64,000 nucleotides of DNA from Sphingomonas sp. AX6 (GTDB lineage: Bacteria > Pseudomonadota > Alphaproteobacteria > Sphingomonadales > Sphingomonadaceae), in NCBI RefSeq assembly GCF_902506605.1, contig NZ_LR733979.1:1499712-1563711 (forward strand), given 5' to 3'. This document shows, piece by piece, positions 1 through 64,000 of this stretch. Both the position numbers and the translations under genes were made by a program. Under the pieces are notes generated by a model that saw nothing but the letters and a program-made list of their open reading frames with translations, was not told the origin of the DNA and made no database searches. The stretch's first letter is position 1, and the number at the start of each line of letters is the position of its first letter.

Positions 1-310
1 TCGCAGCGGCGATTTCGGGGTGGTTATAGCTGCCCAGCGTATCGCCGATGTCGTGCAGCAGCGCGGTGACCACATAGTCCTCGCCGCGCCCATCGCGGTG
101 CGCGCGGGTCGCGGTCTGCAAGCTATGCTCCAGCCGGTCGACCGGAAACCCTCCATAATCGCCGTCGAGCAGTTTCAGATGCGCCAGCACCCGGTCTGCC
201 AGCCCGCGCGAGAATTGCCCGAAATGCCCGCCGATGATCGCCCAGTCTTCCTGAGTGCCATGCTCCATCGCGGTAAAGCCCGCGCGGTCGCCGCCATCCT
301 GATGGTCCAT
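1..310 (-). CDS. HD domain protein (partial, C-terminal end outside window)
   Basis: Visible N-terminal 103 residues of an HD-superfamily metal-dependent phosphohydrolase-like protein. His62 in a helix (LEHSLQTATRAH) and the His86-Asp87 pair in ALLHDIGD are the metal-binding signature. The reading frame runs off the left edge of the window, so no stop is seen. The ATG at 310 follows a clear AAGGAGAGG ribosome site; an overlapping ATG a few bases upstream is out of frame. The family includes proteins linked to phosphonate or carnitine catabolism, but nothing else in the visible part fixes the substrate. Confidence 0.8.
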   Translation of the reverse strand, partial: MDHQDGGDRAGFTAMEHGTQEDWAIIGGHFGQFSRGLADRVLAHLKLLDGDYGGFPVDRLEHSLQTATRAHRDGRGEDYVVTALLHDIGDTLGSYNHPEIAAA

Positions 311-378
311 GCCATCCTCTCCTTCTCGTTCGTGGCGAGTATCCGCCATCGCAACCTCGTCCACCAGGCCCCTCCCGG

Positions 379-499
379 TCGTCCCGAGTAGCCTTCGAGC
401 GAAGTCGAGAAGGCGTATCGAGGGAGGTTCGCCACACGACAGACTGTCTCGATACGAGTTCTCGACAAGCTCGAACCCTACTCGACACCAACGGGTTGG
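379..499. repeat. Intergenic palindromic repeat, family B copy 1
   Basis: Begins with GTCGTCCCGAGTAGCCTTCG, carries AAGTCGAGAAGGCGTATCG, then an inverted half (TCTCGATACG, CTCGACAAGCTCG) and ends CTACTCGACACCAACGGG. The same order of blocks recurs at 2621-2744 and 35522-35697, always between genes. The two halves are complementary, so a long hairpin would form in RNA. It lies between the divergent starts of the HD gene and the histidine kinase. Confidence 0.85.
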
Positions 500-585
500 A
501 GGGACGTTAGGGGCAGGATGACGCCTTTCTATGGCGCTGTCAGCCGATTTGTGGTTGGGAACCGCGCATGGATTGAAGGACGACG

Positions 586-1680
586 ATGCGACCCGGACTG
601 ATCACCCGCCCGTTTTTCGAGGACAAGGCACGCGCCTTCTGGATGCTCCAGGCGATCGGCTGGTCGGGCTATCTCGTCCTGCGCACCGCCTCCAGCGTGT
701 CGAACAATTTCAGCGTCGAGGGGCTGATCGCGGTCACGATCGAGGCGATTACCGGCTATTGCCTGACGATGCTGCTGTCGGCGCTCTACGGCTATTACCG
801 CCGTCTGTCGCGCTGGTCGGGCATTTTCCTGACGATCGCGACGCTGGCCGCCGCGACATTCCTGTTCGCAGTCATCAACGCCTTCGTCTTCTCGCTGATC
901 CGCAACGCCGATCCGGGGATCACGCTCAACCTGCTGCTGGGCACCGTTTTCCTGTGCTTCATGGTGCTGTCGGGCTGGTCGGCGCTCTATTTCGGGATCA
1001 ACTTCTACCTGATCGTCGAGGAACAGATCGACCGGCTGGAAGCGCTGCAAAGCCAGGCGTCGTCGGCGCAACTCGCGATGCTGCGCTATCAGCTCAATCC
1101 GCATTTCCTGTTCAATACGCTCAATTCGATCTCGACGCTGGTGCTGCTCAAGCAGACCGAGCGGGCCAATGCGATGCTCAGCCGGCTGTCGTCCTTCCTT
1201 CGCTACACGCTCGCCAACGAGCCGACCGCCAATGTGACGGTCGCGCAGGAGGTCGAGACGCTGAAACTCTATCTAGAGATCGAAAAGATGCGCTTCGACG
1301 ATCGCCTGCGTCCCCGGTTCGAGGTCGATCCCAGGGTGGAGCGCGCGCGCCTGCCCTCGCTTCTCCTCCAGCCGCTCGTCGAAAACGCGATCAAATACGC
1401 CGTTACTCCGCAGGAGGAAGGCGCCGAAATCGCGGTCGAAGCGCGGCTCGCCGGGGAACGGGTGCACATCACCGTATCGGACACCGGTCCGGGGTTGATC
1501 GGCCAGAAAAAGCGTCCAACCCTTTCAACCGGAGTGGGCCTTACCAATATCAGGGAACGGCTGATGCAGGCTTTCGGGCCTGATCACCGTATCGATACGC
1601 GATCGAACCCTGGGGGTGGTTTCCGCGTTGAGATTGAGATTCCGCTCCAGATTGAAGAGTCGAAACGCGAGGCAGCATGA
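586..1680 (+). CDS. LytS/YehU-type sensor histidine kinase
   Basis: Membrane histidine kinase of the His_kinase (PF06580)/HATPase_c type, 364 residues. Four predicted membrane segments occupy about residues 16-140. The phosphoacceptor block NPHFLFNTLN holds His173. The ATP-binding domain follows, with an N-box (LVENAIKYAV, about 265), DTGPGL near 300 and a GVGLTNIRERL block near 316. There is no periplasmic sensor domain, so the membrane part probably senses the stimulus. Ribosome site GAAGGACG precedes the ATG. The stop overlaps the start of the response regulator gene (ATGA), so the two are translationally coupled and are almost certainly cognate partners. The signal is unknown. Confidence 0.93.
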   Translation: MRPGLITRPFFEDKARAFWMLQAIGWSGYLVLRTASSVSNNFSVEGLIAVTIEAITGYCLTMLLSALYGYYRRLSRWSGIFLTIATLAAATFLFAVINAFVFSLIRNADPGITLNLLLGTVFLCFMVLSGWSALYFGINFYLIVEEQIDRLEALQSQASSAQLAMLRYQLNPHFLFNTLNSISTLVLLKQTERANAMLSRLSSFLRYTLANEPTANVTVAQEVETLKLYLEIEKMRFDDRLRPRFEVDPRVERARLPSLLLQPLVENAIKYAVTPQEEGAEIAVEARLAGERVHITVSDTGPGLIGQKKRPTLSTGVGLTNIRERLMQAFGPDHRIDTRSNPGGGFRVEIEIPLQIEESKREAA

Positions 1681-2483
1681 CCATCCGCACTATTCTCGTC
1701 GATGACGAACCCCTTGCGATCCAGGGACTTGAGCTTCGGCTCGCCGCCCATGAGGACGTAGAGATCATCGACAAATGCTCGAACGGCCGAGAAGCGATCC
1801 GTTCGATCAAGACGCACAAGCCCGACCTGGTTTTCCTGGACATTCAGATGCCCGGATTCGACGGTTTTTCCGTCGTTCAGGGGCTGATGGAGGTCGAACC
1901 GCCACTGTTCGTCTTCGTCACCGCCTATTCCGACCATGCGATTCGCGCGTTCGAGGCGCAAGCCGCCGACTATCTGATGAAGCCGGTGGAGGAATCGCGG
2001 CTCGCCGACACGCTCGACCGCATCCGCCAGCGCATGACCGAAAAGCGCGGCCAAGCCGAAGTGGAGAAACTGAAGGAAGTGCTTGCCGAAGTCGCACCTG
2101 AGACGGCAGGCGACATGGCGGCGGCATCGGGCGACGACCAGCACGCCGCCAATCGCTTCGAAAAGCTCATCAACATCAAGGATCGCGGCCAGATCTTCCG
2201 TGTCGATGTCGATTCGATCGAACGCATCGATGCGGCGGGCGATTACATGTGCATCTATACCGGCGACAACACGCTGATCCTGCGCGAGACGATGAAGGAT
2301 CTCGAAAAACGCCTCGACCCGCGCCGTTTCCAGCGCGTGCATCGCTCCACCATCGTCAATCTCGACCTGGTCAAGCAGGTGAAGCCGCACACCAATGGCG
2401 AATGCTTCCTGGTGCTCGATTCGGGCGCCAGCGTGAAGGTATCGCGCAGTTATCGGGATGTGGTGGCGCGGTTCGTGCACTAA
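1677..2483 (+). CDS. LytTR-family response regulator
   Basis: Response regulator of 268 residues. The N-terminal receiver has the acidic pair at Asp9-Asp10 and the phosphoacceptor Asp55 (FLDIQMPGFDGF), with the conserved Thr near 81 and Lys near 102. The C-terminal LytTR DNA-binding domain spans about 150-268 (VDSIERIDAAGDYMCIY, RVHRSTIVNLD). The start overlaps the kinase stop by four bases. LytTR regulators usually bind short direct repeats upstream of cell-envelope or competence genes; the targets are not visible here. Confidence 0.94.
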   Translation: MTIRTILVDDEPLAIQGLELRLAAHEDVEIIDKCSNGREAIRSIKTHKPDLVFLDIQMPGFDGFSVVQGLMEVEPPLFVFVTAYSDHAIRAFEAQAADYLMKPVEESRLADTLDRIRQRMTEKRGQAEVEKLKEVLAEVAPETAGDMAAASGDDQHAANRFEKLINIKDRGQIFRVDVDSIERIDAAGDYMCIYTGDNTLILRETMKDLEKRLDPRRFQRVHRSTIVNLDLVKQVKPHTNGECFLVLDSGASVKVSRSYRDVVARFVH

Positions 2484-2503
2484 CACGATCCCGCCATCAC
2501 AAT

Positions 2504-2586
2504 CGTCATGCCAGCGAAAGCTGGCATCTCAAGCCGCAAGCGCGCGCAATGCGACACGAGGCCCCAGCCTTCGCTGGGGCGACGAA
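2504..2586. repeat. Intergenic palindromic repeat, family A copy 1
   Basis: CGTCATGCCAGCGAAAGCTGGCATCTC on the left and CCCCAGCCTTCGCTGGGGCG on the right, each a small palindrome. It belongs to the family with core GTCATCCCAGCGAAAGCTGGGAT seen best at 40527-40612 and 61077-61163. This copy is diverged. It sits just after the response regulator stop and could act as a transcript end. Confidence 0.75.
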
Positions 2587-2620
2587 TTGAGGCATGGGTG
2601 GTTTCTCTCCCTTCCCTCCC

Positions 2621-2744
2621 CGTTCGTCCCGAGTAGCCTTCGAGCTTGTCGAGAAGACGTATCGAGGGAGGCCACCCCCCTGAACCCCTGTCTCGATACG
2701 GGCTCTCGACTTCGCTCGATCCCTACTCGACACCAACGGTTGGG
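2621..2744. repeat. Intergenic palindromic repeat, family B copy 2
   Basis: CGTTCGTCCCGAGTAGCCTTCGAGC..., GTATCGAGGGAGG, CTCGATACGGGCTCTCGAC, and CTCGACACCAACGG: the same block order as 379-499. With family A copy 1 this accounts for most of the 407-base gap 2484-2890 between the response regulator and rplY. The remaining part up to 2890 holds the rplY leader, in which no hexamer promoter is obvious. Confidence 0.85.
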
Positions 2745-2890
2745 GTATGGGGATAAGCAACGCCCCACCCTTGCCCCCGCCCCCCCGATCCCCTATAGGC
2801 GCGCGCTTGTCGTGTCCGGGTCATCCCTGGAGGCTGGGCGCGGCAGTGAACGATTGAAATCTTTTCAAGCGCAATTTCGGAGCAACGACA

Positions 2891-3580
2891 ATGAGCGAAC
2901 AGCTTAAACTGTCGGCCGAGACGCGCGAGCGGGTTGGCAAGGGAGCCTCCCGCGCGCTTCGTCGTGATGGCCGCGTCCCCGCCGTAATCTACGGCAACAA
3001 GCAGGAACCCGTCAGTATCCATCTCGAAGAGAAGGCGCTGATGAAGGCATTGATGACCGGTCACTTCATGAACTCGGTCGTCATGATCGACGGCGCGGCG
3101 AAATCCGCGATCCGCACCCTGCCCAAGGACGTGACCTTCGACGTTGTCACCGACCGCCCGGTCCATGTCGATTTCCTGCGCATTTCCGAACATGCCAAGG
3201 TCACCGTCGCGGTGCCCGTGGTGTTCACCAATGAAGACGCAGCCCCCGGCATCAAGAAGGGTGGCGTTCTGAACGTCGTCCGTCACGAGCTGGAACTGGT
3301 GTGCGATGCGTCGGACATCCCCGAGCAGATCGAAGTCGATCTGACCGGTCACGAAGTCGGCGATTCGATCCACATTTCGGCTGTCACCCTGCCCAAGGGC
3401 GTCGAATCGGCGATCACCGACCGCGATTTCACCATCGCAACCCTGGTCGCGCCGTCGGCGATGAAGAGCCAGGAAGGCGACACGACCGAGGAAGCTCCGG
3501 CTGCCGACGAAGTGCCCGCGACCGCTCAGTCGGACGAGGAAGCTTCGGCAGACGCGGGCGAGGAAGCCAAGGGCGAATAA
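2891..3580 (+). CDS. rplY: 50S ribosomal protein L25/general stress protein Ctc
   Basis: L25/TL5/Ctc protein of 229 residues that binds 5S rRNA in the large subunit. The N-terminal L25 beta-barrel (about 5-95, with [20 protein letters not shown]-like start) is followed by the TL5 C-terminal domain (about 100-185). The last 35-40 residues are an acidic Glu/Ala-rich tail, common in alphaproteobacterial L25. The ATG follows GGAGCAACGAC. It is followed by a terminator and then pth, a pairing (rplY-pth-ychF) found in many bacteria; here two more genes lie between pth and ychF. Confidence 0.95.
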
Positions 3581-3611
3581 CGCGCTCGGCTATCGTCCCG
3601 GCGATATCGAA

Positions 3612-3652
3612 AGGGGGTCGGAGCCACACGCTTCGGCCCCTTTTTTATTCGC
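3612..3652 (+). terminator. Rho-independent terminator after rplY
   Basis: AAAGGGGGTCGGAG, a short loop, CTTCGGCCCC and then TTTTTT, 30 bases after the rplY stop. The stem has one bulge and G-U pairs but a strong U-tract. Confidence 0.8.
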
Positions 3653-3661
3653 CACCCCAAC

Positions 3662-3738
3662 CCGTTTGTTTCGAGCGAAGTCGAGAAACGCGATCCGGAC
3701 GCTTGCGTGCGTTTCTCGACTTCGCTCGAAACAAACGG
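3662..3738. repeat. Perfect 29-bp inverted repeat (family C copy 1)
   Basis: The 29 bases at 3662-3690 (starting CCGTTTGTTTCGAGCGAAG) are the exact reverse complement of 3710-3738, with a 19-base loop. It lies between rplY and pth. A weaker relative is at 51865-51942. Confidence 0.95.
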
Positions 3739-3781
3739 CTAGGGGATGGGATTATCTCAGCCCGTCACGGAGAACGAACCG

Positions 3782-4351
3782 ATGCAACTCTGGGTAGGCC
3801 TGGGCAATCCCGGTCCCGAACATGCGATGCAGCGGCACAATGTCGGCTTCATGGCGCTCGACGCGATCGCGGCGGTCCACAACTTCTCCCCCCCGCGCAA
3901 ACAATTTCAGGGCTGGACCCAGGAGGGGCGGCTGGGCGACGACAAGATCATCCTGCTTAAACCCGCCACCTATATGAACAAGTCGGGCCAGTCGGTGGGG
4001 GAAGCGATGCGCTTCTACAAACTGACCCCCGCCGACGTCACCGCGTTCCACGACGAACTCGACCTCATCCCCATGAAGCTGAAGGTGAAACAAGGCGGCG
4101 GCACTGCCGGGCATAACGGCCTGCGCTCCATGGACCAGCATATCGGCCCCGATTTCCGCCGCGTTCGCATCGGCATCGGCCATCCGGGGCACAAGGACCG
4201 GGTAACGGGCTATGTGCTCGGCAATTACCACAAGACCGAAATCGACGCCCTCTCCGACCTGCTGGGCGCGATCGCGGGCGAAGCCGACTGGCTGGCCAAA
4301 GGCGACGACGTGCGGTTCATGAACGACGTGGCGATGCGGCTGCAGGATTGA
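3782..4351 (+). CDS. pth: Peptidyl-tRNA hydrolase
   Basis: Cytosolic esterase that releases tRNA from prematurely dropped peptidyl-tRNA. 189 residues, the usual length. Asn9 (GLGNPG), catalytic His19 (MQRHNVGF) and the FHDELDL block with the catalytic Asp are present, as is the GGGTAGHNGLRS loop. The ATG at 3782 is chosen over an upstream in-frame GTG/ATG region because MQLWVGLGNPG is the family N-terminus and GGAGAACGAACC precedes it. It follows rplY after an intervening palindromic repeat. Confidence 0.96.
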   Translation: MQLWVGLGNPGPEHAMQRHNVGFMALDAIAAVHNFSPPRKQFQGWTQEGRLGDDKIILLKPATYMNKSGQSVGEAMRFYKLTPADVTAFHDELDLIPMKLKVKQGGGTAGHNGLRSMDQHIGPDFRRVRIGIGHPGHKDRVTGYVLGNYHKTEIDALSDLLGAIAGEADWLAKGDDVRFMNDVAMRLQD

Positions 4352-4389
4352 GCCGAACTCGGAGGCTGGCAGGCTCTCATTCCCGTGCT

Positions 4390-4869
4390 ATGCAAAAGCG
4401 CATGAGCAGGACCGGAATGGCAATTTTGGCGCTGGTTGTAGCGGGAATGATTGCACCTGCCGCAAATGCTTGCCGGGTGGTCCGCTCCCCCGAACAGCGT
4501 ATCTCGGACATTTACATCAGTCAGCCCGACATTCGGATAGCGCAAGTCAGCATCATTGAGGCGCGCCATTTGTCCAATGATATGGTCCGAGAGGTCAACC
4601 GTGTCTTTCCAGATAGCCTCATGCCTTGGCGAGCCACAGCGTCAGTTTCAGAGCTAATTGTTGGCGATGAGTCGCCAGAATTGCTGATTTTTGATCGTGG
4701 CTGGGGAAGCCCGGCCTGCGACGATGGCACGAAGAAGCCCGATCCAGGCGATAAGTGGGTCGTCTATTTCGTTTCCGCTCATTCGATCGCAGAAGCCGAT
4801 GTCATAGAAAGCTACCCGCTCAGCGTCGCTCGTCGCGCTGATCGTCGGTTGGCTGAAAAGCTACGTTGA
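4390..4869 (+). CDS. Predicted exported protein of unknown function, low GC
   Basis: About 159 residues from ATG 4390 (or 155 from ATG 4402). An n-region MQKRMSRTG, a hydrophobic core (MAILALVVAGMIAPA) and an ANA-C cleavage area make a standard signal peptide. The mature part has two Cys (near the N-terminus and in SPACDDG), which could form a disulfide. No known domain was recognised. The base composition is clearly more AT-rich than its neighbours (for example the stretch around 4640-4700), which suggests acquisition. There is no good ribosome site, so the start is uncertain; a TTG at 4348 overlapping the pth stop is less likely. Confidence 0.7.
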   Translation: MQKRMSRTGMAILALVVAGMIAPAANACRVVRSPEQRISDIYISQPDIRIAQVSIIEARHLSNDMVREVNRVFPDSLMPWRATASVSELIVGDESPELLIFDRGWGSPACDDGTKKPDPGDKWVVYFVSAHSIAEADVIESYPLSVARRADRRLAEKLR

Positions 4870-4924
4870 AAGCAGACGCCCCAATCGCTCGACACACTCG
4901 CGCCCCTCTGCAAATACCGTACCC

Positions 4925-5530
4925 ATGCCCACCCGCAGCCTATTCGCCACCCGCTTTTACGAAGCCCCGCTCTCCGACGCCGACCTGATCGACGAACTCG
5001 ACGACGCCATCCGCGAACTCTCGCAAGACGATCGCGCCGGGCGTGCATGGTCGAAAGATCACGGCTATCGCGGCTATACCAGCTATGCCTCGCTCGACGA
5101 TCTCCCCACCCGCGATCCGCGGTTCGGCGACCTCAAACGCCATCTCGACCGCCATGTCGCCGCCTTTGCGAAGGAATGCGCGTTCGATCTCGGCGGTAAG
5201 CGGCTGAAGCTCGACAGCCTGTGGGTCAACCTCCTCAAACCCGGCGGCACCCATTCGGGGCATATCCACCCACACAGCGTCGTCTCCGGCACGCTCTACA
5301 TCGCGGTCCCACCGGGATCCGGTGCGCTGAAACTGGAAGACCCGCGCCTGCCGATGCTGATGGCCGCACCGACGCGCCTGCCCGACGCGCCGCCGGACCT
5401 GGCCCCTTTCGTCTATGCCGAACCGGTCGAGGGCACGATCTTCCTCTGGGAAAGCTGGCTGCGTCACGAAGTCATGCCCAACGCCGCCAAATCCGAACGG
5501 TTGAGCATCAGCTTCAACTACCGGATGTAA
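4925..5530 (+). CDS. Putative 2OG-Fe(II) oxygenase (TIGR02466 family)
   Basis: 201 residues. The double-stranded beta-helix core shows a His-rich ligand area THSGHIHPHS (residues 109-118), a distal His181 (WLRHEVMP) and ERLSISFNY at 191-199, where an Arg/Ser pair would bind 2-oxoglutarate. The length and the GTLYIAVPPGSG block match the TIGR02466 group, predicted non-heme iron dioxygenases of unknown substrate. It stands alone between a low-GC gene and ychF. The enzyme class is an inference from motifs; the substrate is unknown. Confidence 0.85.
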   Translation: MPTRSLFATRFYEAPLSDADLIDELDDAIRELSQDDRAGRAWSKDHGYRGYTSYASLDDLPTRDPRFGDLKRHLDRHVAAFAKECAFDLGGKRLKLDSLWVNLLKPGGTHSGHIHPHSVVSGTLYIAVPPGSGALKLEDPRLPMLMAAPTRLPDAPPDLAPFVYAEPVEGTIFLWESWLRHEVMPNAAKSERLSISFNYRM

Positions 5531-5609
5531 TGCCCGCAGCCTTGGCAAGACCGCCCAAGCCGCCTAGGGGAGCGGGTCTTCCCAATCCCCAAGCATTCAG
5601 GACACCCAG

Positions 5610-6710
5610 ATGGGCTTTCGCTGCGGCATCGTCGGCCTTCCCAATGTCGGCAAATCGACGCTCTTCAACGCGCTGACGCAGACCGCGGCGGCGCAGGCGG
5701 CGAATTATCCGTTCTGCACGATCGAGCCCAATGTCGGAAACGTCGCGGTCCCCGATCCGCGCCTGTACAAGCTGGCCGAAATCGCCGGTTCGGCCAAGAT
5801 CATAGAGACGCAGCTTGGGTTTGTTGACATCGCGGGCCTCGTTCGCGGTGCGTCGAAGGGCGAAGGGTTGGGCAACCAGTTCCTGGGCAACATCCGCGAA
5901 GTCGACGCAGTCGTCCACGTCCTGCGCTGTTTTGAAAATGACGACATCCAGCATGTCGATAACAAGGTCGATCCGATCGCGGATGCGGAGACGGTCGAGA
6001 CCGAGCTGATGCTCTCCGATCTCGAAAGCCTCGAAAAACGTGTCCCCAACCTGATCAAGAAGGGTCAGCAGGGCGACAAGGAAGCCAAGGTCGCCGCCAG
6101 CGTGTTGGGCCAGGCGCTCGACCTGTTGCGCGAAGGCAAGCCTGCCCGTCTGACCGAGCCAAAGGATGCCGAGGAAGCCCGGCTGTTCGCGCAGGCGCAA
6201 CTGCTGACCGCCAAGCCCGTCCTCTACGTCTGCAACGTCAACGAAGAAGATGCCGCGAACGGCAACGAATTGTCCGCGCGCGTCTTTGCAAAGGCCAAGG
6301 CAGAGGGTGCCGAGGCCGTCGTCGTCTCCGCCGCGATCGAATCCGAAATCGCGACCATGCCGGCGGAAGACCGCGCCGAATTTCTCGCCGAACTGGGGCT
6401 GGAGGAAACCGGCCTCGCCCGCGTGATCCGCGCCGGATACAGCCTGCTCCATCTGCTGACCTTCTTCACTGTCGGCCCCAAGGAAGCGCGCGCCTGGACG
6501 GTCGAGGTCGGATCGAAAGCCCCGCAGGCGGCTGGCGAAATCCACACCGATTTCGAACGCGGCTTCATCCGCGCGGAAACCATCGCCTATGACGATTACG
6601 TGTCGCTGGGTGGGGAAAGTCCGGCGCGCGATGCGGGCAAGCTGCGCCAAGAAGGCAAGGAATATGTGGTGGCGGACGGCGACGTCCTCCACTTCAAATT
6701 CAACGTCTGA
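5610..6710 (+). CDS. ychF: Redox-regulated ATPase YchF (Obg-like)
   Basis: Obg-family P-loop ATPase of 366 residues that associates with ribosomes and affects translation and oxidative stress responses. P-loop GLPNVGKST at about 8-16, the switch/G3 region VDIAGLVRGASKGEGLGNQF near 70, a coiled insertion (about 130-200) and a C-terminal TGS domain (LLTFFTVGPKEARAWTV to the end). The unusual NVNE in place of NKxD is the feature that makes the family prefer ATP. It converges on the lipoprotein gene with only three bases between stops. Confidence 0.96.
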   Translation: MGFRCGIVGLPNVGKSTLFNALTQTAAAQAANYPFCTIEPNVGNVAVPDPRLYKLAEIAGSAKIIETQLGFVDIAGLVRGASKGEGLGNQFLGNIREVDAVVHVLRCFENDDIQHVDNKVDPIADAETVETELMLSDLESLEKRVPNLIKKGQQGDKEAKVAASVLGQALDLLREGKPARLTEPKDAEEARLFAQAQLLTAKPVLYVCNVNEEDAANGNELSARVFAKAKAEGAEAVVVSAAIESEIATMPAEDRAEFLAELGLEETGLARVIRAGYSLLHLLTFFTVGPKEARAWTVEVGSKAPQAAGEIHTDFERGFIRAETIAYDDYVSLGGESPARDAGKLRQEGKEYVVADGDVLHFKFNV

Positions 6711-6713
6711 ACG

Positions 6714-7226
6714 TCACGCCCCGCAACTGAGCAAGCCGTCCTCGAACCGCTGGGTGGTCCCGCGTTCGACCGCAAAGGTCATCGTCGCGGGCCATTCCGC
6801 GTTTTCGTACTCGGTAAGGGTGGGATCGCCCTGCCCCCCGTCGATCGTGACGACATATTGCCCGCCGCGATAGATACTGCGCGCGTCGTAGCGCAACGCC
6901 GGCGACTGCGGATCGGGAAGCAACCGCACATAAGCCCCGTCGATCTTCACCACGCCGCTTTCCGAATTGATGACGAGCAGATTGTCCGCATCCGCCTCGG
7001 CACGAAACAGGCACCCCGCGCCCAGCATATTCGCGCTGTCGAAATCGGGGAACGCCATCGTCTGTAGGACCGGCGCAGCCGACACCGGTTCGCGATCCGG
7101 TTCCGGCGTGGGCGCGGTGACCGGTACGCCGTTATCGGCAAGCGCAATCTCAGACGCGTTCCCATCCTCCATCGAACAGGCAGCGAGCAATACGGGAAGC
7201 GCGACCAGCGCGGAGAAGCGAACCAT
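6714..7226 (-). CDS. Predicted lipoprotein of unknown function
   Basis: 170 residues. The N-terminus MVRFSALVALPVLLAAC is a lipoprotein signal with Cys17 as the modified residue, followed by an acidic and Pro/Thr-rich linker. The remaining ~120 residues (LLVINSESGVVKIDGAYVRL, YVVTIDGGQGDPTLTEYENAEWPATMTF) look like a beta-rich domain; no family was recognised. ATG 7226 was chosen because the signal peptide begins there; the open frame continues upstream without coding character. Confidence 0.78.
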   Translation of the reverse strand: MVRFSALVALPVLLAACSMEDGNASEIALADNGVPVTAPTPEPDREPVSAAPVLQTMAFPDFDSANMLGAGCLFRAEADADNLLVINSESGVVKIDGAYVRLLPDPQSPALRYDARSIYRGGQYVVTIDGGQGDPTLTEYENAEWPATMTFAVERGTTQRFEDGLLSCGA

Positions 7227-7296
7227 CGCATCCCAACCCGCGATCGCATGGCCCGGTTCCGCTAAACCCTGTGAACCGCACCCAGCCTCGATACTC

Positions 7297-7394
7297 CCGT
7301 CACCCCGGCCGTAGTGCCGGGGTCCACCGCGCCGCGAATTTCCACATGTGATGCGCGCAGCCCGGTGGATGCCGGGACTAGCCCGGCATGACGG
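7297..7394. repeat. Intergenic palindromic repeat, family A-like copy 2
   Basis: CCCGTCACCCCGGC..GTGCCGGGGTCCACC on the left and GGTGGATGCCGGGACTAGCCCGGCATGACGG on the right. The outer CCGTCA/TGACGG ends and the inner GTCCACC/GGTGGA arms are complementary. It is the variant of family A with a CCCGGC core. It fills most of the 245-base gap between the divergent lipoprotein and phosphodiesterase genes. Confidence 0.8.
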
Positions 7395-7471
7395 TGAAGA
7401 ACTTGGCAATGGACAGGTCAAACAAGCCTTTGCCTTCCCACTGTCATCTTTCGATGCCAGGGGTGCGCGTC

Positions 7472-8725
7472 ATGCGTAACATCCTCTCATCCGCGCTGCT
7501 TGCGGGCACCGCCACGCTCCTCTCCGCCTGCGCAACACCGCTGGCCGGTCCCGCCGTCGGACTGCCTGCCGACCGCGCCTTGCCGCGCGCCGCCACCGAT
7601 GCGCGCGCGCCGGTCACCCTCCTCATTTCGATCGACGGGATGCACCCCGATTATCTGACCCGTGGGGTCACCCCCAACCTGTCGCGGCTTGCGCGCGAGG
7701 GCGTCTCCGCATCGCTCCGCCCCGCTTGGCCGACCAAGACCTTTCCCAACCATTATTCGATCGTCACCGGCCTAGTACCCGATCGCCACGGCATCGTCGG
7801 CAATCGCTTCATCGATCCCGATTTCCCGGAAGAAATCTTCACCCTGCCCCGGCTTGAGCCGCATTGGTGGGACGAGGCCGAACCGATCTGGGTGACCGCG
7901 GAAAAAGCGGGCATCCGCACTGCGACGATGTTCTGGCCGGGGTCCAATTCGAAGGTGCGTGGCACCTACCCCTCCGACTGGCAACAATTCAATCAGGAGG
8001 TGTCCGAGCGCCAGCGCGTCGATGCGGTGATCGACTGGCTGCGACGTCCGGCCGACACGCGACCCAAATTCGTAACGCTCTATTTCGACACGGTGGACAC
8101 CGCCGGGCACCGCCACGGTCCGGACGCTGCGGAGACGAACGCCGCCATCGCCAATGCGGACGCACTGATCGGGCGGCTGCTGCGCGAACTCGAAGGACTG
8201 GGCCAACCCGCCAATCTGGTCATCACCGCCGACCACGGCATGGCCGCGACCAGCGCGTCGCGCGTGATCCCGCTTCAAACCGTCGCCGACCCGTCGCTCT
8301 ACCGCGTGATCGAGGGCGGGCCATACGCCGCGCTGGAGCCGACGCCGGGCAATGAAGCGAAACTTGCCGCCGCATTGCTCCGCCCGCACGCCAACATGGA
8401 ATGCTGGGCACGGGGCCAGATGCCTGCCCGTTTCCAATATGGCCGCAATCCGCGCACGCCTGCGTTCGTCTGCCTGGCTGACAGCGGCTGGACAGTGACC
8501 GACCGTCCGGTCGATCCCGATTATGGCGGTGGTGCGCACGGATACGACAATCTCGATCCGGCGATGCTCGCCGCTTTCGTGGCGCACGGCCCCGCCTTTG
8601 CGCGCGGCAGGACGCTGCCGACCGGCGACAATGTCGATGTCTATCCGCTGTTGCGCCGCCTGATCGGCTTGCCAGCCGCCACCGACATCGACGGCGATAA
8701 CGATCTGATCGTTGCTTTGGATTGA
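7472..8725 (+). CDS. Ectonucleotide pyrophosphatase/phosphodiesterase-type lipoprotein
   Basis: 417 residues in the alkaline phosphatase superfamily (type I phosphodiesterase/NPP, PF01663). A lipoprotein signal ends at Cys20 (LLSAC). Metal ligand Asp55 (LISIDGMHPDY) and the nucleophile Thr90 (TKTFPNHYS) are in place, as are FDTVDTAGHRHGP and TADHGM for the second metal site and a C-terminal GAHGYDN His. It would hydrolyse phosphodiester or pyrophosphate bonds outside the inner membrane, probably for phosphate or nucleotide salvage. ATG 7472 is chosen for the signal peptide and the AGGGG before it. Confidence 0.92.
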   Translation: MRNILSSALLAGTATLLSACATPLAGPAVGLPADRALPRAATDARAPVTLLISIDGMHPDYLTRGVTPNLSRLAREGVSASLRPAWPTKTFPNHYSIVTGLVPDRHGIVGNRFIDPDFPEEIFTLPRLEPHWWDEAEPIWVTAEKAGIRTATMFWPGSNSKVRGTYPSDWQQFNQEVSERQRVDAVIDWLRRPADTRPKFVTLYFDTVDTAGHRHGPDAAETNAAIANADALIGRLLRELEGLGQPANLVITADHGMAATSASRVIPLQTVADPSLYRVIEGGPYAALEPTPGNEAKLAAALLRPHANMECWARGQMPARFQYGRNPRTPAFVCLADSGWTVTDRPVDPDYGGGAHGYDNLDPAMLAAFVAHGPAFARGRTLPTGDNVDVYPLLRRLIGLPAATDIDGDNDLIVALD

Positions 8726-8730
8726 CGACC

Positions 8731-8755
8731 GATGGGTTTCGATGCGAAACCCATC
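8731..8755 (+). promoter_or_regulatory. Perfect 11-bp hairpin directly before the maoC-like start
   Basis: GATGGGTTTCG, loop ATG, CGAAACCCATC. The two arms are exact reverse complements. It starts five bases after the phosphodiesterase stop and ends two bases before the next ATG (8758), covering the place where a ribosome site should be. No U-tract follows, so it is not a standard terminator; it could be a translational control or an operator. Confidence 0.7.
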
Positions 8756-8757
8756 TC

Positions 8758-9207
8758 ATGCGATATTTCGAAGACCTGATCGTCGGGGAGAAAGCGAGCT
8801 TCGGCCGCTATGAAGTTACGCGCGAGGAAGTCATGGACTTCGCCCGCAAATACGATCCCCAGCCCTTCCATTTGTCGGACGAGGCTGCGGCCAAGACGCA
8901 TTTCGGGCGGTTGTCGGCCAGCGGCTGGCATACCAGCGCGATGACGATGTCGATGCTGGTCGAACAGTTTCAGGCAAATCCGCAAGCCGGGCTGGGCGCG
9001 GCGGGGATCGACGAATTGCGCTGGCTGAAACCCGTCTATCCTGGCGACACGCTGCGCTGCGAAACCGAATTGCTCGAAAAACGCGAGTCACGCAGCCGCC
9101 CCGAAATGGCCAGCACCAAAAGCCGGATGACGGTGTTCAATCAGGACGATGTGCCGGTCATGACCTTCGTGGCCAATGGCCTGATCGGACGACGGCCGCA
9201 GGGCTGA
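8758..9207 (+). CDS. MaoC family hot-dog hydratase
   Basis: 149 residues with the single hot-dog fold of MaoC/R-specific enoyl-CoA hydratases. The catalytic DPQPFHLSDEAA motif supplies the Asp and His, and SGWHTSAMT and the LRWLKPVYPGDTL hydratase signature are present. Such enzymes hydrate enoyl-CoA or related thioesters; the acyl substrate cannot be told from sequence. The first in-frame ATG is 8758. No Shine-Dalgarno is visible because the preceding bases form a perfect hairpin. Confidence 0.9.
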   Translation: MRYFEDLIVGEKASFGRYEVTREEVMDFARKYDPQPFHLSDEAAAKTHFGRLSASGWHTSAMTMSMLVEQFQANPQAGLGAAGIDELRWLKPVYPGDTLRCETELLEKRESRSRPEMASTKSRMTVFNQDDVPVMTFVANGLIGRRPQG

Positions 9208-9248
9208 TGCCCCACGGCCGCCAGTCGGTCGTTCAAATCATGGTGTCG

Positions 9249-9776
9249 TTACCGCGGACGGCGACGATCCTGGCGATTCTCACGGCGTACTTCGCGGCGG
9301 TCCTGACGCGCATCGCGGCGGAATTCGCGACGATCGGTGCGACGCTCGGCGCGGAATTCGGGACGCGTCACTTCGCCACGACGGAATTCGCGACGATCGC
9401 CGCGGCGGTCCTGGCGAAATTCGCGCGTATCCTGGCGACGTTCGCGCGCGAACTCGTTCCAGTTTTGGCGGATTTCGCGGTTGTTGCCGCGATAGGCGCT
9501 GCGACGGCCTTCCCAATAGCGGCGCTGCGCATTGTTCCAGCGCACCGGACGGCGGTCGCGGCCATAGACGTAATAACCCGTACCCGGATAATAATAGCCG
9601 TTGTTCCAGCCATAATAGGACGACCCGCCATAGCCACCGGCATAATAGGGATCGTCATAATAGCCCGCCGAGCCATAGCCCAGCGATACACCCGAATAGC
9701 CATAGCCATCGGTGCAGGCGGCAAGTCCAAGGGCGGCGGCAACGGCCAGCCCGACGGTGCGGATACGCGGTAACAT
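9249..9776 (-). CDS. Low-complexity Gly/Tyr- and Arg-rich lipoprotein
   Basis: 175 residues. A lipoprotein signal peptide ends in GLAAC (Cys about 21). Residues about 22-75 are Gly/Tyr-rich (repeated GYGS, YYGW, YYPGTGYYV), and residues about 85-175 are almost entirely Arg, Asp, Glu, Gln and Phe in a degenerate repeat of the type RREFRRD/RQDRRE. The tail is strongly basic and would bind nucleic acid, LPS-like or acidic polymers electrostatically, but no function is known. ATG 9776 follows GGGAGAG. A perfect EcfG-type promoter lies upstream at 9864-9889, so it is probably made under general stress. Confidence 0.8.
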   Translation of the reverse strand: MLPRIRTVGLAVAAALGLAACTDGYGYSGVSLGYGSAGYYDDPYYAGGYGGSSYYGWNNGYYYPGTGYYVYGRDRRPVRWNNAQRRYWEGRRSAYRGNNREIRQNWNEFARERRQDTREFRQDRRGDRREFRRGEVTRPEFRAERRTDRREFRRDARQDRREVRRENRQDRRRPR

Positions 9777-9863
9777 GTGGATACTCTCCCAGCGATGAGG
9801 ATTATCCGGTGCATCCAAGCACATGCCTAGTGAACCGGCACTGAACCCTCTCAACCGGGATAT

Positions 9864-9889
9864 AACGTCACGAGACGACGAACGGTTCC
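9864..9889 (-). promoter_or_regulatory. EcfG-type general stress promoter
   Basis: On the minus strand GGAAC (9889-9885), a 17-base spacer, then CGTT (9867-9864). This matches the GGAAC-N16/17-CGTT consensus established for sphingomonad and other alphaproteobacterial EcfG sigma factors. The expected start is about 8 bases further, leaving an untranslated leader of about 80 bases before the Arg-rich lipoprotein ATG at 9776. Confidence 0.75.
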
Positions 9890-9946
9890 GAAACGAGGCT
9901 AGAATGGTGAGACTGTACCGCTTCGCTCGGCACGGATCGCTATCGG

Positions 9947-10492
9947 TCAGTCGCCCTCGAACGATACTAGTGCGTTGACCGCAATCCCTTTGGCCCGCAG
10001 CGCGTCCGCGCCACCCAGATCGGGCAGATCGATGACGAAGCTTGCCTGCGTCACCCGCGCGCCTGCCTTGCGCAACAGCCGTACTGCCGCCCGCGCCGTC
10101 CCGCCGGTTGCGATCAGATCGTCGACCAGCAGCACGCGCGCACCCGGCGCGAAGGCATCGACATGGATCGCGATACGGTCGACGCCATATTCCAGTTCGT
10201 AATCCTCGGCGATGGTCGCCCCCGGTAGCTTGCCGTCCTTGCGGATCAGCAGCACGCCTGCGCCCAGTGCCAGCGCCAATGCGGGCGCAAAGACGAAGCC
10301 GCGCGCCTCGATTCCCGCGACCAGATCGACCGGGCCGTCGATCGTCGCCAGCAACCGCTCGGTGGCCAGCGCCAATCCTTGCGGATCGAGCAGCAATGTC
10401 GTGATGTCGCGGAACTGGATGCCCGGCTTCGGGTGATCCGGGATGGTGCGGATCAGCCGACGGAGGTCCGCATTCCGGTCTCCGTCGGCCAT
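9947..10492 (-). CDS. apt: Adenine phosphoribosyltransferase
   Basis: 181 residues. Converts adenine and PRPP to AMP in purine salvage. The PRPP-binding motif VLLVDDLIATGGTARA and the GIEARGFVFAPALA and ELEYG blocks are typical. The ATG at 10492 lies seven bases after the petC stop, so apt is the last gene of the cytochrome bc1 operon, an arrangement common in alphaproteobacteria. A longer frame (to 10543) would overlap petC. Confidence 0.95.
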   Translation of the reverse strand: MADGDRNADLRRLIRTIPDHPKPGIQFRDITTLLLDPQGLALATERLLATIDGPVDLVAGIEARGFVFAPALALALGAGVLLIRKDGKLPGATIAEDYELEYGVDRIAIHVDAFAPGARVLLVDDLIATGGTARAAVRLLRKAGARVTQASFVIDLPDLGGADALRAKGIAVNALVSFEGD

Positions 10493-10499
10493 ATCGTGA

Positions 10500-11366
10500 T
10501 TACTGCTGATATTTGATGTCGCGCCAGATGCTCTTGTAAGCACCCCAGGTCAGCGCGATGAAGATGATCAGGAAGCCGATGACCGCCAGGCCCGCCTGCT
10601 TGCGCGCCTGAAGCTTGGGCTCGGCGGTCCAGGTCAGGAACGCGGTCACGTCCTTCGACATCTGGTCCACGGTCGCCGTCGTGCCGTCGGCATAGGTCAC
10701 CTGACCATCGGCGGTCAGCGGCGGCGCCATCGCCAGGTTCACGGTCGGGAAGTACGGGTTGTAGTACAACCCTTCCGGCGTCGCGAATTCGGGATGGTCC
10801 GCCAATGCCGCCGGATCGGGCTGCTGCCCGTAACCGGTCAGCAATGAATAGACATAAGCCGGGCCGTTCTCACGCGCCTTGGTGATCAGCGAAAGGTCGG
10901 GTGGAACCGCGTTGTTGTTGGCAGCACGCGCGGCGACGTCGTTGGCGAACGGCTTGGGGAAGCGATCGGCGGCCAAGTTGGGCCGCGTCGCTGCTTCGCC
11001 GGTTTCCGGGTTGATCGACGGTGTCTCGATTGCCCATTGCGCGGCGATCGCCTTCACTTCGGCGTCACTATAGCCAAGTGCGGTCAGGTCGCGGAACGCG
11101 ACATATTTCAGCGAGTGGCAGGCTGCGCACACTTCCTTGTACACTTGAAGCCCGCGCTGCAACTGCGCGTTGTCGAACCTGCCAAGCGGCCCGTCCGAAG
11201 GCAGATGCGCCTCGCGCGCTTCCTTGTGCAGCGCATATTCCGCCGACTTCTCCGCCGCTTCCGACCCCAATGTGTCGATGAAGCTGAACAACAGAACGAA
11301 TGCAAAGCCGAGTCCGATCAGGACTGCGAAGCCCTTCACGCCGAGAAAGTTCAAAATCCCACGCAT
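10500..11366 (-). CDS. petC: Cytochrome c1
   Basis: Heme c subunit of the ubiquinol-cytochrome c reductase (complex III), 288 residues. The N-terminal hydrophobic segment (about 10-30) targets it to the membrane. The heme motif is Cys80-x-x-Cys83-His84 (CAACHS), with an axial Met in the NLAMAPPLT region near 210. A C-terminal anchor (AGLAVIGFLIIFIALTWGAY) fixes it in the inner membrane with the heme in the periplasm. Third gene of petABC. Confidence 0.97.
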   Translation of the reverse strand: MRGILNFLGVKGFAVLIGLGFAFVLLFSFIDTLGSEAAEKSAEYALHKEAREAHLPSDGPLGRFDNAQLQRGLQVYKEVCAACHSLKYVAFRDLTALGYSDAEVKAIAAQWAIETPSINPETGEAATRPNLAADRFPKPFANDVAARAANNNAVPPDLSLITKARENGPAYVYSLLTGYGQQPDPAALADHPEFATPEGLYYNPYFPTVNLAMAPPLTADGQVTYADGTTATVDQMSKDVTAFLTWTAEPKLQARKQAGLAVIGFLIIFIALTWGAYKSIWRDIKYQQ

Positions 11367-11382
11367 GGTTCTATCTCGTCCC

Positions 11383-12678
11383 TTACTCGGCAGGCTGTGC
11401 GACGGCGCTATGCGTCGGGCTGGTTCCGCCCTTGCCCTTCAACACCGCTTCGGTGATCGAATTGGGCAACGGCAGCGGCTTTTCCATCGAAGAGATGAGG
11501 GGAAGCACGACCAGGAAGTGGAGGAAGTAATATGCCGTCGCGATCTGCGTCAGGCCGATCACCAGCGGCGTCGGGTTCGCGCCGCCCAGATAGCCAAGCA
11601 GCAGCACGTCGAGCACCAGCACGATCAGGAACCAGCGATAGGTCGGGCGGTAATTTGCCGACCGCACCGGCGACTTGTCGAGCCACGGCAGGAAGAACAG
11701 CAGCAGGATCGACCCGAACATCGCGATCACGCCCCACAGCTTGGCGGGCATGATGAAGTCGATCGTGAACGCCTTCAGGATCGCGTAGAAGGGCAGGAAA
11801 TACCATTCGGGCACGATGTGCGATGGCGTCGAAAGCGGGTTCGCCTCGATATAATTGTCCGGGTGCCCCAGCAAGTTCGGCGCGAAGAATACCAGCGCGG
11901 CAAAGATCAGAAAGAACACGCCCACGCCCACGCCGTCCTTGGCGGTGTAATAGGGGTGGAACGGCACCGTATCCTGCTTGCCCTTCACCTCGACACCCGT
12001 CGGGTTGTTCGACCCCGGAATGTGCAGCGCCCAGATGTGGAGGATGATAACGCCCGCGATCACGAACGGCAGCAGATAATGGAGCGAGAAGAAGCGATTG
12101 AGCGCGGCATTGTCGGGGACGTACCCACCCAGCAGCCACACGCGCAGCGTTTCGCCGACGCCCGGGATCGCCGAGAAGAAGCCGGTGATGACCTGCGCAC
12201 CCCAGAAGCTCATCTGACCCCAGGGCAGCACGTACCCCATGAACGCGGTTGCCATCATCAACAGGAAGATGACGACGCCCAGCAGCCACACCATCTCTCG
12301 CGGGGCCTTGTACGAACCGTAATAAAGCCCGCGGCCGATATGGATGTAGACGACGATGAAGAACATCGACGCCCCGTTGGCGTGCGCGTACCGCAGCAGC
12401 CAGCCTGCGGGGACATCGCGCATGATGCGCTCAACCGAATAGAAGGCGACGCCCGCTTCGGCAGCGTAATGCATGGCGAGGACGATGCCGGTAACGATCT
12501 GAATCGCCAGCGCTGCCCCTGCGAGCACGCCGAAATTCCAGAAATAGTTGAGGTTGCGCGGCACCGGATAGCCCGCGCCGACTGCATTATAGACGAACCG
12601 CGGCAAGGGCAGCCGGCTGTCCATCCACTGCATGAACGGGTTTTTTGGCTGATATTGCTCTGCCCAGGGAAAGCTCAT
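11383..12678 (-). CDS. petB: Cytochrome b of the bc1 complex
   Basis: 431 residues, eight membrane helices. Full-length cytochrome b (not split as in chloroplast b6/subunit IV). The heme-ligand His pairs lie in [22 protein letters not shown] and [18 protein letters not shown], and the Qo signature [12 protein letters not shown] is intact. A short Gly/Thr/Ser tail ends the protein. It sits five bases after petA and 16 before petC. Confidence 0.97.
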
Positions 12679-12683
12679 GGTAC

Positions 12684-13274
12684 TTAGACCTCACCGACCA
12701 GGATCGTCGTGTCCGACGTGAATTCATAAGGTGGCACGACCAGATTGGTCGGTGCCGGCCCCGAACGGATGCGGCCCGCCGTATCATAGGCGGATGCGTG
12801 GCAGGGGCAGAAATAACCGCCGAACGGCCCCTTATTCTCACCCTCGCCCGCGCCCAGCGGCACGCAACCCAGATGGGTACACACGCCCAGCGTGATCAGC
12901 CATTCGGCCTTGCCCGCCTTGGTGCGATCGGCCAGCGACTGCGGATCGCGCAGATCGGCGAGCGACACCGCGTCGGCCGCAGCGATTTCGGCGGGCGTCA
13001 GGTGGCGGATGAACAAAGGCTGTTTGCGAAAGGTCGATTTGACCGACTGGCCAGGCTCGATACCGGTGATGTCCAATTCGGTGGTGGACAGCGCCAGCGT
13101 ATCGGCGGCGGGGCTCATCGAATTGATCAGCGGCAGGACGATGACCGCAGCGCCGACGCCCGCGAACGATACCGCGCCGATCGACATATAGTCGCGGCGG
13201 CGGGGATTCTGGAGCGTATCGCCATCATGAGCGAGCGATTCGCCCGTTGCGACAGGTTGGTCAGCCGTTGCCAT
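12684..13274 (-). CDS. petA: Rieske iron-sulfur subunit of the bc1 complex
   Basis: 196 residues. A twin-Arg-like RRRDYM stretch (about 26-30) and one membrane helix (about 33-52) anchor the protein; many Rieske proteins use the Tat route and the tat genes are also in this window. The 2Fe-2S ligands are Cys132, His134, Cys137 (CTHLGC) and Cys156, Cys158, His159 (CPCH). ATG 13274 is preferred over the TTG immediately before it. First gene of petABC-apt. Confidence 0.96.
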
Positions 13275-13464
13275 CAATCAGCCCTTGCACTTCGTTTTCA
13301 TCCAGCGCGGGGGCGAAAATCCGGATTCCCGCGCGACGAACGCCACGCGAAGCCCCCCGGTGCCCCCGGTGGCTTGGGGCGCTGATAGACGGGGATGCGC
13401 CGTTTTGCCAACACCCTTTTGCCGCGCTTGTGACGGACACGTGACGGGGGATATGTCGGGCACC

Positions 13465-13914
13465 ATGCGGATCGCCCTTTATCAACCCGACATCGCCGGG
13501 AATGTCGGCACCATCCTGCGGCTGTGCGCCTGTATGGGCGTGCCGCTCGACCTGATCGAACCGATGGGATTCCCGTGGGGCGCAAGCGCGATGAAACGCG
13601 CCGGCATGGACTATGGCGATGCCGCTCATGTCACCCGCCACGCTGATTGGGACGCTTTTTTGGAGCAAGTCGAAGGACGTATCGTGCTGGCGACGACGAA
13701 GGGTGCGGAGCGGCTCGACGCGATGCGGTTTCGGCGCAATGACGTCCTGCTGTTCGGTTCGGAAGGCGCAGGCGTTCCCGACGATGTGCACACCCGCGCC
13801 GATTGCCGTGTGCGGATACCGATGCGCGCCGGCTTTCGCTCGCTCAACATCGCGGTCAGTGCGGGCATCATCTTGGGCGAAGCAGTGCGTCAGACCGAGA
13901 GGTGGCCCGCCTGA
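13465..13914 (+). CDS. trmL: tRNA (cytidine(34)-2'-O)-methyltransferase
   Basis: 149 residues of the SPOUT superfamily. Methylates the wobble ribose of tRNA-Leu isoacceptors. MRIALYQPDIAGNVGTILR is the TrmL N-terminus, and the knot region carries LLFGSEGAGVP, IPM and SLNIAVSAGIILGEA. The start could also be ATG 13453 (four residues longer). The longer open frame back to 13285 has no coding character. It converges on bioA. Confidence 0.93.
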   Translation: MRIALYQPDIAGNVGTILRLCACMGVPLDLIEPMGFPWGASAMKRAGMDYGDAAHVTRHADWDAFLEQVEGRIVLATTKGAERLDAMRFRRNDVLLFGSEGAGVPDDVHTRADCRVRIPMRAGFRSLNIAVSAGIILGEAVRQTERWPA

Positions 13915-13925
13915 TCGGCAATCGG

Positions 13926-15173
13926 TCAGGCCGAAGCCTCGTCGAGAAAGTGCTCGACCATGGCGTACACCGCGTCCAGATCGGCTTCGTCGATGCAATA
14001 GGGCGGCATGACGTACACGGTGTCGCCCAGCGGACGCAGCAGCACGTTATTTTCACGGGCATAGCGGGTGAGCAGCGGCGCAATGTCGGCGAGATAGCCT
14101 TCGCCGCCGCCGATTTCGAAGGCGGCGATCGTACCCGCCCGCCGCGCACCGGTGACGCTGGGATGCGCGGCGATCCGCGCCAACCGATCGGCCTGACGCG
14201 TCGCTAGCAAATCGATGCGGGCGATCACCGGCTCATCGCGCCAGATCGCAAGATTTGCATTTGCGGCGGCGCACGCGATCGGATTGGCGGTATAGCTGGA
14301 CGAGTGGAAAAACATCCGCGCGCGATCGGTGGCGTAATGTGCATCGAATATTTCTGGGGTCGCCATCGTCACCGCCAGCGGCACCGCACCCCCGGTCAGT
14401 CCTTTCGACAGGCACAGCAGATCGGGCACCACCCTTGCCTGCTTGCACGCCAGCAACGTGCCGGTGCGACCCCAACCCGTCATCACTTCATCCGCGATGA
14501 ACAACACCCCGTAACGTGCACAAATCGCGCGCATTTCAGTCAGAATTTCGGGGGCGTAGAATTTCATGCCGCCCGCGCCCAGCACCAGCGGCTCGACGAT
14601 CAGCGCGGCTGCTCCGGCGCGCGCCTGGGCTTCAAGCGCGTCGAGCGTGGGTTGCGCATCGGCGCCGGGAAACGGGATGGTCCCCACATCGAACAGCAAC
14701 GGCGTGTAACTGCGCGTAAACACGCCGCGCGCGCCCACCGACATCGCGCCGATCGTGTCGCCGTGATAGCTGTGCTCCATCACCAGAATACGGTCGTGCG
14801 GCTCGCCGCGATTGGCCCAATAGCCGAGCGCCATTTTCAGCGCGACTTCGACGCTGGTCGACCCTGAATCGGAATAAAACACATGCGCGAGCGGCGCGGG
14901 CATCAAATCGACCAGCGCCTGCGCCAATGTCTCGGCGGGCTCATGTGTCCACCCGGCAAAAATAATCTGGTCCAGCCGCTGCGCCTGGTCGGCAATCGCC
15001 GCCGCGATCCGCGGATGATTGTGGCCGTGCGTCGTCACCCACCAGGACGAGATCGCATCGACGATGCGTGCGCCGTCGGCGGTGTGGATCGCCGCGCCGT
15101 CAGCATGGGTGACAAGCGGTATGGCCTCGCCCAGTCCGTGCTGGGTAAAGGGATGCCAGACCGGCGAGGTCAT
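13926..15173 (-). CDS. bioA: Adenosylmethionine-8-amino-7-oxononanoate aminotransferase
   Basis: PLP-dependent class III aminotransferase, 415 residues. Makes 7,8-diaminopelargonate (DAPA) from KAPA in biotin synthesis. WHPFTQHG at the N-terminus, the [13 protein letters not shown] block, [14 protein letters not shown] and the PLP lysine in [11 protein letters not shown] are all diagnostic. The start overlaps the bioD stop by four bases. Last gene of the bioF-bioD-bioA operon. Confidence 0.96.
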
Positions 15174-15799
15174 GGTGCGAAGTCCGCCAGGGAGAAATTC
15201 GCGGCAAAGGCGTCCGCCAGCGTCCCGCGATCAAGCGGGTCGAGATAGGGAAGCCGTCCGAGGCGCTTCACGCCGCCCATTGCGATAATCGTCGCCTCGC
15301 TATCGGGCACGGCATCGCCGACGAACGCGACCCCCAAAATAGCAATGCCGCGCGACCGCAGCGCTTCGATCGACAACAGGCTGTGGTTGATCGTGCCGAG
15401 CGCCGTGCGCGCAACAAGCACCACCGGAAGCCGCCAGCGCGCGAACAGATCGGCATAGAGCAGCTCGCGCGTCACCGGCACCAACATACCCCCTGCCCCC
15501 TCGATCACCAATGGCCCCTCCACCTGCGGCGGGATCAGGCGGTCCGGGTCGATCGTGACGCCATCGATTTCGGCGGCGCGGTGCGGCGAACACGGAGTGG
15601 TCAGGCGGTAGGCTTCGGGCAGGATATGGGCGGCCGTCAGCCCGGAGAACGCCGCCACATTCGCGCTGTCGCTGCCATCGTCCAGGCCCGCCTGTACCGG
15701 CTTCCAGTAATGGCCATCGAGCGCACCCACTAATGCGGCAGCGAAGACGGTCTTGCCGACATCGGTGTCGGTTCCGGTGACGACGATGGTGCGGTTCAT
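15170..15799 (-). CDS. bioD: Dethiobiotin synthetase
   Basis: 209 residues. ATP-dependent ring closure of DAPA with CO2 to dethiobiotin. The modified P-loop GTDTDVGKT is at about 8-16, KPVQAG at about 36, and [10 protein letters not shown] near 110. The ATG overlaps the bioF stop (ATGA), and the stop overlaps the bioA start, so the three genes are tightly coupled. bioB and an early-pathway gene (bioC/bioH or bioZ) are not next to it. Confidence 0.95.
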
Positions 15800-16908
15800 G
15801 CCAGTGCCTCTGCCAATGCTTCGATATCGTCCGGTGTCGTGTTGAGCGTGATCGACAGCCGCAACCGCGCGGTGCCGGTGGGGATTGCTGGCGGGCGGAT
15901 TCCACGAACGTCGAAGCCTGCCGATTGAAGCGACGCGGCGCGGGCCATCGTCGGTGCGTCTTCGCCAATGATGACCGGCATGATCTGCGAACCAGTATCG
16001 CTTGCCCCGCGCGGTACGAGCAGCCGATGCGCAAGGTCGATGCGCGCATGGAGTTCGGCCCGGCGCTCGGGCTCGCCCGCAACGATACGCAATGCGGCAC
16101 GCACAGCACTTGCCATCAGCGGCGAGGGTGCGGTCGAAAAGATGAAACTGCGCGCCCGGTTGACGAGGAAATCGACGAAGATCCGCGGCGCCACCACCAG
16201 CGCCCCTTCGCATCCCAGCGCCTTGCCGCAGGTATGCAGCGTGATCAGTTTGTCGCGGCGTTCAAGATCGGCGCACAAACCGCGGCCGTCCCGCCCGAAT
16301 ACCCCGGTCGCGTGAGCTTCGTCGACGATCAGCACGGCATTAGCGGCATCGGCAAGTTGCGCGAGATCGTTCAGCGGCGCGCGGTCGCCGTCCATGCTGT
16401 AAAGACTTTCGACCACCAGCCAGACGCGCCCGCGCCCGCCGGACGTGCGCCATTGGCCGATCGCGTCCGCGAAAGCCGCGACGTCGTTGTGCGCGGCCGC
16501 GACACAATCGGCGCGGCCAGCCCGCATGCCCTCATGCGCGCTGGCGTGGATCAGGGCGTCGTGCACGACCAAATCGCCGCGCTGGGGCAGCGTCGCCAAC
16601 AACGCCGCATTCGCTGCATAGCCGGTGGAGAAGAACAGGCTGGCCTCTGCGCCGAAGAACGTCGCTGCCTCGGCCTCAAGTGCCTCGTGCTCGGCGTGGT
16701 TGCCGCGCAGCAATCGCGATCCGCCGGATCCGACCGGCACACCCCGCTCCAAAGCGTCACGAACGGCAGAGCGTAACGCTTGCGATCCGCCGAGCCCAAG
16801 ATAGTCGTTGGACGAAAAGTCTCGCCCGGTGCGCGGCGAAAGTGTGCGCAACCGATCGCGTCGGCCCAGCTGTTCCAGATCGCGCAAATGGTCGGGAAAT
16901 ACCGTCAT
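15796..16908 (-). CDS. bioF: 8-amino-7-oxononanoate synthase
   Basis: 370 residues, alpha-oxoamine synthase family (the same fold as Spt at 39264). Condenses pimeloyl thioester with alanine to [26 protein letters not shown], the [11 protein letters not shown] Asp/His pair and the PLP lysine in [12 protein letters not shown] are conserved. First gene of bioFDA. The family also contains KBL and Spt, but the neighbours settle the assignment. Confidence 0.95.
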
Positions 16909-16963
16909 CCGCGCGGCCTTACGGTGTCATGCGCGAACCGGCAACGTGGCCGACCGGTCGAGC

Positions 16964-17425
16964 CTAGTTTCGCTTTTCCGGTGGGACGAATGGGACCAGC
17001 AGCGGCATCACCGAGACGCCGTCCTCCACCAATTCGCGCGCTTCCTGGGGGGTGGCCTGCCCGTGGATCAATGCGCTGGCTTCGTCTCCGTCGTGCATCG
17101 CGCGGGCGCGGGTTGCAAAGCTGCCCCCGACCCATTCGGATTTCTCCAACGTCGCGGCCTGCGCTTCGGCGATCTTGGCAAGCACGGCCTTGACCAGCTC
17201 GGGCGTCGGCTCGGCCGCGCCCGGCTTTTGCGACGTGGCCAGCTCGGGCCGCCGATTGCCCTTGGCTGCGACATTGGGGGCCATCACCGCCTTTTCCACG
17301 CCGGCATCGCCGCAGATCGGACAAGCAAGCAACCCACCAGCACGCTGGCTTTCATAGGCTGCACTCGACCCGAACCACGCCTCGAATATATGGCCGCCAC
17401 TACACCGCAGATCGAATACGATCAC
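16964..17425 (-). CDS. DUF1178 family protein
   Basis: 153 residues. The N-terminus IVFDLRCSGGHIFEAWF with Cys and CPICG further on suggests a small zinc-binding head, followed by a helical region, as in DUF1178 proteins. The function is unknown. GTG 17425 is chosen because VIVFDLRC is the family start and its GTGA overlaps the stop of the upstream nitrilase gene. It ends the grxC-nitrilase-DUF1178 run. Confidence 0.88.
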   Translation of the reverse strand: MIVFDLRCSGGHIFEAWFGSSAAYESQRAGGLLACPICGDAGVEKAVMAPNVAAKGNRRPELATSQKPGAAEPTPELVKAVLAKIAEAQAATLEKSEWVGGSFATRARAMHDGDEASALIHGQATPQEARELVEDGVSVMPLLVPFVPPEKRN

Positions 17426-18249
17426 CGCACCACCTCTGCCGCCGGGATGGTGCGACGGTGGTCGATTACGGGGATGCGCGCACGGATATCGCCAACCGCT
17501 TCGACGTCGATGTCCGCGAAGCCGAGCCCTGCGTCCGTTCCCATATCGAGCAGCATGTCGCCCCACGGGCCGATCGCCACCGAATGGCCGTGGGTGTTGC
17601 GCCCGTCGTCATGCTCGCCGCTTTGCGCCGCCGCGACGACGAACGCGGCATTCTCGATCGCCCGCGCGCTCAGCAGCGTCGCCCAATGCGCTTCGCCGGT
17701 AGGCCGCGTAAAGGCGGCGGGCACCGCGATCACGGTCGCGCCCGCCGCGCTCAACGCCTGGTACAGCGCGGGAAAGCGGATGTCGTAACAGATGCTCAGC
17801 CCCAGCATCCCGACCGGCGTTTCGACGACGACGCTACGCGACCCGGGCGAATAGGCCGCCGACTCGCGCCACTCCTCTCCGGTCGATAGCGACACGTCGA
17901 ACATATGCATCTTGTCGTACCGCGCAGCGATCTCGCCCGCATCGTCGATCACGAAGCCGCGATTGGCGAGCCGCTCGCCTGCGCCGCGTACCGCCAGCGA
18001 TCCCACATGCACCCACAGACCCGCATCGCGCGCGGCGGCGCGGACCGCAGCCAGCACGGGGTCGTCATGCTCGTCGACGATATGCGCAGCCGCCCGTGCG
18101 CGATCACGGTCGAGCAAGCCAGACATTTCGGGCGTGAACAGCATCGCCGCCCTGCCCGCCTTGGCCGCATGGATGGCCTCGACCAGCGTCGCGGCATTGG
18201 CGGCGGGATCGATGCCGCTCGTCATCTGAAGGAGTGCGATTCGGGTCAT
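17422..18249 (-). CDS. Carbon-nitrogen hydrolase (nitrilase superfamily)
   Basis: 275 residues with the catalytic triad Glu41 (LFTPEMSG), Lys113 (YDKMHMFDV) and Cys154 (LSICYDIRFP). The sequence is closest in style to the Nit1/Nit2 omega-amidase or deaminated-glutathione amidase branch; association with grxC, seven bases upstream, supports a thiol or repair role, but the substrate is inferred only from family resemblance. Confidence 0.9.
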   Translation of the reverse strand: MTRIALLQMTSGIDPAANAATLVEAIHAAKAGRAAMLFTPEMSGLLDRDRARAAAHIVDEHDDPVLAAVRAAARDAGLWVHVGSLAVRGAGERLANRGFVIDDAGEIAARYDKMHMFDVSLSTGEEWRESAAYSPGSRSVVVETPVGMLGLSICYDIRFPALYQALSAAGATVIAVPAAFTRPTGEAHWATLLSARAIENAAFVVAAAQSGEHDDGRNTHGHSVAIGPWGDMLLDMGTDAGLGFADIDVEAVGDIRARIPVIDHRRTIPAAEVVR

Positions 18250-18256
18250 GGGCGGG

Positions 18257-18511
18257 TCACCCGATCAACGGGTCGAGCCTCCCGTCGCGTTCCAGCGCGG
18301 CCAGATCGTCCGAACCGCCGATATGACGGTCGTCGATGAAAATCTGGGGCACGGTGCTGCGGCCGCTCGCGCGCTGGATCATCTCCTGCCGCTTTGGCCC
18401 GCCCATGGTGATATCGTGTTCGTCGAACGCTGCGCCCTTTTCATCCAACAGCCGCTTGGCGCGGGTGCAATAGGGGCAGAACGCCTTGGTGTAGATTTCG
18501 ATTTTAGCCAT
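18257..18511 (-). CDS. grxC: Glutaredoxin 3
   Basis: 84 residues. Dithiol glutaredoxin: active site Cys12-Pro-Tyr-Cys15, TVPQIFI cis-Pro loop and the GGSDDL glutathione-binding turn. It reduces protein disulfides with glutathione. The start ATG 18511 gives the usual length. First gene of a short minus-strand operon with a nitrilase and DUF1178. Confidence 0.95.
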   Translation of the reverse strand: MAKIEIYTKAFCPYCTRAKRLLDEKGAAFDEHDITMGGPKRQEMIQRASGRSTVPQIFIDDRHIGGSDDLAALERDGRLDPLIG

Positions 18512-18543
18512 TTTCCCGACGTGGGGATGCGAAGGGGGCTTTG

Positions 18544-19293
18544 TCAATCGACCTCGGGCATCTCAAGCCCGTCTGTGTGCAGGACACGCGCCCAACAGAG
18601 CATTGTCACACGCGCCGCACCGCCACGCTTCAACGCGCGCGCACACGCATTGGCGGTCGCGCCGGAGGTGTGGACATCGTCGACCAGCACGACATGCCGC
18701 CCCGCCAATCGCGCCCGCGCTTCCGCCGTCACGACAAATGCATTCCGGACGCTCGCGGCGCGCGCTTTTCGCCCGCGCCCACGCAGCGATCCGCCGCCCT
18801 TTATCCGCACCAGCAGGTCGTGCGTGGTCGGAACGGCGCTACGCGTCGATATCCCTTGCGCAATCAGTTGCGCCTGATTGAAGCCGCGCGACCATAGCCG
18901 CCAGCGGTGCAGCGGCACGGGGACGAGCAGGTCCGCATCGTGCGGCATCAGCCGTTCCATCAACCGCGCGATCGTGTCGGCATAGGCCAGCCGCCGTCCA
19001 TATTTGAGCTTCAGCACCACCGCGCGCGCCACGTCGCCATAGGCGACCGCAGCGCGCACCCCGTCATGGACCGGCGGGTGCGCCAGGCATTCGCCACACA
19101 GGCTGTCGCCGCGATCGATTTCGAACGGGCGTGCGCATCCGGCGCACCACGGCTCGCCCAGAAAGCGCAATCCGTCCCAGCATATGCCGCAAAACCGGTG
19201 ATCGTCCCCGGTCACCGTGCCGCATCCCGGACAGCGCGGCGGCAAGGCGAACGCGGCAAGCCGGGCGAGCGGCGCAAGAATATCGGGTCGCAC
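18544..19293 (-). CDS. ComF family phosphoribosyltransferase-like protein
   Basis: About 249 residues from GTG 19293. An N-terminal four-Cys zinc-ribbon pair (CPGCG, CGICW, CAGC, CGEC) is followed by a PRTase domain with the PRPP loop VVLVDDVHTSGATAN. ComF proteins act in DNA uptake in naturally competent bacteria. The start is uncertain: ATG 19365 gives 273 residues but would overlap the divergent methyltransferase start by about 30 bases; TTG 19314 is another option. Confidence 0.85.
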   Translation of the reverse strand: MRPDILAPLARLAAFALPPRCPGCGTVTGDDHRFCGICWDGLRFLGEPWCAGCARPFEIDRGDSLCGECLAHPPVHDGVRAAVAYGDVARAVVLKLKYGRRLAYADTIARLMERLMPHDADLLVPVPLHRWRLWSRGFNQAQLIAQGISTRSAVPTTHDLLVRIKGGGSLRGRGRKARAASVRNAFVVTAEARARLAGRHVVLVDDVHTSGATANACARALKRGGAARVTMLCWARVLHTDGLEMPEVD

Positions 19294-19335
19294 GCCCCCT
19301 TGTCGCGCGCGCAACAGGACGGCACAAGCCGCGGC

Positions 19336-20169
19336 GTGAACCCATCGGAAATCTTCGACCGCCATGCCCGTATCCGGGCGCGAGATCGTGCCGCGCGGAG
19401 GCGCGACGATGCCGATTTCGTGCGCGATCACATGCTGAGCGGCATCGTCGAACGGCTTGAGGATAGCGGAGCCAGGTTCGCAGACGTGCTCGATGTGGGG
19501 GCGTGGCGGGGCAATTTCGCGTGGCCGAACGCGCGGATCGTGCGGATCGATGCGGGTACGCGATTCGCAGCGATGAACGGCGGGTTGCAGATGGCGGAGG
19601 ACCGGCTTGCGGTGGGCGATGCGCAGTTCGATCTGGTCGTCTCCGCCGCCAGCCTCGACCAGGTGAATGACTTGCCCGGCGCGCTGACCCTGAGCCGCCG
19701 AACGCTGCGCCCAGGCGGCATGTTCGTCGCCGCCTTTCTCGGGGCCGGAACGCTGGCGACGCTGCGTCAGGCGTTGCGCATCGCCGAGCCCGAACCGCTC
19801 GCTCCGCGGCTGCATCCGCAGATCGACGTTCGTTCGGCAGGCGACCTGCTGAGCCGTGCGGGTTTCGTGCGTCCGGTTGCCGATACCGAGACGTTATGGG
19901 TCCGCTATTCGGGGCTGTCGCGCCTGATCGACGATCTGCGCGGGATGGCCGCGACCAATTTGTTGCGCACCCGGCGGGCGATGTCGCGCGGGGTGCTGGT
20001 CCGCGCGACCGACGCCTATGCCGCGCTGGCAGAGGCAGACGGCAAAACGCGTGAGCGATTCGACATCATCTATGTCACCGGATACGCGCCCGATCCGGAT
20101 GCCAAACCCCTTCGCCGCGGGGGCGCTGCGTTTGCCGCGATCACGGCAGGGCTGCCGGAGCAGCAATGA
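19336..20169 (+). CDS. SAM-dependent methyltransferase (BioC/NDUFAF5-like)
   Basis: 277 residues from GTG 19336 (VNPSEIFDRHARIRARDRAA). Class I methyltransferase: motif I is degenerate (VLDVGAWRGNFA), LVVSAASLDQVNDLPGAL and LRPGGMFVAAFLGAGTL are conserved. The order FDR-x-x-R-x-R-RDRA and the C-terminal half are like the alphaproteobacterial NDUFAF5 homologues, which hydroxylate or modify a complex I subunit, or like BioC. Either is possible; the biotin operon is about 3 kb away. It diverges from comF. Confidence 0.8.
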   Translation: MNPSEIFDRHARIRARDRAARRRDDADFVRDHMLSGIVERLEDSGARFADVLDVGAWRGNFAWPNARIVRIDAGTRFAAMNGGLQMAEDRLAVGDAQFDLVVSAASLDQVNDLPGALTLSRRTLRPGGMFVAAFLGAGTLATLRQALRIAEPEPLAPRLHPQIDVRSAGDLLSRAGFVRPVADTETLWVRYSGLSRLIDDLRGMAATNLLRTRRAMSRGVLVRATDAYAALAEADGKTRERFDIIYVTGYAPDPDAKPLRRGGAAFAAITAGLPEQQ

Positions 20170-20218
20170 CCATGGTCGCCCCGGGCGACGTGACGATAAT
20201 GATGGTCGACACGGCCCC

Positions 20219-20608
20219 CTAGACCAGCGCTTCCAGCAACCCGATCAGCGGTCGATCTGCGGGTGGCATATCCAGCCGGTGCAGTTCGACCGGCCGCCGC
20301 CATTCGAGCGCGCTGGCATGGCGCGGTTCGGGTATGCCGGGCCATTTCCGCAGCACGTAAAGTAACAACAGCAAATGCCGGTCGCCCAGCGATTCGCTGG
20401 CGAACACGGCGGGGGCCAGGCACGACGTGTCGATCGCGATACCCAGTTCTTCGTGGAGTTCGCGGCGCAATGCGGCTTCCGGCGTTTCGCCGGGATCGAT
20501 CTTGCCGCCGGGGAATTCCCACAAACCAGCCATCGGCTTGCCCGAAGGACGTTGTTGCACCAGCACGCGCCCGTCCGCATCGATCAGCGCGGCGGCGACG
20601 ACCAGCAT
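20219..20608 (-). CDS. NUDIX hydrolase, MutT type
   Basis: 129 residues. The Nudix box GGKIDPGETPEAALRRELHEELG is complete, preceded by VVAAALIDADGRVLVQQRP, as in 8-oxo-dGTP diphosphatase MutT, which removes oxidised nucleotides. ATG 20608 is the family start; a GTG at 20656 would add 16 residues. It converges on the methyltransferase gene. Confidence 0.9.
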   Translation of the reverse strand: MLVVAAALIDADGRVLVQQRPSGKPMAGLWEFPGGKIDPGETPEAALRRELHEELGIAIDTSCLAPAVFASESLGDRHLLLLLYVLRKWPGIPEPRHASALEWRRPVELHRLDMPPADRPLIGLLEALV

Positions 20609-20697
20609 CAGATCCGATCTTTTCTGAGGCGAGCCTAGGGTTTCCTTAACCGACACTTGTTACCGATCCGACAGTCTGGAGTGAAAAGGGGGAAGCG

Positions 20698-20874
20698 GTG
20701 CGCAAACGGCTACGCGCTTTGTTGATCGACCGAAAGGCCGCGACAGCCGTCGAATACGGCCTGATCGTCAGCCTGATCGTGCTCGCCATGATCGCTTCGC
20801 TCAACGGCGTCGCGAATGCCACCATCGAGATGTGGAATTATGTCGAGACATCGACGCTCAATGCATCGAGTTAA
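20698..20874 (+). CDS. Flp-family type IVb pilin (first of two)
   Basis: 58 residues, GTG start after AAGGGGGAAGC. Short basic leader (VRKRLRALLIDRKA), then ATAVEYGLIVSLIVLAMIA, the Flp core with the essential Glu-Tyr pair, and a short polar tail. The residue before the predicted cleavage point is Ala, where most Flp prepilins have Gly (compare KGATAIEYG in the next gene). No tad/cpa assembly genes are in the window, so the secretion machinery must be elsewhere. Confidence 0.85.
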   Translation: MRKRLRALLIDRKAATAVEYGLIVSLIVLAMIASLNGVANATIEMWNYVETSTLNASS

Positions 20875-21005
20875 GTCATAACACCACGCTAACCATTGCT
20901 GTTTAAGCCTTTTTCAATCGACTGCCCGTAAAGCCAAGAGGCTGACCGGGCTCCAACCCGGACCAGACGGGTAGAGTGAAGTTTTGGAAGAGATGGAGAC
21001 CGGAC

Positions 21006-21167
21006 ATGAAGAGCATTCGTAACATTTTGCGCAACAACAAGGGCGCGACCGCAATCGAGTACGGCCTGATCGCCGCGCTGATCGCCGTTGCAGCCATCAC
21101 CGCCATGGGCGCGCTGGGCAACAACCTGTCGGGCACGTTCAACGAAGTGTCGAACGAACTGGGTTAA
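21006..21167 (+). CDS. Flp-family type IVb pilin (second of two)
   Basis: 53 residues, MKSIRNILRNNKG then ATAIEYGLIAALIAVAAITAMG and a short Asn/Ser tail. It is the canonical Flp pilin subunit of Tad pili (adhesion, surface sensing), processed by a TadV/CpaA peptidase after the Gly. ATG 21006 follows GGAGACCGGAC; the longer frame from 20976 lacks a ribosome site. A strong terminator follows. Confidence 0.92.
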   Translation: MKSIRNILRNNKGATAIEYGLIAALIAVAAITAMGALGNNLSGTFNEVSNELG

Positions 21168-21190
21168 TCCTCGTTCGATCGAGCGCGAAG

Positions 21191-21221
21191 AGCCGGCGAA
21201 GCACCCTTCGCCGGCTTTTTT
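21191..21221 (+). terminator. Rho-independent terminator after the Flp pilin
   Basis: AGCCGGCGAAG, loop CACC, CTTCGCCGGCT, then TTTTT. Perfect 11-bp stem. Confidence 0.95.
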
Positions 21222-21233
21222 CGTTTTAGTGGC

Positions 21234-22181
21234 TTAGCCCCGTCCCATCGCCAGGAATTTCTCGCGGCGATCGCGGCGCAGATCCGCCGCATCGCGCCCC
21301 ACCAATTCCTCAAGTGCCGCTTGAATCGCATCGCCTAGCGTTTCGATCGCAAGCTTCGGATCGCGGTGCGCGCCGCCCAGCGGTTCGGGGACGATCGTGT
21401 CGATCACCCCCAGCGCCAGCAGATGCTGCGCGGTCACCTTCATCGCCTCCGCCGCATCGGCGGCCCTGTCGGCGGTGCGCCACAGGATCGATGCGCAACC
21501 TTCAGGTGAGATCACCGAATAGACCGCGTGCTCCATCATCAGCACCCGGTTGCCGGCCGCCAGCGCGACCGCGCCGCCCGATCCGCCCTCACCCAGGATC
21601 GATGCGACCAGCGGCACGCCTAGATTGAGGCACGCTTCGGTCGAGCGAGCGATCGCTTCCGCCTGGCCGCGTTCTTCAGCCTGCACGCCCGGAAATGCGC
21701 CCGACGTATCGACCAGAGTGATCACCGGCAGACCGAATCGGTCGGCGAGCTCGACCAGGCGAATCGCCTTTCGATACCCCTCGGGCTTGCCCATACCGAA
21801 ATTATGTTTGAGGCGGCTGGCGGTGTCGTCGCCCTTTTCATGGCCGATCACCATGACGCTGCGCCCGCGAAAATTTCCCATCCCGCCGATGATCGCCTGA
21901 TCGTCGGCAAAGGCGCGGTCGCCGCCCAGCGGCATGAAGTCCTCGATCAGCCCGGTCACATAATGGTTGAAGTGCGGGCGCTCGGGATGGCGCGCCACCT
22001 GCGTCTTCTGCCACGGGGTCAGCCGCGCATAGGTGTCGCGCAGCATCCGGTCCGACTTCACCTGAATCTTCGCGACCTCCGCGTCGATGTCGAGCGCACC
22101 GTCGGCGGCGGTATCGCGCAGTTCGTCGATCCGGCCCTGAAGCTCGGCGATCGGTTTTTCAAAGTCGAGAAAGCTAGCCAT
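21234..22181 (-). CDS. accA: Acetyl-CoA carboxylase carboxyltransferase subunit alpha
   Basis: 315 residues. With AccD it transfers CO2 from carboxybiotin to acetyl-CoA to make malonyl-CoA, the first step of fatty acid synthesis. FLDFEKPIAELQGRIDELR is the family start; GDRAFADDQAIIGGMGNF, TLVDTSGAFPG, GEGGSGGAVALAAG and ISPEGCASILW are the crotonase-fold substrate loops. It follows xerD by 13 bases. Biotin for the complex is supplied by the bio genes in this window. Confidence 0.97.
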   Translation of the reverse strand: MASFLDFEKPIAELQGRIDELRDTAADGALDIDAEVAKIQVKSDRMLRDTYARLTPWQKTQVARHPERPHFNHYVTGLIEDFMPLGGDRAFADDQAIIGGMGNFRGRSVMVIGHEKGDDTASRLKHNFGMGKPEGYRKAIRLVELADRFGLPVITLVDTSGAFPGVQAEERGQAEAIARSTEACLNLGVPLVASILGEGGSGGAVALAAGNRVLMMEHAVYSVISPEGCASILWRTADRAADAAEAMKVTAQHLLALGVIDTIVPEPLGGAHRDPKLAIETLGDAIQAALEELVGRDAADLRRDRREKFLAMGRG

Positions 22182-22194
22182 ATGGGCTTGGCGG

Positions 22195-23115
22195 TTAGGA
22201 CCGGACGCGCTTGGCGTCAACGAGCGGGTGGCGGGTGTTCACCAACTCGACCAACCGTTTCGAGTCGACATGGGTGTATATTTCGGTGGTCGCGATGTCG
22301 GCATGGCCCAGCATGGTCTGTAGAGCACGCAGGTCCGCGCCGCCCTCCAGCAGGTGTGTGGCGAACGCATGGCGCAGGACATGCGGACTGATCCGGTCGG
22401 GCGGGATCCCCGCATCGGCGGCGAGGGCCTTCAGCAATTGATACAAGCGGATGCGCGACAGATGCGACTTGCCCGACGGAAAGAGCCAGGGCTGGCCAGC
22501 GGGCACGAATTCGCGCCACCGCGCCACCGCTTCGCGCGCACGGTCGGACAAGGGCACCATGCGTTCGCGCCCGCCCTTGCCCTTCAGGATCAGGAACGGC
22601 CGGTCGCTGACGATGGCATTGCGCGGCAGCGACATGAGTTCGGTCGCGCGCAGGCCCGATCCGTAGAGCAATTCGATCAGTGCGGACAGGCGGTAATCGG
22701 CATGCGCGACGTCGGCCGCGGCCAGACGCTCAGCGATCGCCGCAAACAGCCGATCGACGTCGGCGACCGACAGCGTCTTGGGCAAACGGCGCGCGGTGCC
22801 CGGGCGCGGCAGAGCGTCGGACGGGTCGTCGCCACGCAATCCGTCGTCGAGCATAAAGGCATAGAAGCGCCGCAACGACGCCGCCTTTCGCGCAACGGTC
22901 GCGCGCGCCAGATCGGCCCAGCCGTCGGCCAACTTCGCCAGATCGTCGCGAGAGGCAGTCGCGATGCCCCCCGGCACCGCATCGCACGCGAGCCGCAAAT
23001 CGCTGGCATAGGCCATCAGCGTATTGCGCGCCGCGCCCGATTCCGCCGCCATCATCTCCAGGAAACGCCCGATCAGCGCGGTATCCGAACCGCTGCCGAG
23101 CGGCTCCGCCGTCAT
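22195..23115 (-). CDS. xerD: Site-specific tyrosine recombinase XerD
   Basis: 306 residues. With XerC it resolves chromosome dimers at dif. N-terminal SAM-like core-binding domain (about 10-100), then the catalytic domain with GSGLRATELM (Arg), HVLRHAFATHLL (His, Arg), LGHADIATTEIYTHV (His, nucleophile Tyr). The ATG overlaps the stop of the upstream gene (ATGA). Arrangement aroK/aroB divergent from xerD-accA looks chromosomal and housekeeping, so it is not a mobile integrase. Confidence 0.94.
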   Translation of the reverse strand: MTAEPLGSGSDTALIGRFLEMMAAESGAARNTLMAYASDLRLACDAVPGGIATASRDDLAKLADGWADLARATVARKAASLRRFYAFMLDDGLRGDDPSDALPRPGTARRLPKTLSVADVDRLFAAIAERLAAADVAHADYRLSALIELLYGSGLRATELMSLPRNAIVSDRPFLILKGKGGRERMVPLSDRAREAVARWREFVPAGQPWLFPSGKSHLSRIRLYQLLKALAADAGIPPDRISPHVLRHAFATHLLEGGADLRALQTMLGHADIATTEIYTHVDSKRLVELVNTRHPLVDAKRVRS

Positions 23116-24908
23116 GACCGCGACAGGGCCTCAGCCGCGATCATCCTCGCATAGCCTTCCAGCCCCGCCACGCGCAGCGCGCTGACGATGTGGAACAACG
23201 TTTCGGGCGGGACGCCGCGCCAGTCGGGCGTCTGCATCCCGGTTCCCGCCAGCAGCATCACCGTCGCGGGTTCGCCATTCTGCGCGGCCTGCGCGATAGC
23301 ACGGGTCCAGCTATTTTCCGCACCCACCGCCAGGTCATAGCTTTGCGCCGCCGATTCGATATCGCCTTCGCTCAACCGCCCAAGCCCTGCGAGCCCCGCG
23401 AGGAATAGCTGCGTCCGCCGTGCGTCGCCCGCCGCTCCTGTGCCATTATACGCATCGACCAGATCGCCACTGAACCGCACGCGCGGGTTGGGATCGGCCA
23501 GCGCCAGCAGCGCCTGTCCCAGCGACCCTTGAGCCGCGGTCCCGCGCCATCGCATCGCCGCACGGTCGAGCCCTGCGGTCAGCATCGACGCGATCAACCG
23601 GTCGGCATCACCCACCAGTTCCGCGCTCGGCGGCAATTGCGACGCCGCCCTCGCGGTAAGGATCATGCGCGACCAGTTGTCGCCGGGCAGGCCGGGTTCG
23701 TCCCACAAGGTCCGCATCGCCGCGATTCGATCGGCGGCGTTCTGCGCGACATAAGCGGTTCGCAGGTCGCGCGCGACGGTGCGGATGCCGCTGGTCCCCT
23801 CCCCGCTTTCGTCGATCGCGGCGTAGAGGTCGATCAACGCCGCGTTTGACAGCACGCCCGCGCGCGCCGCGGGTTCAGCGAAGACGACGCGACTTTCGGG
23901 GGCGATCACCGGCGAAAGCGCGCTCCAATGCCCGACATGCCCGCCGACCGTCCGCATCATGTCTTCGGGGATTTCGCTCGCGGTCGCCATCGCCAGCCCG
24001 TATCGCCACGCCGTCAATTGCGTCACGCCGTCCCATTCGACGGTCACCGCGCGCCGCCCGCCCGCGCCCGATCCAACGACTTTTTCGGCGAGCACATAAT
24101 CGATGCCGGTCGCCACGCGTTGCCTGCGCGCCGCATCGGCCAGCCGTCCGGCTTCGTCCGGATTGCCGCCCAGCCCGGCGCACATCGCCTGCGCCATCAC
24201 CCAGCCGCGCTCGTTCGATACTTCACGCGCGGTGCCTACCAAGGGGCACAAGCCACCCGCATCGCCGGTTGCCAACTGCGTCTGCATCGCGATCTGATAG
24301 AGTTTCGGAGTATAATTCTCGACGTCCACGGCCTGCGTGACGCTACGCGCGGCGGTCGATTCGCCCATGCGGATCAGCAGCCACGCGCGCTCGGCAGCAA
24401 AGTCCGCGCCGTTGACGCTTGTCGGCGTATCGGTCTGCGCCAGCAGCACGCGACGCAACCCGATATGCAGCCAGCGCGATGCGACCGGCGCATCCAGCCG
24501 CCGCATCAACGTTTGCAGGAAGCGCCCATCGGCATCGCCCCACCCGCTCGCATCCACCACCGCGCTGCCGCGAGTGGGCACGCCGACGATCAACAGCGAC
24601 CGCTTGGCCGATTCGGGCAATTCGTAGCGCAGCAATTCGGACGGATCGAGCGGCGTGGGCGATGCGGTCGGCGTCGGGGTCGGGCTGGGTCCAACGCCCG
24701 GCAAGGGCTGGATGATCGGCGACGGGGCCGCAGTCGGCACCGCACCGGGGCGCGGGGTCGCAGCAGGCACTGGCGTCGGGGCGGGCGCAGGCGCGGGATC
24801 GCCGAACCCTTCGGGCAACAGCGATTCCTGGCCCGTCGCGGGAAGACCGCTGGCCAGCAATGCGATCGCCAGAACCGGGATCGCGACCTTAGTTGGTGAG
24901 ATTTTCAA
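23112..24908 (-). CDS. Large exported protein of unknown function
   Basis: 598 residues from TTG 24908. An exported N-terminus (VAIPVLAIALLASGLPATGQ), then about 60 residues dominated by Pro, Ala and Thr (repeats such as TPVPAATPRP and PSPTPTPTASPTP), then about 500 mostly helical residues rich in Ala/Arg/Leu with repeat-like helix pairs, reminiscent of TPR/Sel1-type scaffolds. No enzyme motif was seen. The TTG overlaps the 3' end of the small membrane gene by 20 bases; a rival ATG at 24977 lies wholly within that gene. It is coupled to xerD, so it may be a periplasmic factor co-expressed with division functions (inference). Confidence 0.75.
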   Translation of the reverse strand: MKISPTKVAIPVLAIALLASGLPATGQESLLPEGFGDPAPAPAPTPVPAATPRPGAVPTAAPSPIIQPLPGVGPSPTPTPTASPTPLDPSELLRYELPESAKRSLLIVGVPTRGSAVVDASGWGDADGRFLQTLMRRLDAPVASRWLHIGLRRVLLAQTDTPTSVNGADFAAERAWLLIRMGESTAARSVTQAVDVENYTPKLYQIAMQTQLATGDAGGLCPLVGTAREVSNERGWVMAQAMCAGLGGNPDEAGRLADAARRQRVATGIDYVLAEKVVGSGAGGRRAVTVEWDGVTQLTAWRYGLAMATASEIPEDMMRTVGGHVGHWSALSPVIAPESRVVFAEPAARAGVLSNAALIDLYAAIDESGEGTSGIRTVARDLRTAYVAQNAADRIAAMRTLWDEPGLPGDNWSRMILTARAASQLPPSAELVGDADRLIASMLTAGLDRAAMRWRGTAAQGSLGQALLALADPNPRVRFSGDLVDAYNGTGAAGDARRTQLFLAGLAGLGRLSEGDIESAAQSYDLAVGAENSWTRAIAQAAQNGEPATVMLLAGTGMQTPDWRGVPPETLFHIVSALRVAGLEGYARMIAAEALSRS

Positions 24909-25026
24909 GCGACACGGCCTTTTCGACGCGGACCGGTTCCTTTTCCGAATCGCTTCCCGCCAGCCAGAACAGGCCACCGACGATTGCGACGATTACGACG
25001 AGCAGGATGATAAGCGAACGGTTCAT
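24889..25026 (-). CDS. 45-residue single-pass membrane protein
   Basis: MNRSLIILLVVIVAIVGGLFW then a charged tail ending SLENLTN. One membrane helix (about 4-22) and a periplasmic or cytoplasmic acidic/basic tail. GGACAACAG precedes the ATG. Its stop lies 20 bases inside the next gene, which suggests coupled translation. Diverges from aroK. Function unknown. Confidence 0.75.
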   Translation of the reverse strand: MNRSLIILLVVIVAIVGGLFWLAGSDSEKEPVRVEKAVSLENLTN

Positions 25027-25104
25027 CTGTTGTCCGGGGCCAGAGTTTTCTTGGGTCCGCGCCTTTTGCCGGACGCGATTTGCGCATGTATAGCGCCTGC
25101 GACG

Positions 25105-25656
25105 ATGCTGCAAACCCATGACACTCCGAATGCGCGAAAAGCGCGGTGGAACGGCGAGCCGATCGTGCTCGTCGGGCTGATGGGCGCGGGCAAATCGACC
25201 GTCGGGCGCAGGCTGGCGCAGAAAATGCGGCTGCCCTTCGTCGATGCCGATCACGAGATAGAGTTGGCGGCGGGGATGACCGTCACCGAAATCTTCGACA
25301 AATTCGGCGAACCCTATTTCCGCGACGGAGAACGCCGGGTGATTGCGCGCCTGATCGACGGAGAGCCCAAGGTGGTGGCGACCGGCGGTGGCGCGTTCAT
25401 GAACGACGACACCCGCGCGCTGATTTTGGAGCAATCGATCGCGATCTGGCTCGACGCGGAACCGCATGTGCTTGCCGAACGCGTCCAGCGTCGCGACACG
25501 CGGCCCCTGCTGCGCGGCCGCAAACCGATCGAAGTGCTGACCGAATTGTCTGCGGTGCGGAACCCCATCTATGCGCTAGCCCCGATCCGCGTGGTCAGTC
25601 AGGACGCGCCGCATGATGCGACGGTGAACGCAATCGTCCAGGAATTGGGGCTGTGA
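25105..25656 (+). CDS. aroK: Shikimate kinase
   Basis: 183 residues. Phosphorylates shikimate at C3 in aromatic amino acid synthesis. P-loop GLMGAGKST at about 25-33, shikimate-binding FVDADHEIE and FRDGERRVI, GGGAF, and the lid RDTRPLLRG. The N-terminal 15-20 residues are an extension typical of alphaproteobacterial AroK. Its stop overlaps the GTG of aroB. Confidence 0.95.
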   Translation: MLQTHDTPNARKARWNGEPIVLVGLMGAGKSTVGRRLAQKMRLPFVDADHEIELAAGMTVTEIFDKFGEPYFRDGERRVIARLIDGEPKVVATGGGAFMNDDTRALILEQSIAIWLDAEPHVLAERVQRRDTRPLLRGRKPIEVLTELSAVRNPIYALAPIRVVSQDAPHDATVNAIVQELGL

Positions 25657-26753
25657 CCGTCATCCCCGTTGCCCTTGGCGACCGCAGCTATGACGTGCGG
25701 ATCGAAAGCGGGCTGCTGGGCCGTGCGGGTGAAATACTCGCAACCCTGGCGCGTGGACGTCGGATGGCAATCGTCACCGATGCCAATCTCTCTCGGCATC
25801 TCGCCACATTGCAGGCATCGCTCAGTACAGCGGGCGTGGATAACGAAGCGATCGTGCTGGCACCGGGAGAGGCGACCAAAAGCTGGTCCGTGCTCGAAAG
25901 CCTGACCGACCGGCTGCTCGACCTCGGCATCGAACGATCGGACCATGTGATTGCGCTGGGCGGCGGCGTGATCGGCGACCTGGTCGGCTTTGCCACCGCA
26001 ATCCTGAAACGTGGCTGCAAGTTCGTGCAAATCCCGACGACGTTGCTCGCCCAAGTCGATTCGTCGGTGGGCGGCAAGACGGCGATCAACACGCGCGCGG
26101 GCAAAAATTTGATCGGCGCGTTCCATCAACCGGCTTTGGTGCTGATCGACCCCGACACGCTCGACACTCTGCCCGCTAGGCAAGTGCGCGCGGGTTATGC
26201 CGAGGTCGTCAAATACGGCCTGATCGACGACCCAGATTTCTTTGCATGGTGCGAAGCGAACGGCGCGAAGCTGATCGCCGGAGAACACGACGCCCGCGCG
26301 CACGCCATCGGCCATTCGGTCGCCGCAAAGGCACGCATCGTGGTAGAGGACGAAACCGAAACCAGCGGACGTCGCGCACTGCTCAACCTCGGCCATACCT
26401 TCGGCCATGCGCTTGAGGCCGAAACCGGCTTCTCCGACCGCCTGTTCCATGGCGAGGGCGTCGCGGCGGGCATGGCGCTGGCCTATGCTTATTCGGCCGA
26501 GCGAGGTCTTTGTTCGCACGAAGACGCCGCGCGGGTCGCAGCCCATCTGCGCGGTATCGGCCTGCCCGCCCGCCTGTCCGACTGCGGCATCGACGCCAAC
26601 GGAGAGACGCTGGTCGGCCACATGATGCACGACAAGAAGATGGCGAGCGGCACCCTGCCCTTCCTGCTCGCGCGCGGCATAGGCCAGACCTATCTCGACA
26701 AGTCGGTGGATTTGACTGCGGTGGCCGCGTTCCTCGACAGCGCAAACGCCTGA
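25653..26753 (+). CDS. aroB: 3-dehydroquinate synthase
   Basis: 366 residues. Converts DAHP to 3-dehydroquinate with NAD and a metal. [14 protein letters not shown] and [19 protein letters not shown] (Asp/Lys active-site area), the metal ligands in the Glu of [11 protein letters not shown] and the His of [12 protein letters not shown] and [10 protein letters not shown] are all intact. GTG start overlaps aroK by four bases. It is followed at once by a DUF2256 gene. Confidence 0.96.
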
Positions 26754-26929
26754 TGCCGAACGGCGTCGCCAAGCGCGATTTGCCGTCGAAGATTTGCCCG
26801 GCCTGCGCGCGCCCGTTCAGTTGGCGAAAGAAGTGGGAACGCGACTGGGAACAGGTCGTCTATTGCTCCGACAGGTGCCGTCGAACGAAAACCGGATCAG
26901 CTTCGCATCCCCAACCAGGCCACCCATAA
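26753..26929 (+). CDS. DUF2256 domain protein (small zinc ribbon)
   Basis: 58 residues. [26 protein letters not shown] and YCSDRCRR match DUF2256, with two Cys pairs able to bind zinc. The ATG overlaps the aroB stop (TGATG). The end runs 33 bases into the convergent DUF423 gene. Function unknown. Confidence 0.88.
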
Positions 26930-27238
26930 CCAGCCCGCGATCATCGCCGCCCCGCCGATCGGCGTGATCGCCCCGAACCAGCGCGGTGCCCCCAGCGCCA
27001 TCGCATAGAGCGTCCCTGCAAAGATCAGCGCGCCGACCAGCATCGTCAGTGCCGGTGCCCTGCCCGCCTCGCGCAGCATCGCAATAACCGCCACCGCCGC
27101 GGCCGCATGGATCAGTTGATAGGTGCCGCCCGTCTGCAACCATTCCACAGCCTTGCCGCTCGCGCCGTGCGCGCCGAATGCGCCCGCCGCGACCGCCATG
27201 GCGCCTGACACGCCCGCCAGTCCGATCACCCAGTTCAT
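26897..27238 (-). CDS. DUF423 family membrane protein (YgdD-like)
   Basis: 113 residues, four membrane helices, GAFGAHG motif near residue 20 and [16 protein letters not shown], as in DUF423/YgdD. Function unknown. The ATG overlaps the stop of the upstream antiporter gene by four bases. Confidence 0.9.
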
Positions 27239-29025
27239 ACGCCCGCTTCTTTCGCTGCCGCCTTACGCAGTCGCTTCTGCCGGGTCTGGCTGAACATATC
27301 GTCGCGCCCGGCATAGATGTCCTGCGCCTCGACCTGGCGCGCCAGCCGGCGCGTGTCCATGGTTCGATATTCCAGCTCGGTGCGCTCGATCTCGCCGTCG
27401 TCGACGCCGACATGACGTAGTGCCAAGCGCGCCATGTCGATGCCCGATTCGAGCACTTCGCGGACCATGCCGTCGACCGGCGCCGAGCCCAGTTCGACCA
27501 CCGCACGGCGATCGAACACGCGCAGGAAAATCCCGGCATGCGGAAACGCCTCGCGGACATGACCCAACGCCTCGACGGTGAACTGCTTGCCGTCGAGGCA
27601 GAACAGGATCAGCTGCGCGTCCGCCGCCCCTGCCAGCCGCAACAGGTCCAGACGGGTGCCGTCGCCATAATAGACCTTCATCCCGAAATCGCCTGCGATC
27701 TCGATCGTCTCCGGGTTGCGATCGATCAGCGTCACCGACAGGCCCTGTCCGATCAGCATCTGCGCCGCCGATTGCCCGAACCGACCATAGCCGACGACGA
27801 TCGCCGTCGCACCGTCATGCTTCGGCGCTTCCAGACCCGTCGGCGTACGGACGGCTTCGGTCCTGAACCGGCTCGCGAACATCATCAGGAACGGCGTGGT
27901 CGCCATCGACAGCGTGACGATCGCGCCAAAGATGCTCGCCGCCTCGGGCTCGATCAGCAACGCGCTTTGCGCCTGGGCGAACAGAACGAACGCGAATTCC
28001 CCGCCCTGACTCAGCAACAATCCCATCGCCAGCGCCGGTTTCCACGCCATGCCGAACAGCTTGGCGAGCATCGTGATCACCGCCGTCTTGGTCGCGACCA
28101 GCGCCATGGCCATGCCGACGACGAAAATCGGCCGCTCGGCGATCGCACCCAGATCGAGCATCATGCCCACCGCCAGGAAAAACAGCCCCAGCAGGATGGT
28201 GCGGAACGGATCGATATCGGCTTCCAACTGGTGGCGATACGGACTGTCGGCCAGCATCACGCCCGCCACGAACGCGCCGAGCGCGGTGGACAGCCCTAGC
28301 GCCTGCATCAAAGCGGCGCTGGCGATGACGGTGAACAGTCCAGCGAACACGAACATCTCGCGCTCGCCCAGATTACCGATCAACCGAAACAGGGGGCGGA
28401 GCAGGTAACGCCCGGCCAGCACCAGACCGGCGACCGCCAACAGGGTGTAGAGGACAAGCAGCCAGCCCGGCGGGCCGTTCGCGTCCGTCGGATTGCGTGA
28501 CAGCGCCGCGATGATGGTGATCAGCGGAACGATCGAAATATCCTGAAACAACAGCGTCGAAAACGCCCGCTCGCCCGATGGCGTCGCCAGCCGCCCCGCC
28601 GATTGCAACATCGGCAACACCTGAGCCGTCGACGACAGCGCCAGCGGCAGGCCAAGCGCGATAGCCGCGGCGATCGAGAAACTGGTGCTGAATTGTACCA
28701 GCAGGATTATCGCGATCCCGCACAACACCACCTGCAACAGGCCGAAGCCGAAAATGTCACGCTTCATCCGCCACAATCGCGCCGGGCTCAATTCCAGTCC
28801 GACCACGAACAGCAGCAGCACGATGCCCAGTTCGGCAATCGCCAGCTTGGTCGCGGCATCGCCGACCAACCCCAGCACGCTCGGCCCGACCATCACGCCC
28901 GCAACGAGGAACCCGAGCGTCGCGCCCAGCCCGAACTTGCGGAACAACAGGACGAAGAACAACGCCGCCCCAAACATCGGCGCGAAATCGGTCAGGATCG
29001 AATGCGCCGCGCCATGATCGTCCAT
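27235..29025 (-). CDS. CPA2 family cation:proton antiporter (Kef type)
   Basis: 596 residues. About 12-13 membrane helices in the first 390 residues (LGIVLLLFVVGLELSPARLW, GLPLALSSTAQVLPML, LGAFVAGVMLADSPYRHQLEADI) form the transporter, followed by a TrkA-N/RCK NAD-binding domain (IVVGYGRFGQSAAQMLIGQG). This is the domain order of KefB/KefC glutathione-gated potassium efflux systems. No KefF/KefG-type partner lies next to it. Lies between the IscU-like gene and DUF423 with overlapping ends. Confidence 0.92.
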   Translation of the reverse strand: MDDHGAAHSILTDFAPMFGAALFFVLLFRKFGLGATLGFLVAGVMVGPSVLGLVGDAATKLAIAELGIVLLLFVVGLELSPARLWRMKRDIFGFGLLQVVLCGIAIILLVQFSTSFSIAAAIALGLPLALSSTAQVLPMLQSAGRLATPSGERAFSTLLFQDISIVPLITIIAALSRNPTDANGPPGWLLVLYTLLAVAGLVLAGRYLLRPLFRLIGNLGEREMFVFAGLFTVIASAALMQALGLSTALGAFVAGVMLADSPYRHQLEADIDPFRTILLGLFFLAVGMMLDLGAIAERPIFVVGMAMALVATKTAVITMLAKLFGMAWKPALAMGLLLSQGGEFAFVLFAQAQSALLIEPEAASIFGAIVTLSMATTPFLMMFASRFRTEAVRTPTGLEAPKHDGATAIVVGYGRFGQSAAQMLIGQGLSVTLIDRNPETIEIAGDFGMKVYYGDGTRLDLLRLAGAADAQLILFCLDGKQFTVEALGHVREAFPHAGIFLRVFDRRAVVELGSAPVDGMVREVLESGIDMARLALRHVGVDDGEIERTELEYRTMDTRRLARQVEAQDIYAGRDDMFSQTRQKRLRKAAAKEAGV

Positions 29026-29468
29026 CAGTCGGTTCTTTCGCGCATGGAAATCTCTGCCGCTTCCGCCGCCGCCTCGAACGCCAGCCGGATCGAGGCATGA
29101 CGCGCGCTATGCGGGCGCGCGGGATCGAAAATGTCGAGGCCCGGCCAGTCGGGCGGAACGTCGCCGCCCGCCAGCCAGCCCGCCAGCGCATCGCGCACGG
29201 CGGCGAGTTCGGCGGGTGATTTGCCGATCGCGTGGTCGGCCATCAACGCCGACGCCGCCTGACCCAAGGCGCAGGCGCGCACCTCCAGCCCCAGTTCCGC
29301 GACCCGTCCGGCATCGTCGGTCACGACATCGACCGTGACCCGACTGCCGCACACTGGGGATCGTTTCTCGACGCTGGCCATCGGCTCTGCCAATCGCGCA
29401 TGATGCGGGATCGATGCGGCCAGACGCAGGATGCGGGCATTATAGAGCGGAGCGTTCACGCGAGCCAT
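29025..29468 (-). CDS. IscU/NifU-N-like iron-sulfur scaffold protein
   Basis: 147 residues. Three Cys positions of the NifU-N fold are recognisable: PVCGSR (about 40), ACALGQAAS (about 67) and a region where the third Cys is replaced by His/Ala (ARPHSARHAS). The last feature makes it a divergent member, common in sphingomonads, that may act in a SUF system or in regulation rather than as a classical scaffold. The stop abuts the antiporter start. Confidence 0.82.
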   Translation of the reverse strand: MARVNAPLYNARILRLAASIPHHARLAEPMASVEKRSPVCGSRVTVDVVTDDAGRVAELGLEVRACALGQAASALMADHAIGKSPAELAAVRDALAGWLAGGDVPPDWPGLDIFDPARPHSARHASIRLAFEAAAEAAEISMRERTD

Positions 29469-29557
29469 TTAGGCATGTTGTCGGACAAGCGCGAGGGGGG
29501 GATCGACGATTGCCAATCGCCGCACACGATCATATCCCGCCGTCGCAGGAGAAAATG

Positions 29558-30610
29558 ATGAGCCGATCAACCAGGCGCGGTCAGGGCAGTGCCACCGTAC
29601 AGGATGTGGCGCGCGAAGCCGGCGTGTCGGCGATGACGGTCTCGCGCGTCGTCAATCGCGGTCCCAATGTGCGCGAGGAAACGCGCCAAACCGTGTTGGA
29701 GGCGATCGAAAAGCTCAGCTATCGCCCTAATTCGGCGGCGCGCGCGCTGGCGGTGGGCGAAGCGACGCAGATCGGCCTGCTTCATTCCAACCCGTCGGCC
29801 GCCTATCTCAGCCAGTTCCTGATCGGTGCTCTGACCGGCGCACGCCGCGCCGGCAGCCATTTGCTGCTCGAGCCGTGCGACGGCGAAAGCGATGCGGAAC
29901 AGGCAGAGGCGACGCGCCTGTTCGTCAGCGTCGACGTGCGCGGCGTAGTGCTGCCGCCGCCTTTGTCCGAATCGGTCGCGGTGCGCGACGTGCTCGATGA
30001 AGCGGGCATCCCCTGGGTCGCGATCGCGATGGGCCAACATGTCCCCGGCACGCTGAACGTACGGATGGACGATTTCGGCGCGGCGCAGGCAATGGCCCGC
30101 CATCTGGTCGACCTGGGCCACCGCGACATTGCGGTCATTCGCGGCCATCCCGACCATTTTGCCAGTGCCGAACGCGAGCGCGGCTTCTTCGCGGCACTCG
30201 CGGAGGCGGGTATCGAGCCCGGCGCATCGTCGATCGAACAAGGCTATTTCACTTATCGCTCGGGTATCGAAGCGGCCGAACAAATCCTGTCGGCGCCGCG
30301 CCTGCCGACCGCGATCTTCGCCACCAACGACGATATGGCTGCCGCTGCGGTGGGCGTCGCGCATCGTCGCGGTCTGCACGTCCCCGACGACCTGAGCATC
30401 GTCGGCTTCGACGATACCGCTATCGCCACCAACGTCTGGCCCGAATTGACCACCATCCGTCAGCCGATCGCCGAGATGGCACGGATCGCGGTCGAAATGC
30501 TGCTGACCCGGCTGGGACGCGACGACCCCCGCGACCGATCGATCGACCACGTCCTACCGTTCGAACTGGTGGTCCGCGAATCGTCGGGCCAGGCTGCCGA
30601 CCGCCGCTAG
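29558..30610 (+). CDS. LacI family transcriptional regulator
   Basis: 350 residues. N-terminal LacI helix-turn-helix and hinge (VQDVAREAGVSAMTVSRVVNR, PNSAARALA), then a periplasmic-binding-protein-like sugar-sensing domain ending in IVGFDDTAIA and LTTIRQPIAEMAR. ATG 29558 has the better spacing from CAGGAG; ATG 29555 is directly before it. The next plus-strand gene is hspQ, and no sugar operon adjoins it, so the target is unknown. Confidence 0.92.
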   Translation: MSRSTRRGQGSATVQDVAREAGVSAMTVSRVVNRGPNVREETRQTVLEAIEKLSYRPNSAARALAVGEATQIGLLHSNPSAAYLSQFLIGALTGARRAGSHLLLEPCDGESDAEQAEATRLFVSVDVRGVVLPPPLSESVAVRDVLDEAGIPWVAIAMGQHVPGTLNVRMDDFGAAQAMARHLVDLGHRDIAVIRGHPDHFASAERERGFFAALAEAGIEPGASSIEQGYFTYRSGIEAAEQILSAPRLPTAIFATNDDMAAAAVGVAHRRGLHVPDDLSIVGFDDTAIATNVWPELTTIRQPIAEMARIAVEMLLTRLGRDDPRDRSIDHVLPFELVVRESSGQAADRR

Positions 30611-30660
30611 CGCGCGCCAGGCGCATTGCGAAAAAGGGGACCGTGAAACGCAAAAGGAAG

Positions 30661-30750
<90 letters not shown>

Positions 30751-30915
30751 GCGAGGTCATATAGGCGCGGGCTGGGCCGTGCCGGTCGATGAAGGCGGGC
30801 GTCTAATCGACAACGTCGCGGCTTGCAAGGGGTGGAACGCCCTGTGCTTGCGACTATCCACAGCAACCTGCTGAACCCCGCTTGTGCGCTGCGCAATTGA
30901 CATTAGATTGTCGTC

Positions 30916-31299
30916 ATGTCGCACCGTTTTTCTGCCAACACGCTGCCTCTCGACGCCGATGTGCCGGTGCCGCCGATCGCGCACGCGCGCTTCAACGTCG
31001 GCGACGTGCTGCGCCATCGGTTGTTTGATTTCCGCGGTGTGGTGTTCGATATCGACCCCGTTTTCGCCAATACCGACGAATGGTACGATGCGATTCCGGA
31101 GGATGTCCGCCCGCGCAAGGACCAGCCCTTCTACCATCTGCTCGCCGAAAACGCCGAATCATCCTATGTCGCCTATGTCAGCCAGCAGAATTTGGTGACC
31201 GACGACAGCGACGAGCCGGTCGATCATCCCGCCATTCGCGGGCTGTTCGATACCACCGACGACGGTCGCTATCTGCTCAAGCGCGAGCACCGCCACTGA
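30916..31299 (+). CDS. hspQ: Heat shock protein HspQ
   Basis: 127 residues, YccV/HspQ hemimethylated-DNA-binding family (PF08755). FNVGDVLRHRLFDFRGVVFDIDP, DQPFYHLLAENAE and YVSQQNLV are the signature. In enterobacteria HspQ is a specificity-enhancing factor of Lon protease. An N-terminal extension of about 25 residues is usual here. No sigma-32 or EcfG promoter was found: the only GGAAC upstream (30824) lacks a properly spaced GTT. Confidence 0.92.
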   Translation: MSHRFSANTLPLDADVPVPPIAHARFNVGDVLRHRLFDFRGVVFDIDPVFANTDEWYDAIPEDVRPRKDQPFYHLLAENAESSYVAYVSQQNLVTDDSDEPVDHPAIRGLFDTTDDGRYLLKREHRH

Positions 31300-31336
31300 T
31301 TCGACCGCGAACACCGATTTTGTCGCACCCATAAGG

Positions 31337-31365
31337 TTGACAGAATCGGACGCATCGCATAGCCG
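31337..31365 (+). promoter_or_regulatory. Possible promoter of rplU-rpmA
   Basis: TTGACA at 31337-31342 with TAGCCG 17 bases later. The -35 hexamer is perfect, the -10 is poor, as often in high-GC alphaproteobacteria. It is about 65 bases upstream of the rplU ATG, whose leader contains the GC-rich inverted element GCGCGGCCCCGGCCTTGCGC. Confidence 0.4.
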
Positions 31366-31430
31366 CACCCTTCCTTCCCGCGCGGCCCCGGCCTTGCGCG
31401 GGTACATGTATTGAAAAAAGAGCAGAGCCA

Positions 31431-31841
31431 ATGTTCGCAATCGTGCGCACGGGCGGCAAGCAGTATCGCGTTGCCGCAGGAGACAAGATCGTTGTCGAGA
31501 AGATCGACGGCGAGGCCGGTTCGTCGGTCAAGCTGAGCGACGTCCTTCTTGCAGGCGACGGCGGCGAGCTGAAGTCGGTCGAAGGCCTGATCGTCTCGGC
31601 GGAAGTCATCGCGCAGGCGCAGGCCGAAAAGGTCATCATCTTCAAAAAGCGCCGTCGGCATAACTATCGCCGCAAGAACGGCCACCGCCAGCAGCACACG
31701 ATCCTGAAGATCACGGCGATCGGCGGCGAAGAGAAGAAGACGAAGACCGCGGCCAAGAAGGCTGACGTCGACGCGGCTCCTGCCGAAACCGAAACCAAGG
31801 CAGCGCCCAAAAAGGCCGCAGCCAAGAAGACCGACGCGTAA
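31431..31841 (+). CDS. rplU: 50S ribosomal protein L21
   Basis: 136 residues. [20 protein letters not shown] and [16 protein letters not shown] are the L21 signature; the protein binds 23S rRNA and contacts L20. The last 35 residues are a Lys/Ala-rich tail ([34 protein letters not shown]), a usual extension in sphingomonads. First gene of rplU-rpmA. Confidence 0.97.
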
Positions 31842-31870
31842 GCGCCGACCTGATCCGAGGAGTTTAGACA

Positions 31871-32140
31871 ATGGCACATAAAAAGGCAGGCGGTTCTTCG
31901 CGCAACGGTCGCGATTCCGCGGGTCGCCGTCTCGGCGTGAAGAAGTTCGGCGGAGAAGTCGTCATCGCCGGCAACATCATCGTGCGCCAGCGCGGCACCA
32001 AATTCTACGCAGGCACCAATGTCGGCATGGGCAAGGATCATACCCTGTTCGCGCTGACCGATGGCCGCGTGGAATTCCGCGAAGGCAAACTCGGCCGCAA
32101 ATTTGCGTCGGTAGCGCCGATTATGGCGGCCGCCGAATAA
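31871..32140 (+). CDS. rpmA: 50S ribosomal protein L27
   Basis: 89 residues. [22 protein letters not shown] is the L27 N-terminus, which reaches into the peptidyl transferase centre, and there is no N-terminal leader of the Firmicutes type. 29 bases after rplU, followed by hairpins and a terminator. The usual downstream obgE is separated here (35762), with several genes and a pseudogene in between. Confidence 0.97.
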
Positions 32141-32143
32141 CAT

Positions 32144-32205
32144 CGGACAACCAGCCGGGTTGTCCACCAGGACGACCCGGTTCCGGGATGACACCCGGAA
32201 CAACC
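32144..32205. repeat. Two stacked hairpins after rpmA
   Basis: GGACAACC-agccg-GGTTGTCC followed by GTTCCGGG-atgaca-CCCGGAAC. The second resembles the CCGG-type repeat at 7297-7394 (TCATCCCGG). They lie between the rpmA stop and its terminator. Confidence 0.7.
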
Positions 32206-32209
32206 AGAC

Positions 32210-32242
32210 AAGGGAGACGGGTCGCCCCGGCTCCCTTTTTTC
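32210..32242 (+). terminator. Rho-independent terminator of rplU-rpmA
   Basis: AAGGGAG, GC-rich loop, CTCCCTT followed by TTTT. The 7-bp stem sits 70 bases after the rpmA stop. Confidence 0.85.
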
Positions 32243-32325
32243 TTGTTCCCTCCCCATGGCCATGCGTCGCCATCCCGTCATCAAAATCGGGCATGGCGAC
32301 GCTGCGAGAGAGGAAGGAGTGCCCC

Positions 32326-32913
32326 ATGTTCGTGCGTACCAAGCGTTTGAGCCTGCGCCCCGGCTGGATCGAGGATGCCCCCGCATTGGCGGCGGCGATG
32401 GGACACGAAGCGGTCGTGCGAAACCTCGCCACCGCTCCCTGGCCCTATCATGTCGACAACGCTCGTGACTGGCTGCGCGCCGAACGCGGGGCGACGACGC
32501 CGCTGTTCCTGATCACCACCGCTGAAGGCGGCGGGCCGGCGCGGATCGTCGGCGGCATGGGGCTAGGGCCGCTCGGCCACAACGCCTATGACCTTGGCTA
32601 CTGGATCACCCCCGACGCCTGGGGCCTCGGCTATGCGACCGAGGCGGTACGCGCGCTGATCGACACCGCGCGGCACAGTTTGCGGATCGCACGGCTTACG
32701 GCAGGGCACATGACTGACAACCCCGCATCGGGCGCAGTGCTGCGCAAGGCAGGCTTCCGCGCGACAGGCCGGATTGAAAGTGTCCACTCGCTTGCGCGCG
32801 GGGCAACGGTGCCATGCCAAACCTATGCGATCGACCTGAGCGACTGCGCGGATGGCCCCTGCCCCGACGGCACCACAGACGATGAGCAAATGAAGCTGCG
32901 GTTGGCAGCATAA
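32326..32913 (+). CDS. GNAT acetyltransferase (RimJ/RimL type)
   Basis: 195 residues. MFVRTKRLSLRPGW start, DLGYWITPDAWGLGYATEAVRALI (acetyl-CoA-binding motif A area) and NPASGAVLRKAGFRATG are the RimJ/RimL subfamily signature. ATG 32326 follows AAGGAG and is chosen over the open frame from 32188. Ribosomal protein N-terminal acetylation would suit its place after rpmA, but many members act on other amines. Confidence 0.88.
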   Translation: MFVRTKRLSLRPGWIEDAPALAAAMGHEAVVRNLATAPWPYHVDNARDWLRAERGATTPLFLITTAEGGGPARIVGGMGLGPLGHNAYDLGYWITPDAWGLGYATEAVRALIDTARHSLRIARLTAGHMTDNPASGAVLRKAGFRATGRIESVHSLARGATVPCQTYAIDLSDCADGPCPDGTTDDEQMKLRLAA

Positions 32914-32922
32914 AGCGCATTG

Positions 32923-32955
32923 AAAAGGGGAGCGGCGATAAAACTGCCGCTCCCC
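32923..32955 (-). terminator. Rho-independent terminator for the minus-strand membrane gene
   Basis: On the minus strand GGGGAGCGGC, loop AGTTTTATC, GCCGCTCCCC followed by TTTTC. Perfect 10-bp stem located between convergent stops; the plus strand lacks a U-tract after the stem, so it serves mainly the minus strand. Confidence 0.85.
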
Positions 32956-32973
32956 TCCGATTACCTGTCGAGA

Positions 32974-33627
32974 TCAGGGTTTGCCAAAGCCGAACCGCAG
33001 CGAAATCACGAAGCTGACGGCCAGATAAATTGCCATCAACGAGACAGCGAGCGGCCAAAGGCCGATTTCAGGTGCCAGTTCCAGCCGCACCAGCGCCGCG
33101 TAAGAGATAAAGACGAGTTGCACTCCGAAAAAACAGACAGCGCAGGTTACAAGCATCGCCTGCCGGACCATCTCGTCGCTCTCTCGCCAGATGCGAAAAT
33201 TGAGCCGCGTTTCCCATATCAGCAATAGCAGCAAAGCAAGCGCCACAAGCAGCGCGGATGTCCGTCCGGCTCCGGCCAGTCCCAAACCCGCCGACGCGAC
33301 CGGTAATGCCAGGAATACTCCCGACGCGATAAGCACCAGTGCCTGCAGGCGTGTGCTGTGGATTGCCGCCGGATCGACCACTTCAGGATCGTCGCGCCCT
33401 TCGACGCGCTTCTTGAACCGCGCCTCGTCCAGCGTGAACCAGAACACCACTCCTGCCGTCGCGATCATCATTGCCGCAATCAGCAGCGCCGCAACGTCAG
33501 CGCCCTGCATCCAATCCAACGAGCCCTTCGGAATGACCTGCCCAAACAGGTAGCCACCTATCGCACCGAAGACACCGCACAATGCAATGCCGCCGCCTTT
33601 CTTCGCCCACATGATGCGATCAACCAT
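32974..33627 (-). CDS. Six-helix membrane protein paired with an XRE regulator
   Basis: 217 residues, about six membrane helices (around 15-35, 42-62, 95-115, 120-140, 150-175, 185-210) with a charged loop KKRVEGRDDPEVVDP between helices 2 and 3. No known family was recognised. ATG 33627 overlaps the XRE gene stop by eight bases, so the regulator and membrane protein are translationally coupled. Its function is unknown; the fused expression and the strong operator suggest the membrane protein and regulator form one functional unit. Confidence 0.78.
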   Translation of the reverse strand: MVDRIMWAKKGGGIALCGVFGAIGGYLFGQVIPKGSLDWMQGADVAALLIAAMMIATAGVVFWFTLDEARFKKRVEGRDDPEVVDPAAIHSTRLQALVLIASGVFLALPVASAGLGLAGAGRTSALLVALALLLLLIWETRLNFRIWRESDEMVRQAMLVTCAVCFFGVQLVFISYAALVRLELAPEIGLWPLAVSLMAIYLAVSFVISLRFGFGKP

Positions 33628-33874
33628 TTGCCGTCTCCCCCGGTGTCCAATCATCTAGGAAGATATGATCGACGGGCACCCCGAACAGCTTTGCCATGCG
33701 CAGCGCCAGCGGCAGGCTGGGATCGTATTTGTCGGTTTCTACCGCGTTTATGGTCTGGCGCGACACGCCCAGCGCCATCGCAAGCGCGCCCTGGCTAAAC
33801 CCGTGTTCGGCGCGCAAATCGCGCAGGCGGTTTTTCACGCCGTCACCCCAACCAAATAGCCAATCGATTTGCAT
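33620..33874 (-). CDS. XRE-family transcriptional regulator (short, autorepressor candidate)
   Basis: 84 residues. The HTH_3 domain VKNRLRDLRAEHGFSQGALA and GVSRQTINAVETDKYDPSL is complete, ending with the LFGVPVDHIFLDD tail common in small regulators that lack a sensor domain. ATG 33874 is preferred over GTG 33838 (the usual family start) because CGGAGGG lies at a good distance before it. Directly upstream are two palindromic sites (33899-33949) that overlap the likely promoter, as expected of an autorepressed gene. Confidence 0.9.
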   Translation of the reverse strand: MQIDWLFGWGDGVKNRLRDLRAEHGFSQGALAMALGVSRQTINAVETDKYDPSLPLALRMAKLFGVPVDHIFLDDWTPGETANG

Positions 33875-33898
33875 GTCACCCTCCGCTCCCTCTTAAAG

Positions 33899-33949
33899 TG
33901 TAAAGAGCTCTTGTCACCTCGACTCGCGAGGTGTCAAGAGCTCTTTACT
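33899..33949 (-). promoter_or_regulatory. Twin palindromic operator of the XRE operon
   Basis: Two 18-base sites, TGTAAAGAGCTCTTGTCA (33899-33916) and TGTCAAGAGCTCTTTACT (33932-33949), face each other around a CCTCG/CGAGG inner repeat; 33900-33921 and 33927-33948 are complementary at 21 of 22 positions. Each site is itself palindromic around AAGAGCTCTT. On the minus strand the TTGACA at 33937-33932 is a good -35 hexamer inside the distal site, so bound regulator would block RNA polymerase. Confidence 0.8.
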
Positions 33950-33976
33950 AAATAGGCAGGCTCAGAGGCGTGGCAG

Positions 33977-34849
33977 TCAGGCGGACAGAGCCATCCGCGC
34001 ATCCGCGAATTCGCTATCCGCCTTGCCGATCAACGCACGATCATCCTCGTTCCAAGGATGGAAGCCGGGCAGGAAGAACGCGATCCATGCGCCCAAAATC
34101 TTGCGCATCATGCCGGGCTTGGCGAGCACGTACCACGCGAGCCGCCCCCATATGCGCGGGCCGGTAAGGCCGTCCTGGCGCAGTAGGTCGAGCACGCCCT
34201 TTCGTCGTCCGTTGAAGAAGCGGCCGGTGACGATCAGCATCACCAGCGCCTTGATCCGCCAGCGTTTGAGCCGCGACCAGTCGCGCGTCGCGTGGAGCCA
34301 GGTGTCATAGGCGACGCCTTTGTGCTCGACTTCCTCCAGCGCATGCCAGCGTCACATATCGCCTGCGTCGGCGTCCGCCCCCGCCAGATGGCGTGGATCG
34401 GAGAGCAGTTCGTGCGCCAGGATCGCGGTGAAATGTTCGAGCGCCATCGTCGCCGCCAGGCTGGCGATCGCCGGACGCCCCTTGGCCAGATCGAGCACAC
34501 GATCGACTTCCTTGTCCAACCGACTGATGTCGTACCCCTGATCGGTGACGTGGCGGTTGAACGCGACATGCTCGCGGGTGTGCATCACTTCCTGTTTGGT
34601 GAAGGCAGCGATTTCGGCAGCGAGCTTGGGCGGCGCGCCGTCACGAAACTTGCGGACGCTATCGATGAAGAAGCCTTCGCCCTTGGGAAAGGTGACCGAC
34701 AACGCGTTGTAAACGGCGGTCGCGATCGGATCATTGTTCAGCCACCAGCGCCCGTAGCGCGCCTCCCCGCGACCGAACCGGCGGTCGCGCGGCGTGATTT
34801 CCAGATCCTTGGGCGTGGGAGTGGCGACAGCCTTTGCCATGTCCATCAT
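33977..34849 (-). pseudogene. Metal-dependent hydrolase (PF10118-like) broken by an in-frame TGA
   Basis: The frame from ATG 34849 to the stop at 33977 would encode 290 residues of a ferritin-like 'metal-dependent hydrolase' (PF10118). It is interrupted once, at 34352-34354, by TGA at a place where the family has Trp: GDM-stop-RWHALEEVEHKGVAYDTW. The sequence before (FTKQEVMHTREHVAFNR, ALEHFTAILAHELL) and after (RWHALEEVEHK) the stop is in the same frame and reads as coding. The metal ligands after the stop (EEVEHK) would be lost in the truncated 165-residue product. One base change, TGG to TGA, explains it. A recent nonsense mutation or a sequencing error is most likely. GGAGC precedes the ATG. 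It diverges from a TetR gene. Confidence 0.85.
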
Positions 34850-34913
34850 TTTGCTCCAAACAAGCGCGTTCAGCCCGCGCTGACAGTCCTGTCAATTGGT
34901 GTTACTTACACGA

Positions 34914-35510
34914 ATGTCAACAATAAGAAAACGGCTCAGCCCCGAAGAATCACGCATCGCCGCGCTGGATGCCGCGCGCACATTGCTGATCGAAATGGGG
35001 CCGCAGGCGGTGACGCTGAAGGCGGTCGCGTCGCGGATCGGGCGCACCCACGCCAATCTGCTCCATCATTTCGGATCGGCGGCCGGGCTGCAAAAGGCGC
35101 TGATCGCGGCGATGGCCGACAACATCACCGGCACGATCGGCGCCGCGGTGCTGCGCGCGCGGACCGGCGACCATGATCCGCGCGAAGTGGTCGAGCTGAC
35201 CTTCGACGCATTCGATAAGCAGGGCGCGGGCGCGTTGGCGAGCTGGATGATCCTGTCGGGCAACGAGGATGCGCTCGACCCGATCCTCGAGGCGATCCAC
35301 CGGCTGGTGGATGAGCTGGGAGAGGACGCACACCAGCCGGGCAAGATGCCGATCCATGACGAGACGCTGCAACTGGTGCTGCTCGCGCTGGGGGACGCGC
35401 TGCTCGGCGCACCGATGGCCCGCGCGCTGGGTTTGCCCAGAGAGCGAGCGCGCGAACTGGCAGCGCAGTGGTTGATGGCGTCGCACCGGGTTGAGGGGGT
35501 TCGAAGCTAG
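34914..35510 (+). CDS. TetR family transcriptional regulator
   Basis: 198 residues. N-terminal HTH (TLKAVASRIGRTHANLLHHFGSAAGLQKALI, about 30-65) and an effector domain with a conserved DPILEAIHRLVDELGEDAH stretch. Divergent from the broken PF10118 gene, which is a likely target. In the 60 bases between them, GACAG-tc-CTGTC (34882-34893) and GTGT-tactt-ACAC (34899-34911) are possible operator half-site pairs. ATG 34914 is preferred to an earlier in-frame GTG. Confidence 0.88.
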   Translation: MSTIRKRLSPEESRIAALDAARTLLIEMGPQAVTLKAVASRIGRTHANLLHHFGSAAGLQKALIAAMADNITGTIGAAVLRARTGDHDPREVVELTFDAFDKQGAGALASWMILSGNEDALDPILEAIHRLVDELGEDAHQPGKMPIHDETLQLVLLALGDALLGAPMARALGLPRERARELAAQWLMASHRVEGVRS

Positions 35511-35521
35511 GCGGACTCCAG

Positions 35522-37943
<2,422 letters not shown>

Positions 37944-37947
<4 letters not shown>

Positions 37948-38849
37948 GCGTTCTTGCGATTACGGGTGGCACCGGGTTCGTTGGATCGACCCTGATCGAT
38001 CTCGCGCTGGCGGGAGGGCATGACGTCCGCGCCCTCACCCGCCGCCCCCAGCCCCCTCGCCAAGGCGTGACCTGGATCGAGGGCGCGCTCGACACGCCGG
38101 GTGCGCTCGATCGTCTCGTCACTGCCGCCGACGCAGTCATCCATGTCGCAGGCGTGGTGAATGCGCCCACCCGCAAAGGCTTCGCGAGCGGTAATATCGA
38201 CGGAACGCGCGCCATGATCGGCGCCGCGACCCGCGCGAACGCCCGCCGCTTCGTTCAGGTGTCGAGCCTTGCCGCGCGCGAGCCCGGCCTGTCGGCCTAT
38301 GGCTGGTCGAAGGCAGAGGCTGACGCATTGCTGCAATCCTCCGACCTCGACTGGACGATCGTCCGCCCGCCCGCCGTCTATGGCCCCGGCGATATGGAGA
38401 TGTTCGATCTGTTCCGGCTGGCCAGCAAGGGACTGGCGCTCCTCCCCCCTGCCGGTCGCATGTCCGCAATCCACGTTGCCGACCTTTCGCGATTGCTGCT
38501 GGCACTCGCGGCGACCGATCCCGGTAAGCATATCTACGAACCCGATGACGGCCATCCCGGCGCGTGGACGCACGTCGAATTCGCCCACGCGATCGGTGCG
38601 GCAGTCGGCAAGCGCGTCCGTCCCTTTGCCGCCCCCCGCTGGCTGATGCGTGCGGCAGCCGCTGGCGACAAGCTCGCGCGCGGCGACAAGGCCAAGCTGA
38701 CCCGCGACCGCGTCGATTATTTTTGCCACCCCGATTGGACCGCACGCGCAGACGCAAAACCGCCAACCCAACTGTGGCAACCGCAGATCGCCACGCCGGA
38801 AGGCCTGGCCGACACCGCGGCATGGTATCGCGCGCAGGGGCTGCTATAG
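37944..38849 (+). CDS. cerR: Ceramide reductase-type NAD-dependent epimerase
   Basis: 301 residues, TTG start overlapping the proB stop by four bases. SDR extended/NDUFA9-like fold: dinucleotide motif TGGTGFVG at residues 7-14, VIHVAGVVNA, and the catalytic AYGWSKAEAD (Tyr, Lys). In Caulobacter the homologous gene (cerR), adjacent to acp and spt, reduces the keto-ceramide; here it is likewise immediately upstream of acp and spt. That neighbourhood rather than the motif alone supports the call. Confidence 0.82.
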
Positions 38850-38889
38850 AAGCGCCCCTAACCCTGTTTCGACTTTGAGAGAGCCATCG

Positions 38890-39132
38890 ATGAGCGACCG
38901 CGCCGCCACCTTCGACACCGTCAAGGCACAGATCGAACCCTTCAACAAAAAGGGCGTCGCGCTGACCGAGGCGACCACCTTCGCCGGCGACCTCGAATGG
39001 GACAGCCTGACGGTGATGGATTTCGTGGCCGCGGTTGAGGACGAATTCGACATCCTCATCACCATGAACATGCAGGCAGAAATCGAGACCGTCGGCCAGT
39101 TGGTCGATGCGGTCGAGAAGCTTAAGAAATAA
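38890..39132 (+). CDS. Dedicated acyl carrier protein for sphingolipid synthesis
   Basis: 80 residues. The phosphopantetheine site Ser39 is in EWDSLTVMDFVAA (Asp-Ser-Leu) and the helix III EIETVGQLVDAVE is typical. It is 40 bases after cerR and directly before spt. A specific ACP (AcpR) carrying the acyl donor for Spt is known in Caulobacter ceramide synthesis; the cognate acyl-ACP synthetase is not in this window. GAGAG precedes the ATG. Confidence 0.9.
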   Translation: MSDRAATFDTVKAQIEPFNKKGVALTEATTFAGDLEWDSLTVMDFVAAVEDEFDILITMNMQAEIETVGQLVDAVEKLKK

Positions 39133-39141
39133 CCCACGCAC

Positions 39142-39246
39142 TCCGTTTGTGCTGAGCAGGGGCTGAGCGCAGCCGAAGCGCTGTATTGAAGCATCCTTCG
39201 ATACGCCCCTTCGGCTTCGCTCAGAGGCTACTCAGGATAAACGGGG
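39142..39246. repeat. Intergenic palindromic repeat between acp and spt (family D)
   Basis: CCGTTTGTGCTGAGCAG...GCGCAGCCGAAGCG on the left and CGGCTTCGCTCAGAGGCTACTCAGGATAAACGG on the right: outer CCGTTT/AAACGG and inner CAGCCGAAG/CTTCGGCT-type arms pair. It sits within an otherwise continuous operon; ends 18 bases before the spt ATG. Confidence 0.75.
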
Positions 39247-39263
39247 CTGGATTGGAAAACCCC

Positions 39264-40526
39264 ATGACCGAAGCCGCCGCCACCTCGCACGCCCTTCCCG
39301 CCGGTGCGCCGCCCGCCGCCGCCGACCGCGACCTGATGTCCAAATTCGACGCCCTGATCGCCGAGCGTCAGGCGTTGATCGACACCGGCGTCACCGACCC
39401 GTTCGCGATCGTGATGGACGAAGTGAAATCGCCGACCGAGGCCGTCATCAAGGGCAAGGATACGATCCTGCTCGGCACCTATAATTATATGGGCATGACC
39501 TTCGACCCCGACGTCATTCAGGCGGGCAAGGACGCGCTCGACCAATTCGGATCGGGCACCAACGGTAGCCGGATGCTCAACGGCACCTTCCGCGACCATA
39601 TGGATGTCGAAGACGCGCTGCGTGAATTCTACGGCGTATCGGGCGCGATCGTATTTTCGACCGGCTATATGGCCAATCTCGGCATGATCTCGACGCTGGC
39701 GGGCAAGGGCGATTACGTCATCCTCGACGCCGACAGCCACGCCTCGATCTATGATGGCTGCAAACAGGGCGACGCGGAAATCGTCCGCTTCCGCCACAAT
39801 GACGTGAACGACCTAGACAAAAGGCTGGGTCGCCTGCCCGAAGGCGTCGGCAAATTGGTGGTGCTGGAGGGCGTCTATTCGATGCTCGGCGACATCGCGC
39901 CGCTCACCGAAATGGTCGCGGTTGCCAAAAAGCACGGCGCGATGGTGCTGAGCGACGAGGCGCACTCGATGGGCTTTTACGGCCCCAACGGGCGCGGCGT
40001 GTACGAGGAACTGGGGCTGGAAGCGGACGTCGATTTCGTCGTCGGCACCTTTTCCAAATCGGTCGGCACCGTCGGCGGCTTCTGCATTTCGAACCACCCC
40101 AAGTTCGAGGCGATCCGGCTGGCCTGCCGTCCCTATATCTTCACCGCCTCGCTTCCGCCCTCGGTGGTCGCAACTGCTGCTACCTCGATCCGCAAGCTGA
40201 TGACCGCGCACGACAAGCGCGCCCGCCTGTGGGAAAGCGCGCGGACGCTGCACGCCGGCCTGACCAAAATGGGCTTCAAACTCGGCACCGAAACGTGCGA
40301 ATCGGCAATCATCGCGGTGATTCTTGAGGATCAGACGCAAGCTGTGGCGATGTGGCAGGCGCTCCTCGACGGTGGGCTGTACGTCAATATGGCCCGCCCG
40401 CCCGCGACCCCCGCGGGCACCTTCCTGCTGCGCTGCTCGCTGTGCGCGGAACATACGCCGGAGCAGATCCGGACCGTGCTGGGCATGTTCAAGGCAGCGG
40501 GTGAGGCAGTCGGGGTTATCTCCTAA
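39264..40526 (+). CDS. spt: Serine palmitoyltransferase
   Basis: 420 residues, exactly the length of the Sphingomonas paucimobilis soluble enzyme, and the key residues fall at the same numbers: His159 (DADSHASIY), Asp231 and His234 (SDEAHSMGF), PLP lysine Lys265 (GTFSKSVGTVGG) and Arg378 (VNMARPPATP). It condenses L-serine with a long-chain acyl thioester to 3-ketodihydrosphingosine, the committed step of sphingolipid synthesis. ATG 39264 (MTEAAA) matches that enzyme; the longer frame from 39186 overlaps the repeat. This gene identifies the organism as a sphingolipid producer. Confidence 0.98.
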   Translation: MTEAAATSHALPAGAPPAAADRDLMSKFDALIAERQALIDTGVTDPFAIVMDEVKSPTEAVIKGKDTILLGTYNYMGMTFDPDVIQAGKDALDQFGSGTNGSRMLNGTFRDHMDVEDALREFYGVSGAIVFSTGYMANLGMISTLAGKGDYVILDADSHASIYDGCKQGDAEIVRFRHNDVNDLDKRLGRLPEGVGKLVVLEGVYSMLGDIAPLTEMVAVAKKHGAMVLSDEAHSMGFYGPNGRGVYEELGLEADVDFVVGTFSKSVGTVGGFCISNHPKFEAIRLACRPYIFTASLPPSVVATAATSIRKLMTAHDKRARLWESARTLHAGLTKMGFKLGTETCESAIIAVILEDQTQAVAMWQALLDGGLYVNMARPPATPAGTFLLRCSLCAEHTPEQIRTVLGMFKAAGEAVGVIS

Positions 40527-40612
40527 TACCGTCATCCCAGCGAAAGCTGAGATATCGTGCGGCAGGGACGGACAATCGGCCTGATATCCCAGCTTTCGCT
40601 GGGATGACGGTA
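40527..40612. repeat. Intergenic palindromic repeat, family A copy 3
   Basis: TACCGTCATCCCAGCGAAAG at the left and TCGCTGGGATGACGGTA at the right are reverse complements over about 18 bases; the inner ends are GCTGAGATATC/GATATCCCAGC. It directly follows spt and precedes lptF by 97 bases. Confidence 0.88.
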
Positions 40613-40708
40613 TTTGGGTAGGGGGTGACGCCCGCCCCGCCCTCGCCTATATCCTGACCATTCCGGGCCATTCGCCCACCCATTCGCGAACGGACCCGGC
40701 CCGCCTCC

Positions 40709-41902
40709 ATGCAGTCGATCGACCGATACATGGCCCGCCTGATCGCGGTGCCGCTGTTCTCGACGTTGCTGATCGCGGCGATGCTACTGGTGCTCGACCG
40801 GATGCTGCGGCTGTTCGATTTCGTCGCGACCGAAGGCGGACCCGTCGGCGTGGTGTGGCGGATGCTCGCCAATCTGCTGCCCGAATATCTGGGCCTCGGC
40901 ATCCCGATCGGGCTGCTGCTCGGCATCCTGCTCGCCTTCCGAAAGCTTTCCACCTCCTCCGAACTCGACGTCCTGCGCGGCGTGGGGATGAGCTATGGTC
41001 GGCTGCTGCGCGTGCCCTTTTACTACACCATCGTCCTCGCCGCACTGAACCTCGCCATCGTCGGTTATGTCCAGCCGAACGCGCGCTATAATTACGAGGA
41101 ATTGCGCTTCGAACTCCGCTCGGGCGCGCTTGGCGCATCGATCAAGGTCGGCGAATTCACCAGTTTCGGCGAAGCGATGACGCTGCGGATCGAGGAGAGC
41201 GAGGACGACGGCGCGTCGCTCACCGGCATTTTCGTGCACGTGAACACCGGCGAGGGCAGCTATCTCGCCGCGACCGCAGAAACCGGCCAATTCCTCGCGA
41301 CCGACGATCCCGACGTCATCATCTTTCGCCTGACCAACGGCAATCTGGTGCATAATTCGCCCAGCTTCACCGAGCCGCGCGTGCTGTCCTTCACCGCGCA
41401 TGACCTGCCGATCGACCTGCCCCGGTTCGAAAACTTTCGCCCCCGCGGGGGCCGCGACCTCGAACGCACGCTGGTCGAATTGATGGAGGTCAGCAAGAAC
41501 CCGCAAGCCCCCAAGGAAGATCGCGATGCCAGCGCCGCGAATTTCCATTTCCGCGTGGTCGAGGTGGCGACGATGTTCCTGTTGCCGTTCCTGGCACTCG
41601 CGCTCGGCGTGCCACCCAAGCGATCGACCTCCGCGCTCGGCGTGTTCCTTGCGATCGTGATGATCGTCACGATCCACAAGGTTAACGAATATAGCGAATC
41701 GGTTGCAGCCCTAGGCCGCGTCGATCCCATCCTTGCACTGTGGGGACCGTTCGCGCTGTTCGCGGGCCTCGTCTTCTGGATGTTCTACCAGATCGCCTTT
41801 GTCCCCGGCGGTCAGCCGATCGGCGCGATCGACCGCGTGTTCGGCAAGCTGGGCAAGGCGATCGGAAGGCTGCTTCCCGGCCGCAAGAGGAAGTCGGCAT
41901 GA
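40709..41902 (+). CDS. lptF: Lpt permease subunit LptF
   Basis: 397 residues, six membrane helices, three on each side (about 12-32, 50-72, 98-120, then 287-308, 315-335, 345-365) of a periplasmic jellyroll domain (about 125-270: VGEFTSFGEAMTLRIEES). The YjgP/YjgQ signature LLGILLAFRKLSTSSELDVLRGVGMS is intact. In other bacteria LptFG with LptB extracts LPS from the inner membrane. Here it follows spt and precedes lptG with an overlap, inside a ceramide gene cluster. Confidence 0.93.
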   Translation: MQSIDRYMARLIAVPLFSTLLIAAMLLVLDRMLRLFDFVATEGGPVGVVWRMLANLLPEYLGLGIPIGLLLGILLAFRKLSTSSELDVLRGVGMSYGRLLRVPFYYTIVLAALNLAIVGYVQPNARYNYEELRFELRSGALGASIKVGEFTSFGEAMTLRIEESEDDGASLTGIFVHVNTGEGSYLAATAETGQFLATDDPDVIIFRLTNGNLVHNSPSFTEPRVLSFTAHDLPIDLPRFENFRPRGGRDLERTLVELMEVSKNPQAPKEDRDASAANFHFRVVEVATMFLLPFLALALGVPPKRSTSALGVFLAIVMIVTIHKVNEYSESVAALGRVDPILALWGPFALFAGLVFWMFYQIAFVPGGQPIGAIDRVFGKLGKAIGRLLPGRKRKSA

Positions 41903-42999
41903 GCAGCCAGATGCAGTTCTTCCCGTCGCGGACCATCGCCTGGTACATGGCCAAGATGTTCGTGATCCGGACCTTTGCCATCATGTCGGGGCTCGTCCTG
42001 ATCCTCCAGACGCTCGACCTGCTGGCGGAAAGCGGGCGTATTCTTGCGTTCGACGGCAACGGCCAGGCGGAGGTCTGGCGTTACGTGTCGCTGCGCACGC
42101 CGCAGATCATCGAACAGTTTCTGCCGTTTTCGGTGCTGCTGGCGACCATCATCACGCTGACGACGCTCAACCAGAACAGCGAAGTCATCTCCATGAAGGC
42201 GGGCGGTCTGTCGGCGCACCAGATCCTTGCGCCACTGATCCTCGCCAGTTTCGCGGTCGCGGCGATTTCCTTCGGCTTCAACGACCGCATCGTTGCGCGC
42301 GCGACCGCCACGCTCCAACAATGGGAAGCGGTCGATTTCGGGCCGCTACCCATCGATCGCGGCGACCGCGCCAATATCTGGGTGCGCGAGCGCGACAACC
42401 TGATCCAGGTAAAACAGTTGCGCGGGCGCGGCGACGCCGCCGAATTGGGCGGCATCACCATCTATGAGCGCGACGGCGGCGTGCTGCGCTCGGTGGTCAC
42501 CGGATCGACCGGCGCGCGCGACGGCGATGGCTGGCGGATGGAAGGCGCACGCCGGTTCGACGTCCAGTCCGGCGGGGTGACCGAATTGGGCAGCGTGCGG
42601 TTCGCGCCCGGCGTGCGCCCGGACCAGTTCACGCTCGCCAGCGTCAATGCCGACGGGCTTTCGTTCGGCGCGCTGAATGCGGCGATCGACGATCTGGAAG
42701 CCGCCGGACGCCCCACCCAGGCGCTGAAAGGCGCGCTGTGGCACAAGCTGTCCGGGCCGCTCTCGTCCATCCTCATGCCCCTCCTCGGCGCGGTCGCGGC
42801 GTTCGGCGTCGCACGGTCGGGCAAGCTTTTCTGGCGTGCGGTTATTGGAATGGGGCTCGGCTTTGCCTATTTCGTGGCCGACAACTTCGCGCTGGCGATG
42901 GGGAACCTTGGGGCATACCCGCCGTTCCTCGCCGCCTGGGCACCGTTTTTGCTGTTCGCGATGATCGGCGAAGCGGTTCTGGTCCGGACCGAGGAATAG
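41899..42999 (+). CDS. lptG: Lpt permease subunit LptG
   Basis: 366 residues, six membrane helices and a central periplasmic domain (about 145-260). FPSRTIAWYMAKMFVIRTFAIM, LTTLNQNSEVISMKAGGLS and the C-terminal GVARSGKLFWRAVIGMGLGFAYF are typical LptG features. The ATG overlaps lptF (ATGA). Partner of LptF; LptB, LptC, LptA and LptD are not in the window. Confidence 0.93.
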   Translation: MSSQMQFFPSRTIAWYMAKMFVIRTFAIMSGLVLILQTLDLLAESGRILAFDGNGQAEVWRYVSLRTPQIIEQFLPFSVLLATIITLTTLNQNSEVISMKAGGLSAHQILAPLILASFAVAAISFGFNDRIVARATATLQQWEAVDFGPLPIDRGDRANIWVRERDNLIQVKQLRGRGDAAELGGITIYERDGGVLRSVVTGSTGARDGDGWRMEGARRFDVQSGGVTELGSVRFAPGVRPDQFTLASVNADGLSFGALNAAIDDLEAAGRPTQALKGALWHKLSGPLSSILMPLLGAVAAFGVARSGKLFWRAVIGMGLGFAYFVADNFALAMGNLGAYPPFLAAWAPFLLFAMIGEAVLVRTEE

Positions 43000-43113
43000 C
43001 CCTTTCCACCTGCTAAGAAGGTCGCAAAACCGCCGCATTGCATCTGCACAGCGGACGTTCACGTAATTCGGTTAGGATACCGGCAAGAGATTAGCGTCAA
43101 GGGTTGCAGGATT

Positions 43114-43890
43114 ATGAAAGCAGCAACGAACGACCAGCCAGGCTTCTGGCAGCGGTCGCACCATCTGGACAAGATGACGTTCAAGCAATTGGTCGTCGCC
43201 TATTTCCAATACCCCGCGATCATCGCCTATCTAGCGCTGTCGGTTGTGGCGATGGTGGTGTTCGCCTATTATCCGGCGACCCTGTTGCAAACGCTGGCGT
43301 CGGTTGCCGTCGCGGCGATGATCTATCCGCTCGCCTGGTATTTGATCCATCGTTACATCCTGCACTCCAACTGGATGTTCAAAGTGCCGGGCATGGCCTC
43401 CACCTGGAAGCGTATTCATTACGACCATCACCAGGATCCCAATCATCTGGAGGTGTTGTTCGGCGCGCTGCACACGACGCTGCCCACGATCGCCATCGCC
43501 AGCATTCCGTTCGGCTATGCCATTGGTGGCGTCGGCGGGGCGATGGCGGCGTTCGCCACGGGTCTTCTGACCACGGCATTCTACGAATTCTGCCACTGCA
43601 TCCAGCATCTGGCCTACAAGCCCAAGAACAAGCTGCTCGCGGCGTGGAAGAAGAACCACATGGCGCACCATTTCCACGACGAGAACGGCAATTTCGGGAT
43701 CACCAGCTATTTCTGGGATCACCTGTTCGGCACCTACTACGATCGTGCCAAGGGCGATCGTCCGGACAAGAGCGAAACGGTGTTCAACCTGGGTTATACG
43801 CCCGAGGTTGCCGAGAAATATCCGGCAGTGAAGAACCTGTCGGGCGGGATCGTCGCCACCACCCATCCGCGCAAGCGCGAAGCCGCCTGA
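43114..43890 (+). CDS. Fatty acid hydroxylase/sterol desaturase family enzyme
   Basis: 258 residues, four membrane helices in the first half. The di-iron histidine clusters are complete: HRYILH (79-84), HYDHH (102-106), HCIQH (161-165), HMAHHFH (182-188). Members hydroxylate or desaturate lipid chains (FA2H, ERG3, carotenoid hydroxylase). Between lptG and the ceramide synthase gene it is best explained as the ceramide hydroxylase, for example forming the 2-hydroxymyristoyl amide known in Sphingomonas sphingolipids, though a C4 hydroxylase or desaturase is also possible. CAGGATT precedes the ATG. Confidence 0.88.
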   Translation: MKAATNDQPGFWQRSHHLDKMTFKQLVVAYFQYPAIIAYLALSVVAMVVFAYYPATLLQTLASVAVAAMIYPLAWYLIHRYILHSNWMFKVPGMASTWKRIHYDHHQDPNHLEVLFGALHTTLPTIAIASIPFGYAIGGVGGAMAAFATGLLTTAFYEFCHCIQHLAYKPKNKLLAAWKKNHMAHHFHDENGNFGITSYFWDHLFGTYYDRAKGDRPDKSETVFNLGYTPEVAEKYPAVKNLSGGIVATTHPRKREAA

Positions 43891-43906
43891 GCCGGACGCA
43901 CGCAGG

Positions 43907-45058
43907 GTGAGCGTCACCGTCCGGCCGGTTGCGAGCGCCGCCGATAAAAAGGCGTTCATCGCCCTTCCCTACCGCCTCTATGCAAACGACCCGCACTGGG
44001 TTGCGCCGCTGAAAAGCGAAGTCGCGGGCCAGATCGACCCGGCCAAGAACGGCTGGTTCAGCCATGCCGAAGCGCAGTTGATGCTCGCCGAGCGTCAGGG
44101 CCGCGTGGTCGGGCGCATCTCCGCGCATCTCGACACGCTGGCGCTCACCATGCCCGCCGAGCAGGGTTTCGGCCCCGGTGTCGGCTTCTGGGGCATGTTC
44201 GAGGCCGAGGATCAGGAAGCGGGCAACGCGCTGATCGCCGCAGCCGAGGCGTGGCTGCGCGCCAAGGGCATGACCTGCGGGATCGGCCCGATCAGCCTGT
44301 CGATCTGGGAAGAACCCGGCCTGCTGGTGCAGGGGCACGACCATTCGCCGACGGTGATGATGGGCCATCACAAGGCCGATTATCAGGGCTGGATCGAAGC
44401 GCTGGGCTATGGCGTGGTTAAGGAACTGCGCACCTACGATCTCGACATCACCGGCGGTTTTCCGAAGATTGTCAACCGCATCATCCAGTCGGGCGAGCGC
44501 AACGACAGCATCGTCATCCGCCGCGTCGACAAGTCGCGCTTTGCCGATGAGGCGGCAATCATTCTCGGAATCCTCAACGATGCTTGGAGCGAAAATTGGG
44601 GCTTCGTGCCGCTCACCCAGCCCGAGATCGACGATGTGGGCAAGAAGCTGAAGCCCATCGTTTACGAAGACCTGATCCGCATTGCAGAGATCGATGGCGA
44701 GCCGGTGGCGTTCATGATTACGCTACCCGACCTCAACGAACCACTGAAGCCGCTAAAGGGGAGCCTGTTCCCATTCGGCTGGCTGAAACTGCTGATGTGG
44801 CTCCGCCGACCCAAGGCGCGGACGATGCGAGTGCCGTTGATGGGCGTGGTCAAACGGCTGCAATCGTCGCGTGTCGCGGGGCAGCTCGCCTTCATGATGA
44901 TCGAATATATTCGCCGCGATGCCATCACCAAATATGGTGCCACGCGCGGCGAGCTTGGCTGGGTGCTCGACGACAATCAGGGCATGGTCGCGATCGCCGA
45001 TGCGATCCAGTCCAAGGTAAATCGAGTCTATGCGGTGTATCAGCGCGATATCGGCTGA
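43907..45058 (+). CDS. bcerS: Bacterial ceramide synthase candidate (GNAT-fold acyltransferase)
   Basis: 383 residues, GTG start 16 bases after the hydroxylase gene. N-terminal GNAT-like domain (VSVTVRPVASAADKKAFIALP, YANDPHWVAPLKSE, GRISAHLDTL) with GPISLSIWEEPGLLVQGHD and a C-terminal acyl-substrate part (LNDAWSENWGFVPLTQPEI, GWVLDDNQGMVAIAD). These features match the bacterial ceramide synthase group identified in Caulobacter, unrelated to eukaryotic CerS, which N-acylates the long-chain base. The location in the spt cluster is the strongest support; sequence alone would only say 'large GNAT-like protein'. Confidence 0.78.
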   Translation: MSVTVRPVASAADKKAFIALPYRLYANDPHWVAPLKSEVAGQIDPAKNGWFSHAEAQLMLAERQGRVVGRISAHLDTLALTMPAEQGFGPGVGFWGMFEAEDQEAGNALIAAAEAWLRAKGMTCGIGPISLSIWEEPGLLVQGHDHSPTVMMGHHKADYQGWIEALGYGVVKELRTYDLDITGGFPKIVNRIIQSGERNDSIVIRRVDKSRFADEAAIILGILNDAWSENWGFVPLTQPEIDDVGKKLKPIVYEDLIRIAEIDGEPVAFMITLPDLNEPLKPLKGSLFPFGWLKLLMWLRRPKARTMRVPLMGVVKRLQSSRVAGQLAFMMIEYIRRDAITKYGATRGELGWVLDDNQGMVAIADAIQSKVNRVYAVYQRDIG

Positions 45059-45139
45059 GGCCCAACCCCGGTCGCCGTTCGATCGAAAAATCGCCGGTCG
45101 GGAACGGGCGGACCCGACCGGCAGTTGCTCATCAACCGT

Positions 45140-45412
45140 TTAGCGGAGGGTAGCGCGTTCGGCTTCCTTGACGATATCGACGCCGTGGCGCGACCATTCG
45201 GCCGCGGTCATGCACGAACGACGTTTGATGCGAGAACCGGTGGTGTCCGAGTCGACACAATAGCGCTGCGCGCCTTTCGCCGTCGCGGACTTTGCAGAAG
45301 CCGCGCGATCGACCTTGGGATCGGGATCTCGCGCAAAGGCGGGAGCTGCGGTTGCGAACAATGCGATACCGGTCAGACTGCCGATCGCGGCGCGGGTGAA
45401 TTTGGACTGCAT
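45140..45412 (-). CDS. Small exported protein of unknown function
   Basis: 90 residues. Signal peptide MQSKFTRAAIGSLTGIALFATAAPAFA with an AFA cleavage site, then a short basic mature part with two Cys (QRYCVDSDTTG, RRSCMTAAEW), a pattern seen in small periplasmic proteins of sphingomonads. ATG 45412 follows GGAGGGAAAG. The 178-base stretch upstream (45413-45590) is AT-rich and probably holds its promoter; no further element was recognised there. Confidence 0.82.
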   Translation of the reverse strand: MQSKFTRAAIGSLTGIALFATAAPAFARDPDPKVDRAASAKSATAKGAQRYCVDSDTTGSRIKRRSCMTAAEWSRHGVDIVKEAERATLR

Positions 45413-45590
45413 CTTTCCCTCCATCGGTGAGCGCGAACAGGGGTTGCGCCTCACAGATCAGGAAGTGCATTACTCATGCGAAACACTGAGATCGTTTAAT
45501 TACAAATGGTTAGTGTGATGACATTTCGATTACATGTGTAAACAACGCCAACTCGTCGTGTATTATACCAACAACACGCAAAGTGCGCCC

Positions 45591-46361
45591 CTAGCTCAGC
45601 CTCACCCAGGTGGGCGCGTGGTCGCTGGCCTTTTCGCGCCCGCGATACTCCTTGTCGACGCCTGCATCGACAAAGCGATCAGCAGCCTCGGGCGATAGCA
45701 ACAGATGGTCGATCCGGAATCCCGCATCGCGCTGCCATGCGCCCGCCTGATAGTCCCAGAACGTCCAGACGCCTCCGCCCGGAAACCGGGTACGAAGGCT
45801 GTCGGTCCAGCCCTGCGCCAGCAAGCGGCGATAGGCCTCGCGAGATTGCGGCTGCATCAGCGCGTCGTCCTGCATCGCCCGCACCGAGAACGTATCGTCG
45901 TCATTGGTGATGACGTTGTAATCGCCCGCCAGCGCCACCGGGCGCTCCTCCGCCAGCAATTCGCCCGCGCGCGTACGCAGCCGTTCCATCCAGCGCAATT
46001 TATAATCGAATTTCGGCCCCGGCTGCGGATTGCCGTTGGGCAGATAGATCGACGCGACGACCAACCCGTCCACCTCTGCCTCGATATAACGGCTATGCTC
46101 GTCCTCATCCTCGCCCGCCAGCCCGCGCTGACGTTCGATTGGATCGCTGCCCTTGGCCAGGATCGCGACGCCATTGAACGCCTTCTGCCCATGCCACACC
46201 GCGCCGTACCCGGCCGCGCGAATGTCAGCCTCCGGAAAGGTTTCGTCGGAGGATTTGAGTTCCTGGAGACAAACGATGTCCGGCTGCTGCTCGGTCAGAT
46301 ACTCGACCAGCCGCGGCAGCCTCGCCTTGATGCCGTTGACATTGTAGCTGACGATTTTCAC
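45591..46361 (-). CDS. xth: Exodeoxyribonuclease III (AP endonuclease)
   Basis: 256 residues of the exonuclease III/EEP superfamily, acting on abasic sites in base excision repair. VSYNVNGIKARL, LQELKSSD (catalytic Glu), SIYLPNGNP, ALAGDYNVI (Asp, Asn), FRIDHLLLSPE and ASDHAPTWVRL (Asp-His pair) are all present. It follows the erpA-like gene by eight bases. Confidence 0.95.
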   Translation of the reverse strand: MKIVSYNVNGIKARLPRLVEYLTEQQPDIVCLQELKSSDETFPEADIRAAGYGAVWHGQKAFNGVAILAKGSDPIERQRGLAGEDEDEHSRYIEAEVDGLVVASIYLPNGNPQPGPKFDYKLRWMERLRTRAGELLAEERPVALAGDYNVITNDDDTFSVRAMQDDALMQPQSREAYRRLLAQGWTDSLRTRFPGGGVWTFWDYQAGAWQRDAGFRIDHLLLSPEAADRFVDAGVDKEYRGREKASDHAPTWVRLS

Positions 46362-46369
46362 TTGGGTCG

Positions 46370-46708
46370 TCAGACCGCGAAGCTGGAGCCGCAGCCGCAG
46401 CCTGCGGCGGCGTTGGGATTATCGACCCTGAACGCCGCGCCGCCCAGCGATTCGACATAATCGACGCGCGCGCCGCGCACGAGGTCGAGGCTGATCGGAT
46501 CGACCACCAGCGACACGCCATCGGTATCGGCACGGATATCGTCGGCCTCGACGCTATCGGCCAAGCCGAATTTATACTGGAAGCCCGAACACCCCCCGCC
46601 CTCGATCGACAGGCGCAGGATCGCAGGCTTGGCCTGACGCTCGGCAATCGCCGCGACGCGTGCAGCGGCGGCGGGCGTAAGTTCGAGGGGAAGGGTTTCG
46701 GTAGTCAT
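46370..46708 (-). CDS. erpA: A-type iron-sulfur carrier (ErpA/IscA)
   Basis: 112 residues. LTPAAAARVAAIAERQ start, GGGCSGFQYKFGL (first Cys) and the C-terminal GCGCGSSFAV (the two other Cys). A-type carriers deliver Fe-S clusters to target enzymes. The GCGCGSSF end is the ErpA/IscA form; the exact subtype cannot be fixed. ATG 46708 is chosen over the upstream open frame. Confidence 0.9.
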   Translation of the reverse strand: MTTETLPLELTPAAAARVAAIAERQAKPAILRLSIEGGGCSGFQYKFGLADSVEADDIRADTDGVSLVVDPISLDLVRGARVDYVESLGGAAFRVDNPNAAAGCGCGSSFAV

Positions 46709-46830
46709 CCCCAACAGATAGGGAACCGGCAGCGTGCGAGCAATGGCGGTGGGGCAAGTCAGTATCACCTATCCCCGTTCGCATTTAGCTTGTCGAAATG
46801 CTGTCCTTTCTTCCGGCAACGAGCCCCACG

Positions 46831-46863
46831 AAAAGGCCCGGCGAAGCGATTGCTTGCCGGGCC
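46831..46863 (-). terminator. Rho-independent terminator of the M23 peptidase gene
   Basis: On the minus strand GGCCCGGC..AAGC, short loop, GCTT..GCCGGGCC, then TTTTC. Perfect outer 8-bp stem, starting 24 bases after the gene's stop. Confidence 0.9.
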
Positions 46864-46886
46864 GTTCGTTCACGCCTTCGCGATAC

Positions 46887-48047
46887 TTATTTTTCGGGGC
46901 CACCCATGCCGGCGGCATTGCGGCTCTTGAGCGCGCGATCCTGCATTGCCACGAGCTGGTCGCCCGCCTGGATATAGGGGGTGGGATTGACTGCGCGACC
47001 GTCGATGCGGACTTCGTAATGAAGGTGCGGGCCGGTCGAGCGACCGGTCGAACCCATCAGCCCGATCAACTGACCGCGGCGAACGCGGGTGTTGGCATCG
47101 ACCAGCATCTTCGACAGATGCGCGTAGCGGGTCTGAATGCCCTTGCCGTGGTTGACTTCGACCAGCAGGCCATAGGCGCCTGCGCGCTGCGAGCGCGACA
47201 CGATGCCGTCTGCGGTTGCGTAAATGGGGGTGCCAACCGGACCTGGAATGTCGAGTCCCGCGTGCATCGCCTGGGTGCCGCGGAACGGATCGCTGCGCAC
47301 ACCGAAGCTGCTGGTCAGGCGCATTTCGGCGACCGGCTGCATCGACGGGATCGCGATTGCCGCTTCTTCCAGCGAATCGAGCCGCTTCCAGCTCATCACC
47401 AGCGAACGGAATTGGGCGTCGGCCGATGCGTCAGCGGCGTTGTTTTCGTTCACTTCCTCAAGCGGACCACCCATTGCTGCCTGCGATGCGATCCGGTTCG
47501 GGGTAAGCCCCATCCGGCGCAATTCGCGAGCGGTCTCGGCATAGCGCGCCTGAAGCGCGGCATTGGCCTTCACCACCATCGCCATCTGACCGGCTTCGGC
47601 CCGGCGCAGCGGTGCAAGGATTTCGGCAGTCTGGGCGTCGATCTTGCCCGATGCGGTCAGCGCGGCTAGATCGAAATCGGCCGGATCGCCTTCTCCCGCC
47701 ATCGCGGCGACGATCAGCGCCTGGCGCTGTTCCAGCAATTTGGCGTGTTCGGCAGCAGCCGTGCGCACCTTGGCGACATCGGCCTGCATCTCGGCGACTT
47801 CGCGCTCCATCTCGGCGAGCTGCGCGTCGCTGGTGCCGATCGCGGCACCCGATGCGGCCTGCGTCACGCCATAGGCCGAGAAGCACAGGGTCACGGCAGC
47901 GACCCCCGCCATCAATGCCTGGGCACGGCCACCGACGCTGAATTCACGCAATTCGCGCCCATCGTTGAAGATGAAATCCCTGGAGGTGAAAAGCGAACGG
48001 AACTTTTGAAGCCCCGTCGTCGTTAGGCTGTTTACGGTTGCGATCAT
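46887..48047 (-). CDS. M23 family metallopeptidase (LytM/murein hydrolase regulator type)
   Basis: 386 residues. One membrane segment (VAAVTLCFSAYGVTQAA, about 50-70), a coiled-coil of about 90 residues (MEREVAEMQADVAKVR to EILAPL), and a C-terminal LytM domain (SSFGVRSDPFRGTQAMHAGLDI, GLLVEVNHGKGIQTRYAHL, GRSTGPHLHYEVRIDG) with zinc-binding His/Asp. The HGKGIQTRYAHL and HLHYE residues are those of active endopeptidases, so it probably cuts peptidoglycan. GGGGATCA precedes the ATG. Coiled-coil plus LytM is the EnvC/DipM arrangement. Confidence 0.92.
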   Translation of the reverse strand: MIATVNSLTTTGLQKFRSLFTSRDFIFNDGRELREFSVGGRAQALMAGVAAVTLCFSAYGVTQAASGAAIGTSDAQLAEMEREVAEMQADVAKVRTAAAEHAKLLEQRQALIVAAMAGEGDPADFDLAALTASGKIDAQTAEILAPLRRAEAGQMAMVVKANAALQARYAETARELRRMGLTPNRIASQAAMGGPLEEVNENNAADASADAQFRSLVMSWKRLDSLEEAAIAIPSMQPVAEMRLTSSFGVRSDPFRGTQAMHAGLDIPGPVGTPIYATADGIVSRSQRAGAYGLLVEVNHGKGIQTRYAHLSKMLVDANTRVRRGQLIGLMGSTGRSTGPHLHYEVRIDGRAVNPTPYIQAGDQLVAMQDRALKSRNAAGMGGPEK

Positions 48048-48391
48048 TGATCCCCGGCGACCCGAATTTGGAGCCCCGCCCCTTTGCCAAGGCGGTGGCA
48101 GAAAATTGCGATGTCCCGTCAGCAGCCCCTCCGCTCCGGAACACCGACGTTAGTGCGGAACCGGATCGTTAAGCACAAGCGATTGCGATTGTTCGCGGGG
48201 CAAAGCGGCTTCGTCGCGCGGCGAGTCGTTGGATCGCACGGTTTCAGGTCCGTGATATTACCGATTGACCGACAACTCCTCGCGCGTTTCGGCAACGAAA
48301 CCATCTTGCTTAGGTACCGATTCGGGCGCGTGGATCGACCCGATATTCTCGCCGTCCGGGCGAAGACATCCCCTCGTGCGATCGTTCAATC
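48048..48391. other. Non-coding gap between M23 gene and bcp
   Basis: 344 bases with no convincing frame in either direction. It contains two GGAAC pentamers (near 48138 and 48159) and CGTT elements at wrong spacing for an EcfG promoter, and no strong hairpin. It probably holds the minus-strand M23 promoter. Confidence 0.5.
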
Positions 48392-48856
48392 TCAACGAAG
48401 CGACCGCGCCGCTTCCAACACCGCCTCGACATGACCCGGCACCCGTACCTTGCGCCATTCGCGGACGAGCGTTCCATCGGCGTCGAACAGGAAGGTCGAC
48501 CGGTCGATCCCCATGTACTTTCGGCCATAAAGCGATTTCTCGACCCATGCTCCGAAAGTTTCGAGAACCGACCCGTCGTCGGTTGCGAGCACAATGTTCA
48601 GATCATGCTTGGCCGCGAACTTCGCGTGCTTTGCGGGAGTATCCTTCGAGACGCCCAGGATATCGACATCGAGCGCCGAGAAATCGCCCGCGAGATCGCT
48701 GAACCCCTGAGCCTGTTTGGTGCAGCCGGGCGTATCGTCCTTGGGATAGAAATAGAGCACCAGCGCCCTGCCCTTTCGGCTCGCCAGCGACTGCGCGCTG
48801 CCGTCCATCATCGTCAGCACGGCATCGGGCAACGGATCTCCGACAGCGATCGTCAT
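48392..48856 (-). CDS. bcp: Thioredoxin-dependent peroxiredoxin (BCP/PrxQ)
   Basis: 154 residues. Reduces hydroperoxides. LVLYFYPKDDTPGCTKQAQGFSD contains the peroxidatic Cys; the family second Cys (five residues later, in PGCTTEAC) is Gln/Ala here, so this is a 1-Cys or atypical variant. GVSKDTPAKHAKFA and STFLFDADGTLVREW are conserved. The ATG overlaps the glnE stop by four bases. Confidence 0.93.
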   Translation of the reverse strand: MTIAVGDPLPDAVLTMMDGSAQSLASRKGRALVLYFYPKDDTPGCTKQAQGFSDLAGDFSALDVDILGVSKDTPAKHAKFAAKHDLNIVLATDDGSVLETFGAWVEKSLYGRKYMGIDRSTFLFDADGTLVREWRKVRVPGHVEAVLEAARSLR

Positions 48857-51564
48857 GGGGTCACTCCTGTCTGTTGGCTGGTCTGCTCGCGCACGTGCGC
48901 CCAGCATTCGCGCACCGTTTGCCGCGCAGTATCGAGTGCCGCAACCACTGCTTCCCAATTCTCATGGCCGGTAGCCTGCGCGACGATCGCCTGGGTTGCG
49001 GGTGGCGGCGCATCGCCGTCGGGTGCGACCAGCCGCAGCGCGACCAGCAGCCGCGTCATCAGGTCGTGCGCGCCCTCCAGCTCGGGCGAGACCAACCCGG
49101 CCTTCGCCAGCAACCCGATCGCGCGGCCCAGATGCGGGTCGAACCCGGCGCGGTGGATCAGCTGCTGGACATGCACCGCGAACTCCAGATCGACCAATCC
49201 GCCCTCCAGCAGCTTGACGTCGAACGGCCCGGCCGGCGGCTTGTGCGCCGCCATGTCGTCGCGCATCTGTGCCGCTTCCGCCACGACATCGCGCGCCGGT
49301 CGATCACCCTCCAGCACCGCGTCGATCACCCCCTGCACCGCCGCCCGCGCTTCGGGCGAGCCATAGACCGCACGCGCGCGGGTCAGCGCCATATGCTCCC
49401 ACGTCCACGCTTTCTCGCGCTGATATTTGGCGAACCCGTCGAGCGACACGACCAATGGTCCCTGTGCCCCCGAAGGCCGCAACCGCGTATCGATTTCGTA
49501 AAGCGGCCCCGACGCGGTCTGCACCGACAGCGCACCCGACAATCGCTGCGCCAGCCGGTTGTAGTAAAGGACAGCGCCGAGCGGTTTCTTTCCGTCCGAT
49601 TCAGCCGAATAATCCCCGGTAAACAGATAGATCAGGTCAAGGTCCGATGCGTGCGTCAGCGCCGCTCCGCCATAGCGCCCCAGCGCCAGGATCATCAATT
49701 CGCTGTCGGGTACCCGGCCATGCGCGCTCGCAAATTCGGCGATCGTTGCATCGGCCAGCACCTGAAGCGCAGCATCTGCCAGTTGTGCATAGCCGTGGGA
49801 TACGATCAGCGGATCGGACGCCCCCGCAACGATCTGCACCCCCAATGCGAAGCGCGTTTCGTTGACGATCTTTCGAACATGATCGAGCAGCGCCTGATAA
49901 TCGCCGCGCGCATCGCCCCCGCGCATTTCGTGCGCCAACGCCTCCGCATCGGGCACCTCGCCCAGCGCGGTCGCGTCGATCAACCGGTCGAGCAGTTCGA
50001 CGCGCCGCCCCAACAGGTCGGCAAGCGTCGGCGCATGACTCAATATCGTGCCCAGCAACCGTGCCAGCGCCGGGCGCGCCTCCATCAATCGAAAGAAATT
50101 GATCGCACTCGGCAGTCGCGACAGGATCGCATCGAGCCGCAGCATCGCCGCACCGGGGTCCGCCGCCTCGCGCATCGCCTCGACCAGTCTGGGCAACGCT
50201 GCCTCCAGCGCGGTCTGCGCCGCCGGACTGCGCAATGCCGGATAGCGTGCTGCGCGCCACCCCTGAACCAGCCGCGCAGCCTGTTCCGCATCGGCGAATC
50301 CGGCGGTCTTCAACTGCCCGATCAACGACTCCTGCTCGCTCGACAACGTGTCGGCATCGTCGGCATCAAGCGCATCGTACAACGTCCCCACCGCCTCGAT
50401 ATGCGGACGCACCAGCGCGATCAGAGCGTCCCCGTCCGCCAGCCCGTGCAAGCGCGCGACCTGATCCAGAGACTCGCATGATTGCGGTAGGGCATGGGTC
50501 TGGCGATCGTCGATCATCTGGACCCGGTGCTCGATCGTCCGCAGCAAGCGATAAGCGTCGCCGAGTGTCGCCGCGTCCCGTTCCCCGATCCACCCCGCCT
50601 TCGCCAGATTGCCCAGCGCATCGAGCGTCGCGGGCACGCGCAGCGCCGGATCGCGACCGCCATGAATCAGTTGATGCACCTGCGCGAAGAATTCGACTTC
50701 GCGAATGCCGCCGCGTCCGCGTTTCAGGTCATATCCGGGGCCGAATGCCTGGCCCTGCGCATAATGATCGCGGATTCGGCGCGTGATCGAACGAATCTCG
50801 CCGATCGCGCCATAGTCGAGCGCGCGTCGCCACACGAACGGTCGAATGGCGGTGAGGAAATACGCGCCGAGCGCTGCATCACCCGCGCACGCCCGCGCCC
50901 GGATGAATGCTGCGCGTTCCCACGGCAGCGCCTGCGATTCATAATAGGAGATTGCCGCTCCCACCGGGATCGCGATCGGCGTCGCTTCGGGCGATGGCCG
51001 CAGTCGCAGATCGACGCGCAGCACATATCCGTCGCCGTCGCGCGCCTGAAGCAATTCGACGACCCGCTTTGCGATCCGCACCGCCGCTTCTTCAGGGGCT
51101 TCGTTCGGCTTGGTCGGCAGCGTTGTCGGGTCGAACAACAGGATCGGGTCGATGTCGGACGAATAATTGAGTTCGCGACTACCCTGTTTGCCAAGCGCGA
51201 TGGCGACGAATCCGCGCGGTTCGGCCCCCGGCGTCCGCTCCCCGATTGCGGCACGGATCGCCCGGTCTAGCGCGCGATCGGCGAAATCGGTGAGGATTCC
51301 GGTCACGCGTTCGAGGTCGTAAGTGCCCGCCAGGTCGCCCACCGCGACGATCAGCGCCAGCCGCCGCCGCGCAACGCGTAGCGCCTGCGCGATCGGCATA
51401 TCGGTGGTCCCCGCTTCGGCGACCGCAATCGGATCGGCCAGCGCCTTCGCCATTTCGGCGACCAATTCGGGCTCGCGTGCGGCGGTCATCGACAGGAACG
51501 GCGAGTTCGCCGCGATCCGCGCCAAAGCGTCAGCGATATCGACCCGCCCACCTGTGTCCGTCAT
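48853..51564 (-). CDS. glnE: Bifunctional glutamine synthetase adenylyltransferase/deadenylylase
   Basis: 903 residues. Controls glutamine synthetase by adding or removing AMP. Two nucleotidyltransferase halves: N-terminal deadenylylase with SSDIDPILLFD and C-terminal adenylylase with ASDLDLIYLFTGDYSAE, separated by a helical linker. The GSRELNYSSDID and GRYGGAALTHASDLD blocks are diagnostic. It is followed, with overlap, by bcp. Confidence 0.96.
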   Translation of the reverse strand: MTDTGGRVDIADALARIAANSPFLSMTAAREPELVAEMAKALADPIAVAEAGTTDMPIAQALRVARRRLALIVAVGDLAGTYDLERVTGILTDFADRALDRAIRAAIGERTPGAEPRGFVAIALGKQGSRELNYSSDIDPILLFDPTTLPTKPNEAPEEAAVRIAKRVVELLQARDGDGYVLRVDLRLRPSPEATPIAIPVGAAISYYESQALPWERAAFIRARACAGDAALGAYFLTAIRPFVWRRALDYGAIGEIRSITRRIRDHYAQGQAFGPGYDLKRGRGGIREVEFFAQVHQLIHGGRDPALRVPATLDALGNLAKAGWIGERDAATLGDAYRLLRTIEHRVQMIDDRQTHALPQSCESLDQVARLHGLADGDALIALVRPHIEAVGTLYDALDADDADTLSSEQESLIGQLKTAGFADAEQAARLVQGWRAARYPALRSPAAQTALEAALPRLVEAMREAADPGAAMLRLDAILSRLPSAINFFRLMEARPALARLLGTILSHAPTLADLLGRRVELLDRLIDATALGEVPDAEALAHEMRGGDARGDYQALLDHVRKIVNETRFALGVQIVAGASDPLIVSHGYAQLADAALQVLADATIAEFASAHGRVPDSELMILALGRYGGAALTHASDLDLIYLFTGDYSAESDGKKPLGAVLYYNRLAQRLSGALSVQTASGPLYEIDTRLRPSGAQGPLVVSLDGFAKYQREKAWTWEHMALTRARAVYGSPEARAAVQGVIDAVLEGDRPARDVVAEAAQMRDDMAAHKPPAGPFDVKLLEGGLVDLEFAVHVQQLIHRAGFDPHLGRAIGLLAKAGLVSPELEGAHDLMTRLLVALRLVAPDGDAPPPATQAIVAQATGHENWEAVVAALDTARQTVRECWAHVREQTSQQTGVTP

Positions 51565-51637
51565 GCCGCAGTCACATCCTTTTCTTTACCGCCGCGAAAT
51601 CAGGCAACGATTGTCGTTCTCGGTCGTTCTACCCGGC

Positions 51638-51823
51638 ATGAGCTTCCTGAGCCAAACCGACCGAAACGGACATGCGGGCCACCCCTATGTGGTGCAAAGC
51701 CCGGTGGAGATCGCACGCCTCGGTCCGGCCCTGCGTCAGGCGTATGAGCGGAACGCGCTGCCCAGCGACATGCAGGCATGTCTCGACAAGCTCGACAGGC
51801 TGACGGGTTCGGCAAGAAACTGA
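51638..51823 (+). CDS. Conserved small protein (61 residues), function unknown
   Basis: MSFLSQTDRNGHAGHPYVVQ..LRQAYERNALPSDMQACLDKLD: no signal peptide, one helix at the C-terminus, low complexity absent. The codon pattern looks coding, and the frame starts well away from glnE (73 bases between divergent starts). No known domain was recognised; it could be a small regulatory or adaptor protein. Confidence 0.6.
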   Translation: MSFLSQTDRNGHAGHPYVVQSPVEIARLGPALRQAYERNALPSDMQACLDKLDRLTGSARN

Positions 51824-51864
51824 CGGTTCCGGACTCGGCTTATTCGAGTTCAGCACAGCGCCTC

Positions 51865-51942
51865 CCGTTTCGTTTCGAGCGCAGTCGAGAAATGTGAAGT
51901 GGGGTTGGCAAGCGTTTCTCGACGAGGCTCAAAGCGAACGGG
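51865..51942. repeat. Intergenic palindromic repeat, family C copy 2 (imperfect)
   Basis: CCCGTTTCGTTTCGAGCGCAG..GTCGAGAAAT on the left and GCGTTTCTCGACGAGGCTCAAAGCGAACGGG on the right pair imperfectly. It is related to the perfect repeat at 3662-3738 and separates the 61-residue gene from ecfG. Confidence 0.75.
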
Positions 51943-52000
51943 TCGGGAAGCTTTTCGACCTAAGAACCAGATCTTACAAAGCTGGAAATCCCATCCGATC

Positions 52001-52639
52001 TCACCGTCCGCGGCTGAGCTCGTCCACTTCGTCCATGATGGTATCGAGCGTCGATCGATCCGGATCCTGCTTGTGCAACCGCCTCGATTCGAGCTGGCCG
52101 TCGCTTAGCAACCCCTCCAGCGCGACACGACCGCGCGCCACCCGGCTCTTGATCGTGCCAACGGCGACACCACAGATTTCTGCGGCTTCTTCATATGCGA
52201 AGCCGCCCGCGCCGACCAAAATCAGCGCCTCGCGCTGCGGTTGCGGCAGATGCAGCAAGGCGCGCTGCATGTCCGACAATTCGACATGACGATCCTGGCT
52301 GGCCGGTGCCGCCAGAATGCGGTCCGCCACCAGATCGTCCCACTCGCCGCGGAACCGCGAACGCCGCATCTGCGACAGGAACAGGTTGCGCAGAATGATG
52401 AAGGTCCAGGCGCGCATATTCGTGCCCGCCTGAAACCGCTGACGCGCGGCCCATGCCTTGAGGAGCGTTTCCTGCACCAGATCGTCGGCTAGGTCGCGAT
52501 TGCCCGATAGCGAACGCCCGAAAGCCCGCAGATGCGGGATCACCTGGGCAAGCTGGGTTTTGAAGTCATCATCGGAAAGCGGGACATGCTCCACCCGTTC
52601 CACGGGTTCGCCGTCTTCGTCATGTTCGGGGTCGGTCAT
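52001..52639 (-). CDS. ecfG: General stress sigma factor EcfG
   Basis: 212 residues. ECF sigma factor of the EcfG (ECF15) group. Region 2 (LAQVIPHLRAFGRSLSGNRDLADDLVQETLLKAW, MRAWTFIILRNLFLSQMRRSR) and region 4 (LPQPQREALILVGAGGFAYEEAAEICGVAVGTIKSRVARGR) are complete. Held inactive by NepR and freed when phospho-PhyR binds NepR. Here it lies on the same strand as phyR and a small membrane gene, not in an operon with nepR. No EcfG promoter was seen directly before it. Confidence 0.95.
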   Translation of the reverse strand: MTDPEHDEDGEPVERVEHVPLSDDDFKTQLAQVIPHLRAFGRSLSGNRDLADDLVQETLLKAWAARQRFQAGTNMRAWTFIILRNLFLSQMRRSRFRGEWDDLVADRILAAPASQDRHVELSDMQRALLHLPQPQREALILVGAGGFAYEEAAEICGVAVGTIKSRVARGRVALEGLLSDGQLESRRLHKQDPDRSTLDTIMDEVDELSRGR

Positions 52640-52709
52640 CGAATTCCGATCGGGCGCAAAGGCGGATGGCGAACCATCCGCCGTACGTAACGCCTGAAGT
52701 GCGGGGTTG

Positions 52710-52844
52710 CTAGAGATAGGTGAGTATGACGAAGACGATAATCACCAGCACCAGCGATACGGGAAGGATGACGCGCGTCATGTGCGGAGTCGCCCCCGCA
52801 CGTGCACGCTCGCCATCGATATGGGTTTCTTTGTCGTCAGCCAT
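52710..52844 (-). CDS. 44-residue membrane protein between phyR and ecfG
   Basis: MADDKETHIDGERARAGATP then MTRVILPVSLVLVIIVFVILTYL. A polar N-terminus and one C-terminal membrane helix. It lies on the minus strand in the phyR-ecfG stretch with 70-base gap to ecfG and 48 bases after phyR, so is likely co-transcribed with them. Unrelated to known GSR parts; a tail-anchored protein. The call rests on frame, position and membrane helix only. Confidence 0.65.
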   Translation of the reverse strand: MADDKETHIDGERARAGATPHMTRVILPVSLVLVIIVFVILTYL

Positions 52845-52892
52845 ACCCACTCAACCCCCGAAAATCGTTTTGGGTCCGTCCCGATCCGCGAA

Positions 52893-53693
52893 TTAATTGA
52901 CCGGAACGGTCGCCTGATCGAAAAACAGCGCCTGGCTGATCGCCGCCTTCACGGTCGAACGCTGGAACGGCTTGGTGATCAGGAAGGTCGGCTCGGGCCG
53001 CTCGCCGGTCAAAAGACGCTCCGGGAACGCCGTGATGAAAATCACGGGCACGTTGAATTCGGCCAGGATGTCCTTGACCGCGTCGATCCCCGACGAATCA
53101 TCGGCAAGCTGAATGTCGGCCAGCACCAGACCAGGCCGATCCTCCATCGCCAATGCCACCGCTTCGTCGCGGGTGACCGCGACACCGGTCACATCATGGC
53201 CCAGATCGCGGACGATCTGTTCGATGTCCATCGCGATGATCGGTTCATCCTCGATGATCAGCACGCGGGCGCGGGTCTGGCGATCGATTTCCGACAATGC
53301 GTCGGATACCAGTTCGTCGACTTCGCCGGTCGAAGCACCGATCAGATAGGCGGTGTCCTCGGTGGTGAAGCCTTCCATCGCGGTCAGCAGCAGCGCCTGG
53401 CGCGAGATCGGGGCGATACGGGCAAGCCGGGCACGAGCGATCGCCTCGTTATCATCGTCCTCGCCGGTATCGACGTCACCGTCGTCGACATGCGTAGACG
53501 ACCAGATGACCTGAAACGTGCGGTACAGACCCAACCGCGGGTCGACATCGCGCGGAAATTCTTCGGGCGCTGCGACGATCGCCTCGAGCGTGGCGCGAAC
53601 GTAGCGATCGCCCTCGGTCTGGCTGCCAGTGAGCGCGCGGCCGTAGCGACGCAGGAAGGGAAGATGCGGCGCGAGCTGCTGTCCAAGCGACAT
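52893..53693 (-). CDS. phyR: PhyR, anti-anti-sigma response regulator
   Basis: 266 residues. An N-terminal EcfG-like sigma domain (about 1-130, MSLGQQLAPHLPFLRRYGRAL, EGFTTEDTAYLIGASTGEVDEL) is fused to a receiver with acidic pocket (IIEDEP) and Asp193 (LVLADIQLADDSSGID), Thr near 224 and Lys near 244. Phosphorylated PhyR uses the sigma-like domain to titrate NepR away from EcfG (established in Methylobacterium and Sphingomonas). ATG 53693 matches the family start; the longer frame from 53729 is possible. Diverges from nepR. Confidence 0.96.
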   Translation of the reverse strand: MSLGQQLAPHLPFLRRYGRALTGSQTEGDRYVRATLEAIVAAPEEFPRDVDPRLGLYRTFQVIWSSTHVDDGDVDTGEDDDNEAIARARLARIAPISRQALLLTAMEGFTTEDTAYLIGASTGEVDELVSDALSEIDRQTRARVLIIEDEPIIAMDIEQIVRDLGHDVTGVAVTRDEAVALAMEDRPGLVLADIQLADDSSGIDAVKDILAEFNVPVIFITAFPERLLTGERPEPTFLITKPFQRSTVKAAISQALFFDQATVPVN

Positions 53694-53806
53694 GGGCGAA
53701 ATAAACTCCTTCGAAGCGAACCGCGTCATTTGAGAAGCGATTCAACCATTTGCAATCCTGATTCGGCACGCATCGAAGTTTGCCCCCCGATTTTTGTACC
53801 GAGCAT

Positions 53807-53831
53807 GGAACCAACGAAGCGATCTTTGGTT
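53807..53831 (+). promoter_or_regulatory. Candidate EcfG promoter of nepR-phyP
   Basis: GGAAC at 53807-53811, 17-base spacer, GTT at 53829-53831 (GGTTTC). Matches GGAAC-N17-GTT with G in place of the usual C before GTT. The expected start near 53839 leaves a leader of about 95 bases to the nepR GTG. It would give positive feedback of the stress sigma factor on its own inhibitor, as reported for nepR-ecfG in other alphaproteobacteria. Confidence 0.6.
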
Positions 53832-53932
53832 TCATGATTTCTGCGTGGCGTGTAACTGCCGCCAAAATCGCCCGTTTCGGTGGCGAGATGATTTTTAGTG
53901 TCCCGGATTATGCGGGTTCTAAGGGGGACGTT

Positions 53933-54145
53933 GTGCAGTCGGGAAACGGTACAGAAAATGAACCCGGTCGAACGGACGAAATGAACACTTCAGATTCCAA
54001 GACTTCAAATGCTCCATCGCCCAAGTCCGGCCTACGCAATCCCAAGGAGAAATCCGTGGGTGACGCGTTGCGCGCGGTCTATCACGATGCGGTCGACGAA
54101 CAGGTGCCGGATTCGATGCTCGACCTGTTGAACAAACTCGGCTGA
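53933..54145 (+). CDS. nepR: NepR anti-sigma factor
   Basis: 70 residues. The NepR core PKEKSVGDALRAVYHDAVDEQVPDSMLDLLNKL has the two helices that hold EcfG or the PhyR sigma-like domain; the N-terminal 35 residues are a disordered Asn/Ser/Thr/Glu region. GTG 53933 is chosen because AAGGGGGACGTT precedes it; ATG 53981 would give 54 residues. Ten bases before phyP. Confidence 0.93.
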   Translation: MQSGNGTENEPGRTDEMNTSDSKTSNAPSPKSGLRNPKEKSVGDALRAVYHDAVDEQVPDSMLDLLNKLG

Positions 54146-54155
54146 CATTCCTCGC

Positions 54156-55742
54156 ATGACCGATCAGCCCCTACCCGGCAGCGGGGCCGACCGCCGCCCG
54201 GCGGCTTTGTTCGTCAACCTTCCGACCGGCGCAAAGCTCTTCGCGATCCTCTCGGTCGCACTGCTGCCCTTCGCCATCATCGCGTTTTTCGCTTCGGTCC
54301 AGACAACGCGCATCGCCGATCAGGAAACGCGTTCGCGGTTGCGGGTTGCTGCGACCGAAAGCGCCCGCGCGCTGTCGATCGAATTGCTGGGCGATATCGG
54401 GGCGCTGCGCGTCGCGCTCGATACGCTGGGCAGCGATCCCGCCAATGCCCCCGGTTGTGCGCGATTGCAGGGCGTGTTCGCGCAGCAATTCGCATCGGGC
54501 ACGCGTTTCGCGGTCGAGACGATCGACGGACGATTGGTCTGCGGCACGCGGATCGATGTTCCCGAAGTCGAGACGCCACCCGTGCCGGGCAATCCCGCAG
54601 CGACGATCATCGAGGATCGGGGCTTGGCGCTCCGCATCGTCAACGCGCGTGGCACCGCGACTGCGACCGCGTTCTTTCCATCGAGCTTTCTGGCCGAAAT
54701 CGCGCGTCCGACCGAGTTCGCCCCGCCCTATTCCGCGCGACTGACGCGAGGCGGCGATTCGCTGACCTTGCGCGAATTGACCGAGCGCACCGCGCTCGAC
54801 CGGCGCGAGCGGCTGGTGGTCGATCTCGAATTCGAAGGACTGGCACTCGACGTATCGGTACGAGCTGCGCCGATCACCCCGCCGATCTTGGTGACGATGC
54901 TGCTACCGCTCATCATGTGGTTCGCCGCCGCGGCGATATCGTGGTTCGTCGTGGATCGCCTGTTGATCCGTCCCCTGCGCCGCTTGCGCACGACCGTCGG
55001 CAGCTATGTGCCGGGCACGACAATGCCCGAACTCGCCGCGATGCGCGCCCCCGCGCAGGAAATTCGCGAATTGGGCGCGACCTTTGGCCGGCTGACCGAA
55101 ACCGTCGCCGAACACGAGGAGAATCTGGCGCAGGGACTGGTCCGCCAGACCCGGCTGACTCGCGAAGTCCATCACCGGGTGAAGAACAATCTTCAGGTCA
55201 TCGCCAGCCTGATCAATTTCCATTCGCGCGGGGCCGAAACGCGCGAGGCGGCACAAGCCTATGCGTCGATCCAGCGGCGCGTCGATGCGCTCGCGGTCGT
55301 CCACCGTTACCATTATGCGGAAATGGAGGAGAATCGCGGGATCGAACTACGATCCGTGCTGGGCGAGCTGGCGTCTAACATCCGCGCCACCGCCGCCGAC
55401 ATCGACGGCGCACCGACGATCACGCTCGATCTCGATCCGATGATGGTCAGCCAGGACGTCGCGGTCGCCGCAGCATTCCTGATGACGGAGATCATCGAAC
55501 TGGCGATGGCCGCGCGCAATCCGACCTCGATTTCGATCTCGCTGAAACCGCACAGCAGCGATAGCGGCGTCGCGCTGCTGAGGGCGTCGTCGCCGTCGCT
55601 GGTGTCCAGTCCGGAATTCGATCATCTCAGCGCGTCGCGCTACGGCAGGGTGATCGGCGGCCTGGCCCGCCAGTTGCGCGCCCCGCTCCAATATGATCCG
55701 CTCGTCGGCAGCTACGACATCGCGATTTCGGTGATTGGTTGA
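54156..55742 (+). CDS. phyP: PhyP-like HisKA_2 histidine kinase family protein with degenerate ATPase domain
   Basis: 528 residues. Membrane helices near 27-48 and 245-265 flank a periplasmic sensor region; a HAMP-like linker and then HisKA_2 with REVHHRVKNNLQVIASLINFHSR (His339/His340). In the C-terminal ATPase domain the N-box is replaced (EIIELAMAARN in place of the usual ELVTNALKHA) and the G-box Asp-x-Gly region is lost (LLRASSPSLVSS), so ATP binding is unlikely. In Sphingomonas Fr1 the kinase-like PhyP encoded at the GSR locus is a negative regulator of PhyR, thought to act as its phosphatase, which the degeneration seen here would suit. Follows nepR by 10 bases. Confidence 0.88.
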   Translation: MTDQPLPGSGADRRPAALFVNLPTGAKLFAILSVALLPFAIIAFFASVQTTRIADQETRSRLRVAATESARALSIELLGDIGALRVALDTLGSDPANAPGCARLQGVFAQQFASGTRFAVETIDGRLVCGTRIDVPEVETPPVPGNPAATIIEDRGLALRIVNARGTATATAFFPSSFLAEIARPTEFAPPYSARLTRGGDSLTLRELTERTALDRRERLVVDLEFEGLALDVSVRAAPITPPILVTMLLPLIMWFAAAAISWFVVDRLLIRPLRRLRTTVGSYVPGTTMPELAAMRAPAQEIRELGATFGRLTETVAEHEENLAQGLVRQTRLTREVHHRVKNNLQVIASLINFHSRGAETREAAQAYASIQRRVDALAVVHRYHYAEMEENRGIELRSVLGELASNIRATAADIDGAPTITLDLDPMMVSQDVAVAAAFLMTEIIELAMAARNPTSISISLKPHSSDSGVALLRASSPSLVSSPEFDHLSASRYGRVIGGLARQLRAPLQYDPLVGSYDIAISVIG

Positions 55743-55792
55743 GGGTCCAAATCTTTTTTTCGGATTTTTCGAACTTTTTTTGCATCGCACCG

Positions 55793-55817
55793 GGAACCCG
55801 CATTGACATGCGTCGTT
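55793..55817 (+). promoter_or_regulatory. Perfect EcfG promoter of the GsrN-like sRNA
   Basis: GGAAC (55793-55797), 16-base spacer, CGTT (55814-55817). Exact match to the GGAAC-N16-CGTT consensus of EcfG-type sigma factors. The transcription start should be near 55824-55826, immediately before the first stem-loop of the sRNA. Confidence 0.85.
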
Positions 55818-55823
55818 CTACAC

Positions 55824-55928
55824 TTCGGATAGCGACTCTTTGCCCCCCCGCTCTCGCTATCCAAGACATAGGCCCGAAACCGTCCACCCTCCCCCCCCCG
55901 GTGACGTTTTCGGGCCTTAATCTTTTTC
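55824..55928 (+). ncRNA. gsrN: Candidate GsrN-type stress small RNA
   Basis: About 105 bases. Stem-loop 1: GGATAGCGA (55827-55835) pairs perfectly with TCGCTATCC (55854-55862) around an 18-base loop containing seven C. Stem-loop 2: AGGCCCGAAACCGTC (55870-55884) pairs with GACGTTTTCGGGCCT (55903-55917), one mismatch, around an 18-base loop with nine C, then TTAATCTTTTT as the terminator tail. The C-rich loops are complementary to ribosome-binding sites. GsrN of Caulobacter is an EcfG-controlled sRNA with a C-rich 5' loop that base-pairs with the katG leader; size, promoter, loop and position beside the GSR genes agree. Homology itself is inferred from architecture only. Confidence 0.78.
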
Positions 55929-55973
55929 CCAAATATCCACTGCGCTAAATGCGACGAAATCCGTTGTCCTCGC

Positions 55974-55998
55974 GGAACGACTGGTTCAGTGGCGCATT
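55974..55998 (+). promoter_or_regulatory. Weak EcfG-like promoter before the entericidin gene
   Basis: GGAAC (55974-55978), 16-base spacer, CATT (55995-55998), one mismatch to CGTT. The expected start near 56006 would leave a leader of about 25 bases. Entericidins are often reported in alphaproteobacterial GSR regulons, so this is plausible. Confidence 0.4.
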
Positions 55999-56030
55999 GA
56001 CGCAGTCTAGTCACTTCGAAAGGGATTTTT

Positions 56031-56156
56031 ATGCGTAAGATGATCGGTATCGCCCTCGCCGCCAGCGCATTCCTGGTTAGCGCGTGCAACACGGTCGAAG
56101 GCATCGGCCGCGACGTCCAGTCGGCCGGTGACACGGTCGAGGATGCTGCTAACTAA
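56031..56156 (+). CDS. Entericidin A/B family lipoprotein
   Basis: 41 residues. MRKMIGIALAASAFLVSAC is a lipoprotein signal (Cys19), followed by NTVEGIGRDVQSAGDTVEDAAN, the entericidin core. AAAGGGA precedes the ATG. Small outer-envelope lipoproteins of this family are stress-induced, and this one lies directly behind the GSR sRNA. Confidence 0.92.
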   Translation: MRKMIGIALAASAFLVSACNTVEGIGRDVQSAGDTVEDAAN

Positions 56157-56177
56157 ACGGACGCCGTAAGGCAGATG

Positions 56178-56212
56178 AAAGGGGCCGTCGCTACCAAGCG
56201 GCGGCCCTTTTT
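56178..56212 (+). terminator. Rho-independent terminator between entericidin gene and tatC
   Basis: AAAGGGGCCGTCGC, loop TACCAA, GCGGCGGCCC then TTTTT. One bulged G. The stem is symmetrical enough to serve the convergent tatC transcript as well. Confidence 0.85.
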
Positions 56213-56986
56213 CTATGCGTCGGCTTGCTCTGCTTCGGCCTCAGCCTTCGCCGCTTCGCGCTTGCGGGTGAAGCGGATGCCGATCAACGCAATTTCGTAA
56301 AGCAGGATCAGCGGGACTGCGAGCAGGAACTGCGACACCACATCGGGCGGGGTCAATACCGCCGCCAGGATGAACGCCACCACGATCGCGTAGCGCCGCG
56401 CGGATTTGAGCTGCTCCAGCGTCACGATCCCGGAGCGCTCCAACAGCATCAACAGCACCGGCAGCAGGAAACTGATCCCGAACGCGAACAGGAACTGCAT
56501 GATGAACGACAGGTAATTGCCGACCGACGGCAGGGCGTCCTGCTGGATGCCGCCCATATCGCCCTGATATTGCAACAGGAACGTCAGTGCTGTCGGGATC
56601 GCAATGAAATAGGCGAAGGACGCCCCACCGATGAACAGCACCGGCGTCGCGAGCAGAAATGGCAGAAGCGCGCGCTTCTCACGCTTGTAGAGCCCCGGCG
56701 CGACGAATTGCCACAATTGGTTGGCCAGCACCGGGAACGACAGCATGATCGCGGAGAAGAACGCGACCTTCACCTGGACCAGAAACGCCTCGAACAATTG
56801 GGTATAGATCACCCGCTCCTGCCCGGCGGCAATCAGCGGCTGGACCAGAAACGCGAAAATCTGCTCGGCGAAATAGAAGGCGACGAAGAACGTCACCAGC
56901 AGTGCGCCCACGCAATACAGCATCCGGCGGCGCAATTCGATCAGGTGATCGAGCAGCGGCGCTTCCGACGAATCGATGTCCCTCAT
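56213..56986 (-). CDS. tatC: Twin-arginine translocase subunit TatC
   Basis: 257 residues, six membrane helices. LLDHLIELRRRMLYCVGALL (substrate-binding N-terminus), FVAPGLYKREKRALLPFL and the SFLLPVLLML and DVVSQFLLAVPLILLYE stretches are the TatC core. It recognises folded proteins with a twin-Arg signal. Overlaps tatB by four bases. Confidence 0.97.
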   Translation of the reverse strand: MRDIDSSEAPLLDHLIELRRRMLYCVGALLVTFFVAFYFAEQIFAFLVQPLIAAGQERVIYTQLFEAFLVQVKVAFFSAIMLSFPVLANQLWQFVAPGLYKREKRALLPFLLATPVLFIGGASFAYFIAIPTALTFLLQYQGDMGGIQQDALPSVGNYLSFIMQFLFAFGISFLLPVLLMLLERSGIVTLEQLKSARRYAIVVAFILAAVLTPPDVVSQFLLAVPLILLYEIALIGIRFTRKREAAKAEAEAEQADA

Positions 56987-57426
56987 GGCAGCCGGTCCGG
57001 TCGCGGCAGCGGCTCGGGCGACCCAAGCGGCAATTCGGGTTCGTCGCGGATGGGCGTCGGTTCGGGCCGGACTGGTGCCTCGTCGTGAATCACGGGCTTG
57101 GCAGTCTGCTGCGGTCCGGCATCCTCCTCAACGTCCCCCTCGTGCGGCGGCAAGGCTTGGGGCGCAGGCGGATCGGGATAGTGCGCGGTCGGCGGATGCT
57201 CGCGCATGATGCGCTCATTTTCCGCTTTCCATTTCTTTTCCATTTCCTCCAGTTCGGCCTCGCGCATCATCGTGTCGATACCGGTGCGGAAATGCGCGGC
57301 AGTGCGCTTAGCCTTGCCGACCCAATTGCCGACGAAGCGCATCGCTTTCGGCAAGTCCTTGGGGCCGATCACCAGCAACGCGATAATCGCGATCAGCAGC
57401 AATTCGGTCGGGGCGACGTCGAGCAT
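56983..57426 (-). CDS. tatB: Twin-arginine translocase subunit TatB
   Basis: 147 residues. MLDVAPTELLLIAIIALLVIGPKDLPKAMR is the TatB N-terminal helix with its Pro and Glu/Asp pattern, followed by an amphipathic helix with a VGNWVGKAKR stretch and a long Pro/Glu-rich tail (PEPTPIRDEPELPLGSPEPL). Forms the receptor complex with TatC. Confidence 0.94.
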   Translation of the reverse strand: MLDVAPTELLLIAIIALLVIGPKDLPKAMRFVGNWVGKAKRTAAHFRTGIDTMMREAELEEMEKKWKAENERIMREHPPTAHYPDPPAPQALPPHEGDVEEDAGPQQTAKPVIHDEAPVRPEPTPIRDEPELPLGSPEPLPRPDRLP

Positions 57427-57497
57427 CGAAGAGCCTTAACGGAACTGGCGCGCGGCGAAAGCGATCGTCGCGCGCTCAGCAAAGGAAATGCGAGCGC

Positions 57498-57767
57498 TCA
57501 GCGCTGGCTATCGTCGCGGGCGGGCGTTGCCACCGGATCGACGGGACGCGGCTCGGCATAGGGCTCGACCGGACGGGGGTCGGCGGCGCGCGGTGCCTCG
57601 ATACGGCTCGGCTCGACGGGCTTCTCGTCTTCCTCGGCCATGCCCTTCTTGAAATTCTTGATGCCCTTGGCGACGTCGCCCATCATGTTCGAAAAGCGGC
57701 TGCCGCCGAACAGCAGGATCACGATGATCCCGACGATCAGCCAATGCATCAGGCTGAAACTACCCAT
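57498..57767 (-). CDS. tatA: Twin-arginine translocase subunit TatA
   Basis: 89 residues. [25 protein letters not shown] is the membrane helix with the FG hinge, then the amphipathic helix ([17 protein letters not shown]) and an acidic Pro-rich tail. First gene of tatABC on the minus strand. Confidence 0.95.
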
Positions 57768-57795
57768 GGCGTAAATCTCCTAAGCTCACGCCTAT

Positions 57796-58383
57796 CTAGG
57801 CGGAGTCGGCGTCGCTTTCCACCTCTAAGCCTTCAAACGCAAGATCGACCGGATCGAGCAGCCCCGCCGTACGCAGATCGTCGATACCCGGCAAGTCGCG
57901 CCGCGACTGCAGCCCGAAATGGCTGAGGAATTCGGGCGTGGTGGCATAGGTGAGCGGACGCCCCGGCACTTCTCGGCGTCCCGCGGGCCGCGCCCACCTC
58001 GCCTCCATCAGGACGTCCAGCGTGCCTTTCGAAATCTGCACCCCCCGGATCGCCTCGATCTCAGCCCGCGTCACCGGCTCATGATAGGCGATGATCGCCA
58101 GCGTCTCGATCCCCGCGCGGGACAGCTTGCGCGGTTCCTCGCGGTCGCGGCGCAGGAAATTGGCGAGGTCGGGCGCGGTCTCGAAATGCCAGCGATCGCC
58201 GCGCTTCACCAGATGAATGCCGCGCACCGCATAATCCTCGACCAGCGCATCGAGTGCGGCGCGGACATCGACCGCGTCGCCGACATAGGCGCGGATTTCG
58301 GCGACCGTCATCGGCGCATCGGCGGCGAACAGCACCGCTTCCACCGCGCGCCGGGTTTCGTCGATCATGCGTTCATCGGTCAT
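57796..58383 (-). CDS. scpB: Segregation and condensation protein B
   Basis: 195 residues. Two winged-helix domains: EAVLFAADAPMTVAEIRAYVGD and LSRAGIETLAIIAYHEPVTRAEIEAIRGV, and TYATTPEFLSHFGL. ScpB with ScpA bridges the SMC ATPase for chromosome segregation. The ATG overlaps the scpA stop (ATGA). A short tail of Glu/Asp/Ala closes the protein. Confidence 0.95.
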   Translation of the reverse strand: MTDERMIDETRRAVEAVLFAADAPMTVAEIRAYVGDAVDVRAALDALVEDYAVRGIHLVKRGDRWHFETAPDLANFLRRDREEPRKLSRAGIETLAIIAYHEPVTRAEIEAIRGVQISKGTLDVLMEARWARPAGRREVPGRPLTYATTPEFLSHFGLQSRRDLPGIDDLRTAGLLDPVDLAFEGLEVESDADSA

Positions 58384-59105
58384 GGGGCCGCCTTCAGATA
58401 GAGCGGTGCGAACGCCGATTGCTGCTGCATCTCCAGCTTTCCCTGCCGCGCAAGCTCGAGCGCGGCGACGAAGGAAGACGCCAGCGCCGACTTGCGATAC
58501 GCCCCCGCCGCCTCGCCGGGCAGGAAGCGTTCGATCGCGGTCCATTCGATCGCGCTGCCCAGCATCGCCGACACGCGCTCCAGTGCGGTCTCCAGCGTCA
58601 TCACCGGACGATTGGCGACGACATGCAGCACCGGGCGGGTGCGCGCCGAAATGCGACCATAAGCGGCGATCAGATCGAAGATCTCGGCCTGCCACAGGCT
58701 CCTGCGCACCACCCGCAATCCCTCGGGCAGCGCGCGCCGAAACACGTCCCGCCCGATCCGGTCACGCGCGATCAGCCGCGCCCCCGCCTCGCGCATCGCA
58801 TTCAGCCGTTCCAGCCGCAATTGCAGCCGCAGCGCCAGTTCCTCAGGCGACGGCTCAACCGTCGGGTCGCGCGGCAGCAACAGCCCGGATTTCAGATAGG
58901 CGAGCCACGCCGCCATCACCAGATAATCGGCCGCAACCTCCAGCTTCACCGCCCGTGCGCCTTCGATAAACGCCAGATATTGCTCGACCAGTTCGAGGAT
59001 CGACAATTGCCGCAAATCGACCTTCTGCGTCCGCGCAAGCGCCAGCAACAGGTCGAGCGGCCCATCCCATCCGTCGATATCGATCGTAAGCGTTTCGGTG
59101 GTCAC
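58380..59105 (-). CDS. scpA: Segregation and condensation protein A
   Basis: 241 residues, GTG start (VTTETLTIDIDGWDGPLDLLLALARTQKVDL). Kleisin subunit linking the SMC heads; the N-terminal ILELVEQYLAFIEGA and C-terminal RVSAMLGSAIEWTAIERFL and FVAALELARQGKLEMQQ parts are typical. GTG 59105 is the family start; the longer frame has no coding character. Confidence 0.94.
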   Translation of the reverse strand: MTTETLTIDIDGWDGPLDLLLALARTQKVDLRQLSILELVEQYLAFIEGARAVKLEVAADYLVMAAWLAYLKSGLLLPRDPTVEPSPEELALRLQLRLERLNAMREAGARLIARDRIGRDVFRRALPEGLRVVRRSLWQAEIFDLIAAYGRISARTRPVLHVVANRPVMTLETALERVSAMLGSAIEWTAIERFLPGEAAGAYRKSALASSFVAALELARQGKLEMQQQSAFAPLYLKAAP

Positions 59106-59447
59106 GGACGAGAGCCTAGCGCAAGTTGGGGTTGGGGTGGAATGGCGACGTTCGGAACGGCGGCGCGTTTCCTGAACAAGTTGACAAAGTTGACAGTCTC
59201 GCCAGTTTTTCGCCGGAAGCGACCGGGTGACGTCTGCGACGCGACACCGATGCGCCAATCACGCGGCGGGTGCGCGTCGTTGGCGCGACGAAGGGGTGTT
59301 CGATTTGGCTGGAGGCGTGTTCCATCCATCAGGATAGATCAGATGAAATCCTACATTGCCAGTGGAATGAACGGCGGGAATTGGGTGGACATCGGACATT
59401 TGCGGTCGTGGGGAAGGGGGTTGAGAGTCGAAGACAGAGAAGGCGCA
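59106..59447. other. Non-coding gap between scpA and the GFA gene
   Basis: 342 bases with no supported gene. TTGACA at 59180 and TTGACAGTC just after are possible promoter pieces on the plus strand, but no plausible gene follows. Together with the GFA gene it interrupts the usual nagZ-scpA neighbourhood. Confidence 0.5.
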
Positions 59448-59786
59448 CTAATAGCGCGCGCCGTCGATCATTCGACGCGGCAGATCGCGCCACAATGAGG
59501 GTTCAAACATTCGAAGGTTGAGCCCCATGCGCTGATAGGCCGGATCGGTCGCCGTCCAGTGCGTTATGCAGCCGCAGGTCGGGCAATGCCAGAGGTCCAG
59601 TGCGCGGTCGCCCTGCTGGTAAGAGATGCCTTCACCCTCCACCGTGACAGCGTCCGGAGGGCAATAGTGCCATAGGCTGGCAGTGCGCCGACATATCGAG
59701 CAATTACATTCGCCGGCTTCGGACGGCTCTTCGCGCAAGAGCAGCCGAGTCCGCCCGCAGTGGCAACTTCCCTGATGTTCGCTCAT
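59448..59786 (-). CDS. GFA family protein (glutathione-dependent formaldehyde-activating-like)
   Basis: 112 residues. Zinc motifs CHCG, ECNCSICRR and HCPTCGC are those of the GFA/CENP-V domain. The catalytic role of most members is unproven; formaldehyde-glutathione adduct formation has been shown only for the prototype. ATG 59786 follows GAGG. It is not part of the normal nagZ-scpA gene order and looks inserted there. Confidence 0.88.
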   Translation of the reverse strand: MSEHQGSCHCGRTRLLLREEPSEAGECNCSICRRTASLWHYCPPDAVTVEGEGISYQQGDRALDLWHCPTCGCITHWTATDPAYQRMGLNLRMFEPSLWRDLPRRMIDGARY

Positions 59787-59910
59787 CCTCGTTGTTCCTC
59801 CATTCGAAGGGGGACAGCTTGCTGGCCGAACCGGTCTGGCGAGCCCTAGCTGCTCCACCGGTCGAGTTTACGCAGCGATCGAATGCCCGCAATGGGGTCG
59901 TTAGCTGTCA

Positions 59911-60918
59911 TTACGCCAAAGCCAGCAACTCATCCCGCTTAGCGACCAGTTCCACCATCTCCGCGCTGTCCGCAACACTCGCGATCGTCGCCATCGCCCG
60001 GTCCAGCCGTTCGCGCGACTTGGCGCCCATCTCACTCAGCCGCGACGCGATCTCTTCCATCTCGTCCATCCGCGCCCAGCAATCGAGCACTAGGTCGCAC
60101 CCTGCTGCCACTGCGCGGGCGGCTTTTTCGCCGGCGGTGCCCGACAGCGCCTTCATGTCGATATCGTCGGTCATCAACAGCCCGTCGAAACCGATGCGAC
60201 CGCGGATGACCTGCTCGATGATCTTCTTCGACAGCGATGCGGGGTTTTCCGCGTCCCAGGCGGTGAACATCAGGTGGCAGGTCATGCCCATCGGTGCCCA
60301 GTTGAGCGTGCGGAACGGCGCGATGTCGGCTTCCAGTTCGGCGTCGCTCGCATCGACCACGGGCAGTTCGTAATGGCTGTCGACGCGCGCGCGCCCATGA
60401 CCGGGCATGTGTTTGACCACCCCGACCACGCCGCCCGATTTCAGCCCGTCGAGCGTGGCGCGACCCAGCGCCGCCACCCGCATCGGATCGCTGCCCAGTG
60501 CGCGCGACGCAACGGCGGGCGTGGTGTCCGGCGAGGCGAGGTCGAGCAGCGGCAGGCAATCGACATTGACCCCGACGTCGCTGAGCATCAGCCCCAGCGC
60601 ATGGCCGTTCGCCCGCGCCGCCTCGATCGCGGAGGACGGTGCCAGGTCATAGAGCCGGTCGAACGCCGGACCTGCCGGAAATTCGGGCCATTCGGGTGGC
60701 TGCATCCGCGCGACGCGACCGCCCTCCTGATCGATCAGGATCGGTACATCGTCGCGGCCGGTCAGGTCGCGAAGGGAATCGGTGAGTGCGCGCATCTGGG
60801 CGCGGGTTTCGCAATTGCGTTTGAACAGGATGAAGCCCGCGGGCTGGCTTTCCGCGAAGAATGCGCGTTCGTCGGGGGTCAGTGCGGGGCCGGACAGGCC
60901 GAAGATTACAGGCTTCAT
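59911..60918 (-). CDS. nagZ: Beta-N-acetylhexosaminidase NagZ
   Basis: 335 residues, glycoside hydrolase family 3. Removes GlcNAc from anhydro-muropeptides during peptidoglycan recycling. KHMPGHGRARVDSHYELP is the NagZ signature with the catalytic His and Asp, ILIDQEGGRVARM and LLMTDDIDMKAL (nucleophile Asp) are present. No signal peptide, so cytosolic. Confidence 0.95.
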   Translation of the reverse strand: MKPVIFGLSGPALTPDERAFFAESQPAGFILFKRNCETRAQMRALTDSLRDLTGRDDVPILIDQEGGRVARMQPPEWPEFPAGPAFDRLYDLAPSSAIEAARANGHALGLMLSDVGVNVDCLPLLDLASPDTTPAVASRALGSDPMRVAALGRATLDGLKSGGVVGVVKHMPGHGRARVDSHYELPVVDASDAELEADIAPFRTLNWAPMGMTCHLMFTAWDAENPASLSKKIIEQVIRGRIGFDGLLMTDDIDMKALSGTAGEKAARAVAAGCDLVLDCWARMDEMEEIASRLSEMGAKSRERLDRAMATIASVADSAEMVELVAKRDELLALA

Positions 60919-61015
60919 GGACGCGGGTTTAGCGTGCGTTTGGAGACATGGCGAGAGGACGAGGCGGCTGGGGACGGTTCAGCAAGATGCCGTCAGAGAC
61001 TCGCCAAACCCCTCC

Positions 61016-61048
61016 CCGTTTGTGCTTCGACACGCTCAGCACGAACGG
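61016..61048. repeat. Short inverted repeat, family E
   Basis: CCGTTTGTGCTTCGACACG and CTCAGCACGAACGG: outer CCGTTTGTGCT/AGCACGAACGG pair around TCGACACGCTC. Part of the repeat-filled 266-base gap between nagZ and the SPOR gene. Confidence 0.7.
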
Positions 61049-61076
61049 TAAATGGGGGTGCGCCCTTATCCCCAAC

Positions 61077-61163
61077 CCGTCATCCCAGCGAAGGCTGGGA
61101 TATCGGGCGATCGTGAGCGCGCGCTTACGGCATGATATCCCAGCTTACGCTGGGATGACGGAA
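61077..61163. repeat. Intergenic palindromic repeat, family A copy 4
   Basis: CCGTCATCCCAGCGAAGGC at the left and GCTTACGCTGGGATGACGG at the right, with inner TGGGATATC/GATATCCCA. The outer arms match the 40527-40612 copy almost base for base. The two make the clearest family in the window. Confidence 0.9.
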
Positions 61164-61184
61164 TGAATGCTGGGGAGCGGTGAG

Positions 61185-61940
61185 TTACGAACCCGCCACG
61201 AAACAAGGCTCGCCCGCGACCTTCAGCTTGCCGCACAATTCGCGTGCCTGCGCCGCGCTGCCCGCATTCACGCGCAACCGGAATACGGTGCGGCCATCGA
61301 CTTCGGCCTTCTCCACCGCCTTGCCCAGCGGGGCGAGGTACGAGAACCGGCTCGACAACTGCTTCCATGCACCGTTCGCCCCGCCTTCGCTCGGGAAGGA
61401 GCCAAGCTGCACCACCGATCCACCCGCGGTGCCGCGCGCCGTCGGGGGTGCGGCCTGCACCGGCGCGCGCGCCTCGACGCGGCCCTTGGCCTGCGGCACG
61501 TTGGCGACGACACGCTTCGATCCTTCGACCACCGGCGGCGGCGCTTTCCGCTGAACCGTGCCCTGCACCGGCGCTTCGGGCACCGCGCCCAGATCGACCG
61601 ATCCGTTGCTCGCCCCGCCTTCGCTGGTGACGAATACCTGATCGCCCTTGCCCGCGACGTCCATGCCGCCGGGCTGATCGGGCTTGGTCTTGTAATCGCC
61701 CTCGGGTGCGGCGATCAGTTCGCCGGTGCCATCGGGACCGCCGCCGGGTCGATTGGCGTACCACCAGCCGAACGCGACCGCACCGATGATCGCGACCGCG
61801 ACCACGAACAGCAGCACGCCCCGATTGCGGCCACCCTCCTCGGCGAAGTCCTCACCAGCGGACTCGAGCCACGGCAGGCCGTCGTCACGTCGGGTGGTAT
61901 CGCGCCACCCATCGCTTGTCCCGCCCCTGCCGTCACTCAT
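61185..61940 (-). CDS. SPOR domain-containing cell-division protein
   Basis: 251 residues. A cytoplasmic N-terminus, one membrane helix (GVLLFVVAVAIIGAVAFGWWY, about 43-63), a Pro/Ala/Lys linker and a C-terminal SPOR domain (SVVQLGSFPSEGGANGAWKQL to RELCGKLKVAGEPCFV). SPOR domains bind denuded glycan at the septum. Arranged between argS and nagZ, as usual in alphaproteobacteria. ATG 61940 overlaps the argS stop by one base. Confidence 0.93.
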   Translation of the reverse strand: MSDGRGGTSDGWRDTTRRDDGLPWLESAGEDFAEEGGRNRGVLLFVVAVAIIGAVAFGWWYANRPGGGPDGTGELIAAPEGDYKTKPDQPGGMDVAGKGDQVFVTSEGGASNGSVDLGAVPEAPVQGTVQRKAPPPVVEGSKRVVANVPQAKGRVEARAPVQAAPPTARGTAGGSVVQLGSFPSEGGANGAWKQLSSRFSYLAPLGKAVEKAEVDGRTVFRLRVNAGSAAQARELCGKLKVAGEPCFVAGS

Positions 61941-63664
61941 CAATTCATCTCCGTCGCGGCCTCCACGCCCATGACGCGCAAACCATTGCGGATAATTTGC
62001 CCGATTGCGTCGGCCATGAAAAGCCGCGCACTGCTAAGCGCCGGATTCTCCGCAATCAGCGTCCGGCGATCCGGACGATCGTTGCCGACATTCCAGGCAG
62101 CATGGAAATCGGCGGCCAAGTCGTAGAGATAAAAGGCGATTCTATGCGGCTCACGCGCCAGTGCCGCACTCTCGACGATGCGCGGGAACTGGGCGGCGCG
62201 CTTCACCAGCGCCAGATCCTCTGTATCAAGCAGGGACAGGTGCTCCGCATTGGCCGCGACCTGTGCCTCTGCGGCACGACGATTGAGCGAAGCGAGTCGC
62301 GCATGGGCATACTGAACATAGAACACCGGATTGTCCTTCGACGCCTCCACCACCTTGGCAAAATCAAAGTCCATTTGGGCATCGGCCTTGCGCGTCAGCA
62401 TGGTGAAACGGACGACGTCCTTGCCGACTTCGCGCACGACATCGGCCAGCGTGACGAAATTGCCCGAGCGTTTGGACATCTTTACCGGCTCGCCGCCGCG
62501 CAGCAGTCGGACCATCTGCACCAGCTTCACGTCGAACCGGGTCTTGCCTTCGGTCAGCGCGGCGACCGCAGCGACGATGCGCTTGACCGTGCCCGCATGG
62601 TCCGCGCCCCAGATGTCGATCAGTTCGTCGGCGGATTGCGCTTTCTGGAAATGATAGGCGAGGTCGGCCCCGAAATAGGTCCAGCTACCGTCCGATTTCT
62701 TGATCGGGCGATCCTGATCGTCGCCAAATTTGGACGAGCGGAATAGGGGGAGTTCGACCGGTTCCCAATCCTCGGGCGTCTCACCCTTGGGAGCCTCCAG
62801 CACGCCGTCATACACTAGGTCGCGCTCGCGCAGCCACGCTTCCGCCGCCTCTGGCTTGCCCGCAGCCTGAAGCTCGGCTTCGGATGAGAACAGGTCGTGA
62901 TGGATGCCCAGCAGCGCCAAATCGTCGCGGATCATCACCAGCATTGCCGCGACCGCTTCCTTGCGGAACGGCGCCAGCCATTCGGCTTCGGTGGCGGACA
63001 CGAACTTGTCGCCATGCTCCGCCGCCAGCTTCGCGCCGACGGGTTTCAGATATTCGCCCGGATACAGCCCTTCCGGAATCTCGATCGTCTCGCCCAGCGC
63101 CTCGCGGTAGCGCAGGTGGGCCGACCGCGCGAGAACATCGACCTGCCCGCCCGCATCATTCACGTAATATTCGCGGATGACCTTATGCCCCGCCCATTCC
63201 AGCAGGCTCGCCAGCGCATCGCCGACCACCGCGCCGCGGCAATGGCCCATGTGCATCGGCCCGGTCGGATTGGCGGAGACATATTCGATGTTGACCGTGC
63301 GGCCGGTGCCCATGTCGGACTTGCCATATGCGTCGCCCGCGGCATCGATCGCGCGCAGTTCGTCGCGCCAGGTTTCGTCGTTCAGGCTCAGATTGATGAA
63401 GCCCGGCCCTGCGACGGAAACGCTGGCCACCTCGTCGATCTTTCCCAGTTCAGCGGCGATCTTCTCTGCCAGCGCGCGCGGATTGGTGCCCGCGGGCTTG
63501 GCCAGCACCATCGCCGCGTTGGTCGCGAGATCGCCGTGGCTGGCATCGCGCGGCGGCTCGACCGTCACCGCGCGACGGTTGAGGTCGGCGGGCAGGTCGC
63601 CGGTGGAAACGAGCGTGTCGAGCGCGGCATCGATATGCGCGGCAAAGCGGGTGTAGAGCGTCAT
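61940..63664 (-). CDS. argS: Arginyl-tRNA synthetase
   Basis: 574 residues. Class I synthetase: HIGH-type HMGHCRG in SANPTGPMHMGHCRGAVVGD, the KMSKS site as KMSKRSG, and the ArgRS N-terminal and anticodon domains (YLYDLAADFHAAWNV). ATG 63664 (MTLYTRFAAHI) is the usual start. First gene of the argS-SPOR-nagZ operon. Confidence 0.96.
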   Translation of the reverse strand: MTLYTRFAAHIDAALDTLVSTGDLPADLNRRAVTVEPPRDASHGDLATNAAMVLAKPAGTNPRALAEKIAAELGKIDEVASVSVAGPGFINLSLNDETWRDELRAIDAAGDAYGKSDMGTGRTVNIEYVSANPTGPMHMGHCRGAVVGDALASLLEWAGHKVIREYYVNDAGGQVDVLARSAHLRYREALGETIEIPEGLYPGEYLKPVGAKLAAEHGDKFVSATEAEWLAPFRKEAVAAMLVMIRDDLALLGIHHDLFSSEAELQAAGKPEAAEAWLRERDLVYDGVLEAPKGETPEDWEPVELPLFRSSKFGDDQDRPIKKSDGSWTYFGADLAYHFQKAQSADELIDIWGADHAGTVKRIVAAVAALTEGKTRFDVKLVQMVRLLRGGEPVKMSKRSGNFVTLADVVREVGKDVVRFTMLTRKADAQMDFDFAKVVEASKDNPVFYVQYAHARLASLNRRAAEAQVAANAEHLSLLDTEDLALVKRAAQFPRIVESAALAREPHRIAFYLYDLAADFHAAWNVGNDRPDRRTLIAENPALSSARLFMADAIGQIIRNGLRVMGVEAATEMN

Positions 63665-63711
63665 GGTCGCGCGCATAGACCAAGCGATGGCCCCGCGCAA
63701 AAGCCCAATCG

Positions 63712-64000
63712 TCAGGGGGTTGGGCGCGGCCTCCGCACGCTGCCAAACACATAGAGGGCAAGCCCGCTCCAGATCAGCGCAAAACAGATGATGTGCGACA
63801 GCGTCATGACTTCGCCGAACACCGTGATCGCCAGCAAAAACTGCAGCGTCGGTGCCAGATATTGCAGCAAGCCCAACGTCGAATAGGGCAGCAACCGCGC
63901 CGCGCCCGCGAACAGCAGCAGCGGCACCGCGGTCACCGCGCCCGCCAGCACCAGCAACCCGGTCATCCCCGCCGCATCGCCGAAGATCAGCGCATCGCTG
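63712..64000 (-). CDS. rarD: EamA-family transporter RarD (partial, N-terminal part outside window)
   Basis: C-terminal 95 residues of a drug/metabolite transporter. SDALIFGDAAGMTGLLVLAGAVTAVPLLLF and YSTLGLLQYLAPTLQFLLAITVFGE are the RarD signature, ending with a short Arg/Pro tail. The gene continues past the window edge. It is 47 bases from the argS start, on the same strand. Confidence 0.9.
   Translation of the reverse strand, partial: SDALIFGDAAGMTGLLVLAGAVTAVPLLLFAGAARLLPYSTLGLLQYLAPTLQFLLAITVFGEVMTLSHIICFALIWSGLALYVFGSVRRPRPTP

Follow-up and report, generated by a model that had tools for sequence, protein, structure and literature searches.

A small RNA gene was identified beside the master regulators of general stress in Sphingomonas sp. 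AX6, directly downstream of phyT. It has an EcfG-type promoter of its own, folds into two hairpins that both carry a C-rich loop, keeps its position in the gene order of its relatives, and has been under selection in both loops. The gene is previously undescribed: Rfam holds no match to it, the text of the paper on the EcfG regulon of S. melonis Fr1 mentions no sRNA, small RNA or non-coding RNA (PMC6599016), and the terms 'sRNA' and 'small RNA' are absent from the Sphingopyxis granuli regulon paper. Stress almost certainly induces the RNA, and we consider it quite probable that it is a stand-alone, EcfG-controlled, trans-acting sRNA of the sphingomonad general stress response that works like GsrN of Caulobacter crescentus. 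Being located inside the general stress locus and near-universal in the genus, it would be a probable post-transcriptional arm of that response.

Promoter and genomic context

The promoter consists of GGAAC (55793-55797), a spacer of 16 nt and CGTT (55814-55817), as read directly from the letters. Within the window (the whole 64-kb stretch of DNA that was analysed) such a box occurs four times against 1.5 expected, which is not significant by itself (11 of 100 shuffles). Its significance follows from its conservation: GGAAC-N16-NGTT is found at the same place in all 30 genus homologs, with spacer letters that are free to vary, and GGAAC-N16/17-NGTT precedes 42 of 43 covariance-model members, which were collected without use of the promoter in the search, compared to 93 of 8600 random positions (1.1%). 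In these members the GTT sits almost always 4 nt ahead of model position 1. The proposal, made in a preliminary description of the locus, of a perfect EcfG promoter directly after phyP is thereby borne out; the product of phyP, a phosphotransferase, is now named PhyT (PMC5898713). The EcfG motif reported for S. melonis Fr1 reads GGAAC-N17-20-GTT by its authors' own counting (PMC6599016). The three other exact EcfG-type boxes in the window are located at 9864-9889 (minus strand), 42902-42926 (plus) and 47999-48024 (plus). The likeliest extent of the sRNA is from about 55822-55825, a start site placed by promoter spacing, to about 55927; its expression and its dependence on EcfG we infer from the sequence.

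Downstream of the sRNA a small lipoprotein of the entericidin type is encoded, and a GGAAC-N16-CATT box was found in front of it in 94 of 117 relatives (control: about 4%). Since the entericidin gene has its own promoter, the sRNA and the entericidin are separate units. The order phyT-sRNA-entericidin-tatC was observed in 78 of 120 named genomes, and none of the 120 lacks all of these neighbours. It also matches the order in S. melonis Fr1, where #1442 ('predicted small secreted protein'), #1443 (PhyT) and #1444 (NepR) follow each other (PMC6599016). Gene #1442 is preceded by the box GGAACGAATGGCCCGACCGATCATT and its expression drops by log2 4.7 without EcfG (PMC6599016). The conserved entericidin box matches that of the EcfG-dependent #1442, which shows CATT to be an accepted -10 element in this clade.

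Features of the sRNA locus, with positions in the window
Feature	Position	Strand	Basis
Core general stress genes ecfG, phyR, nepR	52001..54145		Pfam
ecfG	52001-52639	-	Pfam Sigma70_r2/r4
phyR	52893-53729	-	Pfam PhyR domains
nepR	within 53780-54145	+	Pfam NepR
phyT (formerly phyP), HisKA_2/HWE histidine phosphotransferase, directly upstream of the sRNA	54156..55742	+	Pfam HisKA_2, 2.3e-18
EcfG (general stress sigma factor) promoter, GGAAC-N16-CGTT	55793..55817	+	sequence and homologs
sRNA gene, about 104-105 nt	55822..55927	+	5' end placed by promoter spacing; fold; conservation
Hairpin 1, 9-bp stem and 18-nt loop with C7	55827..55862	+	covariation in 47 relatives
Hairpin 2 / intrinsic terminator, 14/15 bp and ACC/GGT extension, loop CTCCCCCCCCC	55870..55917	+	covariation
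Entericidin promoter, EcfG-type, GGAAC-N16-CATT	55975..55999	+	conserved in relatives
Entericidin EcnA/B-type small lipoprotein, downstream neighbour	56031..56156	+	Pfam PF08085, 6.5e-9

Structure, loop conservation and distribution

Between 55793 and 55927 the elements follow each other in the order promoter, hairpin 1, linker (55863-55869), terminator hairpin 2 and broken U-tract. The fold energy of 55824-55927 is -43 kcal/mol (z = -7.8; none of 200 shuffles was equally good), and the interval that was first proposed, 55793-55928, gives z = -8.4. In hairpin 1, GGATAGCGA (55827-55835) is perfectly paired with TCGCTATCC (55854-55862) over 9 bp around the 18-nt loop CTCTTTGCCCCCCCGCTC, which holds C7. 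This agrees with the preliminary description, as does the second stem, where 14 of 15 positions are paired (55870-55884 with 55903-55917; mismatch C55880 x T55907). The second loop is C-rich, as had been stated, but not 18 nt long: past one bulged base ACC/GGT pairs (55886-55888 with 55900-55902) reduce it to the 11 nt of CTCCCCCCCCC. Likewise, a U-tract is present in the tail after hairpin 2, TTAATCTTTTT, although it is interrupted and weak. The second hairpin serves also as the terminator.

The two stems are conserved with abundant compensatory changes, as the preliminary description had expected of relatives. In an alignment of 47 members 96.2% of the cells pair and two-sided changes occur at 26 of 29 pairs. 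All nine pairs of hairpin 1 have changed on both sides (99.1% of cells paired), and double changes were found at 17 of the 18 model pairs of hairpin 2. The number of double-change cells is 189; shuffles give 40.5, and sliding the partners gives 23-41. Fitting the alignment to the model makes it lean towards structure, yet the excess is very large and the individual changes are readable by eye.

A different pattern was observed in the loops. The core of the hairpin 1 loop, GCCCCCCCGCTC, is nearly invariant, and the mean entropies of loops 1 and 2 are 0.44 and 0.55, compared to 0.99 for the hairpin 2 stem. A run of at least five C's is found in the hairpin 2 loop of 46 of the 47 members and in both loops of 45, with a C-tract in loop 2 that varies from 4 to 13 C's. 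In divergent genera the stem sequences have been completely replaced, and the two C-rich loops and the promoter remain. The terminator loop is therefore also under selection: the stem of hairpin 2 changes freely and its loop does not, and the C-run is kept in relatives, yet rare among the terminators of the same genome, where just three out of the 255 terminator-like hairpins counted over 1.26 Mb carry C5 in their loop, the sRNA being one of the three.

A DNA search identified homologs in 197 of 201 genus genomes (179 of 180 among those of good quality). With covariance models made from a 30-member alignment (R1) and from the wider set of 47 members (R2), matches were obtained in 40 and 51, respectively, of the 96 genera sampled from the family, some of them weak, so that about half of the genera lack a match. 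Twenty genera without a model match were searched by tatC synteny, which yielded one divergent copy (g25); no copy was found beside tatC in the other 19. In class-wide searches with R1 and R2 (about 290 and 270 genomes) only scattered weak scores and no convincing relative were found; the best match (2.4e-6) has C-rich loops and lacks an EcfG box. The combination of EcfG box and C7 is rare in the class outside the sphingomonads, and the matches are unlike this sRNA. When 85,000 species genomes were scanned with a pattern, at least 120 stretches matched, and among the 80 matches listed each named record belongs to a sphingomonad or an unnamed bin. The suggestion of a distinctive sphingomonad version with paired C-rich loops is supported.

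Searches of Rfam at gathering and relaxed thresholds (E up to 5) placed nothing over the sRNA; the sole weak matches (E 0.07-2; alpha-r35 and other alphaproteobacterial sRNAs) cover the neighbouring entericidin terminator. Two genomes have, besides the main copy, a second and divergent RNA with twin C-loops and an EcfG-type box (L116, 2001-2104; L260, 2001-2123), and the family thus seems to have paralogs. Weak model matches of 22-35 bits (L105, L108-L115), which lack an EcfG box, were taken as other terminators. One terminator hairpin, whose loop is of the CCCCUCCCCCUCCC type, recurs in L105, L109, L110 and L257 (around 2001-2091); it has no EcfG box and may be part of a different sRNA or leader of the C-rich kind in sphingomonads. 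An element from a genome in another family of the order (L111, 2001-2087) has two hairpins with CCCUCC and ACCCUCCCCCCCU loops, lacks an EcfG box, and could represent either a distant relative or an RNA of the cuckoo kind.

Targets and proposed mode of action

Target prediction covered 1.264 Mb (42% of the genome) and 935 genes with approximate gene calls. Complementarity of the loops at -35..+25 of the start codons was no better than in internal or upstream controls, in a test that would miss targets in few genes or sites outside this range; the suggested target prediction against leaders thus gave no support for pairing at translation starts. The exact complement of loop 1, GCGGGGGGGC, occurs at ten sites besides the sRNA itself, none of them clearly in a leader. 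The 8-mers that complement loop 2 show an enrichment in intergenic DNA, but most of these sites are not near a translation start, and some fall in palindromic repeats. Palindromic repeats CCCCTCCCGCAAGCGGGAGGGGA were also seen directly ahead of start codons (e.g. genome positions 1740234 and 1907296), with a G-rich arm that complements loop 2. A very abundant intergenic repeat, TTTCGAGCGAAGTCGAGAAA, was also seen, its 16-mers occurring in about 60-70 copies within the 1.26 Mb sampled. The katG gene, earlier proposed as a target, is not supported as a conserved one: a G5 tract is present in only three of 30 katG leaders of the genus, lacking in the other 27 and in the leader of the genome itself. 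With respect to feedback on the genes of the locus, almost no G5 tracts were found at their readable translation starts. These searches thus single out no target, and the results at translation starts and in katG leaders lend the pairing step no direct support.

We propose the following mode of action. Stress would free EcfG from NepR, and EcfG would then transcribe the sRNA from its GGAAC-N16-CGTT promoter. The transcript of about 104 nt is predicted to fold into two stable hairpins that expose the C-tracts of both loops, the second hairpin ending transcription. The most likely partners of the C-tracts would be G-rich stretches in several mRNAs, whose translation or stability would be altered by the pairing, in the way that GsrN acts on katG in Caulobacter and sX13 acts in Xanthomonas. 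Such pairing is expected since the anatomy resembles that of both RNAs; by this analogy the loops probably grip guanine-rich mRNA stretches, and both the pairing and the sign of the regulation we infer from it.

A rather unlikely variant is a clade-specific bivalent stress RNA, in which the terminator loop, too, would have become a C-tract and the two loops would jointly clamp two G-tracts of one mRNA or titrate a C-binding protein. Its mechanism would then differ from that of the single-seed GsrN. Equally doubtful is an RNA of the cuckoo/alpha-r14 type, which would act as an anti-Shine-Dalgarno RNA and silence many mRNAs by covering their ribosome-binding sites. The C-rich loops, the several hairpins with variable stems around constant loops and the stress context would fit such an RNA, as would the CCUCC that is found in loop 2 of 22 of the 47 members. 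In loop 1, however, CCUCC occurs in a single member, the motif CCUCCUCCC that is identical in each cuckoo loop is absent from all 47, no Rfam model matches, and there is no excess complementarity at translation starts. The general twin anti-Shine-Dalgarno RNA of the preliminary description was accordingly not supported.

An improbable alternative is a protein sponge or decoy, in which the C-rich loops titrate an RNA-binding protein under stress and no mRNA pairing takes place. Twin repeated motifs are typical of sponges, the C-tract is kept in both loops while loop 2 tolerates very different lengths, and no mRNA target signal emerged from the start, 8-mer and katG tests. We know, however, of no C-specific RNA-binding protein of such kind established in sphingomonads. 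Moreover, GsrN, the characterised EcfG-driven C-loop RNA, acts by pairing (PMC5869019).

The position between phyT and the entericidin gene and the terminator hairpin at the end might suggest a mere decorated terminator, belonging to the phyT 3' end or the entericidin 5' leader. This is very improbable given the conserved EcfG promoter at the 5' end of hairpin 1, the separate entericidin promoter downstream of the terminator, and the covariation at every pair of hairpin 1, which is no terminator. In addition, the second copy in L116 has its own EcfG-type box and no phyT, entericidin or tatC match adjoining it. Finally, the repeated occurrence of the promoter pattern in the window might speak for a mere coincidence of hairpins and promoter match, but this reading is already refuted by the near-universal presence in the genus, the covariation and the promoter conservation.

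Comparison with known C-rich-loop RNAs

GsrN (CCNA_R0081) is an RNA of about 100 nt that is transcribed by an EcfG-type sigma factor (sigma-T) from a consensus box, consists of a 5' hairpin with six C's in its loop and a 3' terminator hairpin, and is located near ecfG/nepR/phyR in most Caulobacteraceae (PMC5869019). Processing of GsrN leaves a stable 5' form of about 51-54 nt; the RNA protects against peroxide, and pairing of its C-rich loop with a G-tract in the katG leader has been demonstrated (PMC5869019). Set against this published description, the sphingomonad sRNA agrees in its EcfG box (by sequence, in all but one of the 43 members), its length, its 5' C-tract-loop hairpin and 3' terminator hairpin, and its location in the general stress locus with phyT directly upstream. 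It differs in that the terminator loop holds a second conserved C-tract and that the katG G-tract is not conserved in the genus. BLAST matches of GsrN are confined to the Caulobacteraceae, and no gsrN-like gene was reported in Erythrobacter litoralis, a relative of the sphingomonads (PMC5869019). The models R1 and R2 have no convincing relative outside the sphingomonads in the sampled genomes, GsrN being compared by description only. Membership of the GsrN family can therefore not be shown; of the earlier designation as GsrN-type, the box, architecture and location stand, and orthology to the Caulobacter RNA is no more than a possibility.

The cuckoo/alpha-r14 RNAs (NfeR1, SmelA075, CcsR1-4) share the logic of C-loops that cover ribosome-binding sites (PMC10746234, PMC3927594). 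They resemble the sRNA in having several C-rich-loop hairpins with variable stems and constant loops, in being alphaproteobacterial and, in many cases, in being stress-induced. The lack of the cuckoo motif and of any match to the alphaproteobacterial sRNA models of Rfam led us to reject membership; with alpha-r35 and the other alphaproteobacterial sRNAs of Rfam nothing is common beyond being sRNAs. Furthermore, the promoter of NfeR1 is of the RpoD type (PMC10746234), while that of the sRNA is of the EcfG type.

Among RNAs with more than one C-tract loop, sX13 of Xanthomonas comes closest: its three stems carry C-rich loops that target G-rich motifs close to translation starts, and pairing of the C-tract loops with G-rich mRNA stretches has been demonstrated (PMC3771888). 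In RNAs of the sX13 and RNAIII type the loop C-tracts are needed to repress mRNAs that have G-rich motifs close to their starts. In the sphingomonad sRNA, C-tracts are kept in both loops, and complementarity at starts is not enriched among the 935 genes. The sX13 RNA is gammaproteobacterial, lies at the polA locus and is not linked to EcfG; no homology is claimed.

EcfG-driven C-loop sRNAs thus recur in a third alphaproteobacterial lineage with no detectable sequence relationship, which reflects either deep divergence or convergence. With promoter, architecture and location as in GsrN, and with no conserved katG site, no demonstrable homology and no cuckoo motif, we therefore regard the RNA not as GsrN itself but as the representative of a GsrN-like, sphingomonad-specific family of twin-C-loop sRNAs.
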